In this document: piece after piece, positions 1 to 64,000 of the stretch
Numbering within the stretch: position 1 is the first letter of the stretch
How the letters are laid out: each line of letters opens with the position of its first letter
Virus record (IMG/VR): IMGVR_UViG_3300032238_001058
Coordinates: 18,625-82,624 of that record
DNA length: 64,000 nt
Strand: one strand, 5' to 3'
DNA from: a virus
Position numbers and translations under genes: made by a program
Notes under the pieces: generated by a model
Databases searched by the model: none
What the model saw: the letters and a program-made list of their open reading frames with translations, nothing else
Told to the model about the DNA's origin: nothing

Positions 1-1
1 T

Positions 2-328
2 GTCAAACCAGAACATCTTAGAACTGGCATAGAACATGCTGCAAATATTGGATCCCAACTTGGATCCACCATGGTAGCAGGTAATTTACTTTATGGTGGA
101 CAACAAGCAACATCTCCAATGATGTTACAAGAGCAGCAAACAATGCAACGAGCTGCTATTAATAATCTTCAAGAACAACTGGTTTCCCCTGGTACTCAAT
201 TTCAAATGACAGGGTTGCCTTCACCAGAGCATTTTCAACAGTTGCTTAATCAAAAAAATAATTGGGCCCAGGATTTACCAATTGAGGACCAACTATTACT
301 TCAACAGGTACAGAGGCCAATCGGATGA
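2..328 (+). CDS. Hypothetical virion-region protein, 5' end cut by window edge
   Basis: The frame is open from base 2 to the TGA at 326-328, so this is the C-terminal part of a longer gene. The visible 108 residues are rich in Gln, Leu and Asn, with a helical Gln-rich stretch and no recognised domain. An internal ATG at 71 could be a start, but the upstream frame stays open and reads like protein. The TGA overlaps the ATG of the next gene (ATGA), so the two are probably translationally coupled. Its place ahead of the terminase suggests a structural or ejection protein; function unknown. Confidence 0.7.
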   Translation, partial: VKPEHLRTGIEHAANIGSQLGSTMVAGNLLYGGQQATSPMMLQEQQTMQRAAINNLQEQLVSPGTQFQMTGLPSPEHFQQLLNQKNNWAQDLPIEDQLLLQQVQRPIG

Positions 329-1206
329 ATAAACTACAGCAAGGTTATCAAACAGCCGAAAGGCTGATGAAAGAACCAGACAGTTACAACCTGTCTATTG
401 GCTCACCAACTTTTAAAAAACGTTTAGCTTTAGAAAAAATTACATTTAGACAAGCACCTCAAGAATTTATTGGTGCTTATACAGCGCGTCTACTTGCTGA
501 TGTAACGAATGACGGTACTAGAACGCTTTGGTGGCGTTACAATCATCCTGAAGCAATTAAACAACAAACAGCACTAACGGCCCTTGGAACAGAAGTCGCA
601 AAAGAATTTGGCCCCATTAAAACAGGCCTTGCTCTTGCGGCAGCACTTGCGCCTTCTGCTGCGTTAACTGGTGCTTATGACATCACAAATATCGGGCAAC
701 AGTTTAGGCCTGAGGGTTTTGCTCAAAGGTACGCAGAAGAAGGTTCAGAAGACCGTAGAGAATCTACTCAACCAGGGCTTGAATTATTTGAGCGCATGTT
801 CTTGGGACGTTCTGGTGGCCCATTAAAATACGCAACTGCCAAAGCAGAAATTCCTAGCCTGACTCCAGAGCGTTATGGTAACTACATGAGAACGTATTAC
901 CAAGACCCTGGTTTACTTGGTGTACTTAAAGCCACACCCGAGAATTTGCAAGGTTACCCAGAAGCACGTCTGCTTGGCTTCCCAATTACTATCCCGTCAA
1001 CTACTGCAGCATTAGGTGGTATTGCAGGCATGGCAGCTGGCGCTCGCATTGGTGGGCCTAAGGGTCGCGCAAGGAGAACGGTAGCTACTGCACTTGCAGG
1101 ATCTCTCAGTGGGGCATTGACCGGAAATGTTATTAACGAAGTAATTGCTACTGCTAATCGTCCAAAATTACCGACGATCGGAGAATACACGCAAGACATG
1201 CAATGA
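325..1206 (+). CDS. Hypothetical virion protein with Gly/Ala-rich hydrophobic segments
   Basis: 293 residues, coupled to the upstream gene through an ATGA overlap. Two hydrophobic Ala/Gly-rich segments are visible, near residues 95-115 and 215-250. The second is glycine-zipper-like and is followed by a basic patch (KGRARR). The rest is hydrophilic. I do not recognise a family. Its position in a run of similar small Gly/Ala-rich proteins upstream of the terminase fits an internal virion protein that interacts with membrane during DNA ejection; that is inference. Confidence 0.75.
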   Translation: MNKLQQGYQTAERLMKEPDSYNLSIGSPTFKKRLALEKITFRQAPQEFIGAYTARLLADVTNDGTRTLWWRYNHPEAIKQQTALTALGTEVAKEFGPIKTGLALAAALAPSAALTGAYDITNIGQQFRPEGFAQRYAEEGSEDRRESTQPGLELFERMFLGRSGGPLKYATAKAEIPSLTPERYGNYMRTYYQDPGLLGVLKATPENLQGYPEARLLGFPITIPSTTAALGGIAGMAAGARIGGPKGRARRTVATALAGSLSGALTGNVINEVIATANRPKLPTIGEYTQDMQ

Positions 1207-1236
1207 TAGAATTTATAAAAAGGCAACGTTAGTGAA

Positions 1237-2178
1237 GTGAATTATTATTCTGGTTACGGAGTTACTCCAGGAAATGTTCAGCTCGGTGTTCAAGCCCCCG
1301 CAAGCCAATTAACGCCAGAGCAAATAGCTGAAATCAATCGAATTAGAGGCCTTGGTGGCCAACAAAATTTTACTAGCAACCTGAATATTGGCGGGCCAAC
1401 AGCTCCTGCGGCGCCAACTTTAGGACAACAAGCTAGTGAAACCTGGGAAAAAGCTAAACAAGGAACAAAAGATGTTTACCAAAAAAGTAAGCAAGGCGCA
1501 AAAAATTTCTTAGCTAATTATCCGCAAGCAGCGGGATATGGCCGTGCAGGCCTTGCTATTGCCGGGGCCCTTCCAGCAGCTGCTACTGCATTCTCAGAGA
1601 TTGAAGCTGGCCGTCCTGTAGGAGCACTTGGTGCTCTTGCTCCAGCTGGTTTATCTGCTGCGGGTGCTGCATTACTTGGCAAAGGTCCCATTGGCACTGC
1701 AGTCGGTGTCGGCCTCATGGGACTTGGCGCAATTCTCCCTGGCGCTGCTGCGTCAGGTGCTGAGTCTGTTCGTCAAAAAGTAACAGGCGATCCCACTAAA
1801 GGTAAAGAGGGTGAGTTCAGCACCCAAATGGCAATCAATAAGCAGCTTGCTGAACTTGGTGCAACGCAATACCGCAATAACATGGGTGTTTACACCAGTG
1901 CAATGCGTGACCTGAGTCGTGATGCTTCCAATCAAGCATATCTTGATTTACAACGGAATCTCCCATTACTCAACCAGGCAAAAAATGCCGACCTAACCCG
2001 TCAGCAAGCATTGCTTAACACTCAAAGCCAGGCTTACATGCAGCAAGGTGTTGTTGCAACTGCTGGTGCCCTGGCACAAGGTCAACAAGCTGGTAGTTTT
2101 AACCTGGCACAGAGTTATTTGCAGAACAATCCATATGCCAACTCTGTGATGCAGGCTCCTCAAATTCGTTTTGGTTGA
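1237..2178 (+). CDS. Hypothetical virion protein with three hydrophobic segments
   Basis: 313 residues from a GTG start; no ATG lies nearby. The N-terminal third is Pro/Gln/Gly-rich. Residues about 75-95 form a Lys-rich amphipathic helix. Residues 100-180 hold consecutive Ala/Gly/Leu hydrophobic segments, probably membrane-active. The C-terminal third is a Gln-rich helical region. No family recognised. Organisation resembles its neighbour at 325-1206, suggesting related roles in the virion or in ejection. Confidence 0.72.
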   Translation: MNYYSGYGVTPGNVQLGVQAPASQLTPEQIAEINRIRGLGGQQNFTSNLNIGGPTAPAAPTLGQQASETWEKAKQGTKDVYQKSKQGAKNFLANYPQAAGYGRAGLAIAGALPAAATAFSEIEAGRPVGALGALAPAGLSAAGAALLGKGPIGTAVGVGLMGLGAILPGAAASGAESVRQKVTGDPTKGKEGEFSTQMAINKQLAELGATQYRNNMGVYTSAMRDLSRDASNQAYLDLQRNLPLLNQAKNADLTRQQALLNTQSQAYMQQGVVATAGALAQGQQAGSFNLAQSYLQNNPYANSVMQAPQIRFG

Positions 2179-2184
2179 TAGATT

Positions 2185-2619
2185 ATGGCATACACTTGGG
2201 GTGACACAAGCCAGCTGGGTGCAATTCAAGGGACTCAAACCATGCCAATTGCTGGTGGATTCATGGATCAATTAGGTTCTGTATTTAATAGCATCCCTTC
2301 CAATTTGCCGGAAGACTACAAAGGTTTAGCGGCATTTGGCGGCATGCAAAATCTTTTTGCACAGCAGAATAATGAGAGCAATCGTCAATTCATTCGTGAA
2401 ATGTTTGCTGCTCAAAAAGAAGCTGCAAAAGAAGCAAATGAAATGGGTATTCGCAACCAAGTGATTGGTTCATTCCTTAAAGATGTACCTGCAGCACTTG
2501 GTCGTGCAGCTGGCGCACGCAACGATTATTTACCACAACAAGTTGAAATTGCAGGCCGTTCCATGCAAATGGGGGGCCCTGGATTTACTCCCAGAAACTA
2601 CTATGGTTTTGTCGGGTAA
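2185..2619 (+). CDS. Hypothetical virion-region protein
   Basis: 144 residues, ATG start 7 bases after the previous stop. The N-terminus is Gly/Thr-rich. The middle (about residues 55-95) is a charged, Ala/Glu/Lys-rich helix. The C-terminus is Gly/Pro/Tyr-rich. No domain recognised. It lies in the same tightly packed plus-strand series as the preceding genes. Confidence 0.65.
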   Translation: MAYTWGDTSQLGAIQGTQTMPIAGGFMDQLGSVFNSIPSNLPEDYKGLAAFGGMQNLFAQQNNESNRQFIREMFAAQKEAAKEANEMGIRNQVIGSFLKDVPAALGRAAGARNDYLPQQVEIAGRSMQMGGPGFTPRNYYGFVG

Positions 2620-2623
2620 AATA
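2617..2623 (+). promoter_or_regulatory. TAAAATA late-promoter-like box
   Basis: TAAAATA overlaps the stop codon of the preceding gene and lies 28 bases before the ATG at 2645. The same 7-mer recurs at a similar distance before six other structural genes in this window. It may be a phage late -10-type element; no -35 was seen. Confidence 0.4.
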
Positions 2624-2644
2624 AAAGAAATATAGGTAATAAAT

Positions 2645-3040
2645 ATGATTCCTTTCTCATCAGCAATGTCGATGCCTCTACTTGCTGGAGGAGGAGGTGG
2701 AGCAGCAGGTGGAATGGCAGCCTTTGGTCCCTTAGGATTGGCTGCTGCTGGCCTTCAAGCAGGTGCATCAGTCTTTGGTGCCACACAAGCCAGAGCGGGT
2801 GCTCAAGACGCCATCAGAGCAGCAGAAGAAGGTAAAGCTCGTGATTGGGGCATGAATATGTTCATGCTAGATCGTGATAAAGCAAAACAAATGGAAGCCC
2901 TTCGTGAAGGGTTGGGTGTTATGCAAAGTCCTTTATTCCAACAGAATAAAGCTCAAGAATATGGAAGAGCTTTTAGTATGGCCGGTAAATACTTTAATCC
3001 ATATACTGCGGGCACTGCAATCAGGATGTTTGGCAGTTGA
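2645..3040 (+). CDS. Hypothetical virion protein, Gly/Ala-rich N-terminus
   Basis: 131 residues. The first 45 are a Gly/Ala-rich hydrophobic region with a GGGGG-type stretch; the remainder is a charged helix rich in Ala, Gln, Lys and Met. It has the same style as the other small proteins here: one membrane-like segment plus a helix. No known family recognised. A purine-rich AGGTAA lies upstream of the ATG. Confidence 0.65.
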   Translation: MIPFSSAMSMPLLAGGGGGAAGGMAAFGPLGLAAAGLQAGASVFGATQARAGAQDAIRAAEEGKARDWGMNMFMLDRDKAKQMEALREGLGVMQSPLFQQNKAQEYGRAFSMAGKYFNPYTAGTAIRMFGS

Positions 3041-3080
3041 TGCTTCTGTTGTAAAATTGATATAACGCAAGGTTTTGAGT

Positions 3081-3650
3081 ATGGGTATTTCATTAGCGGG
3101 GGTAGCGCCAAGTCAAGGTGTTGATACTGGTTTAAGTATCTTTGAACAATATCCTGCTGCCTCATCTAGGTTAAAAAAAGGTGAGATCAAGAGTATTAAA
3201 AGGTATGCTCGTACCCTTAGTGAAACCAGCCCCAGTGATGCAGCTTCTTATTTAGCTCAAACTAGAGGTTATACCAACTGGCGTCCAGAATCGTTTATTG
3301 CTAAACTCGGCTCTCAACCTGTTGATTACAATAAATACAGGGACCTTGGCGCGTCAGCTTTCCAAGATTTCTTGGGACGCCAAATGTCTGATGCGGAGTG
3401 GAATCAAACTTCTAGCCTGGCAAAAACAAAAGGCATCAAAGATCCTGCTGCATTTGATGCCTTTTTAAGTCAACGAATTGCATCGACTCCAGAAGGTCAA
3501 GCCAAGATGAAAACAGAAGCTGATATTGCGTGGGAATCACAGTATGGCACCATGCCACGTGATGCGCAGGGTAACTTGATTCGTGGTCAAGTACATTTTA
3601 ATCCTGCTGCTGTTCGTAGCATGGCCAACACCATGCTTGGCATAGCTTAA
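3081..3650 (+). CDS. Hypothetical virion-region protein
   Basis: 189 residues from the ATG at 3081. A TTG at 3075 is also in frame, but AAGG at 3069-3072 is spaced better for 3081. The sequence is soluble-looking with mixed helices (residues about 30-60 and 90-150) and no hydrophobic segment. No family recognised. It follows the Gly/Ala-rich set and precedes another hypothetical protein with its own TAAAATA box. Confidence 0.65.
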   Translation: MGISLAGVAPSQGVDTGLSIFEQYPAASSRLKKGEIKSIKRYARTLSETSPSDAASYLAQTRGYTNWRPESFIAKLGSQPVDYNKYRDLGASAFQDFLGRQMSDAEWNQTSSLAKTKGIKDPAAFDAFLSQRIASTPEGQAKMKTEADIAWESQYGTMPRDAQGNLIRGQVHFNPAAVRSMANTMLGIA

Positions 3651-3654
3651 AATA
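3648..3654 (+). promoter_or_regulatory. TAAAATA late-promoter-like box
   Basis: TAAAATA overlaps the TAA stop of the previous gene, 27 bases before the ATG at 3675. One of seven such boxes. Confidence 0.4.
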
Positions 3655-3674
3655 AAACAAAGTAGATAAATAAA

Positions 3675-4298
3675 ATGGCAACTGCAAAGCAGCTAATTCA
3701 AAACGCAGGCAAGAATCTTAGCGCAAGCGAAGTAAAAAGTATTGCTGAAAAAACAGGCCTTACGCCTGCAAGTATTGTTGCAAGGGCGGAACAGGCTAAT
3801 GTAAATGTTCGGCCATCTGCCCAAACTTTTGTACAACAAGCTGTTCAAGCGCAGACTGCTGCAGCAGAAACAAGAGCTACAGCCGCAGCTAATCCTGGTA
3901 CAACACCAACATTTAGTTACAGCCCGCAGGGCAATATTGCTTCTGTAACTTACACTCCTATTACACCTCCTAGCGGAGGTGGTGGAGGCGGCGGAGGCGG
4001 AGGTGGTGGGGGTACTTCCGATGCTCCAGCAACGCCTGTTACACCAACAACCCCTGCTGCTCCAGCTGCTTCTACATCAAGCCTTACTGACGTTAATTCA
4101 GCAAATGAACTAACTCGCAGTTTAATTGAAGAGCGAATTAAAAGATTTGAAATAGAAAACAAAATTCCTCAGATTCAAGCAGAGTCTCAAGGTAAAATTG
4201 ACCTACAAAAAATCATTAATTCCGGATATAAGCAGATTTCTCAAATTGAACGTGTGCCTAAGATGATGTCCAATATTACTACTATGTTTAATTTTTAA
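3675..4298 (+). CDS. Hypothetical virion protein with polyglycine linker
   Basis: 207 residues. Residues 1-75 are Ala/Gln-rich helix. A run of 13 glycines (bases about 3978-4016) follows, then a Pro/Thr/Ala linker. The C-terminal 65 residues are a charged helix. The layout (helix, flexible linker, helix) suggests a tethering protein. The Gly codons are mixed GGA/GGC/GGT/GGG, so the run is not a simple one-codon expansion. No family recognised. Confidence 0.65.
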   Translation: MATAKQLIQNAGKNLSASEVKSIAEKTGLTPASIVARAEQANVNVRPSAQTFVQQAVQAQTAAAETRATAAANPGTTPTFSYSPQGNIASVTYTPITPPSGGGGGGGGGGGGGTSDAPATPVTPTTPAAPAASTSSLTDVNSANELTRSLIEERIKRFEIENKIPQIQAESQGKIDLQKIINSGYKQISQIERVPKMMSNITTMFNF

Positions 4299-4339
4299 GC
4301 TGAACGTACTAAAATTAAGCAGTAGAGTTTTATTAACAA

Positions 4340-4618
4340 ATGTCTTACAGTATTCCGGGTTCTGCCTACAACCGTTCTGGTGCAACCAAGGCACAGCTTG
4401 TGGCTGCTGGCATGAGCGAAACTGAAGCCCAGCAACTGTTGGATCAGCAGCAGGAACGTGAGTATGGCGGTGGCATGTCCAAGGCTGAACTTCAAGATTT
4501 TGATACCCTGATCAATCGTCTTGAAGGTTCTAAAATGCGTCAGGCTGCACAAACCAACCGTGCACGTCAACGTGATACCATGGCTGCAGGTCTCGCTGGT
4601 ATGATGGGTAACTTCTGA
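4340..4618 (+). CDS. Small hypothetical protein
   Basis: 92 residues, ATG start, rich in Gln, Ala, Glu and Met, mostly predicted helical. No membrane segment and no recognised domain. Coding strand and spacing agree with neighbours. Role unknown. Confidence 0.6.
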   Translation: MSYSIPGSAYNRSGATKAQLVAAGMSETEAQQLLDQQQEREYGGGMSKAELQDFDTLINRLEGSKMRQAAQTNRARQRDTMAAGLAGMMGNF

Positions 4619-4639
4619 TCTGCTTAATGTTTCCCGGTA

Positions 4640-4813
4640 ATGTCTGAAACAGATTCCGACACTAACGAAAGTTTTGATCTTGCACGTTACCGGCAAGCTG
4701 CTGATGTAGCATATCGCTATGCAAAAGATAAAGTAGAAAAAGAAGACTCACCTGCCGCATCAAAAAAAGAAGATGCCTTTGGTAAAGAAGGCAAACAAGG
4801 TATGACATCATGA
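4640..4813 (+). CDS. Small acidic/lysine-rich hypothetical protein (57 aa)
   Basis: A 57-residue reading frame with a clear ATG, an Asp/Glu-rich N-terminus, a Tyr-Arg helix in the middle and a Lys/Glu-rich tail. Its TGA overlaps the ATG of the next gene (ATGA, 4810-4813), the usual sign of a translationally coupled pair. No family recognised. Confidence 0.6.
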   Translation: MSETDSDTNESFDLARYRQAADVAYRYAKDKVEKEDSPAASKKEDAFGKEGKQGMTS

Positions 4814-5100
4814 CCGACTCCGCCTCCGCATTTGATTGGGAGAATCCAAAGAACCCAGATCCGTATGATTTGTTGTTTGACGAGGACCAGGCCCGTAAAG
4901 CCGCGTCTGCAGTCAAGATCTTTCAGGATGTTTCCGTTGGATCTTCTAAAGAAAAAATGAAAGAGGCAGGTGAGCAAGAACGTGCATCCATCGGAAAAAC
5001 AAGTGAAGAGCAAAGAACTTCTGCAGAGCAAGCCCAGCGTTTCGCTCAAAGCGACGAAGACCGAGATTACGCCCAAGCCCAAAGAGCATATCGATATTGA
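4810..5100 (+). CDS. Hypothetical protein upstream of terminase, overlapping the next gene
   Basis: 96 residues, ATG coupled to the preceding stop. Acidic N-terminus (repeated Asp/Pro/Asn) and a long Glu/Gln/Ala/Ser helix at the C-terminus. The last 131 bases are also covered by the next gene in another frame (+1 relative). Both readings look protein-like there, so either two proteins overlap or a frameshift joins them. Function unknown; possibly part of the terminase operon. Confidence 0.6.
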   Translation: MTDSASAFDWENPKNPDPYDLLFDEDQARKAASAVKIFQDVSVGSSKEKMKEAGEQERASIGKTSEEQRTSAEQAQRFAQSDEDRDYAQAQRAYRY

Positions 5101-5587
5101 TATCTTTGAGCAATGGGTTGATAATTTAGATTCACCAACTGAACAAGCTTTCAGAGCGTTCTGTGCAGAAAACTACTCCGTTGTTGAGTGTTATTTATAT
5201 GCACGATTTTTACGGTATAACGGCACCATAATTGGCTGTGACCTTTGGGTCCAACAGAACTATCCTAAGCCTGATCACAGGAAAGTTCTGTTGCGTGAAA
5301 TTGATGAGATGCAAGAAGATATTAGAAAACTACGGAATGATATTGATGACGGCATTGTTAAACGTGATGCTGGTGTCGCAAGGATTGCAGGAATGCAAAA
5401 AGAACTACGTGGCACCATTGTACAAATGAGTCTGTTTACTGCCAACAGGGACCGTAAGGGTTTGTTGATGGCAGGTGCAGATCGTGCCATACGTGAACTG
5501 CTTACTATTTTTAAAGATGATCCCATTGAGATTCCTCTTGAAGAAGCTTCAATGAGTGTGTGGTCCCATATGCAGATGGAAGAGTAA
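4970..5587 (+). CDS. Putative small terminase subunit
   Basis: 205 residues from a GTG start, overlapping the upstream gene by 131 bases. The N-terminal 40 residues are Lys/Ser-rich. Residues 45-100 look like a folded helical DNA-binding region. Residues 105-145 form a charged coiled coil and the rest is helical. Size, position two genes before the large terminase, and N-terminal DNA-binding plus coiled-coil layout fit a TerS. I see no diagnostic motif, so the call rests mainly on context. The next in-frame ATG is deep inside the protein, which favours an upstream start despite the overlap. Confidence 0.45.
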   Translation: MSKNVHPSEKQVKSKELLQSKPSVSLKATKTEITPKPKEHIDIDIFEQWVDNLDSPTEQAFRAFCAENYSVVECYLYARFLRYNGTIIGCDLWVQQNYPKPDHRKVLLREIDEMQEDIRKLRNDIDDGIVKRDAGVARIAGMQKELRGTIVQMSLFTANRDRKGLLMAGADRAIRELLTIFKDDPIEIPLEEASMSVWSHMQMEE

Positions 5588-5605
5588 CCATCTTAGAATA
5601 ACGCA

Positions 5606-5878
5606 ATGCAGAAACCACCACCGCAACCACCGCAATACGGTGAAAATATAGCTGGTCGATTATTTGATGTTGCTCGTCAACTTCAAAAAAATCGCGAATC
5701 TTATGCTGGTGTACGGCGACCAACACCCCTGGCACAAAAAGTTTCTCAAGGCCAAGAGGTGATGAATGCATTAACCGAAAAAAAACAAAATGAACAAAGA
5801 AAAGGGACCGCTCCAGCTCTTGGGGCACCTGAAGAAAAAGGAAGCGAAGAACAAAGACGGGACCGAAATGTCCGATAA
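5606..5878 (+). CDS. Hypothetical Pro/Gln-rich protein
   Basis: 90 residues with a Pro/Gln-rich N-terminus, a short amphipathic helix and a highly charged Lys/Arg/Glu tail. No family recognised. It overlaps the following small basic reading frame. Confidence 0.5.
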   Translation: MQKPPPQPPQYGENIAGRLFDVARQLQKNRESYAGVRRPTPLAQKVSQGQEVMNALTEKKQNEQRKGTAPALGAPEEKGSEEQRRDRNVR

Positions 5879-5954
5879 GGAAAAACGAAAAGCAGCCTTA
5901 GATAAATCTCGTAAATACAAAGCACAGAATAAAAACAACAACGTTAAAGAATGA
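5790..5954 (+). CDS. Small lysine-rich protein (28-54 aa)
   Basis: An open frame of 54 codons from ATG 5790, with a second ATG at 5868 that would give 28 residues. About one third of residues are Lys; the C-terminal half (Lys, Arg, Asn) looks nucleic-acid binding. It overlaps the upstream gene in another frame. Start uncertain and existence only moderately supported. Confidence 0.35.
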   Translation: MNKEKGPLQLLGHLKKKEAKNKDGTEMSDKEKRKAALDKSRKYKAQNKNNNVKE

Positions 5955-5989
5955 AGTAGTATTCAGTAATACACTGAGTAATACTGATC

Positions 5990-7516
5990 GTGCCTGCATA
6001 CCAGCATCTTGCATATCGACGTAACGCACAAGCTGCTGCCCGCAAGCAACAAATTCGTGTCCCACGGAATCTTGAAACTCTTCAGAGAGCAAGGGATGAT
6101 TTTGGTTTTTTCTGTGATTACGTAGCTGATAAACCACCGGCAGAACATCACAAAGAATGGCATCGTCACTTTGTTACCAACGAAGACAGTAGCTGCCTTC
6201 TTAAGATTGCTGGTCCCAACGTAGATCTACTTGCCCCCCGTGGCTCGGCTAAATCCACAGTATTGGGTTTGTTTACTGCATGGGCAATTGGTGTGCATAC
6301 CATGGCCAAGATGCCACTACAGATTCTTTACTTGTCATACACGGTTGACATTGCGCGTTCAAAATCTGCAACCATTAAACGCATCATTGAAAGCAAGCGA
6401 TACCAAGAAGTTTTTCCAAAAGTCCGTCTTCTTAAGAACGTAACCAGTAACGAGTATTGGTCAATCGATCACAAGTTTGCTTCTATTGACACTACAGGTG
6501 AAGAACAATTTACGCTTTGTGCCGCAGGCCTTAAAGGTTCAGTTACCTCCAAGCGTTCACACCTTGTAATCATCGATGACGCTATCAAGTCTGCTGCTGA
6601 CATTTCAAACCCTGACATCCGTAAACAGATGCAGGACAACTGGAATGCTGTGATTGCACCAACCATGTTTGAAGGTGCACGCGCCATCTGCCTTGGTACC
6701 CGCTTCAGACATGATGACATTCATTCCACTACATTTAATCCACAAAACAATTGGATGCAGATTGTGTTGTCGGCAATTTTAACTGATCCAAAAACAGGGG
6801 ATGAACTGTCGTATTGGCCTGATATGTGGTCATTGGACTACCTAAAAGAAAAGAAACGACAAGCACCAATTGCTTTTTCTTTCCAATACATGAACCAGGT
6901 AGTTCGACAAAACGAACTTTCCTTGGCACCAGAACTGATTGTTAAAGCGGAGATTGCAACGGAGTTTGATTGTCTTGCTGTAGGGGTTGATCTATCTGCT
7001 GGCACCAAAGAGAAAAATGATTACACAGTGATGGTATTGGGTGGACGGATTGGCGATTGTATTCACATCATTGATTACAGGCGCATCCGCGTGATGGGTA
7101 ACCTAGAAAAACTAGATGCACTTAAAGAACTTCTTAGTGATTGGTCAGTTCTTGGCTGCGACCAAAACGGTGTTTATTTCCCTACTTATTCAACATGTGA
7201 TATTTACTCAGAAGCTGTGCAGTACCAAGCATCACTGGAGGCCGATTTTAAACGGGTCTGTTTGAATGGTGAAAATCTTTACAACCTTAATTGGCATGCC
7301 GTTAAAGGTTTCCGTGCAGATAAATTGGCGCGTTTTCGTGGTTGCATGGGTTTATTTGAAGACCGCAAAATTATCTTTAATCGATTCAGAAACTTCACTG
7401 CAATGTTTGAAGAGATGACTAACTTTGGTGTTAGTAGTCACGACGACTGTGTGGATGCATTGGTCTGGTTGATTAACGGTTTAATGCGCAAAGGCAAACT
7501 TCAACTCGATTACTGA
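5990..7516 (+). CDS. terL: Terminase large subunit
   Basis: 508 residues, GTG start. The ATP-driven DNA packaging motor that docks on the portal. Walker A is APRGSAKST (residues 82-90) and Walker B is VIIDD (193-197). The C-terminal RNase H-like nuclease is marked by VGVDLSAG (about 325-332) and HDDCVDALVWL near the end (about 480-490). Length is normal for the family. It sits between the putative small subunit and the portal, as in most tailed phages. Among the most secure assignments in the window. Confidence 0.95.
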   Translation: MPAYQHLAYRRNAQAAARKQQIRVPRNLETLQRARDDFGFFCDYVADKPPAEHHKEWHRHFVTNEDSSCLLKIAGPNVDLLAPRGSAKSTVLGLFTAWAIGVHTMAKMPLQILYLSYTVDIARSKSATIKRIIESKRYQEVFPKVRLLKNVTSNEYWSIDHKFASIDTTGEEQFTLCAAGLKGSVTSKRSHLVIIDDAIKSAADISNPDIRKQMQDNWNAVIAPTMFEGARAICLGTRFRHDDIHSTTFNPQNNWMQIVLSAILTDPKTGDELSYWPDMWSLDYLKEKKRQAPIAFSFQYMNQVVRQNELSLAPELIVKAEIATEFDCLAVGVDLSAGTKEKNDYTVMVLGGRIGDCIHIIDYRRIRVMGNLEKLDALKELLSDWSVLGCDQNGVYFPTYSTCDIYSEAVQYQASLEADFKRVCLNGENLYNLNWHAVKGFRADKLARFRGCMGLFEDRKIIFNRFRNFTAMFEEMTNFGVSSHDDCVDALVWLINGLMRKGKLQLDY

Positions 7517-7519
7517 TCT

Positions 7520-7526
7520 TAAAATA
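7520..7526 (+). promoter_or_regulatory. TAAAATA late-promoter-like box
   Basis: TAAAATA just after the terminase stop codon and 34 bases before the GTG at 7554. One of seven such boxes. Confidence 0.35.
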
Positions 7527-7553
7527 AATAAAGAAAAATCAAGCTTTATACCA

Positions 7554-7847
7554 GTGGGTCCAGAATATTTAGCCCTCGGCTTAACAGCTATTGTTTCCGC
7601 GTTGACCGGGGGCGGCTGGGCGGCCAATCGAATACTAGACCGACAACATGAGCGTTTAAAAAACGCTCAAGAATATATCAGCTCACAAAAAAGAAGGATT
7701 GACCTCCTGGAAGATCAGATCAATCGCATGCCTTTGGAGTATGTGTTGAAGGTGGACTTCTTAAGAGAAATTAAAGAAATGCATGATAATTTTAAGCAGA
7801 TCAACGACAAGCTTGATAAGCTGGTGGAAAAGCTTTTGTCAAAATGA
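7554..7847 (+). CDS. Small membrane protein with coiled coil (holin/spanin-like layout)
   Basis: 97 residues, GTG start. Residues 3-24 are a hydrophobic Gly/Ala-rich transmembrane segment, followed by a long charged coiled coil (residues 28-95). One N-terminal membrane helix plus periplasmic or cytoplasmic coiled coil is seen in i-spanins and in some phage head proteins; I cannot choose between them. The stop overlaps the next ATG (ATGA). Confidence 0.6.
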   Translation: MGPEYLALGLTAIVSALTGGGWAANRILDRQHERLKNAQEYISSQKRRIDLLEDQINRMPLEYVLKVDFLREIKEMHDNFKQINDKLDKLVEKLLSK

Positions 7848-8026
7848 GTTACATTCTTGAAGTTCAGGAAGACGAAAATGGTGATCCATACATTGTGCTC
7901 CCTGACGAAATAATTGAAGAGCTAGGCTGGCAGGATGGCGATGTTCTTAACTGGGATGTACGTGGCACTGGTATTTGCTTGACTAAAGTTAATGACTCTG
8001 CTGGCTACGAAGTAATAGAAGAGTAA
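7844..8026 (+). CDS. AbrB/SpoVT-like swapped-hairpin protein
   Basis: 60 residues matching the SpoVT-AbrB/MazE fold: a beta strand, PYIVLPDEIIEELGW, then GDVLNWDV and a final strand. Family members bind DNA as dimers. Phages often carry single-domain versions of unknown target. Translationally coupled to the membrane protein upstream. Could act as a late regulator or bind virion DNA. Confidence 0.7.
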   Translation: MSYILEVQEDENGDPYIVLPDEIIEELGWQDGDVLNWDVRGTGICLTKVNDSAGYEVIEE

Positions 8027-8030
8027 AATA
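8024..8030 (+). promoter_or_regulatory. TAAAATA late-promoter-like box
   Basis: TAAAATA overlaps the stop codon of the AbrB-like gene, 27 bases before the ATG at 8051. One of seven such boxes. Confidence 0.4.
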
Positions 8031-8050
8031 GAAACAACAGCGAAAGGCAA

Positions 8051-8431
8051 ATGCGATTTTACGGTGGTGGTCCAGTAGGCGTGGGAAACGCAGGTGTTTT
8101 TAACAATGCAACAATGGCAGGTAATCCCTTTGGGGAACAATTTGTAATTCCTAATAAACGTCCTGTGGGTCAACCCATTCTTCCGGGAGAACAACGTGAG
8201 GCTGTAGAAGGAGTTTATGGTACACCCGGACCAAAACCCATGCAAGGTACACCTCCCTTGGGACTACCAATGGCATCTATTGGAAACATGGGCGGAATGA
8301 TTGCGCAAGCTCAACCTCCTGCTCAAGAAGATCTAAGTAAGTTTCAACAGTTATTAGATCAAATGACTGAAACAACAGGAACTCAGATGAGAGGCCAACA
8401 GATGTGGCCGTATCCCCCCAGTTCTTACTAA
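8051..8431 (+). CDS. Hypothetical Pro/Gly-rich protein upstream of portal
   Basis: 126 residues rich in Gly, Pro, Gln and Met, largely disordered, with one short helix (SKFQQLLDQM) near residue 100. AAAGG precedes the ATG. No family recognised. It lies directly before the portal, so a head-assembly role is possible. Confidence 0.6.
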   Translation: MRFYGGGPVGVGNAGVFNNATMAGNPFGEQFVIPNKRPVGQPILPGEQREAVEGVYGTPGPKPMQGTPPLGLPMASIGNMGGMIAQAQPPAQEDLSKFQQLLDQMTETTGTQMRGQQMWPYPPSSY

Positions 8432-8462
8432 GCTGTTACTATTAAAAGGAAAGGCATAGTTA

Positions 8463-10748
8463 ATGGCTGACGCTAAAGCACGACTTCAAGAAATTATCGA
8501 TGCCTATCTCAATAAAGATAGTAGCGTTGTAGTTGATACAAGTATCGTTGCAGCCCACGTTGCTCAGATGAAGCTTTTTGGCATCCGCCAAGGAGTTGAA
8601 TTTTTTCCAACACAAGATAACTTTGGAGCACAACGCAAAGATTTTCTCGACCGTGTGCTTAAATACAATAAATTAGATACGCGCCTTGATTCGATCTGGG
8701 AGTATTTCCTGTGTGATGGCAAAGGCCTTTTTTACATTCGACCCACTAAACAAAACTATCGGCTTTATTATTTTCGTGAACATGAATACCGTGCTTATTA
8801 CAATGTTGATGGCGAGCTGGACGAAGTTGTAATTATCTACAGCTACAAGGTTCGCAAAGGAAATGGATTTGGGGATCAACTGAATACAACAAATCTTACA
8901 GGAACGCAAAGTACTTATAACCCTGGGGCTAAGCGTTATATCCGTTTATCTATTAAAGCTAAACAGATTGAAGAAACTCACTCCGATTCGGAGATGACTT
9001 TCGACATGCCCACCTACGCTTTAACTGGGAGCACCAAACAGCTTAAGAACAGTCTTGGTTTTATTCCTTGCGTAGAGATTATCAATAATACTCAAGGATT
9101 CTCTAACGAAGGTTCAGGAGAATTCGACTCAGTAGCAAATCATATTTGTACACATGATGAATTGATGCGCACTATGCGCAAAAATATTACGTTCTTTGGT
9201 AACCCAACACTTCTTTCTTCTCGTCCCAAGACGGACTTGATGGAAGCAGGTGGGGATTCTGTAGTTCAGCGCCCGTCTATTGCCGCTAATTCGGGCTTCA
9301 CAAGTCCTGCTGCATTAAGTCGATCTACTTTTAAAGCTGATCCGGTTAGCCGTGGTGTAGATGGACAGATCCGAGTTCCACGCGTAATTGCAAACCTAGA
9401 GCCCAACGACCGAGTTGGATACATTGTTCCAGATGCCATCACTGGTGACCAAAACTCATTTGCTCGTCAATATCGTGAAGAGATCCGCACTGCTTTGGGT
9501 GGTGTCGATGAACTGTCCATTTCCGCAGGCGTTACCGCAACAGAATACAAATCATTATTTGGTCGTGTTGCAGCGACATCTAAGAAAAAAGCAAATGCTA
9601 TTTATACTCATGGCATCTCTCGTTGTCTTGAGTTAATTATTTACCAAGAAGAACAATTGTTCAAGACAACTCTTGGTATCGCAGCAGGCCTTGAGAAACC
9701 CGTGGATCTGGCAGATGGAGCAACTCCGGAAGAAGAATCTGCTTATCAAGAAGCGATGAAAAAATACAACGAGATGTTGAAAAAACTTATGATGGCTTGT
9801 GTGGAAACACAACAGATCCCACCCAAAGTTATTGGTCTTATTCCTGACGGTGATGTAACAGTGTTATGGCGCTGGTTGGGTCCTGTTTATGAAGACTCTA
9901 CGCAGGACATCCTTAACAACTCCATCGTGGTACGCAACCTACAAGAATTAGGTGTTGATAGCATTGAAGCACTGAAATACCTCTTCCCGTCTAAGACGGA
10001 TGAGGAAAGGGCCGAGATGTTATCTGGGTTCCCTTTCAGGATGGTGAACGAATTGCAGGGTGCTTATTCTCAATTCGCTCGCTTAGTGGGGGGCATGATG
10101 CAGACCCCTCACCCACAGGCGCCGGATTTACCGATGGCTGCGGATCCAAGATTGGATTTAACTCCGTATCTGTATCGAACTTTAGAAGCTTTACAAAAGG
10201 AGATGAGTTATGCAGGACGCTACCGTCCAATCGATCCCACAGACGAGCCAATCACCAGTGGCGGTGGCTCCGAGCAGCTACGTGGTTCCGGCCCAAGCTC
10301 CGGCACCTCAAGCTCCGGTGGGGATGCCGGTTCAGTATCAGGTGGGTACCAGCTACCCCCAAGCAGTACCACAGGCGGCCCCCAATTACCAATCAGCCCC
10401 TACGCAGTACGCCCCCCAATCCCAACCGGCAGCTCCGACCAACCCCTGGGAGTCGGCGTTCAACAAAGTAGTGGGACTGTTGAGCAGTCCAGTTCAATCC
10501 CCGTTCCAGGGTCAGTCATCTCCGACGACGCAATACGCCCCGGCGAATTACGGTCAGCAGTACAGCAACCCAGCTACGCAACAATCGGCTCCGCAGACCT
10601 GGTCACCCAACCAGGACTACTCGCCCAGCTCTTCCCAAACCTCCTCGGGTCCGTCCTTGGCGGAAGTAGCGGATTACCTGGGGTGGAGCAACGAAACGCG
10701 CCAAGTAATCGACGCGTACGGTCTAGAAGCACCCGCAATCCTAAATAA
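8463..10748 (+). CDS. Portal (head-tail connector) protein
   Basis: 761 residues. Residues 1-590 are a mixed alpha/beta body of the size and composition of podovirus-type portals; it directly precedes the scaffold and capsid genes. The portal ring is the DNA entry channel and terminase docking site. From about residue 583 the protein turns into a Ser/Gly/Pro/Gln low-complexity tail that is fully overlapped by the scaffold gene in another frame for 539 bases. Either this tail is truly translated or the recorded frame runs on past an ancestral stop. The assignment rests on context and size rather than one motif. Confidence 0.8.
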   Translation: MADAKARLQEIIDAYLNKDSSVVVDTSIVAAHVAQMKLFGIRQGVEFFPTQDNFGAQRKDFLDRVLKYNKLDTRLDSIWEYFLCDGKGLFYIRPTKQNYRLYYFREHEYRAYYNVDGELDEVVIIYSYKVRKGNGFGDQLNTTNLTGTQSTYNPGAKRYIRLSIKAKQIEETHSDSEMTFDMPTYALTGSTKQLKNSLGFIPCVEIINNTQGFSNEGSGEFDSVANHICTHDELMRTMRKNITFFGNPTLLSSRPKTDLMEAGGDSVVQRPSIAANSGFTSPAALSRSTFKADPVSRGVDGQIRVPRVIANLEPNDRVGYIVPDAITGDQNSFARQYREEIRTALGGVDELSISAGVTATEYKSLFGRVAATSKKKANAIYTHGISRCLELIIYQEEQLFKTTLGIAAGLEKPVDLADGATPEEESAYQEAMKKYNEMLKKLMMACVETQQIPPKVIGLIPDGDVTVLWRWLGPVYEDSTQDILNNSIVVRNLQELGVDSIEALKYLFPSKTDEERAEMLSGFPFRMVNELQGAYSQFARLVGGMMQTPHPQAPDLPMAADPRLDLTPYLYRTLEALQKEMSYAGRYRPIDPTDEPITSGGGSEQLRGSGPSSGTSSSGGDAGSVSGGYQLPPSSTTGGPQLPISPYAVRPPIPTGSSDQPLGVGVQQSSGTVEQSSSIPVPGSVISDDAIRPGELRSAVQQPSYATIGSADLVTQPGLLAQLFPNLLGSVLGGSSGLPGVEQRNAPSNRRVRSRSTRNPK

Positions 10749-11172
10749 TTATGGTCTTCAGCTTGAAGCCATGCTGGACAGTGCTGTTGCCTGGGGCGGC
10801 AAAGCAACTGAAACTCTGAACCGTTATGCCAACTTCTCTGTTGCTGAGCATCAAGAGAATCTGGCTTACAACGAAATCCTGACAAATCCCGACGTACTTA
10901 GCGATTACACGCTGAAGTTCTTTGGTCCTGAAGGTCCGTACCCTGTGTACGAAGATGAGTCCCAGCTTGAAACCCGTGGTTATCCGACTGCTGCTGTTCA
11001 AGATTACATGAGCAACTTCCCCGCACCTCCTGCTGCTTCTGCTCCCCAACAGCCTGAAAACTTCTGGGGCAGTTTCAAGCAACAAATGGATGTAAACCCT
11101 GAGAATGCTTGGCGTCTTCTGAACCAAGCCCAACCTCAAGTCGTTGCCAACAAACTGTTTGTAATGGAGTAG
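10210..11172 (+). CDS. Capsid scaffolding protein
   Basis: 320 residues. A strong ribosome site (AAGGAG, 10197-10202) lies 7 bases before the ATG, inside the portal gene. Residues 1-150 are Pro/Gln/Ala/Ser-rich and disordered, with an NPWESAF motif near residue 79. Residues 150-260 are helical and acidic and the end is helical. Disordered N-terminus plus helical C-terminus, placed between portal and major capsid protein, is typical of phage scaffolds, including cyanophage ones. It guides shell assembly and then leaves the prohead. Confidence 0.72.
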   Translation: MQDATVQSIPQTSQSPVAVAPSSYVVPAQAPAPQAPVGMPVQYQVGTSYPQAVPQAAPNYQSAPTQYAPQSQPAAPTNPWESAFNKVVGLLSSPVQSPFQGQSSPTTQYAPANYGQQYSNPATQQSAPQTWSPNQDYSPSSSQTSSGPSLAEVADYLGWSNETRQVIDAYGLEAPAILNNYGLQLEAMLDSAVAWGGKATETLNRYANFSVAEHQENLAYNEILTNPDVLSDYTLKFFGPEGPYPVYEDESQLETRGYPTAAVQDYMSNFPAPPAASAPQQPENFWGSFKQQMDVNPENAWRLLNQAQPQVVANKLFVME

Positions 11173-11176
11173 GCAA

Positions 11177-11788
11177 ATGCAAGCACTAGGGAAAAAACAC
11201 CCTTTACTTGCATATGGAGTTCCCGCCGGTATTGGCATTGCCGCCGGCGGCCTTCTTGCTGGGCAAGGTGAAGATCCAGGAAGTATTGCTTTAGGTGGCG
11301 CCGCTGCTGCTTTAGGCGCTCGTGGTGCTTTGGGGACAGGACGCGTACTTGCTGGTAAATACAATCCAGAATTAATTGCCGCTGCACAAAAACAAGTAAC
11401 AGGTCTTGGTAATCGTCTTAGCGATGCCATGAGAAACTTGCCTGAAACCAGTAATGTAAGGCGGGCTGTTGGTAATGTTGCTGCCGACGTTGTTGCCGGA
11501 GCAGATGCGCGTTTGTTTGGTAACCCAAATTCTGGCCGCAACGCTTTAATTCCTTTTCCCACAAAAAATGTGCAAGGAAATATTGCTAAAGGGCTTACTG
11601 CTTTAGCGGTGCCTACATCCGCACTTGCTGCTGGTTTAGGTGGTGTCGCACTCGGTGCCGTACCTGGTGCCATGGGAATTCCTGGTTTCCAAGAAAAATA
11701 CATAGATCCCGAGCAATACGGCTCGAGTAATACAAGGGGTGCACTTGCAACCACTAATGGATCTATGACAACTGCGCAGTATATGTAA
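11177..11788 (+). CDS. Hypothetical Gly/Ala-rich hydrophobic virion protein
   Basis: 203 residues starting four bases after the scaffold stop. Hydrophobic Gly/Ala segments at residues 12-55 and 140-165 flank a charged helical region. The composition matches the small proteins at 325-3040, so it may be another membrane-interacting internal virion protein. No family recognised. Confidence 0.65.
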   Translation: MQALGKKHPLLAYGVPAGIGIAAGGLLAGQGEDPGSIALGGAAAALGARGALGTGRVLAGKYNPELIAAAQKQVTGLGNRLSDAMRNLPETSNVRRAVGNVAADVVAGADARLFGNPNSGRNALIPFPTKNVQGNIAKGLTALAVPTSALAAGLGGVALGAVPGAMGIPGFQEKYIDPEQYGSSNTRGALATTNGSMTTAQYM

Positions 11789-11808
11789 TTGAATAAATTA
11801 CAGCCTGC

Positions 11809-11886
11809 TAAAATTTGTGTTAGATAAGACATATGTGTCTTTATCTTTCACCCGATAAAAACACTGACACTGGAGGATAAACCAAG
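11809..11886 (+). promoter_or_regulatory. Major capsid gene leader: TAAAAT box, 5' stem-loop and strong RBS
   Basis: TAAAAT (11809-11814) could be a -10 element; a transcript starting about 7 bases later would begin at the stem-loop AGATAAGACA/TGTCTTTATCT (11822-11846, one bulge, TATG loop). GGAGG at 11872-11876 lies 10 bases before the GTG at 11887. A hairpin at the very 5' end of a capsid mRNA would slow decay; that role is inferred. Confidence 0.5.
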
Positions 11887-13050
11887 GTGTTTATTGACAA
11901 CGACTTTCCAAAGATTCTAGGGGCTGAGCTGTATCGTCCTCACCCTGCGTACATTACCGAAATGGCAGTAGAGCCTGTGGTTGTCCACGACTTTACTCGT
12001 CAACCCGGCCAAACTGTTCAGTTAGACCGCTATAAGTTCTGGGGTACCCCTGGCACTAAGGACAGCCGTGAGCGTATTGCCGACCAAACTATCGGTACCG
12101 CTAACAGCCGTAACATCACCAAGGAAAAGGTGTTGGTTGTGTTGAAAGAGTACACCGGCCCTGCAGACCCCGGCGATCCCACCCAGCCTAGCACTTTCAA
12201 GATTGCGCGTGAGACCTTGATCACCGCTCAGCGACTGCTTTTGGACAGCGGGAACCTTAATATGTTCCACCAGTCCATCGGTAGCCTGACGCTGCTTGAT
12301 GACTACCGTCGTTGGCGCGACCGCGTCTTCATTGACGAACTTGCTAAAGCTGAAGCTAACGGTCAGGCTAGCACAAGCCAGGGTGGTTACTACTTCCCCG
12401 GCGGTAAAGCAAAGGATAGCTCTGGCCGCATCTCGTACACTTCCACTGAGTACACCGCTGATGTTCAGCAGTTCTCGGTGCGTACCGACCTGTTGAACAT
12501 TGTTAAGGACCTGCGCAAGCGTAACGTCCCCACCTTTGCTGATGGTCTGTATCGCTGCATTTGCGATCCCACTTTCATGATGCACCTGCGTCGTGACCCT
12601 GACTTCCGCGAAATTGCTCGTTACGCTGGTAATCCTGGCCAAGGTATGTACATGGGTAACCCCATGCTGCCTAACAACGCTAGTTTCTACCAAGGTCCCC
12701 AAGCTGGTCAAGGTTACTTCCTGGCTGGCGAACCTGTCATGCCTACTGGCGTGCAGTTTGAAGGTGTCAAGTTCTTCGAGTCGACTAACTTCCCGACCAA
12801 GAACATCAACACTTCTTTCAATGGTGGTTCCACCTATGCTTCCCAAGAAGTTGCCCAAGGTTACTTCTTTGGTCCTCAATCGATCGGCGTGGGTATTGGC
12901 GGTCCCAATGCTCAAGTGCTGATCAACAACAACGACGATTTCAGCCGCTTTATCATATTAATTTGGCAACTTTACGCCGGTTTTGAAATTCTGAATAAGG
13001 ATTTTGTTACGACCGCGTTTAGCTTTGTGTCCGATGATGGTGGCGTCTGA
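11887..13050 (+). CDS. Major capsid protein
   Basis: 387 residues, GTG start behind GGAGG. It resembles the N4-gp56-type major capsid group: a soluble alpha/beta protein with the stretch YRCICDPTFMMHL around residue 220 and Gly/Asn-rich loops. Position directly after scaffold is diagnostic. The codons here are more GC-ending than in surrounding genes, as expected for the most highly expressed phage protein. That bias also produces a long antisense open frame, which is not a gene. The exact family was judged by eye. Confidence 0.85.
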   Translation: MFIDNDFPKILGAELYRPHPAYITEMAVEPVVVHDFTRQPGQTVQLDRYKFWGTPGTKDSRERIADQTIGTANSRNITKEKVLVVLKEYTGPADPGDPTQPSTFKIARETLITAQRLLLDSGNLNMFHQSIGSLTLLDDYRRWRDRVFIDELAKAEANGQASTSQGGYYFPGGKAKDSSGRISYTSTEYTADVQQFSVRTDLLNIVKDLRKRNVPTFADGLYRCICDPTFMMHLRRDPDFREIARYAGNPGQGMYMGNPMLPNNASFYQGPQAGQGYFLAGEPVMPTGVQFEGVKFFESTNFPTKNINTSFNGGSTYASQEVAQGYFFGPQSIGVGIGGPNAQVLINNNDDFSRFIILIWQLYAGFEILNKDFVTTAFSFVSDDGGV

Positions 13051-13082
13051 TAGTTAACCATACACTTACATAGGAAAAATAA

Positions 13083-13886
13083 ATGACCTATTTGTCTGCC
13101 AAGAAAATCTATCCCGGCAACTGGGCTGAACCCCTGAACGGCTGGTATAAGAATATCGACAATAGCCAAGACGGTACCAATGATGGTTCCAAAGGCGGCC
13201 CCACTTCTGTGCTGGCTACCCCTGGCTATCGTTATTTCCAACAGCGTGGTTACGTGGCAATTACTGCTACCTCTGGCACTGGCGCTGTTGCCTCTGCTGA
13301 TGTGATCGTTCCCTCGCCTTACCGCCAGGACGACACCCGTACCGACATCACCGGCATGGTGATCTCTGGTACCAGCACCCTCCCTGCTTACGTGTACCGC
13401 ACCGCAATCTCCGTGGCTTCTGGCTGGGGTGATAACCGCGTGGCCTCTGGTGTGTATGCAGCTACTGGTAACGTCATCTCCTTCGGTCGTAACAACAGTG
13501 GCAGCCCCACCGCTGCTTCCGGTGTTGGCGAAGGTGTGATTCAGGCTAACCTCACCTCCACCGTGTCTGGTACCCAAGCTGGCGAAATCTACTTCGCTGG
13601 TGGCACCGCTGGTTACGGCTCTGCTCCGTTCTTAATCGCCAGTGGTGCTGCTGGTGTTACTGCTGGTAACGTCAACTACGCTGCTACCGCTGCTACCACC
13701 CTGAAGGTATTCGCCAAAGAAACTGTTAACAGTACTTCTACTTCCGGTGGTTTCTATATCTCCAGTGGTGATTCCGCTGCTGGCCTTACTGGGTACCTGG
13801 TGGTTGAAGTGTGCTACATTCAACCTGATGTGGCCCCTGGTTACGAAGATATTGATGGTTACCTGACGGGTCGCACCGTTAGTTGA
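13083..13886 (+). CDS. Probable capsid decoration or head-fibre protein
   Basis: 267 residues, rich in Gly, Ala, Thr, Ser and Val, almost wholly beta, without helices or membrane segments. It shares the GC-ending codon use of the capsid gene, implying high expression. Being immediately after the major capsid gene, it is a likely decoration or head-fibre protein. AGGAAA precedes the ATG. The family was not identified. Confidence 0.6.
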   Translation: MTYLSAKKIYPGNWAEPLNGWYKNIDNSQDGTNDGSKGGPTSVLATPGYRYFQQRGYVAITATSGTGAVASADVIVPSPYRQDDTRTDITGMVISGTSTLPAYVYRTAISVASGWGDNRVASGVYAATGNVISFGRNNSGSPTAASGVGEGVIQANLTSTVSGTQAGEIYFAGGTAGYGSAPFLIASGAAGVTAGNVNYAATAATTLKVFAKETVNSTSTSGGFYISSGDSAAGLTGYLVVEVCYIQPDVAPGYEDIDGYLTGRTVS

Positions 13887-13892
13887 TTAGGT

Positions 13893-13921
13893 TAAACTAG
13901 GACCAGGTAAATACTGGTCCT
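13893..13921 (+). promoter_or_regulatory. Perfect palindrome ending at the start codon of the HhH gene
   Basis: AGGACCAG (13899-13906) and CTGGTCCT (13914-13921) form a perfect 8-bp inverted repeat with a 7-base loop; the next base is the A of the ATG at 13922. A -10-like TAAACT (13893-13898) abuts its left arm. It could be an operator over the transcription start or an mRNA hairpin that hides the AGGA ribosome site. The lysozyme gene at 23706 has the same arrangement. Confidence 0.55.
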
Positions 13922-14350
13922 ATGACAACCCTTCCGTCAATGCTTTATCAGCACAAAAAAACCGGCGCACGCGTCAAGGTTGTAAGTGAATGGGATAACG
14001 GTGACTGGTTCATGGTCGAAGATCAGGACGGTCGTCTTTTCACCGCATACAAAACTGAGCTTGTGCCTGATGAAGAAGCCACGAAAAAAGTAAAAACTCT
14101 TCAGGTAAAAGATAAAGCTGCACAAGAAGAACCACGTACCTTTCCACCGGACGTGCGTTTAAACATTAATTCAGCTACCGCACAAATGATCGCTGATCAT
14201 ATCAAAGGAGTTGGATTAAAAACAGCAAGAGAAATTAAAGACCTTCAAATGTCCTTATCGGGTGAAAGGTTCAACACTCTCGAACAACTACGACAGGTTG
14301 GACGCATTGATTGGGACGCAGTGTTTGCTGCTGATTTAATAAGGGTTTAG
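13922..14350 (+). CDS. Helix-hairpin-helix protein, possible head-tail completion factor
   Basis: 142 residues. Residues 5-45 look like a small beta barrel (SH3-like). Residues 77-142 form a ComEA-type helix-hairpin-helix pair, with LNINSATAQMI and GVGLKTAREI then a second helical hairpin. HhH motifs bind the DNA backbone without sequence preference. Location after the decoration gene suggests a role at the DNA entry vertex or in genome retention. It ends at a strong terminator, closing the head operon. Confidence 0.65.
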   Translation: MTTLPSMLYQHKKTGARVKVVSEWDNGDWFMVEDQDGRLFTAYKTELVPDEEATKKVKTLQVKDKAAQEEPRTFPPDVRLNINSATAQMIADHIKGVGLKTAREIKDLQMSLSGERFNTLEQLRQVGRIDWDAVFAADLIRV

Positions 14351-14366
14351 TTCTCATCTTCAAGTG

Positions 14367-14390
14367 CCCCTGGGAAACCGGGGGTTTTTT
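14367..14390 (+). terminator. Rho-independent terminator after the head operon
   Basis: CCCCTGG/CCGGGGG 7-bp stem (one G-T pair) with a GAAA tetraloop, followed by six T. It lies 17 bases after the stop of the HhH gene. Confidence 0.9.
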
Positions 14391-14395
14391 AATCT

Positions 14396-14402
14396 TAAAA
14401 TA
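14396..14402 (+). promoter_or_regulatory. TAAAATA late-promoter-like box
   Basis: TAAAATA directly after the terminator T-run and 24 bases before the ATG at 14420. A terminator immediately followed by a new transcription unit makes this the best-supported of the seven boxes. Confidence 0.5.
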
Positions 14403-14419
14403 GAGAATAAAACTAGATA

Positions 14420-15055
14420 ATGGCTAATCGCTCTATTGTTGATGTTGGCAAGTACCTCCAAAGATTTGGGTTAAATGTTGGTGAAAACCCAGCGTTTGGC
14501 GGTGTTAGTAGTGGGCATTCTTTAACGGGATACCATCCTTCTGGTGAAGCAATTGATATACGTGATTGGCGTCCAGATGTGGCACCTGCTTATGAAGGAG
14601 GTAAGCCAATTCCCTGGAAACAACGCACAGGTGAACTGTCATGGCGTGCAAAACAACTTAACAAATTAGGAATCTTTAACGAAGTTTTAGGCCCTGGTGA
14701 CCAAGGTCATGACACTCATGTTCACTTAGCATTACAAGGTCAACAGGCAATTACTGATCCACAACTTGAATGGCTTGCTACCGGTCGCTATAAAACACCA
14801 GAAGGCAAACTGACGGATGTAATGCCAGGTGCTACACAAACTGGTTTTGGATCAACGGCATCTACAAGTACAGGCACGGATCCAAAAGAATTTTTAGTTG
14901 GTTATTTACTTGGTACTGGATTAAGTGGTAATCCAAAAGAAAGTCCACAAACAACAATGAAACGTCAATTTGTACAGCAACTATTGCAGCCGCCTGATTC
15001 ATCTGATATGATGATGCAATTTCTTTCAACTATGCCAAATCCGTACGCTGTTTAA
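14420..15055 (+). CDS. Virion-associated M15-type peptidoglycan peptidase
   Basis: 211 residues. The first 115 residues match the zinc-binding pattern of D-Ala-D-Ala carboxypeptidase-like (M15/LAS) enzymes: HPSGEAID gives H39 and D46, and HDTHVHL gives the third metal ligand in H100-V-H102. It would cut stem peptides or crossbridges in host peptidoglycan. Residues 116-157 are a Thr/Gly/Ser linker. The C-terminal 54 residues form a separate module also found on the GH104 enzyme at 16581-17282. Placement among structural genes suggests it is carried in the virion rather than serving as the lysis enzyme. Confidence 0.75.
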   Translation: MANRSIVDVGKYLQRFGLNVGENPAFGGVSSGHSLTGYHPSGEAIDIRDWRPDVAPAYEGGKPIPWKQRTGELSWRAKQLNKLGIFNEVLGPGDQGHDTHVHLALQGQQAITDPQLEWLATGRYKTPEGKLTDVMPGATQTGFGSTASTSTGTDPKEFLVGYLLGTGLSGNPKESPQTTMKRQFVQQLLQPPDSSDMMMQFLSTMPNPYAV

Positions 15056-15094
15056 TTCACTACATCTATAATTAAAAACATACGGAAGTAAGCT

Positions 15095-15556
15095 GTGCAG
15101 CTCAGCGATTTTGACAAAAGTAGAGTCCGGTACCACCTGGGCTACTTCACGGTTTCCGTGCCGGCGGGTGACTATGCTCGTTTAGAAGAAGCTCTTAACA
15201 CGGTACCTGATTCTTATTTTTACGACAAAATTGCAATTCAAATTGGCCGTTGCGATACAGCTGAAAAGAAAACTGAAGTTGCCACTTCACCTTCTACTCG
15301 CCTTGAAAGCATTGCTGGTGACGTTGACCGTACTATTCGGTCAAGTAATGCCAAAGAAGCATTAAAAGTTTGGGATGAAATCTACCTTTACGAAACAAAT
15401 CGTTTAGCTGGTATTCTTTACGTTCCCAACTACAAAGATCCGTTCCAGGCTCGTTACCGTTACGAACGCTCTGGTGCAGAATTTATCCAGGCATTACCTG
15501 GACCAGCTGATGTTTCCGTTGGCACCCGCATCTATTTACATGAGGTTTGGAGGTAA
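15095..15556 (+). CDS. Hypothetical tail/connector protein
   Basis: 153 residues, GTG start after TACGGAAG. Mixed alpha/beta protein with many Tyr and Arg and no hydrophobic segment. No family recognised. Its position between virion enzymes and tail proteins suggests a connector or tail-completion role. Confidence 0.55.
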   Translation: MQLSDFDKSRVRYHLGYFTVSVPAGDYARLEEALNTVPDSYFYDKIAIQIGRCDTAEKKTEVATSPSTRLESIAGDVDRTIRSSNAKEALKVWDEIYLYETNRLAGILYVPNYKDPFQARYRYERSGAEFIQALPGPADVSVGTRIYLHEVWR

Positions 15557-15558
15557 TT

Positions 15559-16368
15559 ATGGCAGGATTTAATCCTTCTTTTCGCCCAGGTAGTCAAGGC
15601 AACTTAGGCACTTCTCTCAATCAACTGGGAAGTAATTTAATGGGACTTGTGCGCCCGTTTCTACAACCAACTCCGTATGGCACAAATCCCTGGGCGTCAT
15701 CCGGAGCGCAGGGTGGCCATGTAAATGTTAAATCAGGCGGCCTTAGGAACTATGGTGCCAACTATAAACAGTCTGAACAGGCCGCTGGTGCAGCCGCTGA
15801 ACGTTTCCGTCCAGGTGCCGGGTTCCCTGGTCAACAAGGAAGTTCTTCTCTTGCCGCTGAACGTGCATATCAACAAGAAGCATCTCGCGTTGCACAGCTC
15901 ACTGCACAAGACCCCGAGCTTAAGCGTTACGAATTAGCTCGTCAGAAAGCAGTTGCTGCAGGTCCTGGTTCTGCAGCCGAACAATCTGCAGAAGACCTCG
16001 GTATGCAGATGTGGGCAAAAGCAAACCCCACTCTTGCCGCAAATGTAAAACCTGGTCAAGCAGGATACGATGCAATTCAAGGAACTTTAGCCGGCAATGC
16101 TGCGCGTGCAGGGCAAGGTTTTAAAATGCAGGAACAATTAGTCCCTACCCCCCAGGGATTTCCTACTAATGTGCCGGCCATGCCACAAGGATCAGGCTAT
16201 GCCACAGGGTACAATATTACACAGCCCCTGGCGCAAACACCTGCCATTTCTTTTGGTGGTCAACAGCAGGCACCGGCTTCTACTCCTGCCACCGAAAGTA
16301 TTTTTGGCCAGCCTTCGGTTATGGATGAAAAAATGTTTGAGCAATTCCTTAAACAAATTAAAAAATAA
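15559..16368 (+). CDS. Hypothetical Gly/Gln-rich virion protein
   Basis: 269 residues. The ATG at 15559 has an ideal upstream TGGAGGTAAT and follows the previous stop by two bases, so it is preferred to an in-frame TTG at 15547. N-terminal Gly/Asn/Pro-rich disordered region, Ala/Gln/Glu helices at about 80-150, Pro/Gln linker, and a short amphipathic C-terminal helix (MFEQFLKQIKK). Function unknown. Confidence 0.65.
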   Translation: MAGFNPSFRPGSQGNLGTSLNQLGSNLMGLVRPFLQPTPYGTNPWASSGAQGGHVNVKSGGLRNYGANYKQSEQAAGAAAERFRPGAGFPGQQGSSSLAAERAYQQEASRVAQLTAQDPELKRYELARQKAVAAGPGSAAEQSAEDLGMQMWAKANPTLAANVKPGQAGYDAIQGTLAGNAARAGQGFKMQEQLVPTPQGFPTNVPAMPQGSGYATGYNITQPLAQTPAISFGGQQQAPASTPATESIFGQPSVMDEKMFEQFLKQIKK

Positions 16369-16417
16369 ACATCTGGCATTGCAACGCATGTAAGACCAGC
16401 CAACTGGACGCAGATCT

Positions 16418-16570
16418 ATGATCTATGGGTGCCAGTGTTGTCGCTTTAAACCAATGATTCTCTGCCCTAAGTTTGTTAAACGTACTTTGACTTATCTAGC
16501 TACGGCCCTTGCGCTGCAAACCGTATTTATCCCTGGTCTCAAAGCAAGTTCAAATTGGGTAGGAGAATAA
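16418..16570 (+). CDS. Candidate 50-aa Cys-rich membrane microprotein
   Basis: A 50-codon frame in the 212-bp gap between larger genes. Cys-rich N-terminus (CQCC then CPKF at residue 17), followed by a basic KR and a hydrophobic helix at about residues 24-42. A second ATG at 16454 would remove the Cys cluster. There is no strong ribosome site. Plausible small membrane protein, but unproven. Confidence 0.35.
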   Translation: MIYGCQCCRFKPMILCPKFVKRTLTYLATALALQTVFIPGLKASSNWVGE

Positions 16571-16580
16571 GGCAATCAAG

Positions 16581-17282
16581 ATGACTGAACGCGAACTATT
16601 ACAAAGTTACGTATCAAAACCAGCCACTCAAAATGCATTGCGTGTTATTCGCTTTGCAGAAGGTACTGAACGTGGCGGGCCTGATTCTTATCGCGTTATG
16701 CTTGGCGGCGGTCTCGCTCCAGATTTAAAACAACATCCGGGCAAAGTTATCAAAAGCGGTCGTTACGCAAGTGACGCTGCAGGTGCTTATCAGTTTTTAT
16801 CAACAACTTGGGACGCACAAGCAAAAGCTTTGGGGCTATCTGATTTCAGTGCTCCGAATCAAGATCTTGCCGCAACTCGACTTCTACGAAATCGGTTAAT
16901 GCCGATTGGGGGGTTATCCACTTTAGAAAAAGAAGGATTCAGTCCTCGCGTATCTGCAGCATTGGCACCTGAGTGGGCATCTTTACCTACTGAAAGCGGC
17001 AAAAGCTATTACGGACAACCTGTCAAAAATCTTTCTGAATTACAGAAAGTTTATGGGCAAGTTGCCACACCTTCTTCCACTGCGCAACAACAATCTGGTA
17101 GTGGGCAGGACACATCTTCTGGTAGTTTTCTTCAAGGGTTTTTGTCGGCAATGACTGATAATCAACCTAAGGAACTTTCTGTTACAGATTTGGTAAAGCA
17201 AGAACTAATGGCAAAACTTCTGTCGCCTCCTTCAGAAATGAACCCACTTGATTTTTTAGCTAATATGAGACCTTATGGTTAA
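16581..17282 (+). CDS. GH104 (lambda R-type) lytic transglycosylase
   Basis: 233 residues. Residues 18-150 align by eye along most of lambda endolysin R: FAEGTE (catalytic Glu27), VMLGGG, HPGK, GAYQFLSTTWD, LGLSDFS and WASLP. Enzymes of this family cleave the glycan strand of peptidoglycan to a 1,6-anhydro product. Residues 155-180 are a Ser/Gln linker. The last 53 residues are a module shared with the M15 peptidase at 14420-15055. Genome context suggests a virion-borne wall-penetration enzyme; a lysis role cannot be excluded. Confidence 0.82.
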   Translation: MTERELLQSYVSKPATQNALRVIRFAEGTERGGPDSYRVMLGGGLAPDLKQHPGKVIKSGRYASDAAGAYQFLSTTWDAQAKALGLSDFSAPNQDLAATRLLRNRLMPIGGLSTLEKEGFSPRVSAALAPEWASLPTESGKSYYGQPVKNLSELQKVYGQVATPSSTAQQQSGSGQDTSSGSFLQGFLSAMTDNQPKELSVTDLVKQELMAKLLSPPSEMNPLDFLANMRPYG

Positions 17283-17324
17283 ATCACGTTAGAATTGGAA
17301 AATCAGTAAAAGCGCAGTAGAACA

Positions 17325-18104
17325 TTGAGTTCGACATCGACAAACAAACAACCTCTGTTGGTTGATCGCCCACTGTTTGATTCAGTGCGTGTAACTACTC
17401 AAACCGTAGGTAGTGCATCTTCTAATACGTTGTTTGTCCAGGGGGGCCAAGCACCTTCCATCTTGGTGGACATGGATGCTTCCTTGAGTGAAGATAATAA
17501 CAGTGGTGGTGTGGTTGATTCCATCAGTATTGTCCGCAATGATTACTACCGTGATCCGGACTATACGGTAGCCACCACAACTTCTGGCACGCCCATTTCG
17601 TTGACCAGTGGTCAAATTGTTTTTATTTCTCAAACTGGCGTTCTTGCTACTCCTGCGCAAAGCGGGTATGGTTATTACACTTACACAGGGGCAACCACTT
17701 TAACGGGCATCAACACCAGCTTGATTTATTCAGGCGGTATTGCCAGTGGATTTAGTTACAACGGAATTAAATACGGATACCAGCCTGAAGTTACCTTTGT
17801 GGTTTATCAAACCCGTGGTACAACTACGCCAATCCCTGCTTCTGGCGACTACAAAATTGTGTTTGCCAAACGACTGCCGGCCGATGCTCAAGAGGTTGAT
17901 TGCTCTGACGTAATGCCTCAATTGGCTACACCTGTTGTTTCCGCAGGTAATACAAATGGACTTGGTCAAACTGCGCCTTTACGCAATAAAGGAATCTATC
18001 TAGAACGTGGCGATCGTCTTTATGTAGGTGTATTCCCTGATGGTCCCAATATTTCTGGATATACCCCTGGTGCGCACGTTTATGCGCAAGGCGGATTTTT
18101 CTAA
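17325..18104 (+). CDS. Putative tail or virion surface protein
   Basis: 259 residues from an apparent TTG start; no ATG or GTG fits the N-terminus. Beta-rich, dominated by Thr, Ser, Gly, Val and Tyr, with no helices or membrane segments. It is separated from the next structural gene by three bases. Probably a tail or adsorption-structure protein; family unknown. Confidence 0.6.
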   Translation: MSSTSTNKQPLLVDRPLFDSVRVTTQTVGSASSNTLFVQGGQAPSILVDMDASLSEDNNSGGVVDSISIVRNDYYRDPDYTVATTTSGTPISLTSGQIVFISQTGVLATPAQSGYGYYTYTGATTLTGINTSLIYSGGIASGFSYNGIKYGYQPEVTFVVYQTRGTTTPIPASGDYKIVFAKRLPADAQEVDCSDVMPQLATPVVSAGNTNGLGQTAPLRNKGIYLERGDRLYVGVFPDGPNISGYTPGAHVYAQGGFF

Positions 18105-18107
18105 ACT

Positions 18108-19568
18108 ATGTCGCCCAAGAAAGGTGATCTTTTTGGTAACTTCAACCAAAAAATCGAATTTCAACCAGCGTCTATCAAACCAATAACTACCGAGTTTTCT
18201 CGTGGTGCCGTACCTGACTCCATTGTTGCAATGGATAGGGAATCATCTTGGGCACGGTGGCGTCGTGGATATGAACTGTCTGTAACGGTAGGAATTCAAC
18301 GGGGATTAACATTCCCCTTCCGTTACACAATGCCAACACCACCAGGAACTACGGTACCCCCTGGCAACCAACCGTTAATTGTTGGTGTTGTACAAGGATT
18401 TCCAACTTCAAACAGAGAGTTTGCAATTCATTGGACCGGCTGTCGTGTTGGTGCTTTACTCCGTTTTGATAATGTTTTTGATTCCACTGGTACTAGGGCA
18501 AGCGTTGCTTCCATAACTGAAGACGCAGATAACTGGTATGTACAACTGGCTGGCACCTGGAGCAGCAGCAACCCGCTCCCAGCCCCTCTCTACGTGCCCC
18601 CAGTGGGCGGCAATGCGGCACTTAAACCACTGAACGGCGAGATCGTTGAGGACCGCCTCCTGGAGCCTGGTGGGACTCCTCTGACAAGTGATACGTTAAA
18701 CGCCGCCACCAACAAAAAATATGGGTATGTACAGGCTTTACTTCTGGATGTAAATGGAACATCTGGTGTTCTTACATTAAAGAAAGCAGGATCTTTTGAA
18801 TCAACGCCAGACGGTGTTTTTATTACACCAGCAAGCCGCCCTCCGGCCATCAATAGATTCTTGACACTTGGTACAAGGTACGCATGTACTTGCCAAGATT
18901 TTAGTCGTCGTAGCTATGCGTATTTCCGTGACATGTTAGGGAGTTCTACCAAGAGATTTCCTTATACAAAACCTTCATCTTTAAAGTACGGCCGGCACGA
19001 GTTAATTACAAACTCTGATGGCAGCATCAATAACAATGCTGTCACTAATGAAGACGTAAATAGAAAACTTACTCTTACTTTTGAATCTCTTGATAACCCT
19101 GGTTTGTTTAGGGATTTTGGTGGACGATATCTTCGTAATGTTCCAAGTGCAGGAGCAGCAGAAGGCCCTGGTACTTTTGTTGACTACAAGGCAGTTAACA
19201 ATCAGATTGTTAGTTTTGATGATTACTGGACGCCGTTGTTAGATGAGATGCGTTACTGCAAACACATCTACGCATTACGTTTCCAAGAAGGTATCATCCT
19301 TCCAGAACCGTCTGACGTACCTATTGACATGGAGGAGGGAATGGTGCGATGGGAGCAAAAGCTAGTTAATGAATCAAGTGTTATGAAAAAACATGCTGAA
19401 TATGTTGATTCTGTTAATGGCCTTAAGTACATGGATTTGCCTCCAAGTAATTTCCAATCTCCACAAGTACTTCCAATGATGCAAAAACTTTTAAACGTTC
19501 CGACTAGTTTTATTAAACGTGCTAACTTTGAAATACAACGAAAAGACGGAGCGTTCACCAGTGGCTGA
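18108..19568 (+). CDS. Structural protein with a split SWIM-type zinc motif
   Basis: 486 residues of mainly beta-type sequence in the tail block. Cys260-x-Cys262 in ACTCQDFSRR and Cys384-x-His386 in YCKHIYAL give the CxC...CxH pattern of SWIM zinc fingers, but about 120 residues separate the halves instead of the usual few to 25. SWIM motifs bind DNA or protein. In a virion protein this could be a structural zinc site in a tail tube, nozzle or fibre-attachment protein. Its stop overlaps the next gene by eight bases. Confidence 0.6.
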   Translation: MSPKKGDLFGNFNQKIEFQPASIKPITTEFSRGAVPDSIVAMDRESSWARWRRGYELSVTVGIQRGLTFPFRYTMPTPPGTTVPPGNQPLIVGVVQGFPTSNREFAIHWTGCRVGALLRFDNVFDSTGTRASVASITEDADNWYVQLAGTWSSSNPLPAPLYVPPVGGNAALKPLNGEIVEDRLLEPGGTPLTSDTLNAATNKKYGYVQALLLDVNGTSGVLTLKKAGSFESTPDGVFITPASRPPAINRFLTLGTRYACTCQDFSRRSYAYFRDMLGSSTKRFPYTKPSSLKYGRHELITNSDGSINNNAVTNEDVNRKLTLTFESLDNPGLFRDFGGRYLRNVPSAGAAEGPGTFVDYKAVNNQIVSFDDYWTPLLDEMRYCKHIYALRFQEGIILPEPSDVPIDMEEGMVRWEQKLVNESSVMKKHAEYVDSVNGLKYMDLPPSNFQSPQVLPMMQKLLNVPTSFIKRANFEIQRKDGAFTSG

Positions 19569-19782
19569 ATTTGGAGATGTAGTAGAAACTAAATACGTTT
19601 TATCCCCTGAACAATTAGGTACTAGTGCCTTTGGTAACAGCACGGTTTACTACAGTGGCAGTCCAATTGTCTATTCTCCTGGAGATGTGGTTAATTTTCC
19701 CTATACCAGTGGAGAACTTTCTACAATGGAAGCAGTTGGTTTAGCCTGGAGCGCATATGCAAGCGGCATTGAACCAGCATAA
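19561..19782 (+). CDS. Small beta-rich tail-region protein
   Basis: 73 residues from GTG 19561, with GGAG about nine bases upstream. It overlaps the preceding stop by eight bases. Ser/Gly/Tyr-rich beta protein, no recognised family. Last gene of this structural run. Confidence 0.6.
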   Translation: MAEFGDVVETKYVLSPEQLGTSAFGNSTVYYSGSPIVYSPGDVVNFPYTSGELSTMEAVGLAWSAYASGIEPA

Positions 19783-19811
19783 AAAAACAGCCCCGAATTA
19801 ACGGAGCTGTT
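19781..19811 (-). terminator. Minus-strand terminator for the HTH gene
   Basis: AACAGCTCCG/CGGGGCTGTT on the minus strand (9 of 10 pairs, AATTAA-type loop) followed by seven T. It lies 20 bases after the stop of the minus-strand HTH gene and may also stop plus-strand readthrough. Confidence 0.85.
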
Positions 19812-19830
19812 GTTCCCCTCTTTTTAGGAC

Positions 19831-20064
19831 TTACGCAACGGCGGTAAGCTCTTTTTGTTTAGCAAGGTGTTTACGTACTGCATTTACATTCCACAGATAG
19901 CTATCCCTGGAGCGAGTAGAAGGAAATGCTGCAAAATGCGGGCCAAGCTTTAAGGTGCCGTCATCGCGGTATTTAAAAAGCGTCTTGCGGTCAATGCCAA
20001 GAAGCTCCTCTGCTTGCTGAACAGAGACCCAGCCCGGATGCTTAGCCATAAAGGTGGCAGTCAT
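19831..20064 (-). CDS. Small helix-turn-helix (MerR/excisionase-like) DNA-binding protein
   Basis: 77 residues. SVQQAEELLGIDRKTLFKYRDDG (residues about 14-36) is a winged-HTH helix pair of the MerR/Xis type, followed by a Lys-rich helix. It is the only minus-strand gene in the 1-24.7 kb structural block and has its own terminator. Upstream, TTGACG and TAAGGT (minus strand, 20101-20074) are separated by 16 bases and could be a promoter, although the predicted start would leave almost no leader. A regulator, possibly early-expressed; its target is unknown. Confidence 0.65.
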   Translation of the reverse strand: MTATFMAKHPGWVSVQQAEELLGIDRKTLFKYRDDGTLKLGPHFAAFPSTRSRDSYLWNVNAVRKHLAKQKELTAVA

Positions 20065-20185
20065 TACCTCTGTACCTTACACGACAAGACTGATCCGTCA
20101 ACCGTCTTAAACAAATTTTTATCTTTTGTCTTTTGAAGGAAAAACGCATAGGGAAATTAGAATCAATTAACGGCAATTGAAGAGC

Positions 20186-20542
20186 ATGTTTTGCAGCCAG
20201 CACGAGCCCCTTGCCCTGCTAGTTGAATTAACCCCAAAACTTGCCAAGAAACGATTTAGAGAAAGTATATATCAAGCTTGGGATTGTAAATGTGTTTATT
20301 GCGAAGAACAGGCCACAAGCCTGGATCATGTTGTACCACGATTTAAATCTGGCTGCTCTAATAGGAATAACCTGGTGCCTGCATGTACTAAATGCAATGC
20401 AAATAAAGCATCATCTGAAATGGAACTATGGTACCGTCAACAGTCTTTTTTTACGGAAGAAAAGCTAAGTAGAATAAAAGCTTGGATGAAGCCCGAAGGT
20501 TTCACTTTGATTGATTTACAGCTACATAAAGAAGCATCATGA
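20186..20542 (+). CDS. HNH endonuclease
   Basis: 118 residues from ATG 20186; a TTG at 20177 is also in frame. Classic HNH module: CVYC, LDHVVPRFKSG, NRNNLVPACTKCN. Two CxxC pairs bind structural zinc and the DH...N...H core binds the catalytic metal. Probably a free-standing homing-type nuclease inserted between structural genes. Its last four bases overlap the start of the next gene, so it is integrated into the transcription unit. Confidence 0.85.
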   Translation: MFCSQHEPLALLVELTPKLAKKRFRESIYQAWDCKCVYCEEQATSLDHVVPRFKSGCSNRNNLVPACTKCNANKASSEMELWYRQQSFFTEEKLSRIKAWMKPEGFTLIDLQLHKEAS

Positions 20543-22752
20543 TTCGTTTTGAAAACGTAGGCGGTTTATTAAAACCTGTTCTGCCTAATGACGCAACAAA
20601 CGATGAAGTTACGGTTGCGGAAACGATTGCACAACGCTTTAACGGCATTCAAGGCCCTGGCGAAAACTATAAAACATTAATGGAGTCTCTTGATCAGACT
20701 CTTCAAAAAAACAACAGCAATGCCAAAAACTATATTGATGATGAAACAATTGCAACGGTTGAGAATTTTTACCAAAAAGCAACTGGTATACAGCCATGGG
20801 ATTCTTCTAAACAAGGAGTTTCACTTGACAAATTTGATCCAAAGTTCTATGCAAAGCAAGTTCCAAAAGAAGTTCAGAGCTGGAATAATGCATCTACCTC
20901 TGTTTCATTTGCTGGCAAAAAAATTCCAGACATTGACATTACAAAAAAGTATCCGGATTTAGATTCATTTTTGCACGCAGACTATACATTTGTTGGCGCT
21001 CCTGCTGGGCGTTTAGGTAAACCTAAACCCCTGGAAACTTACACAGAAACTTTACGGCCTCCTACTGATGCCGAGCGACAAATACTACGTGAAATATTGT
21101 TGAGCAAAACAACTGAAAGACCTACTTCTATTGCTGAGTTAGCCACGCAAAAGTACGTTGATACACAAGGAGAAAAAACATTTGGCGCTTTGTCAGCTGA
21201 TGTTTTAAAACAAACTCTTGATGAATACGGTAAAGCTCTTAAAGAACAAGGCATGGTTGACATGCTTCAAGGCATGGGCATGCCCAATGTCAACAACTTT
21301 AAGCAAGACATTAAGAACTCAATTCTTGGGGATGTGGGCGCTGGTGGGTACATGGGCTTTGGAAGTGATTCCAAATCAGGTAAAAAATTATCAGACAGTT
21401 TGGACCGCAGTCTTGGCATAGGTTCATCCGTCCAATACAACTGGCAGAAATGGTTTGACGAAACCTTGACAAAACGATATCAAACAATTTCTGAAGTCAG
21501 GGACCCAGTGGATGCATCTAAGGTTTACAAGATTGAAAAAGAATTTGCTAACTCTTTTGTTCAAAATTACTTGAAGCCTAGATTTGATACGTCAAAATCC
21601 ATAGCTGAGTTTGTTAGTTACATGGACGTTAAAAATAACGAGCAAAATGTTTTGCAAACACAACTTGCCTCAAGTGCTTTAAAAGATTTTGCCAATAACC
21701 AAGCGCAAGCATATATTAATCAACTTGGTTCCAAAGCAACACAAAAAGAATTTGACCCTAGTTTCTACTGGAATCCCGAACTGCTTTCAGGAACTGATCA
21801 AACAGGTAAAAGTAATTTATATACACAGCAAAAACAAGAAGTTCAAAGTTCCTGGGACGCACGCAACAGTGATCAAGTTATAAAAGACGGAAAAACCTGG
21901 GGTCAACTTGCTTATGAATATGGAATTAATCTAGAAGATAAAAATGATTTTGCCCGTCTACATTATGTTGTACTTGGTAAAGATAAAAACTATGACCCAG
22001 TTGCTGACTCATATTCCACAAAAGATTTAGCTGCATTTATTCAGGGTCCTCTTGCAGATGCTTTACAGAGTCAAAAAACTTCTTTTGGTAATCCTGTATT
22101 TCTTGGTTTTGTTTCAGCAGAACAAAAAGCTAAGGAATTTGTAGACAAGTTAAATGTTTCAAGCTTGCCAGCAGATCTTCAAACAAAATTAACAGATCTT
22201 GGCTACAACACAAAAACAGATTCTACTGATGAAATTAAAAGCGCTTTGGTGAATATTTTAAGTACTGATCCAGCGATTGATATCCGTGCACGCATTAAAG
22301 AGTTAAACGAACAAAAGATTAAACCAACGCAAGAACAACTTGGGGCAGGATATATTCAACGTGATACCGATCAAAAAGTTGAAGCGCCTGCAGGGGGTAG
22401 CGCACTGTTTAAGATCTTTCAAAAAGCAGGGTATGGTGGAAATGAATCGGAGTTTTATACTGAGTTTTTTCCCGACGCCACTGAAGAGGATAAGAGTTTG
22501 AATATTTTGAGTTCAGGACAAAAAAGCTCGTCTAAAGATTTGCAAAACTTGATGGGATTTAATTTACCTGACCTTTCAGATCCGTTTGTTGCAATGACTT
22601 CAATTGATAACATGCTTTCTGATGATACTATAAAAAAGAAAGAAACGTATAAACCGACTCGCTCTAGTTACTTTGATTACTTTACAGACGAAAAAGATGA
22701 AGGTGCTCCTTCTCTCTTTGGTGGAACTGGCCTTGGTTCATTCTTTGGTTAA
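20539..22752 (+). CDS. Large internal virion / ejection protein candidate
   Basis: 737 residues, hydrophilic, Lys/Asp/Gln-rich, helical throughout, with no membrane segment, signal peptide or catalytic motif that I recognise. Coupled by ATGA to the HNH gene. Size, low-feature helical character and position at the end of the structural block resemble large internal (ejectosome) proteins of podoviruses. Assignment by context only. Confidence 0.5.
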   Translation: MIRFENVGGLLKPVLPNDATNDEVTVAETIAQRFNGIQGPGENYKTLMESLDQTLQKNNSNAKNYIDDETIATVENFYQKATGIQPWDSSKQGVSLDKFDPKFYAKQVPKEVQSWNNASTSVSFAGKKIPDIDITKKYPDLDSFLHADYTFVGAPAGRLGKPKPLETYTETLRPPTDAERQILREILLSKTTERPTSIAELATQKYVDTQGEKTFGALSADVLKQTLDEYGKALKEQGMVDMLQGMGMPNVNNFKQDIKNSILGDVGAGGYMGFGSDSKSGKKLSDSLDRSLGIGSSVQYNWQKWFDETLTKRYQTISEVRDPVDASKVYKIEKEFANSFVQNYLKPRFDTSKSIAEFVSYMDVKNNEQNVLQTQLASSALKDFANNQAQAYINQLGSKATQKEFDPSFYWNPELLSGTDQTGKSNLYTQQKQEVQSSWDARNSDQVIKDGKTWGQLAYEYGINLEDKNDFARLHYVVLGKDKNYDPVADSYSTKDLAAFIQGPLADALQSQKTSFGNPVFLGFVSAEQKAKEFVDKLNVSSLPADLQTKLTDLGYNTKTDSTDEIKSALVNILSTDPAIDIRARIKELNEQKIKPTQEQLGAGYIQRDTDQKVEAPAGGSALFKIFQKAGYGGNESEFYTEFFPDATEEDKSLNILSSGQKSSSKDLQNLMGFNLPDLSDPFVAMTSIDNMLSDDTIKKKETYKPTRSSYFDYFTDEKDEGAPSLFGGTGLGSFFG

Positions 22753-22757
22753 CAACT

Positions 22758-23129
22758 ATGTCAGATAAATCACGTAAAGCAGCCAGTGCCGCCAAGCTCC
22801 ACAAAGACTCTATGGAGTGCAACAAACCAAGGAAAACTCCAAGTCATCCAACTAAAAGCCATGTTGTAAAAGCATGTAAAGACGGCAAAGAAAAAATTAT
22901 TCACTTTGGTCAACAAGGTGTAGTGGGCGCTGGTAAACATCCAAAAACAGAAAAGGACAAGGCACGCAAAAGATCTTATTACGCCAGGCATAACGCACAA
23001 GATGCAAACCCGGATATCATGTCAGCTCGGTACTGGAGCAATAAAGTAAAGTGGATGATCCTAGGTGGTATACTAGGGGCTGATGCAATTACCCAATGTC
23101 TTCACAGCATTGGAACTATGTTGACGTAA
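22758..23129 (+). CDS. Conserved phage protein (RHN...YW.NKVKW type) with C-terminal membrane helix
   Basis: 123 residues. Residues 38-98 match a small family widespread in marine and freshwater phages: IIHFGQQG, a Lys/Arg-rich stretch, RHNAQDA, then ARYWSNKVKW. Function of the family is unknown; its basic core suggests nucleic-acid binding. Here a hydrophobic tail (residues 100-120) is attached. The 3' end overlaps the next gene by 34 bases, perhaps because a homing gene moved in. Confidence 0.65.
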   Translation: MSDKSRKAASAAKLHKDSMECNKPRKTPSHPTKSHVVKACKDGKEKIIHFGQQGVVGAGKHPKTEKDKARKRSYYARHNAQDANPDIMSARYWSNKVKWMILGGILGADAITQCLHSIGTMLT

Positions 23130-23521
23130 GGTGTTTTACCTGTGCTAAAGAAGCAAAAATAAGAATAGATCAATTTAATCGTCGAGGAAAAACCTGGGAA
23201 TGCAGATCTTGCGCTTACAAAGGAAAAAAACTTAGCGTGCAAAATCCTTCCGCTCGCCATGATTCAATTAAAAAAGGAGCCTGGAGCAGTTATTACAAAG
23301 CAAAAAGGAGGTGCACTTCGGGTCATTATGGTTATTACACAAACATCGAGTTCAGATTTGATTCTTTTGACGAGTTTTATGCAGAATTGGGGCCAAGAAC
23401 AGAGGGGATGAGCCTAGATCGTATCGATAACTTTGGGCATTACGAACCAGGTAACGTTAGATGGGCCACTCATCAAGAGCAGTGTAACAACCGGCGTGCT
23501 CGCGGCTCTGTTTCCAGGTAA
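23096..23521 (+). CDS. HNH-type endonuclease of the phage SLDRIDN family
   Basis: 141 residues. N-terminal zinc ribbon (CFTC...CRSC, residues 13-39). The C-terminal core is SLDRIDNFGHYEPGNVRWAT followed by QCNNRR, which is characteristic of free-standing phage HNH nucleases. The D/H/N residues bind the metal. It overlaps the end of the preceding conserved gene in another frame, typical of a mobile intron-less homing gene. Confidence 0.78.
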   Translation: MSSQHWNYVDVRCFTCAKEAKIRIDQFNRRGKTWECRSCAYKGKKLSVQNPSARHDSIKKGAWSSYYKAKRRCTSGHYGYYTNIEFRFDSFDEFYAELGPRTEGMSLDRIDNFGHYEPGNVRWATHQEQCNNRRARGSVSR

Positions 23522-23547
23522 AGTAGTGACGCCAACTCCTTTCCGTC

Positions 23548-23670
23548 ATGGCAAAACCCAAATCAGTCACAGTCCGTCTTGAGTCCAAACCGAAGCGCAC
23601 CAGACAAGGTCAGGGCAGGCACTCCTTGCCTAGCCACGGACGTAAACTGTCTCGCGGTCAAGGCAGGTAA
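23548..23670 (+). CDS. 40-aa basic cyanophage protein
   Basis: 40 residues, Arg/Lys/Gly-rich, with the pattern RQGQGRHSLPSHGRK and a final RGQGR. I recognise this as a small basic protein type common in cyanophages, of unknown function, probably nucleic-acid binding. Clear ATG and stop; codon use agrees with neighbours. Confidence 0.7.
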   Translation: MAKPKSVTVRLESKPKRTRQGQGRHSLPSHGRKLSRGQGR

Positions 23671-23676
23671 ATTGTG

Positions 23677-23705
23677 TATGATTGGAAGTAATAGTAGTTA
23701 CTTCC
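23677..23705 (+). promoter_or_regulatory. Perfect palindrome ending at the lysozyme start codon
   Basis: GGAAGTAA (23684-23691) and TTACTTCC (23698-23705) form a perfect 8-bp inverted repeat with loop TAGTAG; the next base is the A of the lysozyme ATG. TATGAT (23677-23682), a -10-like hexamer, abuts the left arm. Either an operator over the transcription start or a hairpin that buries the GGAAG ribosome site. Compare T4 gene e, whose ribosome site is hidden by a hairpin in early transcripts. Confidence 0.6.
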
Positions 23706-24365
23706 ATGACGGATTTTTCGCATGCCGTTAACCTAATTCGTAAATACGAAGGGTTTAACGAAAAAGCGTACTCTAATCTGTCGTCAGGTGGCGAACCATA
23801 TACCATCGGGTTTGGAACTCAGTTCTATCCCGATGGTTCTCCTGTTAAACGCGGCCAATGCTGTAGCCAAGAGAAAGCTTTAGAGTATCTTTACCATGAG
23901 CTTTCTGTCATTGATACACAGCTTTCTAAATTAAACCTTGGCTTGGACAGCAGTATGCGGCAAGCGCTTCTTTCGTTTGTGCATTCAGTTGGCTGGGAAG
24001 CATTTTTGTATGGGCGGATAATTGATTGTATTGAGCATGAAAATTTTTATGCTGCTACAGAAGAGATGGGCCGTTGGGTTTTTGATGAGGACCATCAAGT
24101 AATCGGAGGTTTACTTCACAGGCGTCGTGAAGAGGTCCAGCTTTTTCTTAAAGAGATTGACGTAAACCCTTGGTCTTCCACAGACGTACTGCTTGCGGCA
24201 TTCCGAAACTACACTGCTGCCCCGCACCAAGTAAAAGCCATTCGCTCCCTGGAGCAAAACCTTAGTCCTTACGTCATAGCACAGTTTGCTAACGAGTTTC
24301 AAATAGATGATGACCCCTGGGACGACTACACCAACGATGACGTTCCTTTAGAATTCAGTAGCTAG
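23706..24365 (+). CDS. GH24 lysozyme (endolysin)
   Basis: 219 residues. Residues 8-145 fit phage GH24 lysozymes: YEGF (catalytic Glu15), YTIGFGT (Thr33) and GGLLHRRREE near residue 140. It would hydrolyse the glycan strand at lysis. Oddity: the second catalytic position, Asp20 of T4 lysozyme in the pattern E-x8-D, is Asn24 here, and a short insertion precedes the Thr. The C-terminal 70 residues are an extra acidic domain absent from T4 lysozyme. ATG 23706 is chosen because the palindrome ends exactly there; a TTG lies eight codons upstream. Confidence 0.82.
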   Translation: MTDFSHAVNLIRKYEGFNEKAYSNLSSGGEPYTIGFGTQFYPDGSPVKRGQCCSQEKALEYLYHELSVIDTQLSKLNLGLDSSMRQALLSFVHSVGWEAFLYGRIIDCIEHENFYAATEEMGRWVFDEDHQVIGGLLHRRREEVQLFLKEIDVNPWSSTDVLLAAFRNYTAAPHQVKAIRSLEQNLSPYVIAQFANEFQIDDDPWDDYTNDDVPLEFSS

Positions 24366-24389
24366 GTTTAGAATACTTGCAGTAAAAAG

Positions 24390-24692
24390 ATGCAGAGCGG
24401 AATGGAGCGGTCAGTTGAGCCCAGGGAATTTGAACTTCCTTTGGAACTCCAGTTTGCAATGCGTAAAGCAGAACTTCAGGCTCAAGAGATGACCTGGGAC
24501 GAGCTTCACGCCGCTTTGTTAAATCTGTACCACCAACGTTTGATGGAATGGTACGCCATTCGAGACATCATGGCGTCTGAAAACATTGAAATCGATTGGG
24601 ATCACCCAACTGATATTGAGTTAGCTGAACTCGCCGCCACATGTTTTTACGACGACGAGGATGATGATGAGGAAAAGTTACAGCCGTTTTGA
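24390..24692 (+). CDS. nblA: NblA-like phycobilisome degradation adaptor
   Basis: 100 residues. Residues 13-68 align without gaps, by eye, with the two-helix NblA/Ycf18 family: FELPLELQFAMR, then QEMTWDELHAALLNLYHQ. NblA dimers tether phycobilisomes to the Clp protease, dismantling the antenna under nutrient stress. Several freshwater cyanophages carry nblA, presumably to recycle amino acids or limit light damage. Unlike cellular NblA (about 60 residues), this one has a 30-residue acidic tail (DDEDDDEE). Located next to lysozyme, suggesting middle or late expression. Confirmation needs a profile search. Confidence 0.68.
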   Translation: MQSGMERSVEPREFELPLELQFAMRKAELQAQEMTWDELHAALLNLYHQRLMEWYAIRDIMASENIEIDWDHPTDIELAELAATCFYDDEDDDEEKLQPF

Positions 24693-24693
24693 A

Positions 24694-25170
24694 CTACTCT
24701 AGTTCAATTAGACGTGTTAGGTACCACTGCGCTTTCTTCAGTGATTCTGTCCCGCCTTTATATTTCTCACGCCAAACATACTTGGCAATATTACCCTTTA
24801 GGTATCCGCGATATTCTTCGGCGGTTAGCTGTGCCTCGATTGCTTCGATGCATTCAATCTCTCCGTCAGTGTAATGTGAAGGGTGATTAACTACATCTTT
24901 TTGGATGGAAGGGGTTGAACTTGTTGTTATTGCCCAGGGGACTGGGCAGACTCCATCTTTGCATTCATCACTTTCTATCGGAGCAAACCACGCCGTTTCG
25001 CCGAAAACAGCTGTTCCTTTTCGTCCGGTGCTCCCAAATCCAGCACTAACGTCTTGGGTTTTGGTGACGCTCCCATCGCCATCCCCTGCTCCATCGAAGG
25101 GATGTAACCCGTCGTTCCGAGCCGTGCTCCCTCTAGATTCAGTGGATTCCTTTCCAGACCTTGCTCGCAT
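24694..25170 (-). CDS. DUF3310 (SaV-like) protein, start uncertain
   Basis: The C-terminal 68 residues are a clear DUF3310 domain: VNHPSHYTDGEIECIEAI, then YLKGNIAKYVWRE and KAQWYL. Phage DUF3310 proteins are described as nucleotide-kinase-like, but their activity is not firmly known. The first 90 codons overlap the gene at 24975-25319 in another frame and encode a Gly/Ser/Thr-rich hydrophilic stretch. Between the upstream gene's stop and the domain there is no ATG, GTG or TTG in frame, so the protein either starts inside the neighbour or is made by frameshifting. Confidence 0.72.
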   Translation of the reverse strand: MRARSGKESTESRGSTARNDGLHPFDGAGDGDGSVTKTQDVSAGFGSTGRKGTAVFGETAWFAPIESDECKDGVCPVPWAITTSSTPSIQKDVVNHPSHYTDGEIECIEAIEAQLTAEEYRGYLKGNIAKYVWREKYKGGTESLKKAQWYLTRLIELE

Positions 25171-25319
25171 AACGCCAGACCCCTGTTGTACATGTCATAC
25201 AATGGTACATCATTTTCTTCGTTGGCGAGAGGAGCTTCAAAATCTTCCTCATTAAGACAACGGCAATCCAATTCATCTTGTACAAAACTATCTAAAAACC
25301 CTGCGGCAGAATGCATCAT
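24975..25319 (-). CDS. Hypothetical protein overlapping the DUF3310 gene
   Basis: 114 residues from ATG ATG. Acidic N-terminal half, then a Pro/Lys-rich end. No family recognised. Its last 196 bases are also open in the DUF3310 frame. Divergent from the plus-strand gene at 25356, with 36 bases between. Confidence 0.5.
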   Translation of the reverse strand: MMHSAAGFLDSFVQDELDCRCLNEEDFEAPLANEENDVPLYDMYNRGLALCEQGLERNPLNLEGARLGTTGYIPSMEQGMAMGASPKPKTLVLDLGAPDEKEQLFSAKRRGLLR

Positions 25320-25355
25320 GGTGTTTAAGCGATTTACGTCTCTTACAATGATAAG

Positions 25356-25832
25356 ATGGCAAACACTCCTCCACCTAATTCCGTAAAAAATCTAGGTACC
25401 TCTGGAAACGAGGACTCAGATTTAACGCCCGCATCTGGTTACAACGTAGACCTTAGATACGGAAACGCAAAAGAAGAGGAATATAAAAAAAGGGCGGATG
25501 TTCCAACAGTAACCCCTGGTTCTTGGCCCGAAAGACCGTCCTACACAAAAGAAGGAGATGTTATTAACCAGCAGAAAGCAGAAAAATTTATTAAATCAGC
25601 TAAAGCTGCTGGTCGTTTTCAAGTTGCAAGGGATTTAAACGAGTATACGCTCAAAGGCAAGACACCAAGAAATGCAACATACACGAATGTTTCTTCTTTT
25701 GGCCAGCCTTTTGGAGGATTACAAACGCCCTCGATGGGAGAATCTGGTGGCAAAGGCGGGTACGTTGGATATGCCGACAAACCAACGTCATCTGCCGGCA
25801 AACCATTCTCTTGGTTAGATAGGTTTGGTTGA
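25356..25832 (+). CDS. Hypothetical protein
   Basis: 158 residues, hydrophilic, rich in Gly, Pro, Ser, Lys and Tyr, mostly disordered, ending in a short SWLDRFG motif. No family recognised. It stands alone on the plus strand and converges with dCTP deaminase with no gap. Confidence 0.6.
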   Translation: MANTPPPNSVKNLGTSGNEDSDLTPASGYNVDLRYGNAKEEEYKKRADVPTVTPGSWPERPSYTKEGDVINQQKAEKFIKSAKAAGRFQVARDLNEYTLKGKTPRNATYTNVSSFGQPFGGLQTPSMGESGGKGGYVGYADKPTSSAGKPFSWLDRFG

Positions 25833-26420
25833 TTAAACCTGAGAGAATACTACGTTATTTGGTTGATCTTGATACTTGCCCTTTCGGTCCTGGTAACTAA
25901 CCTCACAAGGGTTACCACGATAGAAAAGTAATTGAGTGATCCCTTCGTTTGCGTATATACGATTAAAAAGTCCAGTGCAGTTACTTATTTCCAATGTCAA
26001 GTAACCTTCCCAACCGCTTTCGGCTGGCGTAATGTTTACAAGGATTCCTGAACGAGCGTACGTAGACTTACCAACTGCAACTACGGTCACATCTCGTGGT
26101 AATTGCAACCGTTCTTGCGCAACGCCAAGGCAATAACCGTATGGAGGAAGTAAAAAATATTGACCGCGTTCGTCTTCTAAAAGATCCGCAGGTTTCAAAA
26201 TGGTTGGATCAAAGTTCTTTGGATCACAATCACCACCTTGGATCTTACCAAAAATTAAACACTGACTAGGTGAGAGCCGGATATCGTAACCGTATGAACT
26301 CAGTCCGTAACTAAGGAGCTTGCGTCCGTTTTCTTTGTTGACAAGGTGATCAACAAAGGGTTCGATCATTCCTTTTTTTTCGGCAAGTTGCTTGATCTCC
26401 CAGTCGGCCAGTACGCTCAT
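25833..26420 (-). CDS. dcd: dCTP deaminase
   Basis: 195 residues. Converts dCTP to dUTP (some family members go on to dUMP), supplying the thymidylate route together with ThyX at 62989. Family hallmarks: SYGYDIRLS (residues 41-49), GKSTYARSGI (118-127) and TPAESGWEGYLTLEISN (131-147), which contains the catalytic Glu and allosteric region. Length is normal. Head of a small minus-strand cluster. Confidence 0.92.
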   Translation of the reverse strand: MSVLADWEIKQLAEKKGMIEPFVDHLVNKENGRKLLSYGLSSYGYDIRLSPSQCLIFGKIQGGDCDPKNFDPTILKPADLLEDERGQYFLLPPYGYCLGVAQERLQLPRDVTVVAVGKSTYARSGILVNITPAESGWEGYLTLEISNCTGLFNRIYANEGITQLLFYRGNPCEVSYQDRKGKYQDQPNNVVFSQV

Positions 26421-26453
26421 GATTTTTTGTAATCGTATTTCAGTATACTCGGC

Positions 26454-27047
26454 TCAAGAAAGGATGTGCCCACGTTCCGAGTAGATGTCTATGAATCGTT
26501 CCGTTGCCTCGCTTGCACAATCCATGGGAGGAAGGTACACAAGGAAAGAAGTACACGTAGTTGCAACTTCAACTTTTCCTTGGCGATGACGATTGAGCTT
26601 TGGCACCGTCCTTAAAATACACATTGGAAATTCAAAAATTTTAGGTTCGTAACGAATCATGTCAGGACAATTACTAAAATAAAGACCTTGCTTTACTTGA
26701 CCTGACAACCATTCATGGTACAAACGCCGAAACCATACGGCATGAGAAGAGGTCAATGATAAAGCAGAGGCTCGTGTCATTTTCCATCGTTCATGTTTCT
26801 TATCCCAAAAATATGCTCCAGCGGGGGGAAACAAATATACATTTCCATACCAAAGTTGCGTATTTAATGCATCATCTGATGGTGTGTAAAACTGTTTAGC
26901 TTGTACATATTCGTTGGCAATTTTGGAACTTGCTACATCTAGATCAATTCCACTCATCAATTCGTTAGCAGCACATACAAGATCCGAGCTAGTGATCCAC
27001 TCAATTTCTTCGGACTTGGATTTAATCTTGCGAGCGCCTCCGGTCAT
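26454..27047 (-). CDS. Dam-like phage N6-adenine methyltransferase, degenerate active site
   Basis: 197 residues with the layout of the phage DNA N-6-adenine methyltransferase family: an N-terminal EWITSSDLV, then IDLDVASS and AKQFYTPSDDAL (substrate and cofactor region), then the catalytic-loop position. In active enzymes that loop reads NPPY/W; here it reads LFPPAG, losing the Asn. The rest of the fold looks intact, including the VYLPP end. It may be an inactive DNA-binding derivative or use a changed mechanism. Overlaps the next gene upstream by ATGA. Confidence 0.6.
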   Translation of the reverse strand: MTGGARKIKSKSEEIEWITSSDLVCAANELMSGIDLDVASSKIANEYVQAKQFYTPSDDALNTQLWYGNVYLFPPAGAYFWDKKHERWKMTRASALSLTSSHAVWFRRLYHEWLSGQVKQGLYFSNCPDMIRYEPKIFEFPMCILRTVPKLNRHRQGKVEVATTCTSFLVYLPPMDCASEATERFIDIYSERGHILS

Positions 27048-27436
27048 TTTTTTTCATCCACTTTGTTGTAATCAATTTCTAAATAACGCATGCCGTCACG
27101 ATCGTTAATCAAGTATCCTGCTTTTTCCAGGGGATTAATCTTTTGTGCGGCTTCAAGAATACGTCTAAATGTTTCAGCTAGATCTCCATTATTTTCATGT
27201 TCACACTCCTCTTGTGCTGAGTGCAACTCTTTGAGTGTCATGAAAAACATTGAACGTTCTTTGTTTTTAGGTTGAAAGACCATGATACCTGGCCCCTCAA
27301 CTTCCCACATTTTGCAGTAATGCTGCCCCATGTCACTCAGAATTAATTTCAAAGTGCCGTCAAGGATCTTGGCTTTTGTTTCATCCATCTCTGGACCAAT
27401 AACAGAAGCAATTAACTTTTCACGTCGGTTTGACAT
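27044..27436 (-). CDS. Hypothetical protein in accessory operon
   Basis: 130 residues, soluble, charged, mixed alpha/beta, with a Lys-rich end. No family recognised. Its stop overlaps the Dam-like start, and its start lies inside the upstream gene, so all four minus-strand genes here appear to be one operon. Confidence 0.6.
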   Translation of the reverse strand: MSNRREKLIASVIGPEMDETKAKILDGTLKLILSDMGQHYCKMWEVEGPGIMVFQPKNKERSMFFMTLKELHSAQEECEHENNGDLAETFRRILEAAQKINPLEKAGYLINDRDGMRYLEIDYNKVDEKK

Positions 27437-27891
27437 TTTTCTATTAACCCTTGGCGTTGTAATGATTCTAGAAGTTTTTCGGTAGGTTGGTACAAGACAA
27501 CTAACTTGCCAAGGATGCCACGTTTTTTGACAAGTTTCCCCGCTTGGTCTCGTACCTTGTTAAATTCACCAGATCGAATCAAGTATTCCGCAACGCATCG
27601 AAGCCTTCTTTTCAATGGTAATTCGGCTTGCGGAAATTTACCACAGATTGTGTCTGCTTGTAAATCTTGGAATACAAGACGTAAACGATTGGCTAAAGTC
27701 ATGCCAGAATTAATGTCTTCTTCTTCATACTTTTTTAAGTTTTCCAGGTAACGGCGCAGACACCCGTCATCAAATGATCCACTGGGAGGGAGAAACATCT
27801 CCACTTGATTTGCCAAAGATTCCGGTAGTGTTTCCTGGTAATTCTTAATGGCAACCTTGTTGATATTTACGGTTTGAAATCGATGTGCCAT
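27412..27891 (-). CDS. Hypothetical protein in accessory operon
   Basis: 159 residues, Leu/Lys/Arg-rich and helical. The C-terminal part (residues 100-150) has spacing suggestive of a winged helix, but no confident motif. Overlaps its neighbours by 25 and 1 bases. Function unknown. Confidence 0.6.
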   Translation of the reverse strand: MAHRFQTVNINKVAIKNYQETLPESLANQVEMFLPPSGSFDDGCLRRYLENLKKYEEEDINSGMTLANRLRLVFQDLQADTICGKFPQAELPLKRRLRCVAEYLIRSGEFNKVRDQAGKLVKKRGILGKLVVLYQPTEKLLESLQRQGLIEKCQTDVKS

Positions 27892-28301
27892 TATTTAAGG
27901 AACGCGTTGGTTGACTGATACATATCTGCGCGGCCTCGTAAATCCACCGAAGTTAACTCACGGTTTTTGGCAAAAGATTGAATAAGTTGATTCCAAGGGA
28001 TACGAAGGACTGCTTTACGGTTTGTTCCGGGGGATATGTTGACGTAATGAATGCCCTCGACCCAGCCTTTTGCCGGTTCTTTTCTTCCAATTGCAATCCA
28101 ATTTCTAATGGTTTGATCGGATACTCCAAGACGTCGTCCACATTCTTCGGTTGAAACATATTCATCAGCATAAGCATCTGGACATAAAGCGTCTGTTTCT
28201 TCGTTTGAATATCGGCTGTGCCACATAGAAGCAAGGATATTTCGTATCCCTTTTAGTTCTTGTGCAATGTCCTCAAGGCCCTTTCTGATTCCGTAACTCA
28301 T
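27891..28301 (-). CDS. MerR-like helix-turn-helix protein
   Basis: 136 residues. N-terminal helix, then an HTH at residues 48-72 (YVSTEECGRRLGVSDQTI), then a small beta wing and a helical end. First gene of the minus-strand cluster with Dam-like and dcd genes, so perhaps its regulator. Related in style to the lone HTH gene at 19831. Divergent from 28355. Confidence 0.65.
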   Translation of the reverse strand: MSYGIRKGLEDIAQELKGIRNILASMWHSRYSNEETDALCPDAYADEYVSTEECGRRLGVSDQTIRNWIAIGRKEPAKGWVEGIHYVNISPGTNRKAVLRIPWNQLIQSFAKNRELTSVDLRGRADMYQSTNAFLK

Positions 28302-28354
28302 AACTACAGGCGTTCTGTTTATATGTTAGTCTGTCAACAAAACCATTTGTGACG

Positions 28355-28651
28355 ATGGAAGAGCAAGTTTTACCTAGCCAAGTACCAGTGCAACCTCCCC
28401 TGGAGCCACAGATCACACCTGAGCAGTTGGCTGAAATGAAAGCAATGGCGCGAGAACGTGCCATCCAGCAAACCATTGCTCAACGTGCAGTTTTACCGCA
28501 ACAACCGCAGGTGGTTTATGTGCGCCGCAACCTTACGGTTGCAGAATTACTGCTTGTGATCTTGCTTTCTTGTGGAATTGTAACAGGACTTCAAGTATCG
28601 TGGAACTTTATTTCTAACTTGTTGCCACGAATCGAGGTTAAGATGCGCTAA
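28355..28651 (+). CDS. Small single-pass membrane protein
   Basis: 98 residues from ATG 28355 (a GTG at 28349 is also in frame). Pro/Gln-rich N-terminus, a charged helix, and one transmembrane helix at about residues 65-83 (LLLVILLSCGIVTGL). No family recognised; orientation and role unknown. Confidence 0.6.
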   Translation: MEEQVLPSQVPVQPPLEPQITPEQLAEMKAMARERAIQQTIAQRAVLPQQPQVVYVRRNLTVAELLLVILLSCGIVTGLQVSWNFISNLLPRIEVKMR

Positions 28652-28698
28652 GTAAAACGCTTTATAATTAAAGCATAGGTATTCTGTACGAATAGCAG

Positions 28699-30318
28699 GT
28701 GGCAAATAGAAGGATTTCCGAATTTCCGTCAATTAACGGCACTGCTATTGATGAGCAGGACTTGCTAACGCTTGTCCATGTATTTGAGGTAGACCCTACT
28801 CTGCGTAATAAAAAGATTACCTTTACGCAGTTCAAAGAATACCTCAATTTGTACTATGCTCCAGCAAGCGGTGCAACCTTTAGTGGCAACGTAACTATTG
28901 CTGGAAATCTTACCGTAACTGGTACGAGTACTTTTGCAGCACTCAACAGTTCAAGCCTTGGAACTTTTAGTGGAATCCTTGTACAAAATAATGCAACTGT
29001 AAGTGGAACTGTAAGCGGCACAACAATCACTGGTACCAATCTTCAAGGTACCAATGTCAACGCTATTACTGTCACAACAACAACTGCGACCGGAACTACG
29101 GCCAACTTTACGAGTGGGCGTTTTCAATCTTTATCAGGCGCAACAATCACAGGTGGACAAGTCACTGCTACCTCTGGTACCTACACCACATTAAGTGGAA
29201 CAACAATTACAGGCACCACTGTTGCGGCAACTACAGGTACATTCCAAACTCTTTCGACTCCCATTCTCACCGTTAGCGGCAACTTGTCCGTTGCAAGTGG
29301 ACTAACAGTAACTGGTCTTGCTCAATTTGCATCTGGTGTACAAGTAACTGGTACGTTATCTGGTACTACCGTTACTGGGACAACTGCAAGTTTTAGCACT
29401 GTAAGTGGTGTATCTGGGATATTCACTACCCAAGTTTCAGGTGCAACCATAACCGGAAACAATGTACTTGCATCTAATGTCACGGGAGTTTCTGGCGTAT
29501 TTACTACAAGGGTTTCAGGTGCCACCGTAACTGGCAACACAGGATCCTTTGGTAACGTAAACGGAATCTCTGGCGTCTTTACCCAGTCTCTGTCTGGGGC
29601 CATGATCACAGGTGACGCTGGTCGTTTTTCTGTAATCACTGGTGTATCCGGTGTTTATACAAACATATCCGGTACCACAATCACTGGAGATACCGCTCTA
29701 GTTACAAATATCACTGGTGTATCCGGTGTGTTCACCAGCCGTGTGTCTGGTACCACCGTTACAGGTACTACGGCTGCATTTACAAACATTACTGGTGTAT
29801 CTGGCGTTTTTACCACCAGTGTTTCAGGTGCAACCGTAACTGGTATAAGCGGGCAATTTGTCAACGTTACAGCAGGCACTGGAATATTTACACTTGTTTC
29901 CGGTACCACTGTTACAGGTGACACAGGTTCTTTTACTAACCTCACTGGTATTGTTGGTATTTTTACCACGAGTGTCTCAGGTGTAACCGTAGCAGGCACG
30001 ACAGTTACTGGTGCAACAGGCATCTTTACTTACGTGACCGGCACCACAATTACCGGCGTAACTATAAATGCTGCAACAGGTGTATTTACTACGCTTCAAG
30101 CAACCAACCTTAGTTTTACCAACACAACAGTCTCTGGTAACTTAACAGTTGTTGGATCTGGTTTTTTTGGTTCTGGTGTTTCTATTACAGGTGCCGTTAC
30201 TGGCGTAAGCGGTGTATTTACCGCTCCTTCTGGCGCCACACCTACTTTGATTTCCTCTGGTGTAATTTCAGGGGATGCAGGTTTAATTATTCGTGGAACC
30301 ATCACGGTTCTTCCGTAA
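28699..30318 (+). CDS. Repetitive tail fibre protein
   Basis: 539 residues, GTG start. Residues 1-45 are a small folded region (ISEFPS..., FTQFKEYL) resembling the N-terminal attachment part of cyanophage fibres. The remainder is Thr/Gly/Ser/Val beta-helix-like sequence built from 26-29-residue repeats around TGVSGVFTT and VSGATVTG. Such sequences form long trimeric shafts. Directly followed by a second fibre gene. Confidence 0.7.
   Translation: MANRRISEFPSINGTAIDEQDLLTLVHVFEVDPTLRNKKITFTQFKEYLNLYYAPASGATFSGNVTIAGNLTVTGTSTFAALNSSSLGTFSGILVQNNATVSGTVSGTTITGTNLQGTNVNAITVTTTTATGTTANFTSGRFQSLSGATITGGQVTATSGTYTTLSGTTITGTTVAATTGTFQTLSTPILTVSGNLSVASGLTVTGLAQFASGVQVTGTLSGTTVTGTTASFSTVSGVSGIFTTQVSGATITGNNVLASNVTGVSGVFTTRVSGATVTGNTGSFGNVNGISGVFTQSLSGAMITGDAGRFSVITGVSGVYTNISGTTITGDTALVTNITGVSGVFTSRVSGTTVTGTTAAFTNITGVSGVFTTSVSGATVTGISGQFVNVTAGTGIFTLVSGTTVTGDTGSFTNLTGIVGIFTTSVSGVTVAGTTVTGATGIFTYVTGTTITGVTINAATGVFTTLQATNLSFTNTTVSGNLTVVGSGFFGSGVSITGAVTGVSGVFTAPSGATPTLISSGVISGDAGLIIRGTITVLP
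28860..30090 (+). repeat. Degenerate coding repeats in fibre shaft
   Basis: Recurrent units of about 75-87 bases encode TGVSGVFTT/VSGATVTG blocks, clearest from about 29.4 to 30.0 kb. Copies are diverged at the DNA level. Confidence 0.7.
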
Positions 30319-30340
30319 ACCTATCTATTTATTTGTACAG

Positions 30341-30347
30341 TAAAATA
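30341..30347 (+). promoter_or_regulatory. TAAAATA late-promoter-like box
   Basis: TAAAATA 23 bases before the ATG at 30364. One of seven such boxes. Confidence 0.4.
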
Positions 30348-30363
30348 AAGAAAAAAGATTATC

Positions 30364-32286
30364 ATGGCGTACGGCACCATCAAGGTAGATAACATTACTT
30401 TCACCAATGCTGGAAGTGATCAAACTATTACGGTCTCTGGTTTATTTGCATCTACTTCTGGAAACCTGACAGTCACTGGTACTGTATCTGGTAATACAAT
30501 TAAAGGTCAAACAATTTCAGGTGTTACGGTCACTGGCACGACTGCAAACTTTACCAGTGGCAACTTTACCAATATCAGTGGTGGCACCTATACAATTACT
30601 TCGGGTGTGTTTGCTGCAGGTAGTGCAGCAGCTCCATCAATTAGTTTTGCGTCTTATCCTAATACGGGGTTGTATCGCCCTGGTGCAGATCAAATCGCCA
30701 TTGCAACTAGTGGCACTGGGCGTTTATTTGTTGATGCAAATGGAAACATTGCGATAGGCACTTCTGCCACATCTAATTTTGGTTCAACGGCTAGAAGTTT
30801 TGATATTAACTCAGCCGGCGGTGTAGCCAATTTATATGTAAAAACAGGCACGGTTGGTGGCGGCCTAATGGCTGATGCCGGCAACGGTTACATACAAGTT
30901 TGGACAGCAACAAGTCATCCAATTGCATTTAACATTGCTTTTTCGGAAAAGATGAGGCTTGATACCTCAGGCCGCCTAGGTCTGGGGGCTACTACAGCTC
31001 CAGGAAGTATTGATGCCAAAATGTGGATTGATCAATCTTCGACCAGTGATTACGGTTTAGAGATTAACTCAAGTGGTGGCGTAAAAAGACCGGGTCTTTG
31101 GTTCAGAGATGCCTCAGGTGCGCTTGCAGGCCGAATTGTCGGACAAGCGGGTCTAGAACTTGCAACCACTGCCAGCGCCACTCCTGCAGTAACTATTGAC
31201 GCATCACAGCGAGTAGGGATTGGGACCAGTAGTCCTGGCAAAACACTTGATGTAAGTGGCGATGCGCGTTTTTATAGTGATTCAAGTAACGTAGACGTTT
31301 CAATTAATCGCCAAGGTAATGGTATATATAATCCAGCTCTGACAATATGGTCTGCATATAGTTTAACCGTTCCTAGCTTTAGGTTTACTATAGACACCAA
31401 CGGCACTGCCATTCAGTATCTCAATAAACTGCGGTTTATGGATACTTATGCCAGTAACACAGAACGCGCCCGCATCGACGGCTCCGGCAGGTTGTTGGTG
31501 GGGACTTCTACCAGCCGTAATGCTCGAATTGCCTATGGACCTAGCGGTGGATCACTATCTAGCGACCCTTTCCCCATTCAAAATGAATCAGGCAGTGTTG
31601 CTGGAGCCTCGTTTATTACTAATCGCAACGCCGATCCAAGTGGTTCTTATGTGGTGCTTGGGAGGTCCAGGGGGCCAAGTCCAGGTGGTACAGACATTGT
31701 CAACGCTGGCGATAACTTGGGTTCTATTTCATTTAACGGTGCTGATGGTACTAATTTAGAAATCGCCGCTACTATTCGATGCGATGTAGATGGTACCCCT
31801 GGCACTGGGGATATGCCGGGCCGCCTCGTTTTTTCCACAACGAGCGATGGTGCGAGCAGCCCAACGGAACGGATGAGGATCGACAGCTCAGGCAAGTTGT
31901 TGGTTGGTACTTCTACAAGCACTATGTCAGGTGCTACTGTTCAGCAAAATGGACTTCATGGTGTTGTTACCAATACAGCACTCCTTGCATTGAATGGTAC
32001 TTTAGATATTACTATTGCTAGTGGTGGCGTCTCTTTTACAGGATTTTTAATTGTTGAAAACACCTATGCACCCTCTGCAAGTACAAGAACACAAACCTTG
32101 TATGCAGTTATGGGCAGGGGAACTACTGCAACATTCACTTCTTTAGCAACTACCAATGGAAGCGTTTCTGCCGCTCCGTTTACTTTGACTGTTCCTAGTG
32201 CTGGCGTAATTCGTTTTACAAACACTACAACAGGAGGAGGTAGTTCTAATTGTAATTTAGTTTGGATGGGTCCTGCGGGCTACTAA
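30364..32286 (+). CDS. Tail fibre protein with peptidase-like or head-binding C-terminus
   Basis: 640 residues. The N-terminal 90 residues continue the TVTGT/VSG shaft style of the neighbouring fibre. The middle has repeated RLFVDANGN, RLGLGA and KLLVGTST units, each following a MRIDSSG-type strand, typical of phage fibre shafts. The last 110 residues are a beta-rich globular end, the likely receptor-binding tip. Binding target unknown. Confidence 0.72.
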   Translation: MAYGTIKVDNITFTNAGSDQTITVSGLFASTSGNLTVTGTVSGNTIKGQTISGVTVTGTTANFTSGNFTNISGGTYTITSGVFAAGSAAAPSISFASYPNTGLYRPGADQIAIATSGTGRLFVDANGNIAIGTSATSNFGSTARSFDINSAGGVANLYVKTGTVGGGLMADAGNGYIQVWTATSHPIAFNIAFSEKMRLDTSGRLGLGATTAPGSIDAKMWIDQSSTSDYGLEINSSGGVKRPGLWFRDASGALAGRIVGQAGLELATTASATPAVTIDASQRVGIGTSSPGKTLDVSGDARFYSDSSNVDVSINRQGNGIYNPALTIWSAYSLTVPSFRFTIDTNGTAIQYLNKLRFMDTYASNTERARIDGSGRLLVGTSTSRNARIAYGPSGGSLSSDPFPIQNESGSVAGASFITNRNADPSGSYVVLGRSRGPSPGGTDIVNAGDNLGSISFNGADGTNLEIAATIRCDVDGTPGTGDMPGRLVFSTTSDGASSPTERMRIDSSGKLLVGTSTSTMSGATVQQNGLHGVVTNTALLALNGTLDITIASGGVSFTGFLIVENTYAPSASTRTQTLYAVMGRGTTATFTSLATTNGSVSAAPFTLTVPSAGVIRFTNTTTGGGSSNCNLVWMGPAGY

Positions 32287-32363
32287 TTCTACTGATACCA
32301 GGGGGCAACCGGCCTACTCAACAGGTTGCACTCGGTTTATTAGCACAACATATGTTTCCCTGG

Positions 32364-32370
32364 TAAAATA
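32364..32370 (+). promoter_or_regulatory. TAAAATA late-promoter-like box
   Basis: TAAAATA 24 bases before the ATG at 32388, in a 100-bp gap that also holds an inverted CCAGGG/CCCTGG pair. One of seven such boxes. Confidence 0.4.
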
Positions 32371-32387
32371 AAAGAAAACAATGCGTT

Positions 32388-32711
32388 ATGGCTAACACTG
32401 TTTGGGATATTTCCAACATGGAGCGTCATCTTCCTGATGGCGAAACTTGTCCTGATGGCGCTGTCTACACTGTGCACTGGACTGCTTCCCTGGAAGAAGA
32501 CGGTGAAACTGTAGGTGCATATGGTAGCGTCGGTCTTGGTGCTCCTGACCCCACTTCCTTTGTTCCTTTCGATCAACTGACCAAAGAAGAAGTTATTGGT
32601 TGGGTACTCTCCACCCTTGGCGTGGATCAAGTTGTTTCCATTGAGGAATCACTGTATAACCAAATCCAGCAGAAAGCTAACCCCACTTCGGCTGCTGGTG
32701 TTCCTTGGTGA
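32388..32711 (+). CDS. Conserved cyanophage-type small protein
   Basis: 107 residues. Starts ANTVWDI, followed by a VHW strand, VGLG and EEVIGWVLSTLG. I recognise this general pattern (W..V start, EVIGWV helix) as a small protein frequent near fibre genes in cyanophages. Function unknown. Confidence 0.6.
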   Translation: MANTVWDISNMERHLPDGETCPDGAVYTVHWTASLEEDGETVGAYGSVGLGAPDPTSFVPFDQLTKEEVIGWVLSTLGVDQVVSIEESLYNQIQQKANPTSAAGVPW

Positions 32712-32746
32712 TTAGTTGCTATACTTTTTAAAGTCACTTGTTTAAC

Positions 32747-32923
32747 ATGACCTGCAAGAAGTCTGAACTTGTCTCGGCAATTAATTCCTTTGGTTCTGCC
32801 CGTGCTACCGGCGACGGTAACCTTATTGCTTTTGCTGGTAACCTCATTGGTCAACTCCTGGAAACCATTGAGTTTGCACCGGAAGAACCGACTGAAACTA
32901 CCGAGACTGAAGTCGTTGAGTGA
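32747..32923 (+). CDS. Small hypothetical protein (58 aa)
   Basis: 58 residues from ATG 32747; a TTG at 32738 is also in frame. One amphipathic Gly/Ala/Leu helix and an acidic Thr/Glu tail. No family recognised. Confidence 0.5.
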   Translation: MTCKKSELVSAINSFGSARATGDGNLIAFAGNLIGQLLETIEFAPEEPTETTETEVVE

Positions 32924-32964
32924 TTTGGTACACTTGACTTAGAGTTAAGAAAACCTCTAGGTCG

Positions 32965-34077
32965 ATGTCCATAAAACTTGTTGACGCAGCGCGGTACTTC
33001 AAAGAAGAACCACATCAAATTGAAGCGTGGGAATGGCTCCAGACTCAGGTTCCTCCTGAGACTCTGGAGTCTTTTGCTGTCAAGTATCGCACAACATCAA
33101 AACAAGAAAGCCTCTACACAAATACTTGGGATGGTGTAGTAGCAATAGCCAAGAATGCGGGTGCAAAATATCCAGAGTGTGTTGCTGCTCAATGGGCACT
33201 TGAATCAAATTGGGGGAAAGACACTTCAGGAACTCATAACTATTACGGCCTCAAAGGAGCAGGTTCTGCGGTTGATACCAAGGAGTTTGTCAATGGTCAA
33301 TGGGTAACAATTAAAGCAGGTTTTATTGATTTTCCAGATCTTGGCACTTGTACTTACTACCTTGTTAATCGTTGGTACAAGGACTTTGGTGGATATAAGG
33401 GTGTGAACAGGGCAACGAGTAGGAATGAATGCGCAAAACTATTGGTTGATGAAGGGTACGCAACTGACCCAAGCTATAGTACCAAGTTAATTCAAATCAT
33501 GGATAAACAACTTGGTACTCCAGGCATCAATGTCAAGGATGCAACCACAACCAAAATTTTGTCCGTTCCATACTTCTATCAACTTGATAACGTCTCTGGT
33601 AAAGGATATCGCGAATGTTTTTCGTCGTCTTGTGCCATGCTTGCTGCTTATTATGGCAAGGTCAAGACTGATGATGAGTATTGTAAAATCCGTGCTAAAT
33701 ACGGAGATACAACTGATAAAGATGCACAGCTCGCTGCTCTACGCTCCCTGGGACTAGAGCCAACATTCATTACCAACTGCAATGCAGCTAGGTTGGAAAA
33801 TGAGTTACGCAATGACCGACCGGCAGCCGTTGGTTGGTTACATAAAGGCGGTGTCACTGTTCCTACAGGTGGTGGCCACTGGACTTGTTGCATTGGTTTT
33901 ACGCCAACTGCATTTGTTCACAACGATCCGAATGGAGAAGCAGACATGTTGTATGGCGGATACACCAGCAATTCTGCCGCGAGTGGTAAAGGTGTTAAGT
34001 ACAGTAGGAAAAATTGGTTACGTCGTTGGGAATGCGACGGTCCTAATTCAGGTTGGGCAATCTTTATCTCAAAGTGA
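32965..34077 (+). CDS. Glucosaminidase-C39-type peptidase fusion
   Basis: 370 residues with two wall-active modules. Residues 45-190 are a glucosaminidase (FlgJ/GH73-like) domain: AQWALESNWGKD carries the catalytic Glu and NYYGLKG follows. Residues 200-370 resemble a C39-type cysteine peptidase: GKGYRECFSSSCAML (nucleophile Cys), GGHWTCCIGF (His), HNDPNGE (Asp/Asn). Glycan and peptide cutting in one chain would penetrate or lyse the host wall. Next to fibre genes, so perhaps tail-borne. The stop overlaps the next GTG (GTGA). Confidence 0.8.
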   Translation: MSIKLVDAARYFKEEPHQIEAWEWLQTQVPPETLESFAVKYRTTSKQESLYTNTWDGVVAIAKNAGAKYPECVAAQWALESNWGKDTSGTHNYYGLKGAGSAVDTKEFVNGQWVTIKAGFIDFPDLGTCTYYLVNRWYKDFGGYKGVNRATSRNECAKLLVDEGYATDPSYSTKLIQIMDKQLGTPGINVKDATTTKILSVPYFYQLDNVSGKGYRECFSSSCAMLAAYYGKVKTDDEYCKIRAKYGDTTDKDAQLAALRSLGLEPTFITNCNAARLENELRNDRPAAVGWLHKGGVTVPTGGGHWTCCIGFTPTAFVHNDPNGEADMLYGGYTSNSAASGKGVKYSRKNWLRRWECDGPNSGWAIFISK

Positions 34078-34235
34078 AACGTAACAAAGATTTAAAGCTT
34101 CGCATCAATATGTGCTGGGAAGTTGGCGACGAAAAAAAATGCGCAACCCTCAGTAAAGAAGAGGCTTACGCAACAAGGAAATGGGTTGAAGATAATGATG
34201 GCGTTATATTTTGGACTCAGGTATTACCTGATTGA
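34074..34235 (+). CDS. Small basic protein (53 aa)
   Basis: 53 residues, GTG start overlapping the previous stop. Lys/Arg-rich N-terminus, two Cys, and a small alpha/beta pattern (CATLSKEEAYATRKWVED). Converges directly on the minus-strand gene 34236, with no terminator visible between. Confidence 0.55.
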   Translation: MKRNKDLKLRINMCWEVGDEKKCATLSKEEAYATRKWVEDNDGVIFWTQVLPD

Positions 34236-34400
34236 TCAGCGTTGTTTAGCGCGACCAATCACAAGACCGCCAATCTCAATTAATTTGTACAGCTTGCGCA
34301 AGAACTGGTCATCACGCGGGTTGGGAGTCAAAGCGCAAATTGCAGAACATGCTGCGTGAATGGCAAGAGCCACTTCAAAGTACTGGTTAATGTGGGCCAT
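34236..34400 (-). CDS. Small conserved-looking helical protein (54 aa)
   Basis: 54 residues: an N-terminal INQYFEVALAIHAACSAI helix and a second helix FLRKLYKLIEIG. Clear ATG and stop; too short for default gene callers. A TACAATAAA box lies 16-26 bases upstream on the minus strand. Third gene of a minus-strand set from 35478. Function unknown. Confidence 0.55.
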   Translation of the reverse strand: MAHINQYFEVALAIHAACSAICALTPNPRDDQFLRKLYKLIEIGGLVIGRAKQR

Positions 34401-34429
34401 GGGTGTGTACCGTTTCTTTTATTGTAGGG

Positions 34430-34564
34430 TCATACTTCATACATGCGACACTCCAAAGCTCCTGGATTTTCGTCGCAGTATTTTTGCCAGGCCAATGTTG
34501 GTGAGTGTTTTGTTTTTGGGCTTGGTTTTGATTTTTTTAACAGCCTAAGAAGTTGTTTGATCAT
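34430..34564 (-). CDS. Small basic protein (44 aa)
   Basis: 44 residues. Lys-rich N-terminus and a C-terminal WQKYCDENPGALECRMYE motif of a type seen in small cyanophage proteins. Its ATG overlaps the stop of the upstream structural gene (ATGA), which strongly supports it. Confidence 0.6.
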   Translation of the reverse strand: MIKQLLRLLKKSKPSPKTKHSPTLAWQKYCDENPGALECRMYEV

Positions 34565-35478
34565 TGTCTGTTGGTTAAAGGTACAAAAATTTCAGGGAAA
34601 CGATTGGTGTCTTGATGCTCATTCTGCCATGCAATTTTCCATTCGGATAGCGAGTGATCGTGTACGGTGTTGAAATACGCATCATCGCCGACTTCTACAG
34701 TGATTCCATACTGTCCATACGTAGATGGAGGAATAGTACCCCCAACATCCATTACTGATGTAGCAGATATTTCAACACTGCCTGTGTTTTGAATGATAAA
34801 AGGAGTTTCAGTAACAATGTATAGATCTGATGGGATAACAACTGTTGTCAATACAGGACTTACAACAGCTTGTGACTGTTGTGCACTTTCTTGAATAAAA
34901 ATACTTCCATCTAAATCTTCCAGTTCAAACAACATTTCTGCATCTGGAAACTCAATAACAACTCCTAGTTCATAGGCAAGAGGTTCATTGCGTGTGGTAG
35001 AAACACAAATTAAATAGCTTCCTGCTTCCAATGGGTAGTACCGTTCGTCCCCACGGTCAAGACGCAAACGATCAAAAGTATTGTACAAATCAGACTGCGC
35101 ACTCATCACCGTATTTAAATACGGAATATATAGTTGTCCATCAGCATACGTAGTGATAGAGTCAGCACCAAAAATTTCTTGACCTTGGATTGGATTTTTG
35201 TTTAAGTCATAGGCAGAAATCTGAATGTAATTAGGACGCGGCGGCCCCTTGGCAAGAATCAACCATGCAGGAGACGCAATGTTTATCTGAAACCAATGAT
35301 TGTACGTGCCACCACCAAAACCGCCATTTGAATTTTGGTTTGTATCCGCACGCCCAACAACTTTATTTTGCGGTCCCAGGGTTCCTTTTAAGTATCGAAG
35401 TGATGTGGAACTAAACGTACCAAGTACTAAAGGGTTATTAAAAGTTCTTTGTGCTTGCGTAGCTGTACTGCGAGACAT
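34561..35478 (-). CDS. Putative virion surface protein
   Basis: 305 residues, beta-rich with Tyr, Ser, Thr and acidic residues. YNHWFQINIA and YIQISAYDLN near residues 60-90 resemble a jelly-roll of the bacterial pre-peptidase/PPC kind, but this is only by eye. It heads a minus-strand operon with two small proteins. Likely a virion or adhesion component. Confidence 0.5.
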   Translation of the reverse strand: MSRSTATQAQRTFNNPLVLGTFSSTSLRYLKGTLGPQNKVVGRADTNQNSNGGFGGGTYNHWFQINIASPAWLILAKGPPRPNYIQISAYDLNKNPIQGQEIFGADSITTYADGQLYIPYLNTVMSAQSDLYNTFDRLRLDRGDERYYPLEAGSYLICVSTTRNEPLAYELGVVIEFPDAEMLFELEDLDGSIFIQESAQQSQAVVSPVLTTVVIPSDLYIVTETPFIIQNTGSVEISATSVMDVGGTIPPSTYGQYGITVEVGDDAYFNTVHDHSLSEWKIAWQNEHQDTNRFPEIFVPLTNRQ

Positions 35479-35502
35479 TATTGGATTTGTATTTATTGTA
35501 TT

Positions 35503-36180
35503 TCAATCATAATCGGGGGTGTTTTTATGAGCCAATGGATGTTGAATAGTCTGTTTGTATTCACGTTTTGTCAGTATTTCTGGCACACCACGACGACATG
35601 CTTCGCTATAAAGCATTAGTTTTTCATACTCAAACTCAGGGAAGAACGGATGAATATTAGCTGGTGGAAAAATTCTGTTCCAACTTGTAATCAAATGTAA
35701 AGGATTAAGGCAGTTTTTGTTATTGCAAGTGCGTGTCACTCGCATAGAACCAACGTCACCCCATGCACATTGATAGATTAATTTATGGGCTGTTTGATTG
35801 TTGTTTGTTTTGTTGTTCGCCAGGTTTCTATAGGAAGGTAATCCGTAACGAGAACGCGCAACTCCTGGTGCCTCCCAACAATCTTCCGCATGTCCTACTG
35901 GGATCTGCTTCCAAATTCGGGCATATTGGTGTTTGCAATCGTTACTTAAATAATTAACGTCAAATCCACAGATATTGCTACGGATTTTTTGTGCACAGTG
36001 ATAGCACCAATGCTTAGTTTTTTCTCTGATGGAATGATTGTGAAGACATGGATACCCTTTGTAGTAACCGTGGGAATCAAGTTCTTCTTTTGACAACTTA
36101 TCAATCTCAGGAATTGGTGGGTAATCAGAAGGCGCTAAGACTGCTTGTCGTAGTGGACGGTTGTCTAGTGTGTTTGCCAT
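35503..36180 (-). CDS. HNH-type zinc nuclease-like protein
   Basis: 225 residues. Zinc-ribbon-like Cys/His pairs (CLHNH...CYHCAQKI, residues 45-65), then a core CNNKNCLNPLHLITSWN near residue 155 that matches HNH-family proteins of cyanophages (CxNxxClNPxHL). The His is the metal ligand. Paired with another HNH protein directly upstream. Confidence 0.68.
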   Translation of the reverse strand: MANTLDNRPLRQAVLAPSDYPPIPEIDKLSKEELDSHGYYKGYPCLHNHSIREKTKHWCYHCAQKIRSNICGFDVNYLSNDCKHQYARIWKQIPVGHAEDCWEAPGVARSRYGLPSYRNLANNKTNNNQTAHKLIYQCAWGDVGSMRVTRTCNNKNCLNPLHLITSWNRIFPPANIHPFFPEFEYEKLMLYSEACRRGVPEILTKREYKQTIQHPLAHKNTPDYD

Positions 36181-36183
36181 GAT

Positions 36184-36591
36184 TCACACCTCCTGCAATT
36201 TATTGTTCATTGCAATGACCTCTGCATCGGTCAAACCGACTTTGATTGCAGCTCGACAGTAAGAACGTTTGACGGAATTACGTGCCTTTCTCTGGCGCAA
36301 TACCAACTCTTTTCTGTTGTCTTTCTCCAAGTTGTCTTCACCATGTACTACGTCTGCTGCCCCAGGGTCCTCGCCAGTGCGTAGGTAGTACACGATTCGG
36401 TGTGCCACGTAAGGAGTGCCGCAGAGCCAAACCTTGTACACCCCATGGACTCGGTCCAACCTGCCAGCCATCTCTCCTGCCTTGTGGCGTTGAAAAGACA
36501 TCGTCCATACCAGGGCACTGGGGAACTCATCCGAAAGTGCCAAGCGTTCTTGGATGTACCAGAGGGGCATCTGGTCGGTGTAGGTGCGCAT
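36184..36591 (-). CDS. HNH endonuclease-like protein, altered motif
   Basis: 135 residues. The pattern AHRIVYYLRTGEDPG, VVHGEDN, DNRKELVLR and RKARN follows the phage HNH_3 type, in which the first core normally reads VDHIDGN. Here the Asp before His is Val, so catalysis may be impaired. Start faces the palindrome region; its promoter probably lies there. Confidence 0.65.
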   Translation of the reverse strand: MRTYTDQMPLWYIQERLALSDEFPSALVWTMSFQRHKAGEMAGRLDRVHGVYKVWLCGTPYVAHRIVYYLRTGEDPGAADVVHGEDNLEKDNRKELVLRQRKARNSVKRSYCRAAIKVGLTDAEVIAMNNKLQEV

Positions 36592-36623
36592 TGAAGTGAG
36601 CTGAGCGGCTTACGACATACCAA

Positions 36624-36987
36624 GTATAGCGGCAAACGTCAGTGAAAGTACGGTATAGCGGGTAAATTCTCGATTTATTTCCCGCTATACGCTTAATTGA
36701 ACTTATCCTAGAGAAAAACGAACTTATGGAAAAGTTAGGTTTTCTGGAAAAGTTATGTATGTATAGCGGGAAAGTTCTGACTTTTACTTGTAGTACATTT
36801 GTTTCCCCCGGACCCCCGGTGTTCTCACCACCGTCTCATCTTAAGACTGAAACCCCCAGAACTTTCCACCTATACATGGCCAACCTGGTGACCAAACCTA
36901 ACTTTTCCATAAGTTCGTTTTTCCTAATAACAAGATGAATTAAGCGTATAGCAGGAAATAACAGGGGGTGTTTTCCAGCTATACCGT
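36624..36987. repeat. Large nested palindrome with TATAGCGGG iterons (candidate origin)
   Basis: This non-coding gap (36592-37048) holds four pairs of inverted arms sharing one centre near 36818. The pairs are 36650-36659/36978-36987 (10 bp, perfect), 36684-36698/36938-36952 (15 bp, perfect), 36713-36742/36894-36923 (30 bp, perfect) and 36759-36779/36857-36877 (19 of 21). GTATAGCGG or a close variant occurs at 36624+, 36653+, 36681-, 36761+, 36866-, 36946+ and 36975-. The centre contains C-runs (CCCCCGGACCCCCGG). No gene seen. Iterons plus strong secondary structure suggest a replication origin or another cis-acting locus. Confidence 0.85.
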
Positions 36988-36999
36988 GTTTTTGCCCAC

Positions 37000-37026
37000 A
37001 AAAAAGCCCCCACTTACTGTGGAGGC
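37000..37026 (-). terminator. Rho-independent terminator of the glycosyltransferase gene
   Basis: Minus strand: GCCTCCAC, loop AGTAA, GTGGGGGC (8 bp with one G-T), followed by six T. It lies 22 bases after the glycosyltransferase stop and isolates the palindrome from upstream transcription. Confidence 0.92.
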
Positions 37027-37048
37027 CCTGGCACCAGTACCTCTGTAC

Positions 37049-38320
37049 TTACGCAGCACTTCCCCCAACGATGCGTTTGTTTTGTTTATTGCGTGCCTTC
37101 TTTGGTTTTGGTGTCTCAACCGAGACTGCCTTATTCCCTTGGCTCAGCACGTCCTCAAAGATGCCGCCAAACTGAGACGCAACTGTGTCCCATGAGAACT
37201 GTGGGTCTGTAGCACGTTCTTTACATTTGCTGCCAACATGGTTGTGATAGACCTTGTCTTCGTACAGCTCATTCAACAGTTCAGTAAGGTGCTCTGAGGA
37301 TGGGCATGGCATTTCCCTTCCGTAGTTGGTATCCACATCAACGTGGTCACAACGAATCAACGATCCATACCCTTCAAAAATCTCTTTACACGACGTATGG
37401 TCTGGCACCACTTGTGGCACACCACATGCAGCGTGTTCAAAGTTGACTAGACCCCAGCCCTCACCTTTACAGGTATTGACGCCAACGTCAACAGCGTTGT
37501 AGATCGTATTGAGCATCTCAACTGAGACGTTTGGAGGTCCTTCCGTTTGCGTGGTCATGATGATGCGGTTGTTAGGGTTGAGGCCAACACGTTGCATCTC
37601 ACGTCCAAAGATCTGCATTACTTCCCAACCCTGGTCTTTGAGGCCCATGTGCAGGTACAGTTTTGCTTCTGGTTTATCTATGGCAAACTTTGCAAATCCC
37701 TGGATAGTAATGTCAATTCGTTTACGGAATTGATTCCTATTTCCGTTAAACACAATAAAATCATCAGGCGACAGCCCAAGAGCTTTACGACACTCAACTT
37801 TGTCTTTGGGATAGAACTGCCCTGGTGTTACACCATGAGGAATTACAGTAATTGGCTTAGTAATACCTCCTTTAATAAATTCGTATGCGCCAAATTCTGT
37901 GTAAGAAATTACAGCATCCCAATCATTAGCTGTATCTGCTAAACACCCTGTCCAACCATACGAATCCATTGGCGCATATCCAACAAATTTAAAGCTGCCA
38001 GCCTGATGCAGATCTTTAATTTGGCTGTACTGCTCATTAATGATCCACATATCGTTAATTGTGAATACAATGTCAGGCCGTTCACGCTCAACAATTTCAC
38101 GAATCCGTTGCTCACCAAACGGCGCAGTTTGAAAACGATTCGACGAAGGATACATTTTGTATTCCTTTTGTTGCTCACAGGGATCTCCCCACCAGTTGTG
38201 ACCTAACACAACAATGTCAAAGGTATCTTTTAAATGTTTCAACACGTTTTCCGTGACACGCGCAAAACCTGTCATGGCAACAATGTCACCACACCACAGT
38301 AATTTAGGTTTGTTTTCCAA
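37049..38320 (-). CDS. GT4-type glycosyltransferase
   Basis: 423 residues, apparent TTG start. GT-B fold: an N-terminal Rossmann half with GFARV near residue 18 and VIPHGV (about 158), and a C-terminal nucleotide-sugar half with FNGNRNQFRKR (about 191) and the EGWGLVNFEHAACGVP E-x7-E signature (about 297). The Lys-rich tail (KPKKARNKQNKR) is unusual. The acceptor is unknown: virion protein, DNA or host surface. Alone between two intergenic regions; divergent from 38392. Confidence 0.85.
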   Translation of the reverse strand: MENKPKLLWCGDIVAMTGFARVTENVLKHLKDTFDIVVLGHNWWGDPCEQQKEYKMYPSSNRFQTAPFGEQRIREIVERERPDIVFTINDMWIINEQYSQIKDLHQAGSFKFVGYAPMDSYGWTGCLADTANDWDAVISYTEFGAYEFIKGGITKPITVIPHGVTPGQFYPKDKVECRKALGLSPDDFIVFNGNRNQFRKRIDITIQGFAKFAIDKPEAKLYLHMGLKDQGWEVMQIFGREMQRVGLNPNNRIIMTTQTEGPPNVSVEMLNTIYNAVDVGVNTCKGEGWGLVNFEHAACGVPQVVPDHTSCKEIFEGYGSLIRCDHVDVDTNYGREMPCPSSEHLTELLNELYEDKVYHNHVGSKCKERATDPQFSWDTVASQFGGIFEDVLSQGNKAVSVETPKPKKARNKQNKRIVGGSAA

Positions 38321-38391
38321 GGTAGTTAGTAATGCCTTGGCTCACTATACCAAAAAATTAAAGGAACGTAGACTAGAAAAAAAGATTGATC

Positions 38392-39285
38392 ATGAACGGG
38401 CAAGCGCTTGCTGGTAAGTTTATGCAGCTTCAACAAAATGAATTGTTTAACGAATTTCAGGAAGGCCTGATGACGGGTGTCCCGGCAGGCTTGAGTCTTC
38501 TTGGTACAGATAATAGTTTGCCTCAGGTTGCTCTTCAGACTGTTGGTGCTGTTGCCGGCGGCTTTGGCATTGGCATGTTAGGTAAATCTATCGGAGCAGC
38601 AATTGGAAAACGTCTTCATCCACAAGCTTTAAAAAACCAACAAGGACTTGGCGCAAGTTTTGGTAGGGTTGCCGGCCAACAAACACTTGCTCAAGGCGGT
38701 GCAGAAACATTGCGTTTTGCAAAAGGTCAAATCAAACAAGAGCTAAAACAACAAACTTCTTCTCAACTTCTCAATGAAGCATTGCAAAACCCACAGGCAT
38801 TTGCAACTAAATATGGAGTTGACCCAGAAACATTTAAAAAATACCATACAGTTGTTGGTGCAACGGGACAAGCACGTGCTGGCCTAGAGACGCTTGAAAA
38901 CATGTCGCCTGAACAACGCAAGCAAATGGGTGCTGCAGCACAAAAGTTAATGGATCAAGGCTTTAATCAAGTTGAAAATTTAATTAACGTACAAGCTGCT
39001 GCTTCCATGGACAATAACATTGCAAAAATGGCAATGCTTCAAAAAGGAACAGTAGTACCGGGCACTGACTTAGACCTTGGCCAAGCATTTGAATCATTGC
39101 TTAAAGAACCCAAAGCCATTACTGGAGAGCACGTTGGCCGTGCAGTAGGACGTTTTATTGGTGATGAAGTTGGGGTTGTAACAGGTATTGGGCTTACGGG
39201 TGCGTTAGCTGGAGCCCTTGGAATGAAGACAGAAAAAGACAAAAAGATTGAAGAGTTACAACAACAAGTTGGGCGGCGTTACTGA
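38392..39285 (+). CDS. Gly/Ala-rich virion-type protein, displaced copy of the 1-3 kb style
   Basis: 298 residues from ATG 38392. N-terminal Gln-rich helix, glycine-zipper hydrophobic segment (residues about 45-75), long Gln/Ala helices, then a second Gly/Ala segment (about 255-280) and a charged end. The architecture closely resembles the proteins at 325-2178. Lone plus-strand gene between minus-strand operons; its end overlaps speD by 30 bases. Confidence 0.65.
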   Translation: MNGQALAGKFMQLQQNELFNEFQEGLMTGVPAGLSLLGTDNSLPQVALQTVGAVAGGFGIGMLGKSIGAAIGKRLHPQALKNQQGLGASFGRVAGQQTLAQGGAETLRFAKGQIKQELKQQTSSQLLNEALQNPQAFATKYGVDPETFKKYHTVVGATGQARAGLETLENMSPEQRKQMGAAAQKLMDQGFNQVENLINVQAAASMDNNIAKMAMLQKGTVVPGTDLDLGQAFESLLKEPKAITGEHVGRAVGRFIGDEVGVVTGIGLTGALAGALGMKTEKDKKIEELQQQVGRRY

Positions 39286-39618
39286 TCGAGTTAACTCTTT
39301 TTCTTCCGCAGTTTTTGCTTTGAGTTTTGTTTTTAAAAACTCAGCTGCTCGATGTGTTTGTGTTGTATCGCCACACGTATACAAGTCGATTGCTGCATAC
39401 CCAATCTCTGGCCAGGTATGGATTGATGCATGGGACTCAGCCAATAAAGCAAGTAGTGTCACACCTTGTGGTTTAAACTTCTCACCAATGATGCGAAGAA
39501 TATTTGCCTTTGCCATAACAAGAGAAGCCTCAAGCAAACGTTGAAGCTCCTCATAGTCATTCAAGACCTTTGGATCACAGTCATATAGATCCAGGATTAA
39601 ATGGCGTCCGTTACTCAC
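39256..39618 (-). CDS. speD: S-adenosylmethionine decarboxylase proenzyme
   Basis: 120 residues, GTG start overlapping the primase stop (GTGA). Makes decarboxylated SAM for spermidine synthesis. ESHASIHTWPE gives the Glu61/Ser62 self-cleavage site that forms the pyruvoyl cofactor, plus His67; Cys82 in TCGD is the third catalytic residue. The spacing equals that of Thermotoga SpeD. Cyanophages often carry speD, presumably for polyamines that neutralise packaged DNA or support host photosynthesis. Confidence 0.92.
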   Translation of the reverse strand: MSNGRHLILDLYDCDPKVLNDYEELQRLLEASLVMAKANILRIIGEKFKPQGVTLLALLAESHASIHTWPEIGYAAIDLYTCGDTTQTHRAAEFLKTKLKAKTAEEKELTRSVTPPNLLL

Positions 39619-42254
39619 ATCTCGGCAGGCATATCCTCTATCTTCGCATCATTAGCTTTGATTTTTACTGCACCATAGAAAGCTCGGTACTCATCTGGGT
39701 TTGCAGCCAACTCAACAATCGAAGGATAATCTTCATATTTGCCGTTGCTGTCCCTAATTCCTATGTTATTGACACGAAGACCTGCCGTATTCTTCATGGT
39801 GTAGGCATTTAGTTTTAACTGGTGTTGAATGATGTCCATCAACAGCACTTCAAAACGAGCACGTGAAATAATACCTACATTACAGCTACGACAGAACTCT
39901 GCATAACTTGGATACAACCATGTCCCCCAATTGATATAAACACCGGACCCACCACCTGCTGCAACCTTACAGTATCCAACAGGAGTTGAAGCATTTGGCT
40001 CAAACACAATCTTGTTATCAAGCCAATCAAGCATGGGGTTAGAACGTAGAGACTGTGCTTTCTCATACTTTTGAAAGAACGGTACATGTGTACTGGTTTC
40101 CATCAGAAGGGAACGCATGTCATCTTCACTCATATCCAGGACCCAATTAACAAGCCCTGGTAGCAATGGCGCAAACACACCCTGCGGATTCCCCTTGGCA
40201 TCAAATTTAATTAGTTCTTTTTGCTCTGCTTGTCCACCTTCAAATGGACGATCGAACGGAATGGTGAGACGGCGACGAGCAAGGCCAGAAGTATAGTCAG
40301 TTGATTGGATGGCTTCATTGGCAGTAATAATGACAACACCGTGGTACTGGAAGGGATCCATTGCATCTCCCTGATATTTGCGCTCGGCACGAATCCAGTC
40401 ACATCCTGTGATTGCTTTTAGTTTTGATACAGAGCCACCCCAACGGTCTGCATCCTGGAACAGCAACAGCTTTTTATTAAAACAGTACGCAGCTTCAAAC
40501 CTATTTTTTTCTAGGTTCTCCATATCAGTGGAGTAGCAATTTGCTTTACCAACCAATGCAACAGCAAGGTTTGCATACGTGGACTTACCTGATTTTCCTG
40601 GGCCTACAATCTCAAGAAACTTTTGGATTTCATAACGACCCAAGAGTGTTGCCCTTAGCCATGCCCGCAGCACTTGCGTACGATTCCAACTGTCATGTTG
40701 GGTATGCTTCAGCCATTGGACAATGGCTTCACAAGTAGCAGACGGATCATACTCATATGGCATTTGCTGAGTCATGTACATATTCCGTTTAAACGGAAGT
40801 AGTTCACGCGTTTCAACATTTAAAATGCCATTTGTAAATAACAAGTAGTCAGTGCCGTCATACCATTCACTAAATGCCAAGGCCGCTTGAAGTTGAATAA
40901 AAACGTCATTCATCATGTTTGACGTAAAACCCTTTGGAAGAAACTTGCCAAGCATTGTGAGGTCTTGACGAATCTTACCCAGTGCTTCGATTTTTGTTAG
41001 GGGCGTCCAGACATGACAACGTGTGTCATAAATAAAGAATTGATTATGCGGCAAGCTGTACAACACGCCACCTTTGTATTTACCTAGAAGTACATCAACA
41101 ATTTCAGAAGTAGACGGATTCCTTTTCCCATCTTTATCAGTGTTAACATCCTCACCCATGGCAATAGCATCTTCGAGTGAGTTTGCAATATGCCCAATGG
41201 TGGACATAGCTTGTTCTTCTTTTTCTTTTGGAATTGTTACAACCATCCCATCAGCGTCTTCAATGGCCTTCAGTGCTGCAGCCGCAGCCTCAAGCGTCTC
41301 ATCATCTACACTCTCTGCCCGGTAGTCCTGGGGCACCACAAAGCCGTGCTCCTGGGCAGTCTGGATGAGCGTACCAATACCACGACCACCGCCCTTGCTA
41401 AAGGAAAGCCACCGTTTGTGGCATTCACCTTCCCGATACTTATTCGACTGTTGTGACCAGTTATCCCAGTCATCTAGCAGGGATTCGTCTAAACTGTGGA
41501 GTGACTGACCGATCATGATCCAGATGTCATAATCGTCTGCAGCTTCCGAAGGCAAAGCCCACATTGCCTTGACGGCTAGCTTCATGTCACGGTCAACAGT
41601 GATCACACTGTGAACAACGCTGCTTGGCATTACGACACGACTGATCTCAGTCGAGGGGATTCCCTGCTTGACATTCTTGTTAATGATGGCTGTCAACAAC
41701 CATTCCGGAAATTCAGGCAATTGCTGGGACCACTCAAACCCACAGTTTTCACCGGTAAAATACCCATCAGTTTCAGGGTGCAAACCCATTAACACACCTT
41801 GGTGTTTTTTCCACAGGATTTCAAGTTTTTCTTTGTCTTCTTCTGCATGCCACGTATATTTGTTACGCGCAAAATGCTTGTGTTTTTCTCGGTCTAACCG
41901 ATATAGTTTCCGTTCACGTCCAATTTTGCCACTAAAAATTGTTAAGGTTGGTGGCAGTGCGTCTTGTAAGGGTAATCCGGAGATGTCTTCGAGTAACTTG
42001 TAGACACTCGGGCCATCAACATCCACCCACACCAAACCATAAGGATGGTTGTAAACAGGCCCACCCAGTAGCCCGATGGCTTTACAGTTTCCTGTAATGA
42101 TTTCTTCTTCAATTTCTCGTACACTAAAAGGTTTGTTTTGCCAACCCGCAACATAAGGATCTTTGTTCCCACCTAATGGGGTTAAGGGCCAATCAATGGG
42201 GATGTAGTCAAGACGAATTTCACCGGGCTTGAGGAGTTGTTGGTTTGCGTTCAT
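39615..42254 (-). CDS. Bifunctional primase-helicase (Prim-Pol/PriCT/SF3)
   Basis: 879 residues. The N-terminal Prim-Pol-like part has WVDVDG (about residue 72). PriCT-2-like region at residues 225-300 (YDIWIMIGQSLHSL...WDNWSQQS). C-terminal SF3/D5-type helicase: Walker A GPGKSGKST (about 566), Walker B LLLFQDAD (about 612), then VVIITANE and a downstream Arg-rich RRRLTIPF. It would prime and unwind DNA for the phage polymerase. Coupled to the 62-residue gene upstream (ATGA) and to speD downstream. Confidence 0.9.
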   Translation of the reverse strand: MNANQQLLKPGEIRLDYIPIDWPLTPLGGNKDPYVAGWQNKPFSVREIEEEIITGNCKAIGLLGGPVYNHPYGLVWVDVDGPSVYKLLEDISGLPLQDALPPTLTIFSGKIGRERKLYRLDREKHKHFARNKYTWHAEEDKEKLEILWKKHQGVLMGLHPETDGYFTGENCGFEWSQQLPEFPEWLLTAIINKNVKQGIPSTEISRVVMPSSVVHSVITVDRDMKLAVKAMWALPSEAADDYDIWIMIGQSLHSLDESLLDDWDNWSQQSNKYREGECHKRWLSFSKGGGRGIGTLIQTAQEHGFVVPQDYRAESVDDETLEAAAAALKAIEDADGMVVTIPKEKEEQAMSTIGHIANSLEDAIAMGEDVNTDKDGKRNPSTSEIVDVLLGKYKGGVLYSLPHNQFFIYDTRCHVWTPLTKIEALGKIRQDLTMLGKFLPKGFTSNMMNDVFIQLQAALAFSEWYDGTDYLLFTNGILNVETRELLPFKRNMYMTQQMPYEYDPSATCEAIVQWLKHTQHDSWNRTQVLRAWLRATLLGRYEIQKFLEIVGPGKSGKSTYANLAVALVGKANCYSTDMENLEKNRFEAAYCFNKKLLLFQDADRWGGSVSKLKAITGCDWIRAERKYQGDAMDPFQYHGVVIITANEAIQSTDYTSGLARRRLTIPFDRPFEGGQAEQKELIKFDAKGNPQGVFAPLLPGLVNWVLDMSEDDMRSLLMETSTHVPFFQKYEKAQSLRSNPMLDWLDNKIVFEPNASTPVGYCKVAAGGGSGVYINWGTWLYPSYAEFCRSCNVGIISRARFEVLLMDIIQHQLKLNAYTMKNTAGLRVNNIGIRDSNGKYEDYPSIVELAANPDEYRAFYGAVKIKANDAKIEDMPAEM

Positions 42255-42439
42255 TGTGCTTCCTTGTTGTTTTGTAGTTCTACTTTAAAGTCTCGCTCGG
42301 CAAACATCCCTTCTTTCAAAATGGTAAATGCATGGAGGTGCATGTATGTAGGCAAGAGAAAACAATCTCCATCCATCGCAGTTGTCATGCGATTTTGGAG
42401 CGTGCTCATCCACTCGCCTACGGAAACCGGGATTTCCAT
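42251..42439 (-). CDS. Small hypothetical protein upstream of primase
   Basis: 62 residues, mixed alpha/beta, with a CFLLPTYMHLHAFT strand-turn. The stop overlaps the primase start (ATGA), so translation is coupled. No family recognised. Confidence 0.6.
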   Translation of the reverse strand: MEIPVSVGEWMSTLQNRMTTAMDGDCFLLPTYMHLHAFTILKEGMFAERDFKVELQNNKEAQ

Positions 42440-42513
42440 AGGAGGCTTGACTTGTGTGTCTTCTTATCCTACGGCTGGCAATCCAGCCTCACCTTCAAAT
42501 CGACATAAAATTA

Positions 42514-42693
42514 CTAAGTCTTATGGGACTCATCCAAAGTAGTAGGTTTGTTCTTATCTTCTTCATCCCATTCCTGCATTATTTGATTGTAGACATCTAC
42601 AGGATCTCTTCTGCTTTCAATGCAAGATGAAGTTGCGACAGACCAAGCAATGCGCTTGCGTCGTTCCATTGGGTCATCGATATTCCAGGGCAT
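42514..42693 (-). CDS. Small acidic protein (59 aa)
   Basis: 59 residues with a clear ATG three bases after the nuclease gene's stop. N-terminal PWNIDDPMERRKRIAWSVA and an acidic end. Possibly a cofactor of the nuclease upstream, judged only from proximity. Confidence 0.55.
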   Translation of the reverse strand: MPWNIDDPMERRKRIAWSVATSSCIESRRDPVDVYNQIMQEWDEEDKNKPTTLDESHKT

Positions 42694-42696
42694 AAT

Positions 42697-43551
42697 TCAA
42701 ATCAAATCAGGATCATACACATTGCAGCGTTCAATCTGACTGTAGTATTCTTCTACTACTTTCAACCAGTCACCCCTCAAAGAATCTAAAAACTTCCTGG
42801 AAATCTTAAAAACTTGAGTGCGAACAGGCGTTGACACCAGAATGGCTGCCTGCTGGACCCGCATACCAAGAGTCTGTTCAATCCCAAGGTCGTATGCAGC
42901 TAGTTGTTTGCAGGTTTTTTTAAATTTCATGTGCCCACCAAGGAGATCTCTCCATTCAGGCGATCCCTTCTCCAAGTCCTTGGGCCATTTCCTGCTATAA
43001 GGTTTGACACTGGTCTTTAAATCAGCCAGTGTCAGCTTGTTATTCACCACACCAATGATGTCAGGTGAGCCAACCCAAGCCCTGCCTTCCTCATCATGGG
43101 CCCACACCCTACCAATTCCATCATCTGATAAAGTGAATTGATGTTTGTCCAGTAGAGGAGTTTCTGCCCACAACACCTCGTCAAACTGATCAAGAATCCC
43201 TGGCATACCAGCCCAAAAGTCCTGGTACTCTTCAGCAATCTCAGGGTTTTTATCCCCTTTTAGGTAACACTCCATGCCATAGTGGATAGCTGTACCACGT
43301 TCAGCAGCAGCTTCTTTAACACCTGGATTGTTTTTACTCCACATCTCCAGCTTCCGTTTGTTTGCTTCGGAGGCTGTTTCTGAAATTATGGTTGTGACCG
43401 ATGGCGCCGGCCCAGTTACAAACGGGGTATGGTAATGTCGCTTTCCGTTAATTGTAATACGGGCGGGGCGGCTGTTCAGCTCCCGCATCAACTCTGGTTG
43501 CTCTTGATATTTCAGCGACCATGGATCGCCTGCTTCAATTTTAGCAACCAT
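42697..43551 (-). CDS. PD-(D/E)XK (RecB/Cas4-like) exonuclease
   Basis: 284 residues. RecB-family motifs in order: RGTAIH (85-90), Glu130, GSPDIIG (Asp164), LADLKTS (Asp177, Lys179), and QLAAY (Gln216, Tyr220). Enzymes of this type degrade or trim DNA ends, in host-genome breakdown or recombination. First gene of the primase operon and divergent from the hli cluster across 33 bases. Confidence 0.85.
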   Translation of the reverse strand: MVAKIEAGDPWSLKYQEQPELMRELNSRPARITINGKRHYHTPFVTGPAPSVTTIISETASEANKRKLEMWSKNNPGVKEAAAERGTAIHYGMECYLKGDKNPEIAEEYQDFWAGMPGILDQFDEVLWAETPLLDKHQFTLSDDGIGRVWAHDEEGRAWVGSPDIIGVVNNKLTLADLKTSVKPYSRKWPKDLEKGSPEWRDLLGGHMKFKKTCKQLAAYDLGIEQTLGMRVQQAAILVSTPVRTQVFKISRKFLDSLRGDWLKVVEEYYSQIERCNVYDPDLI

Positions 43552-43584
43552 TGACGGTTTTGTATATTACGATTATCTTAACGC

Positions 43585-43707
43585 ATGTGTCAACAAGCTT
43601 GTATGGACGGTTTCAATTACGCCATTGCTTCCATCCTTGGGGCAATGCTAGTGGTCGTTAGCATGGATGCCTACTTGTTTTTCATGGAAGTTTTGTCGCG
43701 CAAGTGA
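43585..43707 (+). CDS. 40-aa membrane microprotein coupled to hli
   Basis: 40 residues: Cys/Gln-rich N-terminus (MCQQAC), one membrane helix (about 10-33) and a short basic end. Its TGA overlaps the GTG of the Hli gene (GTGA), so both are made from one message. A small partner of the Hli protein is possible. No family recognised. Confidence 0.5.
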   Translation: MCQQACMDGFNYAIASILGAMLVVVSMDAYLFFMEVLSRK

Positions 43708-43919
43708 ACAACTTTCTTATCAAGGCCCACGGTTTGGTTGAGTGCATGACTACAATGCTGCCTGAATTAAAAAGTTGGGAACGCCACAAAAATCTGGATG
43801 ATCACCTCTGGTATGCCGAACGCGTAAACGGACGCATTGCCATGCTTACCCTCACTACCCTTTTAATCTTGGAAGCTATCACCCATCAAAACGTTTGGGA
43901 GTTAATCCATGTCTTCTAA
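43704..43919 (+). CDS. hli: High-light-inducible protein (Hli/HLIP)
   Basis: 71 residues, GTG start (an ATG at 43746 would give 57). AERVNGRIAM (residues 38-47) is the chlorophyll-binding ExxNGRxAM motif, followed by a single transmembrane helix ending in E-x-I-T. Hli proteins bind chlorophyll and carotenoid in thylakoids and protect photosystem II; cyanophages carry them to sustain photosynthesis. Strong evidence for a cyanobacterial host. Confidence 0.9.
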   Translation: MNNFLIKAHGLVECMTTMLPELKSWERHKNLDDHLWYAERVNGRIAMLTLTTLLILEAITHQNVWELIHVF

Positions 43920-44070
43920 CTTGACACGTTTTTATTACGATGTAGATGAAGACTTACGCACTGGTTGTTTTCAAGGAAAAATATTTGAAGATGTTGAAAC
44001 AATTGAAGCAGATGCGTTTGAGCAACAGCTAGTATCTAAAGATATTCCCTACACCAGAGTAGATATTTAA
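43909..44070 (+). CDS. Small acidic protein (53 aa) after hli
   Basis: 53 residues, ATG inside the end of hli (11-base overlap). Starts with an FYYDVDEDLRTG strand-turn and is acidic. No family recognised. Part of the same coupled message. Confidence 0.55.
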   Translation: MSSNLTRFYYDVDEDLRTGCFQGKIFEDVETIEADAFEQQLVSKDIPYTRVDI

Positions 44071-44072
44071 CC

Positions 44073-44648
44073 ATGGCCGACTGGAAAAAATATTTTGACC
44101 CAATCAAGGTTCGTCTTGGAGCAAGGCAAACAGGTTTTGAAACAATCTTTAACTACCTTGATGACTTCAAAAATCCTGTAATTATTGAAACTGGTACGTA
44201 CCGAGAGGAAAACAATTACACGGGTGATGGTTGCTCCACTTTACTTTTTGACAACTATGTTGATACTCATGGAGGCCAGTTGATCTCTATTGATATTGAC
44301 CCCAATGCTTGTAGCCTGGCAAAGGACAGCACTAAACATGCCGAAGTAATTGAATGCGATTCGGTTGAGTATCTGAGCACACTCACTGGTTACTGCAACT
44401 TATTGTACTTAGATTCTTACAACATTACAGATTGGAATAATGATTGGGCTCCTGCCGCCCACCACTTAAAAGAATTGTTTGCAGCCAAAGATATTATTGG
44501 TCCCAATACTTTGATTGTTATTGATGACAACATTAAGACGCCAGATGGTCGCCGCCTTGGCAAAGGACGGTTAGTATATGAACTAATGGAATCACTTGGC
44601 ATTGAACCCTGGTTTGATTATTATCAGATTGGTTGGGTTTGGTGTTAG
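44073..44648 (+). CDS. Class I SAM-dependent methyltransferase-like protein
   Basis: 191 residues. VIIETGTYREE (about residue 36) is the SAM-binding loop, LISIDIDPNA (about 69) the acidic end of strand 2, IECDSVEYL (about 91) and LLYLDSYN (about 109) the later strands. Best resembles the Methyltransf_24/FkbM-like group, which modifies small molecules or glycans. Final gene of the hli cluster. Substrate unknown. Confidence 0.7.
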   Translation: MADWKKYFDPIKVRLGARQTGFETIFNYLDDFKNPVIIETGTYREENNYTGDGCSTLLFDNYVDTHGGQLISIDIDPNACSLAKDSTKHAEVIECDSVEYLSTLTGYCNLLYLDSYNITDWNNDWAPAAHHLKELFAAKDIIGPNTLIVIDDNIKTPDGRRLGKGRLVYELMESLGIEPWFDYYQIGWVWC

Positions 44649-44745
44649 TATCCACACTTTCTTTGTAGCTTTAGTTGCTACATAATTAGTACATGCCCGG
44701 TTGTCAGCCATGTACATTGCACTAAGAACACCAAAGGAATCTGAA

Positions 44746-44952
44746 ATGGCTATTTCTAACCAAGTCAAAGAATCTATTGAGCAAGCTGCCAGTCATTTGA
44801 GGGAAGCCTTGGCATTTGCATCCCGCACTGAGCATCCAATTACAATCAATACACTATCTGATTTGTTAATCCGTTTAGATTCAATTGAGCAGATGGATCA
44901 GATCATGCAAAAAATGGGGAACAAAAGTGAAAACTTACCGCACACCTTCTGA
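44746..44952 (+). CDS. Small helical protein (68 aa)
   Basis: 68 residues from ATG 44746 behind AAAGGAA. Two amphipathic helices; no membrane segment. Conserved-looking but family unknown. The last 26 bases overlap the next gene. Confidence 0.55.
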   Translation: MAISNQVKESIEQAASHLREALAFASRTEHPITINTLSDLLIRLDSIEQMDQIMQKMGNKSENLPHTF

Positions 44953-45079
44953 GGCTGAACGCCTTGAAAAATACTTTGTTGATCTTGAGGGGAAGATTCC
45001 ACTTCCCCCTAAGGATTGGGCGCGATCTTGCAAAGAATGTAGGTGGCTTAAACTGTTAACAGAAAAGAATAACAGTTGA
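44927..45079 (+). CDS. Small Cys-containing protein (50 aa)
   Basis: 50 residues from GTG 44927 behind GGGGA. Pro/Lys-rich middle and a CKECRW pair near the end. Overlaps its upstream neighbour and touches the next gene. Unknown function. Confidence 0.5.
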   Translation: MKTYRTPSEAERLEKYFVDLEGKIPLPPKDWARSCKECRWLKLLTEKNNS

Positions 45080-45367
45080 GTGGCTCAAGACGATAGTAAA
45101 TACTCAAAACCCGAATTGCGTGAACGTATTAAAGATCGCGTAATGGATGGTTCTAAGGGTGGGAAGCCTGGGCAGTGGTCAGCCCGTAAGGCTCAGATTG
45201 TTGCGCAGGAATACAAAGAAGCAGGCGGTGGATACAAAGGAGGTAAAGGTGAAAACCAAAAGTCACTAGAGAAGTGGGGTGAGGAAAAGTGGCAAACCAA
45301 AGACGAATACGAAAAACGTTCTAAGGCTAAAACTGCGGCCAAGAGGCATAAAGATGGCAGCCGATAA
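45080..45367 (+). CDS. DUF5872-like basic protein
   Basis: 95 residues, GTG start. LRERIKDRVMDGSKGGKPGQWSA and QIVAQEYK, then a Gly/Lys-rich stretch and KRHK near the end fit a small basic family (DUF5872-like) common in phages and algal viruses. Function unknown; nucleic-acid binding likely. Confidence 0.65.
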   Translation: MAQDDSKYSKPELRERIKDRVMDGSKGGKPGQWSARKAQIVAQEYKEAGGGYKGGKGENQKSLEKWGEEKWQTKDEYEKRSKAKTAAKRHKDGSR

Positions 45368-45563
45368 AGCAATCCAACCTGGTTACACCAAGCGTTACTT
45401 GCCAGAAAAAACATGGGCTTCTTTATCTAAGGAGGAAAGAGAAGATACTGACCAAAAGAAACGTGCTGGCAGTAGGGAAGGAAAACAGTTTGTACCCAAT
45501 ACAGAAACAGCTAAGAAAGCTGGTAAAGCAGCACGTGCAGCCAAACGTCATAAAGATAAATAA
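45354..45563 (+). CDS. DUF5872-like basic protein, second copy
   Basis: 69 residues from ATG 45354, overlapping the previous gene by 14 bases. Ends AAKRHKDK, like its neighbour (AAKRHKDG), so the pair may be a divided or duplicated family. PGYTKRYLPEKTWASLS and EREDTDQKKRAGS are the conserved-looking parts. Confidence 0.62.
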   Translation: MAADKAIQPGYTKRYLPEKTWASLSKEEREDTDQKKRAGSREGKQFVPNTETAKKAGKAARAAKRHKDK

Positions 45564-45596
45564 CTCGCGTATACTTAAGAAAGATTCCTAATTCCT

Positions 45597-45767
45597 ATGG
45601 AAAAGAAAAAGCCTGTTCCTCCCAACAAAGCTGTGCCGCCTGCTAAAGGTAAAGCTGCTCCCCCTGTTAAAGGCAAAGGTGGTGCATCTGACAAACAAGC
45701 TGAAGCACGTGACAAATTCAAAGAAATGATTGCGAAAAAGAAAGAGGCTGCTGCCAAAAAGAAATAA
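45597..45767 (+). CDS. Histone-like Lys/Pro/Ala-rich protein (56 aa)
   Basis: 56 residues. N-terminal half of KPVPP and PAKGKAAPP repeats like a histone H1 tail, then a helix with alternating Lys and Ala ending in KKK. TATACT (about 45570) lies some 26 bases upstream. Probably binds nucleic acid. Third basic small protein in a row. Confidence 0.55.
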   Translation: MEKKKPVPPNKAVPPAKGKAAPPVKGKGGASDKQAEARDKFKEMIAKKKEAAAKKK

Positions 45768-46065
45768 GTATTACAGTATACTTTTATTGCTCAATACCCA
45801 CGCCTCGTCCCGTGGGCATTGGCGGTAAGTAATCTGTCCTAATCCTGGTCTGAGCAACCAGGATTTTTTGTGTATAATAAAATTGATAGAGGTCAGGTCC
45901 CTGCTTGCACACCTGATCCATCATCGAAGTCCTGGGTTTCCAGGCCGGAGGTTTAATTACCTTTGCCAGATTGATTCCCTGGTGCGCCCTCGACCCATTT
46001 GGCAAGCGCGACGAATTAACAACACCTTCTATGCCTCTCAACGATGCACAAACCTGGGGGTCACT
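45768..46065 (+). other. Non-coding region with hairpins before tRNA-like elements
   Basis: No convincing gene. CCCACG/CGTGGG inverted repeat near 45797-45818, then a terminator (45841-45869), TATAAT at 45873-45878, and GGTCAGGT/ACCTGATC hairpin at about 45891-45918. CCTGG/CCAGG hairpin near 45931-45944. It may hold decayed tRNA genes or a structured RNA. Confidence 0.5.
45841..45869 (+). terminator. Rho-independent terminator
   Basis: AATCCTGGT, loop CTGAGCA, ACCAGGATT (9 perfect pairs) followed by a T-run. Ends the 43.6-45.8 kb plus-strand unit. Confidence 0.92.
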
Positions 46066-46136
46066 CAACCGGTAGTCCAGTGGCAGGACACTCCAACAAG
46101 GAAGTTAGATAGTTGGTTCGATTCCAGCACGGTTGA
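46066..46136 (+). pseudogene. tRNA-like element 1 (anticodon arm lost)
   Basis: Acceptor halves pair 46066-46071 with 46130-46135 (six pairs; T46065 and A46136 could extend them). D arm GTCC/GGAC is perfect with a 7-base loop. T arm is GTTGG-TTCGATT-CCAGC. Total length is right for a tRNA, but the 17 bases where the anticodon arm should be do not form a 5-bp stem and lack T33. Probably a decayed tRNA or a tRNA-like structure. Confidence 0.45.
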
Positions 46137-46138
46137 TT

Positions 46139-46214
46139 CACCTGGTCCGAGACAATTGGATAGTACGGTTACTGCCGTTGCAGAACGATGTAGGTTCGAC
46201 TCCTACCCAGGTGC
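46139..46214 (+). pseudogene. tRNA-like element 2 (only acceptor-T half intact)
   Basis: Acceptor CACCTGG/CCAGGTG has seven perfect pairs; T arm GTAGG-TTCGACT-CCTAC is perfect. The D loop AATTGGATA is typical of tRNA-Arg-like genes, but the D stem has only two to three pairs. The anticodon region folds as GTT-A-CTGC...GCAGAAC with a 4-base loop instead of a 7-base one. It begins two bases after element 1. Confidence 0.45.
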
Positions 46215-46275
46215 TTAAACAAATACAAACTACAACGCAATCGTAGTTATACTGTTTTAAGCAATATGTTTGTTA

Positions 46276-46761
46276 ATGAAGCTGCGGAAATGCTCTTCTT
46301 GTGGAGTTGAAAAGAATTTGCATGAGCATTTTTATAAACAAGCAAAAGCTAGGGAGCATCGCGCAGAAGGTTATTTAACGCAATGCAAGTGCTGCGTACT
46401 AGAGAAAAATCGCAGAACACATGCTAAACCTAGAAACAAACAAAAGATTTGGGAAAACAAACTCCAATATCGTTACGGTATAACCAAACAAGACTACGAT
46501 TATTTATTTACAAAACAAAAAGGTTGTTGTGCTATTTGCGGCACAGACAATCCTTCAGTCAAAAGCAAAAAACATAAATACTTTTCAGTTGATCATTGCC
46601 ATCAAACAGGTAAAATCAGAGGTCTTTTGTGTGCTACTTGCAATAGCGCAATTGGTTTACTTGGCGATTGCCCTGTGACTATTTCAAAAGCTTCTTTGTA
46701 TTTAAGCAGCACGCAAGATGCTCTTGACAAACCAAGCAGCTTTAAAAGCCTGTCCAACTAA
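46276..46761 (+). CDS. Endonuclease VII-like (Holliday junction) HNH nuclease
   Basis: 161 residues from ATG 46276. N-terminal zinc ribbon (CSSCG...CKCC), then the T4 gp49-type core: YRYGITKQDYDYLF, GCCAICGT, SVDHCHQTGKIRGLLCATCNSAIG. The DHxH and N form the catalytic centre; Cys pairs hold zinc. It may resolve recombination or packaging intermediates, or be a homing variant. Its end overlaps the convergent Dps-like gene by 60 bases. Confidence 0.85.
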   Translation: MKLRKCSSCGVEKNLHEHFYKQAKAREHRAEGYLTQCKCCVLEKNRRTHAKPRNKQKIWENKLQYRYGITKQDYDYLFTKQKGCCAICGTDNPSVKSKKHKYFSVDHCHQTGKIRGLLCATCNSAIGLLGDCPVTISKASLYLSSTQDALDKPSSFKSLSN

Positions 46762-47262
46762 ATCAGCCATGTAGTTGGCAATATCAATAGCACCTACTTT
46801 TTGTGCAACAGACTCAAGTTTTTTGGCTTTCATCCCAAGCTCTTCAAGGTTTTTATAGTACACTCCAAGCATTCCCTTCCACTCATAAGAAGATACGACT
46901 TGCATTTGAGGAGCTGCATCTTTTAATTCACAGCCACATTTTGGGAGATAAAAATCCATTGATCGAATAAACTCAGCAAGCGTATCAAACTGCTCCAAGT
47001 GAGCTTCGTATTGTTTTCCCAAGAATTTATGCACACTAATAAAGTCAGGGCACTCAATATTTAAATGGATCAAATGTGACTGGGTCTCCAGTTCCTTGAG
47101 GTAAGCACAGAGTGAAGTGCATTGCTGGATAAATGCACCCACATCCCCGCCAGCTTTGGACTTAGCAGGAGCTTTGGGTTTGTCCTGGGGTTGAGGAACA
47201 GGAGCAGGTTGTCCTTGGGGCATTTCAACAGGTTGATACTGTTGAGGAGCGGGTGTATACAT
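46702..47262 (-). CDS. Dps-like ferritin-fold protein
   Basis: 186 residues. After a 40-residue Pro/Gln/Lys-rich tail, residues 42-186 follow the Dps four-helix pattern. The ferroxidase ligands of E. coli Dps (H51, H63, D67, D78, E82) map at identical spacing to H66, H78, G82, D93 and E97; only the Asp67 position differs (Gly). Helix D keeps the DIANYMAD...AAWFVKSIL pattern. Dps oxidises ferrous iron with peroxide in a 12-mer shell and coats DNA. Here it could protect phage DNA, scavenge iron, or be a virion part. Family by eye; residue spacing is strong. Confidence 0.75.
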   Translation of the reverse strand: MYTPAPQQYQPVEMPQGQPAPVPQPQDKPKAPAKSKAGGDVGAFIQQCTSLCAYLKELETQSHLIHLNIECPDFISVHKFLGKQYEAHLEQFDTLAEFIRSMDFYLPKCGCELKDAAPQMQVVSSYEWKGMLGVYYKNLEELGMKAKKLESVAQKVGAIDIANYMADLVGQAFKAAWFVKSILRAA

Positions 47263-47288
47263 AAGTCTTGATCAATGATTCCAGTTTA

Positions 47289-48713
47289 TCATCGAGAGAT
47301 TTCTTCCCAGTCTAATGAAGCATGTACAGTAGAAGTGCTTGCACTTGCTGCAATTACTAAGCTAAGCTCATAAGCAGTACTGGTTAAACCATTACGTTCA
47401 AGCTGGAACTTAAACAAAGCTTCTTTTAATACATCAACCGAAAGGTTTGATTGGTTACTGCCAGAAAAATATCCTTGCGCCAAAACACGACCACCACTAA
47501 AACTGGTCCCAGTCAAGTTGTATTCAATAGAGGAATCAGTACCAGCACTGGTCCAAGTACCACCTGTAGTTGTTCCAGTTGCTACTACACGCCAACAATA
47601 ATTAGCTGTACCAGCAGCAGCCATCATTGACAAAGCTGTTAAAAGAACAATTGCATCTAATGCTGTTGACTTAAGACGTAATGAAATAACCGGATAAAAA
47701 GTTCCTGCAGTCGTTAAGCTAGCCGGAGCAGTAATAGTAGTTCCAATGGCTTGTTGTAGACCACGCAACTCATATCCACCTTCCGACAGTACGGTGGAAC
47801 AGATTTGTTTTAATGTGCTGCTACTTGCTGTTGTAGTTGTGTTTTTAATTTCATACCTTAAAGGCAAAGAAGCTGTAGTTATATAGGTAGCTGTAATTAA
47901 GTTGGCATGGTTAAATGAATGGCAATGAATAAACTTCCCATTAATTATGAATCCCAAACGAACAGTACCTAGACCAAGCCATTCAATATCCATCCACAAG
48001 ATTTGAGCCTTGGTCAAATCCAACGTTAAACCAGAGGGTCCAGTACCATTCAATGGATCAATATTCCAGTTTGATTGGCTAACACTTGTTTCTGTTACAG
48101 CTCCTGTAACCAAACTACGCTCTACAAAGACTGGCTCACTGGTCCCATTTTTTTCTAGGTACATACCATTGTTTGTACCATAGTAACCAACGCGTTGCCG
48201 CAATCCAGCTTTACCAGATTCCAACACAAACGTTGACATAACCAACAGTGATTTTCCAGGCTGGTAAGAAAATACCTTGGTTGTTTCTCGTACAACTTCT
48301 GAGCCTGATGCAGTAGTTACGTTCAGTGTGACCAATCCAGCATTTGCATCAAATGATGTAGTGCCACCAGTACCACTGGATGTTGTCCACAAACCATTGT
48401 CATGATACCGATGACTTGAATCAAATAATGTCAAAGGAGCTGCAACACGTAAACGTCCAAATGCGTCAGCGCCTGTGCCTCCACCTTGAATATTTACCGT
48501 TCCACTGGTGGTAGATGTTACTTCAATAGGTTGTCCACTAGCAGTAACAACAACAATTCCTGAACCATAGTCAGCATACCCAGAGGTACCATCACCATAG
48601 TCATTGATATAACGAATAATCACTTTGGTACCAAAGATACTTTCTACTAGTTTAAACCAATATTTAAAACGTGATGTTAAAATTGGAATACGAGTGACCC
48701 AGTGACATGCCAC
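47289..48713 (-). CDS. Adhesin-like virion protein, paralogue of the divergent 1051-aa protein
   Basis: 474 residues (apparent GTG start; a later start is possible). Thr/Ser/Gly-rich beta protein. An FGRLRVAAPLTLFDSSHRY block, QPGK...VLESGKAGLRQRVG, SNWNIDPLNGTGPSGLTLDL and LRYEIKN have counterparts in the same order in the protein at 48707-51862. Probably a receptor-binding or surface fibre component. Its first codons overlap the divergent gene by seven bases. Confidence 0.65.
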   Translation of the reverse strand: MACHWVTRIPILTSRFKYWFKLVESIFGTKVIIRYINDYGDGTSGYADYGSGIVVVTASGQPIEVTSTTSGTVNIQGGGTGADAFGRLRVAAPLTLFDSSHRYHDNGLWTTSSGTGGTTSFDANAGLVTLNVTTASGSEVVRETTKVFSYQPGKSLLVMSTFVLESGKAGLRQRVGYYGTNNGMYLEKNGTSEPVFVERSLVTGAVTETSVSQSNWNIDPLNGTGPSGLTLDLTKAQILWMDIEWLGLGTVRLGFIINGKFIHCHSFNHANLITATYITTASLPLRYEIKNTTTTASSSTLKQICSTVLSEGGYELRGLQQAIGTTITAPASLTTAGTFYPVISLRLKSTALDAIVLLTALSMMAAAGTANYCWRVVATGTTTGGTWTSAGTDSSIEYNLTGTSFSGGRVLAQGYFSGSNQSNLSVDVLKEALFKFQLERNGLTSTAYELSLVIAASASTSTVHASLDWEEISR

Positions 48714-51700
48714 GTCAATTTGCTAACAGTCAACTTTACGACGTAATTAAAACTCAAGGTGACACCTCAATCACCGGCAGTGAGGTTTTAACAGATCCTG
48801 TTGGCAAGTTGCGCGTTTCAACGCCACAAGCATTAATTGATACGGACTTTGAGTACAGTACTCAATCAACTAAGTGGGAAAGTTTAAACCTGTTAAATAA
48901 TAGGCCCAGTGCTTTTTATGAAGTAACTAGCCCATTAAGTGTTAGCGCAGTATCTGCATCTACCACTACCATTACTGTTACCACCAATATTGTTTTTACT
49001 GGTACTTACTCACAGGCAGGTACTACCACTGTTACTGTCACTGTTGCTGCTGGCCATAATTTACAAACAGGGCAAAGGATTTGGGTTGATTACACCAGTG
49101 GTACTGCTGTTGATGAAGCTGTTATCATTACTGCAACAACAGCAACTACGTTTACTTATATCAGTGCAGGCACTCTTACCACATCTGGCAACGTTAGTAT
49201 TTACTTATCTCCAGCTGTTGGTACACCTATTTTTGTACAGAGCACAACCCAAGCTGTTGCTAATGGTTGGTTTGTAGTTGCAACTTCTCCCGGCACTACT
49301 TTTACTTACGTTGTTCCCAGCACTGCAGGCAGTGGTTCAATTTTAGATTCTACTAAAACATATATTTACCTTGGTAATTTTTACACTGGTGCAGGCATTC
49401 CCCTCACTGGAACCACGGCATTTACTTTTAGCACCACTACAATTACCGTTACCACTACCAATGCTCATGGATTTACTGTCGGCGACGGTATTTTTGTAGT
49501 AGGTTTAACAGCAACTACTAATGCACCAAATGGAAGTTTCATTGTAAAAACTACTCCCAGCGTTAATACATTTACGTATACAGCAGCTGCTACACCCACT
49601 GGAACTATTGGAAACACTGCAGGCGCTGTTAATTTATTCTCACGTCCTTTTGGTAGTGTAATTCACCGTTCTTTTGATGGCGGCGTTGATTTTACTGCAG
49701 GGTATCCCTATACAGGTAATCAATTAATTCGTCAAACTCGCCGTTACTTTCGTTACCAATCTGGTAAAGGTATTCAATTTAGTACAGGAACCTGTTTAAA
49801 ACCAGCTTTCAATGTTAACAGTATTACTGCTGTTGGCTCAACTGTTACTGTTAATTTAAAAACACCGCACAACTTAAACGGTAACTATTTAGCACTTGGC
49901 GGCATTCCTGTTTCAGCTTCTGCAGGTGCAGCATTTACTTATGTTGATAGGGTAGTTACTTGTACTACAAACAACTCTCATGGATTTAATGTAGGAGACA
50001 AAATTTATATTACAGGGACAACTAGTTCAGGAACTAATCCTCCCAATGGAACATGGACAATCTCATCCATTGTTTCGGCTACGCAATTTACGTTTACTGT
50101 TACTAATGCACCAACAGGAACGATTACTTCTACTGTAACATCAAGCCTTTATCCCATTGGAACAGGTCCTTTTGTAACTATTTCAGGTTGCACTGAAGCT
50201 GCTTACAATGGAACCTTTTTGGTTTTAAGTGTTCCCAGTGATGTTTCTTTTACTTATACAGCTTTAGTTGCTCCTACTGTTTCACCTGCCGTTGGTTTTC
50301 CAATTACGGTAAGTCCTGAAAGCTGGTGGAATGCCAGAAACCGCGTTGGTTTGTTTGATGAACAGAATGGATTCTTCTTTGAATTTGATGGACAAACTTT
50401 ATATGCAGTTAAGCGTAGCTCAACAACTCAAATCTCTGGCTCAATTGCTATCAACGCAGGAACAACAACAGTCACTGGAACTAACACTACTTTTTCAAAA
50501 CAGCTAAGCCCTGGAGATGTCATTGTACTTCGTGGAATGACTTACAATGTTCTTTCAATTCTTAGCGATACTTCAATGGTAATTTACCCTGAATACAGGG
50601 GAACTGATAACATTGCTAATGCAGTTGTTAGCAAAAGAATTGAAGAACGTTATCCGCAAAGTCAATGGAATTTGGACCAATGCGATGGGCTAGGCCCAAG
50701 TGGGTTTAATTTAAACCTCACCAAAATGCAAATGGCGTACATTGATTACGCCTGGTATGGTGCAGGTGCAATTCGGTTTGGTTTTAAAGATCAAGATGGA
50801 GAAATTATTTATTGCCATCGCATTCCGAATAGCAACCGTAATACAGAAGCTTATATGCGTTCAGGTAATATGTGTGCTCGTTATGAGTGCAATACTATTC
50901 CTGCGTATACAACACTTGCTGCAACCCTTAGTAACACGGCAACGGATGCAATAACAGTAGCCAGCACTGAGGGATTTCCTAAAAGTGGAATATTAGTTGT
51001 TACCAAACCCGCCAACGTTACTTCCGGATCAGGCTCAACCGTCACTGGTTCTATTGAATACATTCAATATAACAACAAAAATGCAACTCAATTTCTTGGC
51101 TTACGTAGATCCATTACAAGTTTGACAGGACCTGGGGGATTAAACGCAGGGGGTGGTAATACTACATCACAAACAACCACTTATTCGGCAACTGCACCTG
51201 TGCATGTGCAAGCTTATCCTGGACAGTTTTCCAGTACTTTAGCGCACTGGGGATCGGCTGTAATTATGGATGGTGGTTACGACGATGACAAGTCATACAT
51301 TTTCCAAGCTGGTATGACTACAGCATTAAGCAACCTTGGTGCTGGAGCAAGTGCTGCATTAGCAAGTATTAGATTGGCTCCTAGTGTTGACTCTGGCATT
51401 ACAGGTAGTCTTGGAGCGCGTGATTTAATCAACCGTATGCAGTTGACTTTACGTCAAATGGATATTGTTGCAACAGGTGCAGCTGCTATCTTTAGGGTTG
51501 AGTTAGTTCTTAATGGTCGAATTGGTGGGTCTGGTGCTGGTACATTTGCCGCAGCAGGTGGTTCTAGCCTGGCACAAGTAGCACTACATACAGCTACTAC
51601 GCCTTTTACAACCGTTACAGGTGGTGAGACAATTCTTTCTTTCTTTGTTTACACCCCTAGTGTTGTACAACAAGATCTCAATTTAGTTCGTGATTTAGGA

Positions 51701-51862
51701 AACAGCATCCTTGGTGGAGGAACAAATACTACTGTACCAACTAGCGCACTTAATTTGTATCCGGATGGCCCGGATGTTGTTACCATCCGGGTTACTAACG
51801 TCAGCGCTGTGGCTACAAACACAATTGCTGCTCGTATTTCTTGGACAGAAGCACAAGCATGA
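48707..51862 (+). CDS. Large adhesin-like virion protein (1051 aa)
   Basis: 1051 residues. VGKLRVSTPQALIDTDFEY near residue 28 and SQWNLDQCDGLGPSGFNLNL near residue 655 match the paralogue at 47289-48713. Between them are inserted several Thr/Val/Gly-rich modules of about 90-110 residues with the recurring HGFTVGDGIFV / HGFNVGDKIYI / HNLQTGQRIWV pattern. These Ig-like or beta-sandwich repeats lengthen the protein. Likely a large spike or fibre contacting the host. Divergent start shared with its paralogue. Confidence 0.68.
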   Translation: MPRQFANSQLYDVIKTQGDTSITGSEVLTDPVGKLRVSTPQALIDTDFEYSTQSTKWESLNLLNNRPSAFYEVTSPLSVSAVSASTTTITVTTNIVFTGTYSQAGTTTVTVTVAAGHNLQTGQRIWVDYTSGTAVDEAVIITATTATTFTYISAGTLTTSGNVSIYLSPAVGTPIFVQSTTQAVANGWFVVATSPGTTFTYVVPSTAGSGSILDSTKTYIYLGNFYTGAGIPLTGTTAFTFSTTTITVTTTNAHGFTVGDGIFVVGLTATTNAPNGSFIVKTTPSVNTFTYTAAATPTGTIGNTAGAVNLFSRPFGSVIHRSFDGGVDFTAGYPYTGNQLIRQTRRYFRYQSGKGIQFSTGTCLKPAFNVNSITAVGSTVTVNLKTPHNLNGNYLALGGIPVSASAGAAFTYVDRVVTCTTNNSHGFNVGDKIYITGTTSSGTNPPNGTWTISSIVSATQFTFTVTNAPTGTITSTVTSSLYPIGTGPFVTISGCTEAAYNGTFLVLSVPSDVSFTYTALVAPTVSPAVGFPITVSPESWWNARNRVGLFDEQNGFFFEFDGQTLYAVKRSSTTQISGSIAINAGTTTVTGTNTTFSKQLSPGDVIVLRGMTYNVLSILSDTSMVIYPEYRGTDNIANAVVSKRIEERYPQSQWNLDQCDGLGPSGFNLNLTKMQMAYIDYAWYGAGAIRFGFKDQDGEIIYCHRIPNSNRNTEAYMRSGNMCARYECNTIPAYTTLAATLSNTATDAITVASTEGFPKSGILVVTKPANVTSGSGSTVTGSIEYIQYNNKNATQFLGLRRSITSLTGPGGLNAGGGNTTSQTTTYSATAPVHVQAYPGQFSSTLAHWGSAVIMDGGYDDDKSYIFQAGMTTALSNLGAGASAALASIRLAPSVDSGITGSLGARDLINRMQLTLRQMDIVATGAAAIFRVELVLNGRIGGSGAGTFAAAGGSSLAQVALHTATTPFTTVTGGETILSFFVYTPSVVQQDLNLVRDLGNSILGGGTNTTVPTSALNLYPDGPDVVTIRVTNVSAVATNTIAARISWTEAQA

Positions 51863-51872
51863 TTGAGATTGT

Positions 51873-52097
51873 TTAGTGTTTTGTTTTATTGAGCCATCCA
51901 GAACGTAAATGTCCATAGTCCCTGGGTTCAGTCACAGGGACATTGGTTACTTTGCAAACACCACATGTTCCTATGTGTGATGTAGACATGTGGTATGGTG
52001 GCCCAATATATGTACCACGTTTGTACCACAAACCGTGCGTTTCTCCACAATCACGACAAATCCAAGTTGGGTAATCAGGATTGTTTGTTTTAGACAT
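51873..52097 (-). CDS. Zinc-ribbon small protein
   Basis: 74 residues. Two Cys pairs (CRDCGETHG and CGVC) form a zinc ribbon, with a conserved-looking GTYIGPPYHMSTSHIGTCGVC stretch and final EPRDYGHL. A small phage family of unknown function. Overlaps the next upstream gene by eight bases. Confidence 0.68.
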   Translation of the reverse strand: MSKTNNPDYPTWICRDCGETHGLWYKRGTYIGPPYHMSTSHIGTCGVCKVTNVPVTEPRDYGHLRSGWLNKTKH

Positions 52098-52503
52098 TTG
52101 TTTTGTTTTTTGGTTTTGTATTGAGCAAAAGATTAACTAACTCTTTAGCTTGGTCATATTCCTTTTTAACTCTACCCAAGTTCTTATTTGCAGCTGCTAA
52201 AAAACAATTAAAAAGTTCTTCACCTGTCAATTCATCAGCAAACTCTGCAATAGTGTCACCAAAATAATCAGTTGCTTTTTCTTTGTACATGGAGTTATAC
52301 GTTGGTTGAGGTGCGTCTTCAATAAGTTCTTTGTAGTGAGAACGCCAGTCCGGCAGTTTATCTACCGCATTGGTAGTGTCGTGGAGGTTTTCACGTGAAT
52401 CTTTTGAAACTAAAGGTTGATCCAATTGAGCAATTACCCTGTTCTTTTTGTACCAATCTTGCCAAATTTGAATGGCGTCAAGGGGTTCGTGGGGGTGTTC
52501 CAT
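52090..52503 (-). CDS. Hypothetical protein
   Basis: 137 residues, hydrophilic and helical, with an N-terminal WQDWYKK helix, a Tyr-rich middle and a Lys/Asn-rich end. No family recognised. Preceded by a minus-strand terminator, so it begins a new unit. Confidence 0.6.
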   Translation of the reverse strand: MEHPHEPLDAIQIWQDWYKKNRVIAQLDQPLVSKDSRENLHDTTNAVDKLPDWRSHYKELIEDAPQPTYNSMYKEKATDYFGDTIAEFADELTGEELFNCFLAAANKNLGRVKKEYDQAKELVNLLLNTKPKNKTNV

Positions 52504-52505
52504 AA

Positions 52506-52539
52506 TTAAAAAGGACGTTCCATTAGTATGGCCCGTCCT
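52506..52539 (-). terminator. Rho-independent terminator in the late minus-strand run
   Basis: Minus strand AGGACG...CGTCCT outer stem (6 bp) with inner CCAT-ACTA-ATGG (4 bp), followed by five T. It lies between the stop at 52567 and the start at 52503. Confidence 0.75.
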
Positions 52540-52566
52540 AGCAAAACAATATGTTTATTGTAAACC

Positions 52567-52869
52567 TTATGAAACAACAGCGGCTTGTGCAGCTTGCAAT
52601 GCTTCATACTCCTCAATTGCTTGAAGCACTTCAAAGTACCGTTCACGCATGATGGGACCAGCTTCAAGTATGCAGAACTTTTCCCACAGCCCTGTAAACG
52701 TGTGGCTAGCTGGCTTATACACCTGGTATAGGTGCTCCATAAAGTCAGCCTTCTCTTGTTCCTGAGTTACACTCCAAGTTGCAAGCTGGTGCTTTAGCCA
52801 AGGCGTGTCAAATGCCCCCGTTGTATTCAACTTCTTAAGCATTTCTTTGGATGAAAGTGATTTAGTCAT
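52567..52869 (-). CDS. Hypothetical helical protein
   Basis: 100 residues from ATG 52869, which overlaps the stop of the upstream gene by eight bases; a longer frame reaching 53022 is less likely. Helical, charged, ending in an Ala/Gln-rich tail. No family recognised. Confidence 0.6.
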   Translation of the reverse strand: MTKSLSSKEMLKKLNTTGAFDTPWLKHQLATWSVTQEQEKADFMEHLYQVYKPASHTFTGLWEKFCILEAGPIMRERYFEVLQAIEEYEALQAAQAAVVS

Positions 52870-53059
52870 TGGAGTCCAGTGCAGTAATGGAAGTAAAAAC
52901 ACCCTTGACAGCAGGGCTTGTCTCAAAGAGTAGCACGTCCAGTTCATCCTGGAGTGCAATTGCAATGTCTTGTGGCGTACGTCCGCTAAAAGAGTCGTAC
53001 TCCACTTCAAGATCAACCGCAAATGACACGGTCAGTTTTGGCACAATAATTGGATCCAT
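52862..53059 (-). CDS. Small hypothetical protein (65 aa)
   Basis: 65 residues. Beta strand (LTVSFAVDLEVEYD), then FSGRTPQDIAIALQDEL and a final strand. Looks like a compact conserved alpha/beta fold; family unknown. Confidence 0.55.
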   Translation of the reverse strand: MDPIIVPKLTVSFAVDLEVEYDSFSGRTPQDIAIALQDELDVLLFETSPAVKGVFTSITALDSND

Positions 53060-53094
53060 CTCTGGATGTAATGGCTCAGTTACTTTAGCAGGCT

Positions 53095-53358
53095 TTAGCT
53101 GTTGAACAGTTGCTCTAGCGAGTGAGCTTGGTGTTGCTGGTAATAACCAAGACGCTTTTGAATGAGATTGTAGTAATTGATTGCAGCATCAACCATTTCT
53201 TCAGCATCCATGCTAGATGCCAAGTTTTCATTAGCCAGCATAGCTGCTGTCAAGATGACAACACCATGTTCCATCTTGGAACCAATAGTCGCGGAAAGAG
53301 GAGTTCCATCTTGAGTGAACCCAGCAATCAACTTGTTAAGAACTGAATCACCGCCCAT
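53095..53358 (-). CDS. Hypothetical helical protein (87 aa)
   Basis: 87 residues, mainly two helices with an Asn/Tyr-rich end. No domain recognised. Part of the same minus-strand series. Confidence 0.58.
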   Translation of the reverse strand: MGGDSVLNKLIAGFTQDGTPLSATIGSKMEHGVVILTAAMLANENLASSMDAEEMVDAAINYYNLIQKRLGYYQQHQAHSLEQLFNS

Positions 53359-53392
53359 GAAACTCCTACTGCTTTAACTATTGTATTGCAGT

Positions 53393-53710
53393 TTATTTAC
53401 CACACTTGGCCAGATAGAACCAGTAGGCATTTGCTGCATTCTGATGGAAACGTTTGCCAACCAGCAACTTGAGTTTCTTTTGTTCAAGCTCTTCAAACTT
53501 GCTGAGGTTATAAGGCAATACCTCGTCACCATCTTTAATCATGTCAAGTTCCAGATTATTCATCTCTAGCTGGAGATCAAAATCTTTTACCGCATGCTGG
53601 TGACAATTCATTTTGATGCGTGCGTCATCTCCATCGGTAGGCGCATCAATCTTCAGGTAGAAGGTGTCCTGGATACTCGGATGTTTCCAATTCCATCCGA
53701 GACTCTCCAT
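53393..53710 (-). CDS. Hypothetical protein overlapping Gp157
   Basis: 105 residues from ATG 53710. The frame stays open upstream to 53968, but that part lies inside the Gp157 gene and reads less well. Charged alpha/beta protein with FYLKIDAPTDGDDARIKM. No family recognised. Overlaps Gp157 by 65 bases. Confidence 0.55.
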   Translation of the reverse strand: MESLGWNWKHPSIQDTFYLKIDAPTDGDDARIKMNCHQHAVKDFDLQLEMNNLELDMIKDGDEVLPYNLSKFEELEQKKLKLLVGKRFHQNAANAYWFYLAKCGK

Positions 53711-54347
53711 AGATTCGTTTGGAACGGACTGCGTATTCTTGTGTGACTTTGACCCCACTTGGGAGCTGTTGTCCTGTTTGATGGGCGGCGCGTATCGCAT
53801 CGAGATTAGGGACGATTTTAGTTGTGGTTTTAGGTTCTGTTCTTTCGTCAAGAACTTCTCCTGACATTGAACGTAGCACAACTCGTTTGGTTGTAGTAAC
53901 TTCTTCTTCAATACAATAAGCTGTTTGCTCTTCAGTGTGCCAAAACTCTGGGTCTGACGTGATCTCAACAGTTAAATCCTTCTTACGTGTAAGGGTAAAT
54001 TGGTAATTGCGTCCACTAATCTTGTTGGTATCCAATGGCAGTGAACGCCGCAACCAACCTAGCAAACCTTTGAGCGACTGCAGCTGGGATTCGTGGTGAC
54101 GTTTGGCTTGCGTAATGAGCTCCCCTTCTTTCTTGATGCGTTCAAGAGCATCCTCATGGGACGCCATAGCGTAATAGATGCGGTCGATCTTCTCTGAACG
54201 GAGAGCGGCACAGGCCTCCAGCTCAGCTTGCGCCAACTGCTGGGACTCAGGAGTAAGGAGAGGAAGACTGCGTTCCAGGGCACCATAGTGTTCGTACAGC
54301 TTAAGTACATTGAGTTCTTTGAGTTTAGCTTGAGTGATTTGAGTCAT
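53646..54347 (-). CDS. Gp157-family protein
   Basis: 233 residues. An N-terminal helical part (residues 20-95) leads to a Gp157-type core: KRHHESQLQSLKGLLGWL, RNYQFTLTRKKDLTVEI, then NLDAIRAAHQTGQQLPSGVKV. Gp157 proteins accompany recombination/SSB genes and have been linked to host-resistance phenotypes; activity not established. A basic-acidic insertion of about 35 residues lies in the middle. Confidence 0.7.
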   Translation of the reverse strand: MTQITQAKLKELNVLKLYEHYGALERSLPLLTPESQQLAQAELEACAALRSEKIDRIYYAMASHEDALERIKKEGELITQAKRHHESQLQSLKGLLGWLRRSLPLDTNKISGRNYQFTLTRKKDLTVEITSDPEFWHTEEQTAYCIEEEVTTTKRVVLRSMSGEVLDERTEPKTTTKIVPNLDAIRAAHQTGQQLPSGVKVTQEYAVRSKRIYGESRMELETSEYPGHLLPED

Positions 54348-54350
54348 GGC

Positions 54351-54470
54351 TCAGATGTTTTGGAATTTGGATTGAAGTTTGTTAAATGCATAGGCCAGTA
54401 GTCCTGCGGCTACTGTCCAAAGAATTTCTTTTAATACCGGAAGTACAGCAGATGCAATTGCTTCAAACAT
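54351..54470 (-). CDS. 39-aa membrane microprotein
   Basis: 39 residues: one membrane helix (VLPVLKEILWTVAAGLLAYAF, slightly charged) and a short basic end. Clear ATG and stop, too short for default gene callers, and set between genes of the same operon. Possibly holin-related, but no direct evidence. Confidence 0.5.
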   Translation of the reverse strand: MFEAIASAVLPVLKEILWTVAAGLLAYAFNKLQSKFQNI

Positions 54471-54522
54471 GAGTTGAGTAAATAGATGGCGGTCAGTTTA
54501 ACGTCATGACTAGGACGATTGA

Positions 54523-54849
54523 TCACTCTGGTTTTGTCAGTAGTTCCTTAATAAATTTGAGTTCATCCATCAGATCTTCGCGAGTAACCATTGTGATTGG
54601 ATCGTAGGAACGTTCAGCAATTTTCTCAGGGTCTTCAGTCTTCTGGATTACACGAGCTTCATCATCAGCATCATATGCAACACTTTCGTACATTTTCCAG
54701 ATAACATCATGGGGCCATCCGTTAAGATCTACGTTTTCATTCCATGATGCGCGAATAAGTGCACCCATTGTTTTGAAAAGAAACGTGGCCTTTTTTTCAA
54801 AGATCTTAATGTAACGATCTTCATCTAAGCCGTAAGTGTTAGTAGACAT
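54523..54849 (-). CDS. Hypothetical protein
   Basis: 108 residues from ATG 54849 (an upstream frame reaches 54864). Charged helical protein with GWPHDVIWKMYESVAYD. No family recognised. Overlaps the upstream g ene by 11 bases. Confidence 0.55.
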   Translation of the reverse strand: MSTNTYGLDEDRYIKIFEKKATFLFKTMGALIRASWNENVDLNGWPHDVIWKMYESVAYDADDEARVIQKTEDPEKIAERSYDPITMVTREDLMDELKFIKELLTKPE

Positions 54850-55042
54850 AGCAGTCAACTGCATTGGTTAATGTATCAATGATAAAGGATTTTTGTCCCT
54901 CTTCGCCAAGGTTTGTCCAGTATTCAAGATCTGGATCCTCTGGATCCCAGTCAATATTAATTTCAATACCTCCATCATCTTCTTCAGTTATTTTTATTGT
55001 GAGTTTGTCAGACCAACTCTTTGTTAGTTTTTGGTCACTCAT
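54839..55042 (-). CDS. Small acidic protein (67 aa)
   Basis: 67 residues with an Asp/Glu-rich centre and a short beta hairpin (IEINIDWDPED). Conserved-looking, function unknown. Overlaps neighbours at both ends. Confidence 0.55.
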   Translation of the reverse strand: MSDQKLTKSWSDKLTIKITEEDDGGIEINIDWDPEDPDLEYWTNLGEEGQKSFIIDTLTNAVDCYVY

Positions 55043-55346
55043 TAGGCATTGCCTCTAGTGCGCAACGAATGGTCTCAGTTATTTCAGGAATGTAATGACC
55101 ATCCCGTTCAATTGTTTTTAGCATTTGCAAAGCAACACTGTTTAGCGTTTGTGATTTGGGACGGCGAGCAATACGGAGTGCGTCTTCACTTGCCCAATAA
55201 GTTTGGTTTTTAACCCACTCAACACATGCCTTTAATTCCTGGTCGGCGCCCCATTGGACAGCAATGAGAAAGATCTCTTTAGTGCTCATCGGTAGATTGT
55301 CCCACTTATCCAGCAGTTCTGGTGGTGGTGTGATGGAGTGATTCAT
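55035..55346 (-). CDS. Hypothetical protein (103 aa)
   Basis: 103 residues: N-terminal Pro-rich PPPELLDKWDNLP, then a helical part ending RCALEAMPNE. General pattern of a small phage family of unknown role. Overlaps the SWIM gene by four bases (ATGA). Confidence 0.55.
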   Translation of the reverse strand: MNHSITPPPELLDKWDNLPMSTKEIFLIAVQWGADQELKACVEWVKNQTYWASEDALRIARRPKSQTLNSVALQMLKTIERDGHYIPEITETIRCALEAMPNE

Positions 55347-56284
55347 TTCTTTTTGATAGCAGATTTAAGTTGGCTCAAGGCAACGCCAGGGAACGGTACG
55401 TAGCCTGATGACATCATATTAAAGAACAAACTCCAAGCATCATGTTGAGTAAACACTTCTTGAGGTTTGTACGTACGCCAATGCGTCAATGGAGCCTGAG
55501 CACCAGACCTGGTGTGCAGTAAAACAAACCTACCATCACTGGTGTGATCTTGAGGAGGTGCATACCACCATGCCACACACTTATCAGGAGTACCGCTGGG
55601 TAATGCATTGCGTACTTCAGTGCGCTTGCACAGCAGCTCACGGTACTTATGGAACCAAGTCAGGTGGATGCACCAGGGTTTGAATCCTTCAATCTCTTGT
55701 TGGAATAACGAAACATTAAGAAACTGACGCTGAAAGGACCCACATGAGCAGTAAGGTTCAGGAGTGCTGGCCTGAACGCCTGAGGGGTTTTCCTCCAAGT
55801 CAGACTCCAAGTCAATTGGCCGAGTCGTGCTCCGAAGCCCATCCGGCGCCACCAGATGTCCCAGATCCGTTTGGTCATTCTGGAGGAGGGTAATGACTTT
55901 GGCGGAGTCTGATAGGTGTATAAATTTGTCGGCCCAGTGCTGTTGAAGTTTTGCATTGGAAGTTAGGTGTCCGAGTGCGTGTGAGTAGTTCCAGCCCTTA
56001 AACATAATGTAAGCATTGTTATGCCATACACTAGGGCCACGATAGTTAGGGCCAAGGTAAGAAAAGAAATCTTTGAGTCGGTGTGTGTACTGCTGAAACG
56101 CAGTCTTAATTAACGTCCGGTCATAAGCCTGCTCATTACCATCAGTACGCACCACAATACAATTGTCATCTCGCAAATAAATGCCAGAGATTTCGGTGTC
56201 ATCAAAACCTGCATATGCACGACAGATGTTGGACCGTGAATAAATGAGGGTCTGAGCTGGGTTGAGTTCAGTTTGAAGTTGCAT
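55343..56284 (-). CDS. SWIM zinc-finger protein
   Basis: 313 residues. C179-x-C181 in YCSCGSFQ and C205-x-H207 in PWCIHL, 23 residues apart, form a standard SWIM motif, which binds DNA or protein through zinc. The N-terminal half is alpha/beta with Tyr-rich strands; the C-terminal half is an alpha/beta region of unknown fold. Sits with replication genes, so nucleic-acid work is likely. Confidence 0.65.
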   Translation of the reverse strand: MQLQTELNPAQTLIYSRSNICRAYAGFDDTEISGIYLRDDNCIVVRTDGNEQAYDRTLIKTAFQQYTHRLKDFFSYLGPNYRGPSVWHNNAYIMFKGWNYSHALGHLTSNAKLQQHWADKFIHLSDSAKVITLLQNDQTDLGHLVAPDGLRSTTRPIDLESDLEENPSGVQASTPEPYCSCGSFQRQFLNVSLFQQEIEGFKPWCIHLTWFHKYRELLCKRTEVRNALPSGTPDKCVAWWYAPPQDHTSDGRFVLLHTRSGAQAPLTHWRTYKPQEVFTQHDAWSLFFNMMSSGYVPFPGVALSQLKSAIKKK

Positions 56285-56298
56285 GAGTTTGAGTTGAG

Positions 56299-56526
56299 TT
56301 AGATAAACAGATCCTGGTCCGCACCAAGATCTTTGTCCTGTTGCCTGTCTTTGGTGTGCTTGCGTGCCAACTTGCCCATCCTATACGATCCAAGGAGTGC
56401 CGCGCCCCATGCTACAGGATTTGCAACAAGAGCAGCCGCAGCCCCTGCTACCAACAGAGTTATGCCTGCAGCCTTGATTGCTGCTTTATCTTCAGGTTTC
56501 ATTTGGTAATCCTTAATACAATCCAT
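56299..56526 (-). CDS. Small two-helix membrane protein
   Basis: 75 residues from ATG 56526; a TTG at 56535 is also in frame. Hydrophobic Ala/Gly-rich helix or pair at residues 15-45, then a basic Lys/Arg tail. No family recognised. Confidence 0.55.
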   Translation of the reverse strand: MDCIKDYQMKPEDKAAIKAAGITLLVAGAAAALVANPVAWGAALLGSYRMGKLARKHTKDRQQDKDLGADQDLFI

Positions 56527-56582
56527 TGGTTTCAACTCAAGTTAAATGTAACAGTTAGAATTGTCCTAAACAACTTAATCTC

Positions 56583-56840
56583 ATGTTGAAGTTTGAATCA
56601 TCTCCAGAGGATTTGTTTTGGCAAGAGAAAATGTTTCGCACCATTAATGAATGCACATCCCTTAGTGAGCTAAAAGAAATTGCCGTGCTGTTGACAAAGA
56701 TTGCAACAACACGGCAAATGGCTATCAAAGGATTGGTTAATGATGCTCTTGAGTTAATGCAAGAAAACTACTCAAGTAGTATCAATACAAAAACTGCAAG
56801 CAACACTACCAATAGTGTTGTGAATCCAATCACAGACTAG
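56583..56840 (+). CDS. Small helical protein, lone plus-strand gene
   Basis: 85 residues. Helix with CTSLSELKEIAVLL then RQMAIKGLVNDALELMQ, and a Ser/Asn/Thr tail. The pattern resembles small cyanophage proteins placed near replication genes. Divergent from 56526 and convergent with 56830, overlapping the latter by 11 bases. Confidence 0.58.
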   Translation: MLKFESSPEDLFWQEKMFRTINECTSLSELKEIAVLLTKIATTRQMAIKGLVNDALELMQENYSSSINTKTASNTTNSVVNPITD

Positions 56841-57846
56841 AGTCCTCTCCTGTAAGTTCATCACGCGAGGGCAATGCTTTCACATCAACCGTATCCGTGG
56901 TACGGGATACAGGCAGAATCTCTACTCCCTCTTTGATGCCATAAGCACCACCAAGTTTGTTTGCATCCTGACGTGCATGCTGATTAATGTAATCATTGAA
57001 CAGCTCCTGGTACTTCCAAGTAGATTCACGATCTTCATCAGGAATCGACATACGGCTCAGTGATTCGATTGCTTCTTCTTGGTTGCTATAACCAGGGATG
57101 TCAAAAGATTCAATTGCGCAGATCTCAACGTTGTTGCTTCCACGCATCTCATTGGCAAGTACTGGAGCAAATACGGTAGTTGCGTAAAACTTTTCATTGA
57201 AGCTCAGGGGTACTTCAGCATCCAGTGCCTTGCTCAGACACTTGGACATTTCCTTTTCATACAGTTTGATCTTGTCGCTGACATCAGTACCATTCAATCC
57301 CTTCAAGGTAAGAACCATTGGGATCTTGTGGGCACGCTTGTTGTCCTGAGTCAGGATATAGACCAGGTACTTGGTACGCACACTGTACTTACGCTTGTAC
57401 ATATCACCCTTGCTGTTGGCAAGGTCAGATGCCATCTTGTCAGCTTCAAACAATTCTTTGACAGATGGGTCATCAAACGTACCGATTGTCTGCCTCATCC
57501 CTGTGGTTTCCTCAACCATGAGGGGAGAACGTAAAAGGATTTGAATGCGAGGCTCAACAAAATTGAGTCCTTCTTCCACTGAAGTATTGGGAGCCACACC
57601 AAAAGTTTGCTTGTAGTTCCAGATAACTGAAGCCTTAGCAAATTGATCTTCAGTGGCACTCCATCCGCAAGTGTCAAGGTCTGAGTTCCGCACGAACCAA
57701 CCTCGTGTCTTGGATTTGTTGAGGGGCTGAATCGTGACGAGGTTTTGGTAACCTGAGACAAATTCTTTTGATTGAAAAAGTTTAAAAGATTCAAGGCCAC
57801 GGGGTGCAAGTGCAGAAGTTTTCTTGGAAGTCATGGAAGCAGTCAT
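56830..57846 (-). CDS. Conserved cyanobacterial/cyanophage protein (DUF5895-like)
   Basis: 338 residues. Starts with an N-terminal Lys/Ser tail. Features: VTIQPLNKSKTRGWFVRNS, a central KYLVYILTQ strand and IPMVLTLKGLNGTDV. The general pattern resembles a DUF5895-type protein found on cyanobacterial plasmids and phages and often near ssDNA-handling genes. Family by eye only. Upstream of the SSB set, so a recombination-annealing role is possible. Confidence 0.5.
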   Translation of the reverse strand: MTASMTSKKTSALAPRGLESFKLFQSKEFVSGYQNLVTIQPLNKSKTRGWFVRNSDLDTCGWSATEDQFAKASVIWNYKQTFGVAPNTSVEEGLNFVEPRIQILLRSPLMVEETTGMRQTIGTFDDPSVKELFEADKMASDLANSKGDMYKRKYSVRTKYLVYILTQDNKRAHKIPMVLTLKGLNGTDVSDKIKLYEKEMSKCLSKALDAEVPLSFNEKFYATTVFAPVLANEMRGSNNVEICAIESFDIPGYSNQEEAIESLSRMSIPDEDRESTWKYQELFNDYINQHARQDANKLGGAYGIKEGVEILPVSRTTDTVDVKALPSRDELTGEDSSL

Positions 57847-57900
57847 GGTTTATTCAGGGTTTGGACGTGGACGCTTTTAACGCCATCCCGAGGCGGGCCC

Positions 57901-58140
57901 TCATACTAGGTCTTTGCTAGCATCTTTGTCATACAAAGCAGTTGCTTTTAACAAAGCTTCACGCTCATCCAAAGATTCCTGGAGCGAGGAGTAAATACTA
58001 TCCTCGTTATAACCACAGCCTTTCATAAACATAATGAAGTGCTCAAGGATTTCATCAGTAGTTACACCATCACTTTGAAACGCAATGGTGTAATCTTCTT
58101 CTTCTAAAGTAAACTTCATGCGTTGATCAGCTTTTGCCAT
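57901..58140 (-). CDS. Small acidic helical protein (79 aa)
   Basis: 79 residues from ATG 58140 (an upstream frame extends to 58173). Beta-type start (KFTLEEEDYTIAF) followed by helices; acidic. Overlaps the upstream gene by 14 bases. Function unknown. Confidence 0.55.
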   Translation of the reverse strand: MAKADQRMKFTLEEEDYTIAFQSDGVTTDEILEHFIMFMKGCGYNEDSIYSSLQESLDEREALLKATALYDKDASKDLV

Positions 58141-58360
58141 CGGTAACCTCAATTGTTTTTGTTTTGAACTCATTGCGTTCAGCAGAAAAAACTTGAGCTA
58201 TCAAGTAAGAAGCTTTAGCAACATCTTGAACTGCTTTTAGTATTTCATCTGAATCCTTTAAAGTATCAAAAGCTATATCTATGTGCTCCATAAAGAACTC
58301 ATAAGCTATTGCATCTTCAAACGTGAAGTCATCGTCATGTGCTTTAATTTCGAGTGTCAT
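58127..58360 (-). CDS. Small helical protein (77 aa)
   Basis: 77 residues, acidic N-terminus, long helix over residues 15-65, Lys/Thr-rich end. Placed between SSB and an acidic protein. No family recognised. Confidence 0.55.
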   Translation of the reverse strand: MTLEIKAHDDDFTFEDAIAYEFFMEHIDIAFDTLKDSDEILKAVQDVAKASYLIAQVFSAERNEFKTKTIEVTDGKS

Positions 58361-58365
58361 GGCAA

Positions 58366-59178
58366 TCAGAAAGGTTCTTCGTTGAGTTCGGGAACAGGGC
58401 CATACTGACCAGGAAGATCAGGCAACCCACCACCAGAAGCACGCATCCAAGGATCAGAGTCTTCTTCTGCAGTGCGACCGCCCCATAGGCTAGCAACATT
58501 CGTAGATTCTGCCACAGTTGTTTGCGGTGTCACTTGCTTCGGCTGAGACTCACCTTGCTTGGGTGCCAGCGTCATGGACACAAGTTGAATCTTGGTAAGG
58601 CTGCGACGTTCTTTTGTATCTTTATCTGTCCATACATCTGTGGCTAACCGGCCACGAATTGTAAGGCCCGTGCCCTTCCTTGTAAAGTTAACCAGAAGTT
58701 CAGCTTGATTCAACTTATCTTGTGCAGTATTAATTGCATAGAAGTTGAATAGATCAGCTTGGTTGCGCCCAGTATTAACTGACAAGCTTTGACTACAAAT
58801 CATCAAGCCTTCTGCAGTTGTTTTAAAAGCACGCGGATCATTTTGATCAATGTCTTTAACACAACGTCCAGTCAGAATGACGTCATTAAAAAGAGGGAAT
58901 GCTTCAGTGATTTGAGCAACTACTCCTCCATGAAGTGAATGTGCTTTTGATTCCAAATCATACCGCAACTTAGCACCGTGAATATACACGCGTTGCCCCT
59001 TCTTAAGTTGTTTGAATTTGTCACAAGATTTCCCATACACATTAAAAATGAGATGAGTTGGAGCTTTGTTTCCTACTGGCGGAAGTGTTACCTCAGCACA
59101 GTAATTAGAGGAGGTTGCGCTGGTGTATACCTCACGAGGGTCCTCGCAAAGAATGGCGCAAACGTCAACGTAATTCAT
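58366..59178 (-). CDS. ssb: Two-OB single-stranded DNA-binding protein
   Basis: 270 residues. Two OB-fold units in tandem: residues 1-85 (VDVCAILCEDPREVYT, LKKGQRVYIHGAKLRY) and residues 95-205 (NDVILTGRCVKDI, LLVNFTRKGTGLTIRGRLATDVWTDKDTKERRS). A disordered Pro/Gly/Glu tail ends in LNEEPF, the acidic tip by which bacterial SSBs recruit partners. It would coat single strands for the polymerase encoded next. Tandem OB units differ from the usual single-OB SSB. Confidence 0.78.
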   Translation of the reverse strand: MNYVDVCAILCEDPREVYTSATSSNYCAEVTLPPVGNKAPTHLIFNVYGKSCDKFKQLKKGQRVYIHGAKLRYDLESKAHSLHGGVVAQITEAFPLFNDVILTGRCVKDIDQNDPRAFKTTAEGLMICSQSLSVNTGRNQADLFNFYAINTAQDKLNQAELLVNFTRKGTGLTIRGRLATDVWTDKDTKERRSLTKIQLVSMTLAPKQGESQPKQVTPQTTVAESTNVASLWGGRTAEEDSDPWMRASGGGLPDLPGQYGPVPELNEEPF

Positions 59179-59254
59179 AAGATCCGATGTGAAGTGTTAA
59201 AGCAGTTTAGCGTCTTACTTAGGACGAATAAACTTAATCTTTTGATTCCATAAG

Positions 59255-61120
59255 TCAATGCGTTTCCGCCCATGTTTTGCCAACTCTAGAGTCACCTTCA
59301 ATCTTGCAACGAAAATCGAAAAACTCCCCAGCCGCTGGAAATGCAAGCATAGCCTGTTCACGAATTGATTCAGTGTACTTGGGGCTGCAGCTTATTTGAA
59401 TTTCATCATGCACCATCAATGACTGCTCCCAGCCTTGGCCATGCACAAGGCCAAGGTTCTGTTCAATATTGTTATGTAACGTAACAACAACTTGCTTCAT
59501 GATGATTGCACCTGCCGACTGCAGTAAAACATTCAATCCTTTAAATGCTGAACGGCAATACAATACACGACGGTCAAGACCAATCAAGTAACTACGAAAT
59601 GCAATGTTTGCTTCAATCTTTTCTTTCAGTTCTTTCAATGCTGGCACACCTTTCATGAATGAATTGATTGCAGTACTTCCTAGTTTACGTAGAACTGCTT
59701 CATCTTTTTCATTCGGATCAATGATGGTGCCAGCCTTAACAGATCCACAACCGTACAACATTCCGTACAACAAACGTTTAGAAATATCCCTAGTCTCCAC
59801 ACCAAACTGTTGTTGGTTATAGGTATGGATGTCACCCGTAGGATCTGTTACCAGTTCAGCGTATTTACCTTCATCCCAAATAGCTAAATACCCGGCCAAG
59901 CACCTAAGCTCCAAAGCTTTAGCATCGATCCCAATAAGATCCCAGCCATCAGGAGCGTGGAATAAAGAACGGCATTCTTTTCCATAGGGCGAATAACTTG
60001 CCGGTACCTGGCCCATATTGGGGTATCGGTGAGCACAACGACCAGTGATACAACCATTAGTGACAACGTCACCATGCATGCGACCGCTGTCATTATTAAC
60101 CAACTTGAACCAAGCATTGTTGCCATCTGCAATTTGACCAAGGCGTTTCTTAATCAGCATATACTCTGCTAATCGTTTTGCCTCTGGGTAAGGCAATGCT
60201 TCTAGTACTTCATCATTTAGAACCGGATTTCCTTTATCAGTTATTTTTTCAGGTTCCCACCCATACTTACTCCTGAGTCTCTCGGCAATTTGATCACGGG
60301 ATCCTGGATTAAATTCTTCATAACGAACTTTTTCAAAAGGAACTCCTTTGATATAGCCACGAGTTTTATTGTTTACCTTGGGGGTAAACCAAGTAATTTC
60401 CTTGAGAGGTGGAAAGATTTCTTTTAATTCTGTCTCCAAGTTTTTTTCTTTTCTTCGGAGATCATCCACCAAACTAATAGCAGCATCCACATCGAAAGGA
60501 ATGCCTGCTCTAATTTGTTGGTTAATTGCCAAGGCAAAATCATGTTCCAGTTTGAGCGCTGACTCTGGATAACACTGGTTTGTGATATGTTGCCAAAGCT
60601 TTTTAGTAACTTGAACGTCTTGGATACAGTACTCCAACATCTCTTGGGAATACTCACTGAAGTCTTTGAAGTCGATTTTATGATCGGCCAACCGCCATCC
60701 CCATGCCTTAAGGGATGCAGATCCTTTAAGTCCCTTTGGAACCTGCGGATATTGTTCTTCATCAAGACCGTAGAGGATTTCTTTGGGCCAGATGAGCCTG
60801 GTGCAGATGAGTGTGTCAATGATTCGTCCTTTGAATTGAACTGATGGGTGCAATTTGTTTAATACTGGAATATCATAAAACAAAATGTTATGGCCAATCA
60901 AAACATCAGCGGTTGCCAAATGAGCAAGAGCATCAGTAATGCAATCAGGCCCATAGCTAAAAGTTTGTTGGAGTCCAATGTCATGAATAACAATGCAATG
61001 GATGACCGTCACATTATCGTAAAGACCATCGGACTCCAGATCAAAAATTAAAAAAACTTCATCTTTGGAACCTGGCGACATCTTGAATTGAGAGTTCTTC
61101 ACCGTTGATGCTGTCGTCAT
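59255..61120 (-). CDS. Family A DNA polymerase with 3'-5' exonuclease (T7-like)
   Basis: 621 residues. Exonuclease: FDLES (D27, E29), GHNILFYD (N78, D83), YCIQD (Y164, D168). Polymerase: motif A GIDAKALELR (D399), motif B RDISKRLLYGMLYG (R444, K448, Y452), motif C HDEIQ (D572, E573). Length matches T7-type enzymes. Both ATG 61120 and ATG 61081 are possible starts; the first overlaps the upstream gene by 62 bases. Confidence 0.93.
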   Translation of the reverse strand: MTTASTVKNSQFKMSPGSKDEVFLIFDLESDGLYDNVTVIHCIVIHDIGLQQTFSYGPDCITDALAHLATADVLIGHNILFYDIPVLNKLHPSVQFKGRIIDTLICTRLIWPKEILYGLDEEQYPQVPKGLKGSASLKAWGWRLADHKIDFKDFSEYSQEMLEYCIQDVQVTKKLWQHITNQCYPESALKLEHDFALAINQQIRAGIPFDVDAAISLVDDLRRKEKNLETELKEIFPPLKEITWFTPKVNNKTRGYIKGVPFEKVRYEEFNPGSRDQIAERLRSKYGWEPEKITDKGNPVLNDEVLEALPYPEAKRLAEYMLIKKRLGQIADGNNAWFKLVNNDSGRMHGDVVTNGCITGRCAHRYPNMGQVPASYSPYGKECRSLFHAPDGWDLIGIDAKALELRCLAGYLAIWDEGKYAELVTDPTGDIHTYNQQQFGVETRDISKRLLYGMLYGCGSVKAGTIIDPNEKDEAVLRKLGSTAINSFMKGVPALKELKEKIEANIAFRSYLIGLDRRVLYCRSAFKGLNVLLQSAGAIIMKQVVVTLHNNIEQNLGLVHGQGWEQSLMVHDEIQISCSPKYTESIREQAMLAFPAAGEFFDFRCKIEGDSRVGKTWAETH

Positions 61121-61292
61121 TCTCTTTGATCCATGTCAAGATTTTCTGTGCACCCGAACGGTACGGATGACTAAAAACCTTGGATAAGGCAGAGTCTGAG
61201 TCTAGCGGAATCAATTCAAATTTATTAGACAAACTGGAGGCAGTAACACCGTAAGGTTCATCCCACCTCCAGCAAGCAAGCATGTAAGACAT
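61059..61292 (-). CDS. Small hypothetical protein upstream of polymerase
   Basis: 77 residues. Contains CWRWDEPYG near the start and GAQKILTWIKEND. Unknown family. Overlaps the polymerase start by up to 62 bases, so translation may be coupled. Confidence 0.55.
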   Translation of the reverse strand: MSYMLACWRWDEPYGVTASSLSNKFELIPLDSDSALSKVFSHPYRSGAQKILTWIKENDDSINGEELSIQDVARFQR

Positions 61293-61327
61293 TTGTCAAT
61301 CAAGAAGACTGACAGATGCTACCTCAT

Positions 61328-62116
61328 CTATCCAATAACACAAGTACCTTTAGATTCTTTTTGGAATGTTTTACCATACCCAACAAACCCGCCATCTTTC
61401 TTACGTTGTGTTACAGCCTTCATAGCATCCGATCCAGCACGCTGGCTCCCATGCACCAGCAGTGCAAATGGTTTGTCACCAAGGCAGTGGCTGTCATCAT
61501 GATCAATCTCAAGCCCAAGCTTTGCCGCTTCTTCTTCTGTGTACACAACATAAGCTACCCGCTGGTACACATCGCTGTACTTGGGGATCAAGTAATCGAG
61601 TGTGCCACCGTGTGATGCAGTGAGATAGAAGTTGGCTGGAATCATATCACGCAAGTTGTACCACATACCAAGTGACTTGGTATAGGCATAGAACGTTTGC
61701 TTGGGACGCTGGGCTGCAACCATCAGCCAAGCTCTCATATAGTTCTCAGTCCAGAAATCACCTGACTCATGGACACGTACCAAATCTTTCTCAGGCTGTG
61801 CGCAGAGTGACAGATCGAGTAGATCACGCAACAACAAAGCCTGGTTCCCATTTGAATAGATAACCTCACGAATAAGATCCCAGTTGTGCCACCGTGCTTC
61901 ACGTACGTTTGGACGTCCCTCTGCCATGGCAGCAAAGCAACGGAACTCATCTGCTTCTGTGCCAGTGAACTGAGGCAAGTCGGTAATCAAACCTGTGACA
62001 CGGTCAGCAAAGGTCTTGCACACCCCAGCGTGAGGGCAGGAGTGCCCCGCTGGAAGTGAGAAGATCAGACGATTCTTCAGCTTGCCGTTGCCCGTGGAAA
62101 ACTTGAGGAGTTTCAT
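61328..62116 (-). CDS. Gp88-family phage protein
   Basis: 262 residues from ATG 62116 (the frame extends upstream to 62188, less likely). Pattern of the Gp88 family: CPHAGVCK near the start, VRVHESGDFW, YMRAWL, FYAYTKSL, PANFYLTASHGGTLD. Cys-based metal or cluster binding is possible. Widespread in phages, including cyanophages; activity unknown. Confidence 0.7.
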   Translation of the reverse strand: MKLLKFSTGNGKLKNRLIFSLPAGHSCPHAGVCKTFADRVTGLITDLPQFTGTEADEFRCFAAMAEGRPNVREARWHNWDLIREVIYSNGNQALLLRDLLDLSLCAQPEKDLVRVHESGDFWTENYMRAWLMVAAQRPKQTFYAYTKSLGMWYNLRDMIPANFYLTASHGGTLDYLIPKYSDVYQRVAYVVYTEEEAAKLGLEIDHDDSHCLGDKPFALLVHGSQRAGSDAMKAVTQRKKDGGFVGYGKTFQKESKGTCVIG

Positions 62117-62227
62117 TGGTACTGAATTGAATTGATTAGTTTTTCTAATGTAAACAATGGATAAGTTTAAGGTCATTCCAGGACCCAAGAATCTTACCAG
62201 ATCCCCTGCGGCACAAGGGATTTGTTG

Positions 62228-62464
62228 CTACGATTCGTTCGTAGTTTTTTCGGAGTCACTGGGCATTCCGTCGCCGGTGGACGGCGGGTAGGTCAGTACG
62301 CGAGAGTGCTCACCATCCACCACCCCACTCATTAAATCATCTGGCACAAAGTTCAAGGCATCACGAATGTAAAGCATTGAGCATGCATACTCGCGTCCAT
62401 CCAAACCACCTAAAACAAGAGCTTCCCAATGTTGGATGGCCAACGTTTTAATTGAGTATTCCAT
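62228..62464 (-). CDS. Hypothetical protein (78 aa)
   Basis: 78 residues: short N-terminal alpha/beta part, then an acidic Ser/Thr/Pro tail. No family recognised. Clear ATG. Confidence 0.5.
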   Translation of the reverse strand: MEYSIKTLAIQHWEALVLGGLDGREYACSMLYIRDALNFVPDDLMSGVVDGEHSRVLTYPPSTGDGMPSDSEKTTNES

Positions 62465-62512
62465 GGTTAATATGTAAGGGGGTAAAGAAGAGCAGCGTCA
62501 ACCCCGAGGGAA

Positions 62513-62593
62513 TCAGGATTTCTGCTGCTTCTCCTGGTTGGTAAGCGAATGACCTTGCGGCTTGATCACCGTGAGGTCACACCCTCTAATCAT
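62513..62593 (-). CDS. Candidate 26-aa microprotein
   Basis: 26 codons; ATG overlaps the stop of the upstream gene (ATGATTAG). The only support is coupling geometry and the open frame. Confidence 0.25.
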   Translation of the reverse strand: MIRGCDLTVIKPQGHSLTNQEKQQKS

Positions 62594-63092
62594 TAGGTTC
62601 AAATTGTTTTTTAAGTTTTTCATACTGTCGACGCTTACGTTCTTCCGCTTTAATTTTTTTCATACGATCCTTTTCTTCTTGTTCTAAACGAGCCCTGCAT
62701 TCTGCATCAGTTTCATAACGTGTTTTGTATAGACAAGGAAATTCATTGTAAGAATGACGTTTAATTTCAATACCTTCCCATCCTTCTTCAATTAATTCTT
62801 CTATGTACTCTATGTATTCTTTTAAGGTTTGATCATACCCTGGTATAAAAGTTCCACAGTCATACTCGCGAATTAATTGTTTTGGTAATTGATATGGCGG
62901 CATCAAGTCGCCATTCCCATCAATGATTCCTGCATCCATAAGAAACTCCTTAGCTTTCTCTGGTTCTTTGTAGTCTTCAATTAGCTTTTCAATCTGCTGA
63001 GAACACAGCCTCTCCGATGATGGGGAACTGTTCACAGAAGATGTCCTTGATTTCCAGGGCAATTTGTCGGTGCTCAAGTTGGGTTGATTCAT
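62586..63092 (-). CDS. Hypothetical charged protein overlapping thyX
   Basis: The frame is open for 168 codons. Residues 33-60 (KLIEDYKEPEKAKEFLMDAG) and the IIDGNGDLMPPY motif look like a phage family in which a helix precedes such a turn. The end is a Lys/Arg/Glu-rich helix. The N-terminal 34 codons lie inside thyX and may not be translated; the first ATG after thyX is at 62939. No recognised function. Confidence 0.5.
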   Translation of the reverse strand: MNQPNLSTDKLPWKSRTSSVNSSPSSERLCSQQIEKLIEDYKEPEKAKEFLMDAGIIDGNGDLMPPYQLPKQLIREYDCGTFIPGYDQTLKEYIEYIEELIEEGWEGIEIKRHSYNEFPCLYKTRYETDAECRARLEQEEKDRMKKIKAEERKRRQYEKLKKQFEPND

Positions 63093-63630
63093 CTGTCCGG
63101 ACTTGTATATAGTGAATCCATGAACGAAGTGTGCCGTTCATGTACATTCTGGTTTGTGTCGACATAGGCAACACAGCACGTGCACATTCCTTGGCAATAC
63201 CTGCACTAACCATATCCCTGTACAGATGCTCAGCATCTTCAAAGAGATGACCAATGCGTCGGTAGTAACCAGCAATTACATCAGATGACAGATCATCAAT
63301 ACTGTTCTGACGGTTCTTAATGTCTTGTCTACGCAGGTGAGGAATGACAGATGAGCCAAGCTCTTTTACATCTGCGTAACGCTGACTAAACTCCTGGAAG
63401 CTAAACGACCCATGTCCACGTATCTGTGCTGAAATAACACGAGTTGTGTTGATTTCAACACAAAGATTGGCCATCATGTACGGTGACCAATGCTTGTGAT
63501 TAATAAGATACTTCAACAACCGTGGTGCTGTATCCATATTGTTCTGGTTCGATGGCGCACTTACGCGTGCCATCTTGACAATCAATGCTTCAGCATCAGG
63601 CGTTGCCCAGATTAGTTTGACATTAGCCAT
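62989..63630 (-). CDS. thyX: Flavin-dependent thymidylate synthase
   Basis: 213 residues from ATG 63630. Makes dTMP from dUMP using methylene-tetrahydrofolate, FAD and NADPH. The signature RGHGSFSFQEFSQRY corresponds to the RHRxxSxNExSxRY motif, with Gly replacing the first His and Gly the second Arg. LPMSTQTRMYMNGTLRSWIHY and QLEHRQIALEI are the other conserved parts. Works with dCTP deaminase in this phage. Common in cyanophages. Confidence 0.9.
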   Translation of the reverse strand: MANVKLIWATPDAEALIVKMARVSAPSNQNNMDTAPRLLKYLINHKHWSPYMMANLCVEINTTRVISAQIRGHGSFSFQEFSQRYADVKELGSSVIPHLRRQDIKNRQNSIDDLSSDVIAGYYRRIGHLFEDAEHLYRDMVSAGIAKECARAVLPMSTQTRMYMNGTLRSWIHYIQVRTDESTQLEHRQIALEIKDIFCEQFPIIGEAVFSAD

Positions 63631-63904
63631 TGGTTTCATCAGGTAGTTCATTAATTAAAGCATAGTCACCAATGATTGCAAGCGCTGCCTTGTTGTAAGC
63701 ACGTGCTGCATCAATCTCATTGTCATAATTACCAAGGTAATAACGCCTGCCTTTAAAGGTCAGGACAGAGCGATACTTACCTTTGTTGCCCTTGCTTACG
63801 CCACGATACTGACTGTATGCAGTAGCTGGCCGTGGTCTTGACGCTTGAGAAAGATAGTAATCTCTATCAGACATTTTCCTGGTAAGGTAACTGACTTTAG
63901 ACAT
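63623..63904 (-). CDS. AP2-domain protein (homing-nuclease derived)
   Basis: 93 residues from ATG 63904; ATG 63874 is also possible. YRGVSK, YRSVLTFKGRRYYLG and DEIDAARAYNKAALAI-type core (here DNEIDAARAYNKAALAI) is an AP2/ERF DNA-binding domain. In phages this domain usually accompanies HNH homing nucleases, but here it stands alone, just upstream of thyX, with an eight-base overlap. Confidence 0.8.
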   Translation of the reverse strand: MSKVSYLTRKMSDRDYYLSQASRPRPATAYSQYRGVSKGNKGKYRSVLTFKGRRYYLGNYDNEIDAARAYNKAALAIIGDYALINELPDETNG

Positions 63905-63907
63905 CAC

Positions 63908-63961
63908 TTAGCCTCCTGCTGCGGCACCGGCAGCGCGTCGGCGGAGAGCCAAACTCCACAT
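63908..63961 (-). CDS. Candidate 17-aa Arg/Ala-rich microprotein
   Basis: 17 codons (MWSLALRRRAAGAAAGG) in a GC-rich patch that stands out from the AT-rich surroundings. It could be a real microprotein or the remnant of a structural gene's C-terminus. Weak support. Confidence 0.25.
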   Translation of the reverse strand: MWSLALRRRAAGAAAGG

Positions 63962-63963
63962 AT

Positions 63964-64000
63964 CTAGTCTTCATCTTCCCACAGGAACACGGCGTGGGCG
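63964..64000 (-). CDS. 3' end of a gene running beyond the window
   Basis: Minus-strand frame ending AHAVFLWEDED-stop; the rest lies outside the window. Too short to name. Confidence 0.4.
   Translation of the reverse strand, partial: AHAVFLWEDED

What the first reader, a model, noticed from the sequence alone, without database searches (positions are those of the whole stretch)
46702..47262. Phage-encoded Dps-like protein with four of five ferroxidase ligands at exact spacing
H66, H78, D93 and E97 reproduce the spacing of E. coli Dps H51, H63, D78 and E82. The fifth ligand, D67, is Gly82. Helix D also matches. A Pro/Gln-rich 40-residue tail replaces the usual short Lys tail. A viral Dps could shield phage DNA from peroxide made in illuminated cyanobacteria, compact DNA or handle iron; a virion role is possible because it sits beside adhesin genes.
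Basis: partly seen in the sequence, partly recalled or inferred. Interest (0 to 1): 0.75.

Follow-up and report, generated by a model that had tools for sequence, protein, structure and literature searches.

The report
Cyanophage Dps-like mini-ferritin, altered iron site
A virus of freshwater cyanobacteria carries its own version of a bacterial DNA-guarding, iron-oxidising protein with one iron-binding residue consistently changed; phage Dps proteins were already known, but this lineage keeps it as what looks like a standard gene beside a surface-protein gene, and it may even be carried in the particle.

Summary
The minus-strand ORF at 46702-47262 (186 aa) matches the Pfam Ferritin domain (E=2e-8), PHROG_3636 and solved Dps proteins. 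It is predicted as a four-helix bundle whose best PDB matches are Dps. H66, H78, D93 and E97 sit at E. coli Dps spacing, and E. coli D67 is Gly82. In 99 distinct viral relatives H63, H66, H78, D93 and E97 never vary, while position 82 is Lys, Gly or Gln, never Asp or Glu. Loss of the low-affinity-site carboxylate is therefore a fixed trait under purifying selection (dN/dS about 0.06-0.08), not decay.

[quoted passage not shown] Dps is also reported in other phages. So this is a variant of a known kind. The tail is not simply Pro/Gln: it ends in a conserved KPKAPAKSK stretch.

New here: in 47 of 65 distinct loci dps follows, by 26-111 nt, a virion structural gene (PHROG_1645; predicted lectin-like fold). 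In 29 of 65 it is closely followed, usually with a 1- or 4-nt overlap, by one of many interchangeable, mostly unknown proteins. Most likely it oxidises iron and shields phage DNA. Packaging in the virion is plausible but unshown.

The parts
46702..47262 (-). dps-like gene, 186 aa; helices A 41-68, B 74-101, C 128-155, D 159-185
   Evidence: Pfam PF00210 2.2e-8, PHROG_3636 1.2e-26, PDB Dps by sequence and fold
47143..47262 (-). N-terminal tail, residues 1-40, Pro/Gln-rich, ending in a conserved KPKAPAKSK motif
   Evidence: pLDDT below 50 over most of it; invariant K28, K30, K36 in A1
46969..47076 (-). ferroxidase-site segment, residues 63-98: H63, H66, H78, G82 (E. coli D67), D93, E97
   Evidence: 99-sequence alignment with E. 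coli Dps
47289..48713 (-). virion structural protein (PHROG_1645), lectin-like beta fold predicted; 26 nt upstream of dps, same strand
48707..51862 (+). 1051-aa virion structural protein (PHROG_5838), divergent from the 474-aa gene and sharing a segment with it
46270..46761 (+). endonuclease VII/HNH gene, convergent with dps, 3' ends overlap by 60 nt
   Evidence: Pfam PF02945 3.7e-21

Best explanation
This is a Dps-like mini-ferritin of S-EIV1-type cyanophages (PHROG_3636). Shown: the family, the predicted fold, conservation of the ferroxidase residues except the D67 equivalent, strong purifying selection, presence in all large genomes of the lineage that were sampled, and close linkage to a virion structural gene. 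Inferred: it forms the usual 12-subunit cage and oxidises Fe(II) at the subunit interface with the intact high-affinity site (H66, H78 and the partner's E97), while the low-affinity site is weakened because its carboxylate is Lys or Gly. Also inferred: it touches DNA through the KPKAPAKSK tail, and is made together with virion proteins to keep iron and peroxide from damaging phage DNA in a photosynthesising host.
For: Pfam, PHROG and PDB matches. Four-helix model with Dps as best fold matches. H63, H66, H78, D93, E97 in 99 of 99 homologues. dN/dS 0.06-0.08 against close relatives. Of records fetched by the capsid gene rather than by dps, all six of at least 70 kb carry it, as does S-EIV1. The upstream PHROG_1645 gene lies 26-111 nt away on the same strand in 47 of 65 distinct loci. 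In E. coli Dps the high-affinity site is H51/H63/E82' and the low-affinity site K48/D67/D78' (PMC9140674). NpDps4 has Asn67 that is not a ligand yet binds iron at its centre (PMC6675082), so loss of this carboxylate need not kill the site.
Against: No activity, assembly or DNA binding was measured. The NCBIfam Dps equivalog models score far below their cut-offs. The Trp next to the first ligand (E. coli W52) is Leu or Phe throughout. In marine relatives such as L158 the neighbours are on the opposite strand, the tail lacks the Lys motif and no PHROG_1645 gene was found nearby. S-EIV1 lacks the PHROG_1645 gene.
Confidence: 0.5

Rival explanations
1. The protein is carried inside the virion, bound to packaged DNA or the capsid interior, and is delivered with the genome or protects it in the particle.
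For: The Dps of Proteus phage Privateer was detected by mass spectrometry in CsCl-purified virions (PMC7881722). Proteins named prohead protease in the viral structure library contain a stretch that matches this fold. The gene follows a virion structural gene in most loci.
Against: No proteomics for this lineage could be read; the S-EIV1 paper is not held. Privateer Dps is a distant relative with a canonical ligand set. The gene is outside the main capsid/tail cluster of the window.
Confidence: 0.3
2. The cage is catalytically weak or inactive and works mainly as a DNA-binding or scaffolding shell; Lys at position 82 neutralises the former iron site.
For: Position 82 is K, G or Q and never acidic in 99 sequences; the W52 equivalent is lost; a Lys-rich tail is conserved in 73 of 99.
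Against: H66, H78, D93 and E97 are invariant in 99 of 99, which is hard to explain without metal binding.
Confidence: 0.2
3. It is an ordinary auxiliary metabolic gene that supports host iron and redox balance during infection, with no special relation to phage DNA or particles.
For: This reading is given for Dps in Lactobacillus and gut phages and for ferritin in freshwater phages (PMC6669764, PMC8008677, PMC6802176).
Against: It is present in all large sampled genomes of the lineage, has a conserved place next to a virion gene, and has no close cellular relative among plasmids (best about 25%) or in the genome scan.
Confidence: 0.2

Closest known systems
DNA-binding ferritin-like protein of Synechococcus phage S-EIV1 (AHV82153.1, KJ410740) and PHROG_3636
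   Same: Same family, 64% identity over residues 39-183; same substitution (Gly) at the D67 position; same type of genome
   Different: In S-EIV1 the upstream virion structural gene is absent and a 488-aa gene overlaps its 3' end
Canonical bacterial Dps (E. coli Dps, H. pylori NAP, P. aeruginosa PA0962)
   Same: Predicted four-helix bundle; H51, H63, D78, E82 equivalents; helix D Lys/Trp
   Different: No carboxylate at position 67, no Trp after the first ligand, longer Pro/Gln/Lys tail, about 22% identity to the best fold match
His-type ferroxidase Dps of cyanobacteria (NpDps4, TeDpsA)
   Same: No liganding carboxylate at position 67
   Different: Keeps Asp at position 78 instead of His; residue after the helix D Trp is Phe/Gln/Met, not His
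Dps of Proteus phage Privateer (QIN94861), found in purified virions
   Same: Phage-encoded Dps-family protein
   Different: 154 aa, short tail, complete canonical ligand set including the Asp, located among nucleotide-metabolism genes
Dps of Gratiaviridae and Lactobacillus phages
   Same: Phage-encoded Dps
   Different: Other hosts and lineages; read as oxidative-stress genes

Membership tests
Dps (mini-ferritin) | Ferritin-like domain by curated profile | tested here: met
   Pfam PF00210 34.5 bits against a cut-off of 24.5
Dps (mini-ferritin) | Four-helix bundle closest to Dps rather than to other ferritins | tested here: met
   AlphaFold2 model with four long helices and no fifth C-terminal helix; all 50 listed Foldseek PDB matches are Dps-type proteins
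Dps (mini-ferritin) | Short helix in the B-C loop | tested here: inconclusive
   Helix 103-108 in a loop of lower confidence
Dps (mini-ferritin) | Full canonical ferroxidase set H51, H63, D67, D78, E82 | tested here: not met
   Four of five invariant; the D67 position is K, G or Q in 99 sequences
Dps (mini-ferritin) | NCBIfam Dps equivalog cut-off | tested here: not met
   16.8 bits against 114 for NF006975, 14.6 against 170 for NF041388
Dps (mini-ferritin) | Dodecameric cage with twofold-interface iron sites | not testable with these tools
   Only monomers can be predicted here
Dps (mini-ferritin) | Fe(II) oxidation with H2O2; DNA binding | not testable with these tools
   Needs purified protein
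PHROG_3636 phage DNA binding protein | Match to the family profile | tested here: met
   1.2e-26, residues 43-183
His-type ferroxidase Dps | His at position 78 and at the residue after the helix D Trp | tested here: not met
   D93 is Asp in 99 of 99; the residue after W177 is F, Q, M or K in the near relatives, never His. Which residue corresponds to NpDps4 His164 is my own alignment. Definition from PMC6675082
Virion protein | Found in purified particles | not testable with these tools
   No proteomics of this lineage was available

The most novel reading that the evidence does not exclude
Dps is the fixed middle member of a late cassette: lectin-like virion protein, Dps, then an interchangeable cargo protein whose start codon overlaps the dps stop. 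The cargo proteins share either an N-terminal sorting module (about 40 aa) or a C-terminal module, joined to varied domains. Dps and cargo would be loaded together into the particle and delivered with the DNA.
Probability: 0.1. Interest if true: 0.75.

Novelty: new variant of a known kind. Interest (0 to 1): 0.42.

Why it matters
Dps proteins in phages have mostly been read as stress genes picked up from hosts. Here is a lineage in which the gene looks standard, is under strong selection, has a fixed change in the iron site and is linked to virion genes. That makes two questions testable in a cultured phage (S-EIV1): whether a mini-ferritin works without the low-affinity-site carboxylate, and whether phages protect or package their DNA with Dps. 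The variable proteins coupled to dps in sister phages are a separate, largely unannotated set worth study.

Tried and rejected
Chance match of the ligand spacing: rejected (0.03 expected, one found, then 99 of 99 conserved). A different four-helix protein: rejected by the fold search. Decay of the ferroxidase site: rejected by fixed K/G/Q plus low dN/dS. His-type cyanobacterial centre: rejected because position 78 stays Asp. Recent transfer from a host: no close cellular relative in plasmids (about 25% identity); the genome scan returned only two contigs binned as an archaeal MAG, whose other genes (my reading) and an 89%-identical dps in a viral contig (L162) suggest phage. A tree with cyanobacterial host Dps was not made because no such sequences could be fetched. 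The S-EIV1 paper is not held. A promoter scan found no sigma-70-like site on the dps strand between the upstream gene and dps, which is weak evidence. Pfam and PHROG scans of the downstream proteins gave no usable hits.

Full report
What is there. The minus-strand ORF 46702-47262 encodes 186 aa. It matches Pfam Ferritin above the curated cut-off, PHROG_3636 'DNA binding protein' and solved Dps chains by sequence. AlphaFold2 on 64 relatives gives four helices, A 41-68, B 74-101, C 128-155 and D 159-185, at high confidence, with the first 38-40 residues disordered. The best PDB fold matches are Dps of P. aeruginosa, TpF1 and cyanobacterial Dps, among others.

Ligands. Against E. coli Dps taken from its genome record, H66, H78, D93 and E97 are H51, H63, D78 and E82, and Gly82 replaces D67. 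The spacing is not expected by chance. Across 99 distinct viral homologues H63, H66, H78, D93 and E97 are invariant. Position 82 is Lys in 73, Gly in 25 and Gln in 1, never acidic. Using the E. coli assignment in PMC9140674, the high-affinity iron site is complete and the low-affinity site lacks its carboxylate. Cyanobacterial NpDps4 also has a non-liganding residue at 67 but differs in having His78 (PMC6675082). The closest plasmid Dps by E-value (Blastomonas) has Met at this position, so the loss may not be confined to viruses.

Tail. The tail is Pro/Gln-rich but ends in KPKAPAKSK, with invariant Lys in the close family; a similar motif is in 73 of 99 sequences and missing mainly in marine and other distant relatives. 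DNA binding by it is inference.

Genome. The window lies in an 82.6-kb viral record largely colinear with cyanophage S-EIV1 (MCP 86% identical, DNA polymerase 69%, primase 56%). [quoted passage not shown] Of records fetched by the capsid gene, all six of at least 70 kb have dps. Pairwise dN/dS is 0.06-0.08.

Neighbours. In 47 of 65 distinct loci the gene upstream on the same strand, 26-111 nt away, is a PHROG_1645 virion structural protein; in the window the gap is 26 nt. Its model has a long disordered N-terminus and beta domains resembling lectins. Downstream, 29 of 65 loci have a same-strand ORF starting within -8 to +3 nt of the dps stop, 26 of them overlapping by 1 or 4 nt. Eleven of these carry a shared N-terminal module and twelve a shared C-terminal module. 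None has a Pfam or PHROG family above noise among those scanned. The window has no such gene; an endonuclease VII gene meets dps tail to tail there.

How it most likely works. Inferred: a 12-mer that oxidises iron at a modified interface site and binds DNA through its tail, protecting phage DNA. Packaging is possible: Dps was found in purified virions of the unrelated phage Privateer (PMC7881722), and viral-library proteins named prohead protease match this fold over a stretch (the fusion itself was not inspected).

Known or new. Phage Dps is known. What was not found described in the papers that could be searched is the lineage-wide change of the iron site and the conserved cassette. The library is incomplete, so this is not proof of novelty.

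Noticed in passing
Loci L009, L013, L019, L021, L023, L039, L064, L071, L081, L082 directly downstream of dps: Interchangeable proteins, mostly starting 1 or 4 nt inside the dps stop. One set shares the N-terminal module MDLFQKFLNQV...YKEADKRLGGWLPGGGTASP (some with HExxH); another shares an Ala/Gly-rich C-terminal module ending in GR or FR.
   Followed up: partly
L082:20444-21910 (S-EIV1 AHV82152.1): Annotated as sulfate adenylyltransferase, but neither Pfam nor PHROGs gives any hit; it belongs to the variable proteins after dps.
   Followed up: partly
L277:15081-17621 (S-EIV1 terminase): S-EIV1 TerL (846 aa) has an insert of about 331 aa relative to the window TerL (508 aa) after residue 200; an intein is a candidate.
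   Followed up: no
46270-46761: Endonuclease VII gene whose 3' end overlaps the dps 3' end by 60 nt; relatives lie in the dps neighbourhood (about 6 kb either side) in 26 of the 82 loci compared, directly after dps in 11 of 65 distinct ones.
   Followed up: partly
47289-48713 and 48707-51862: The two divergent virion structural genes share a related segment (about residues 206-305 and 644-728), suggesting duplication or module exchange.
   Followed up: no
L158, L159: Contigs binned as a Euryarchaeota MAG look like phage contigs; they carry distant members of this Dps family with Lys at the D67 position.
   Followed up: partly
BFVD A0A6J7WPK9, A0A6J7XDU5, A0A6J7WIS1: Uncultured phage proteins named prohead protease match the Dps fold over about 143-167 columns, hinting at protease-Dps fusions.
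   Followed up: no
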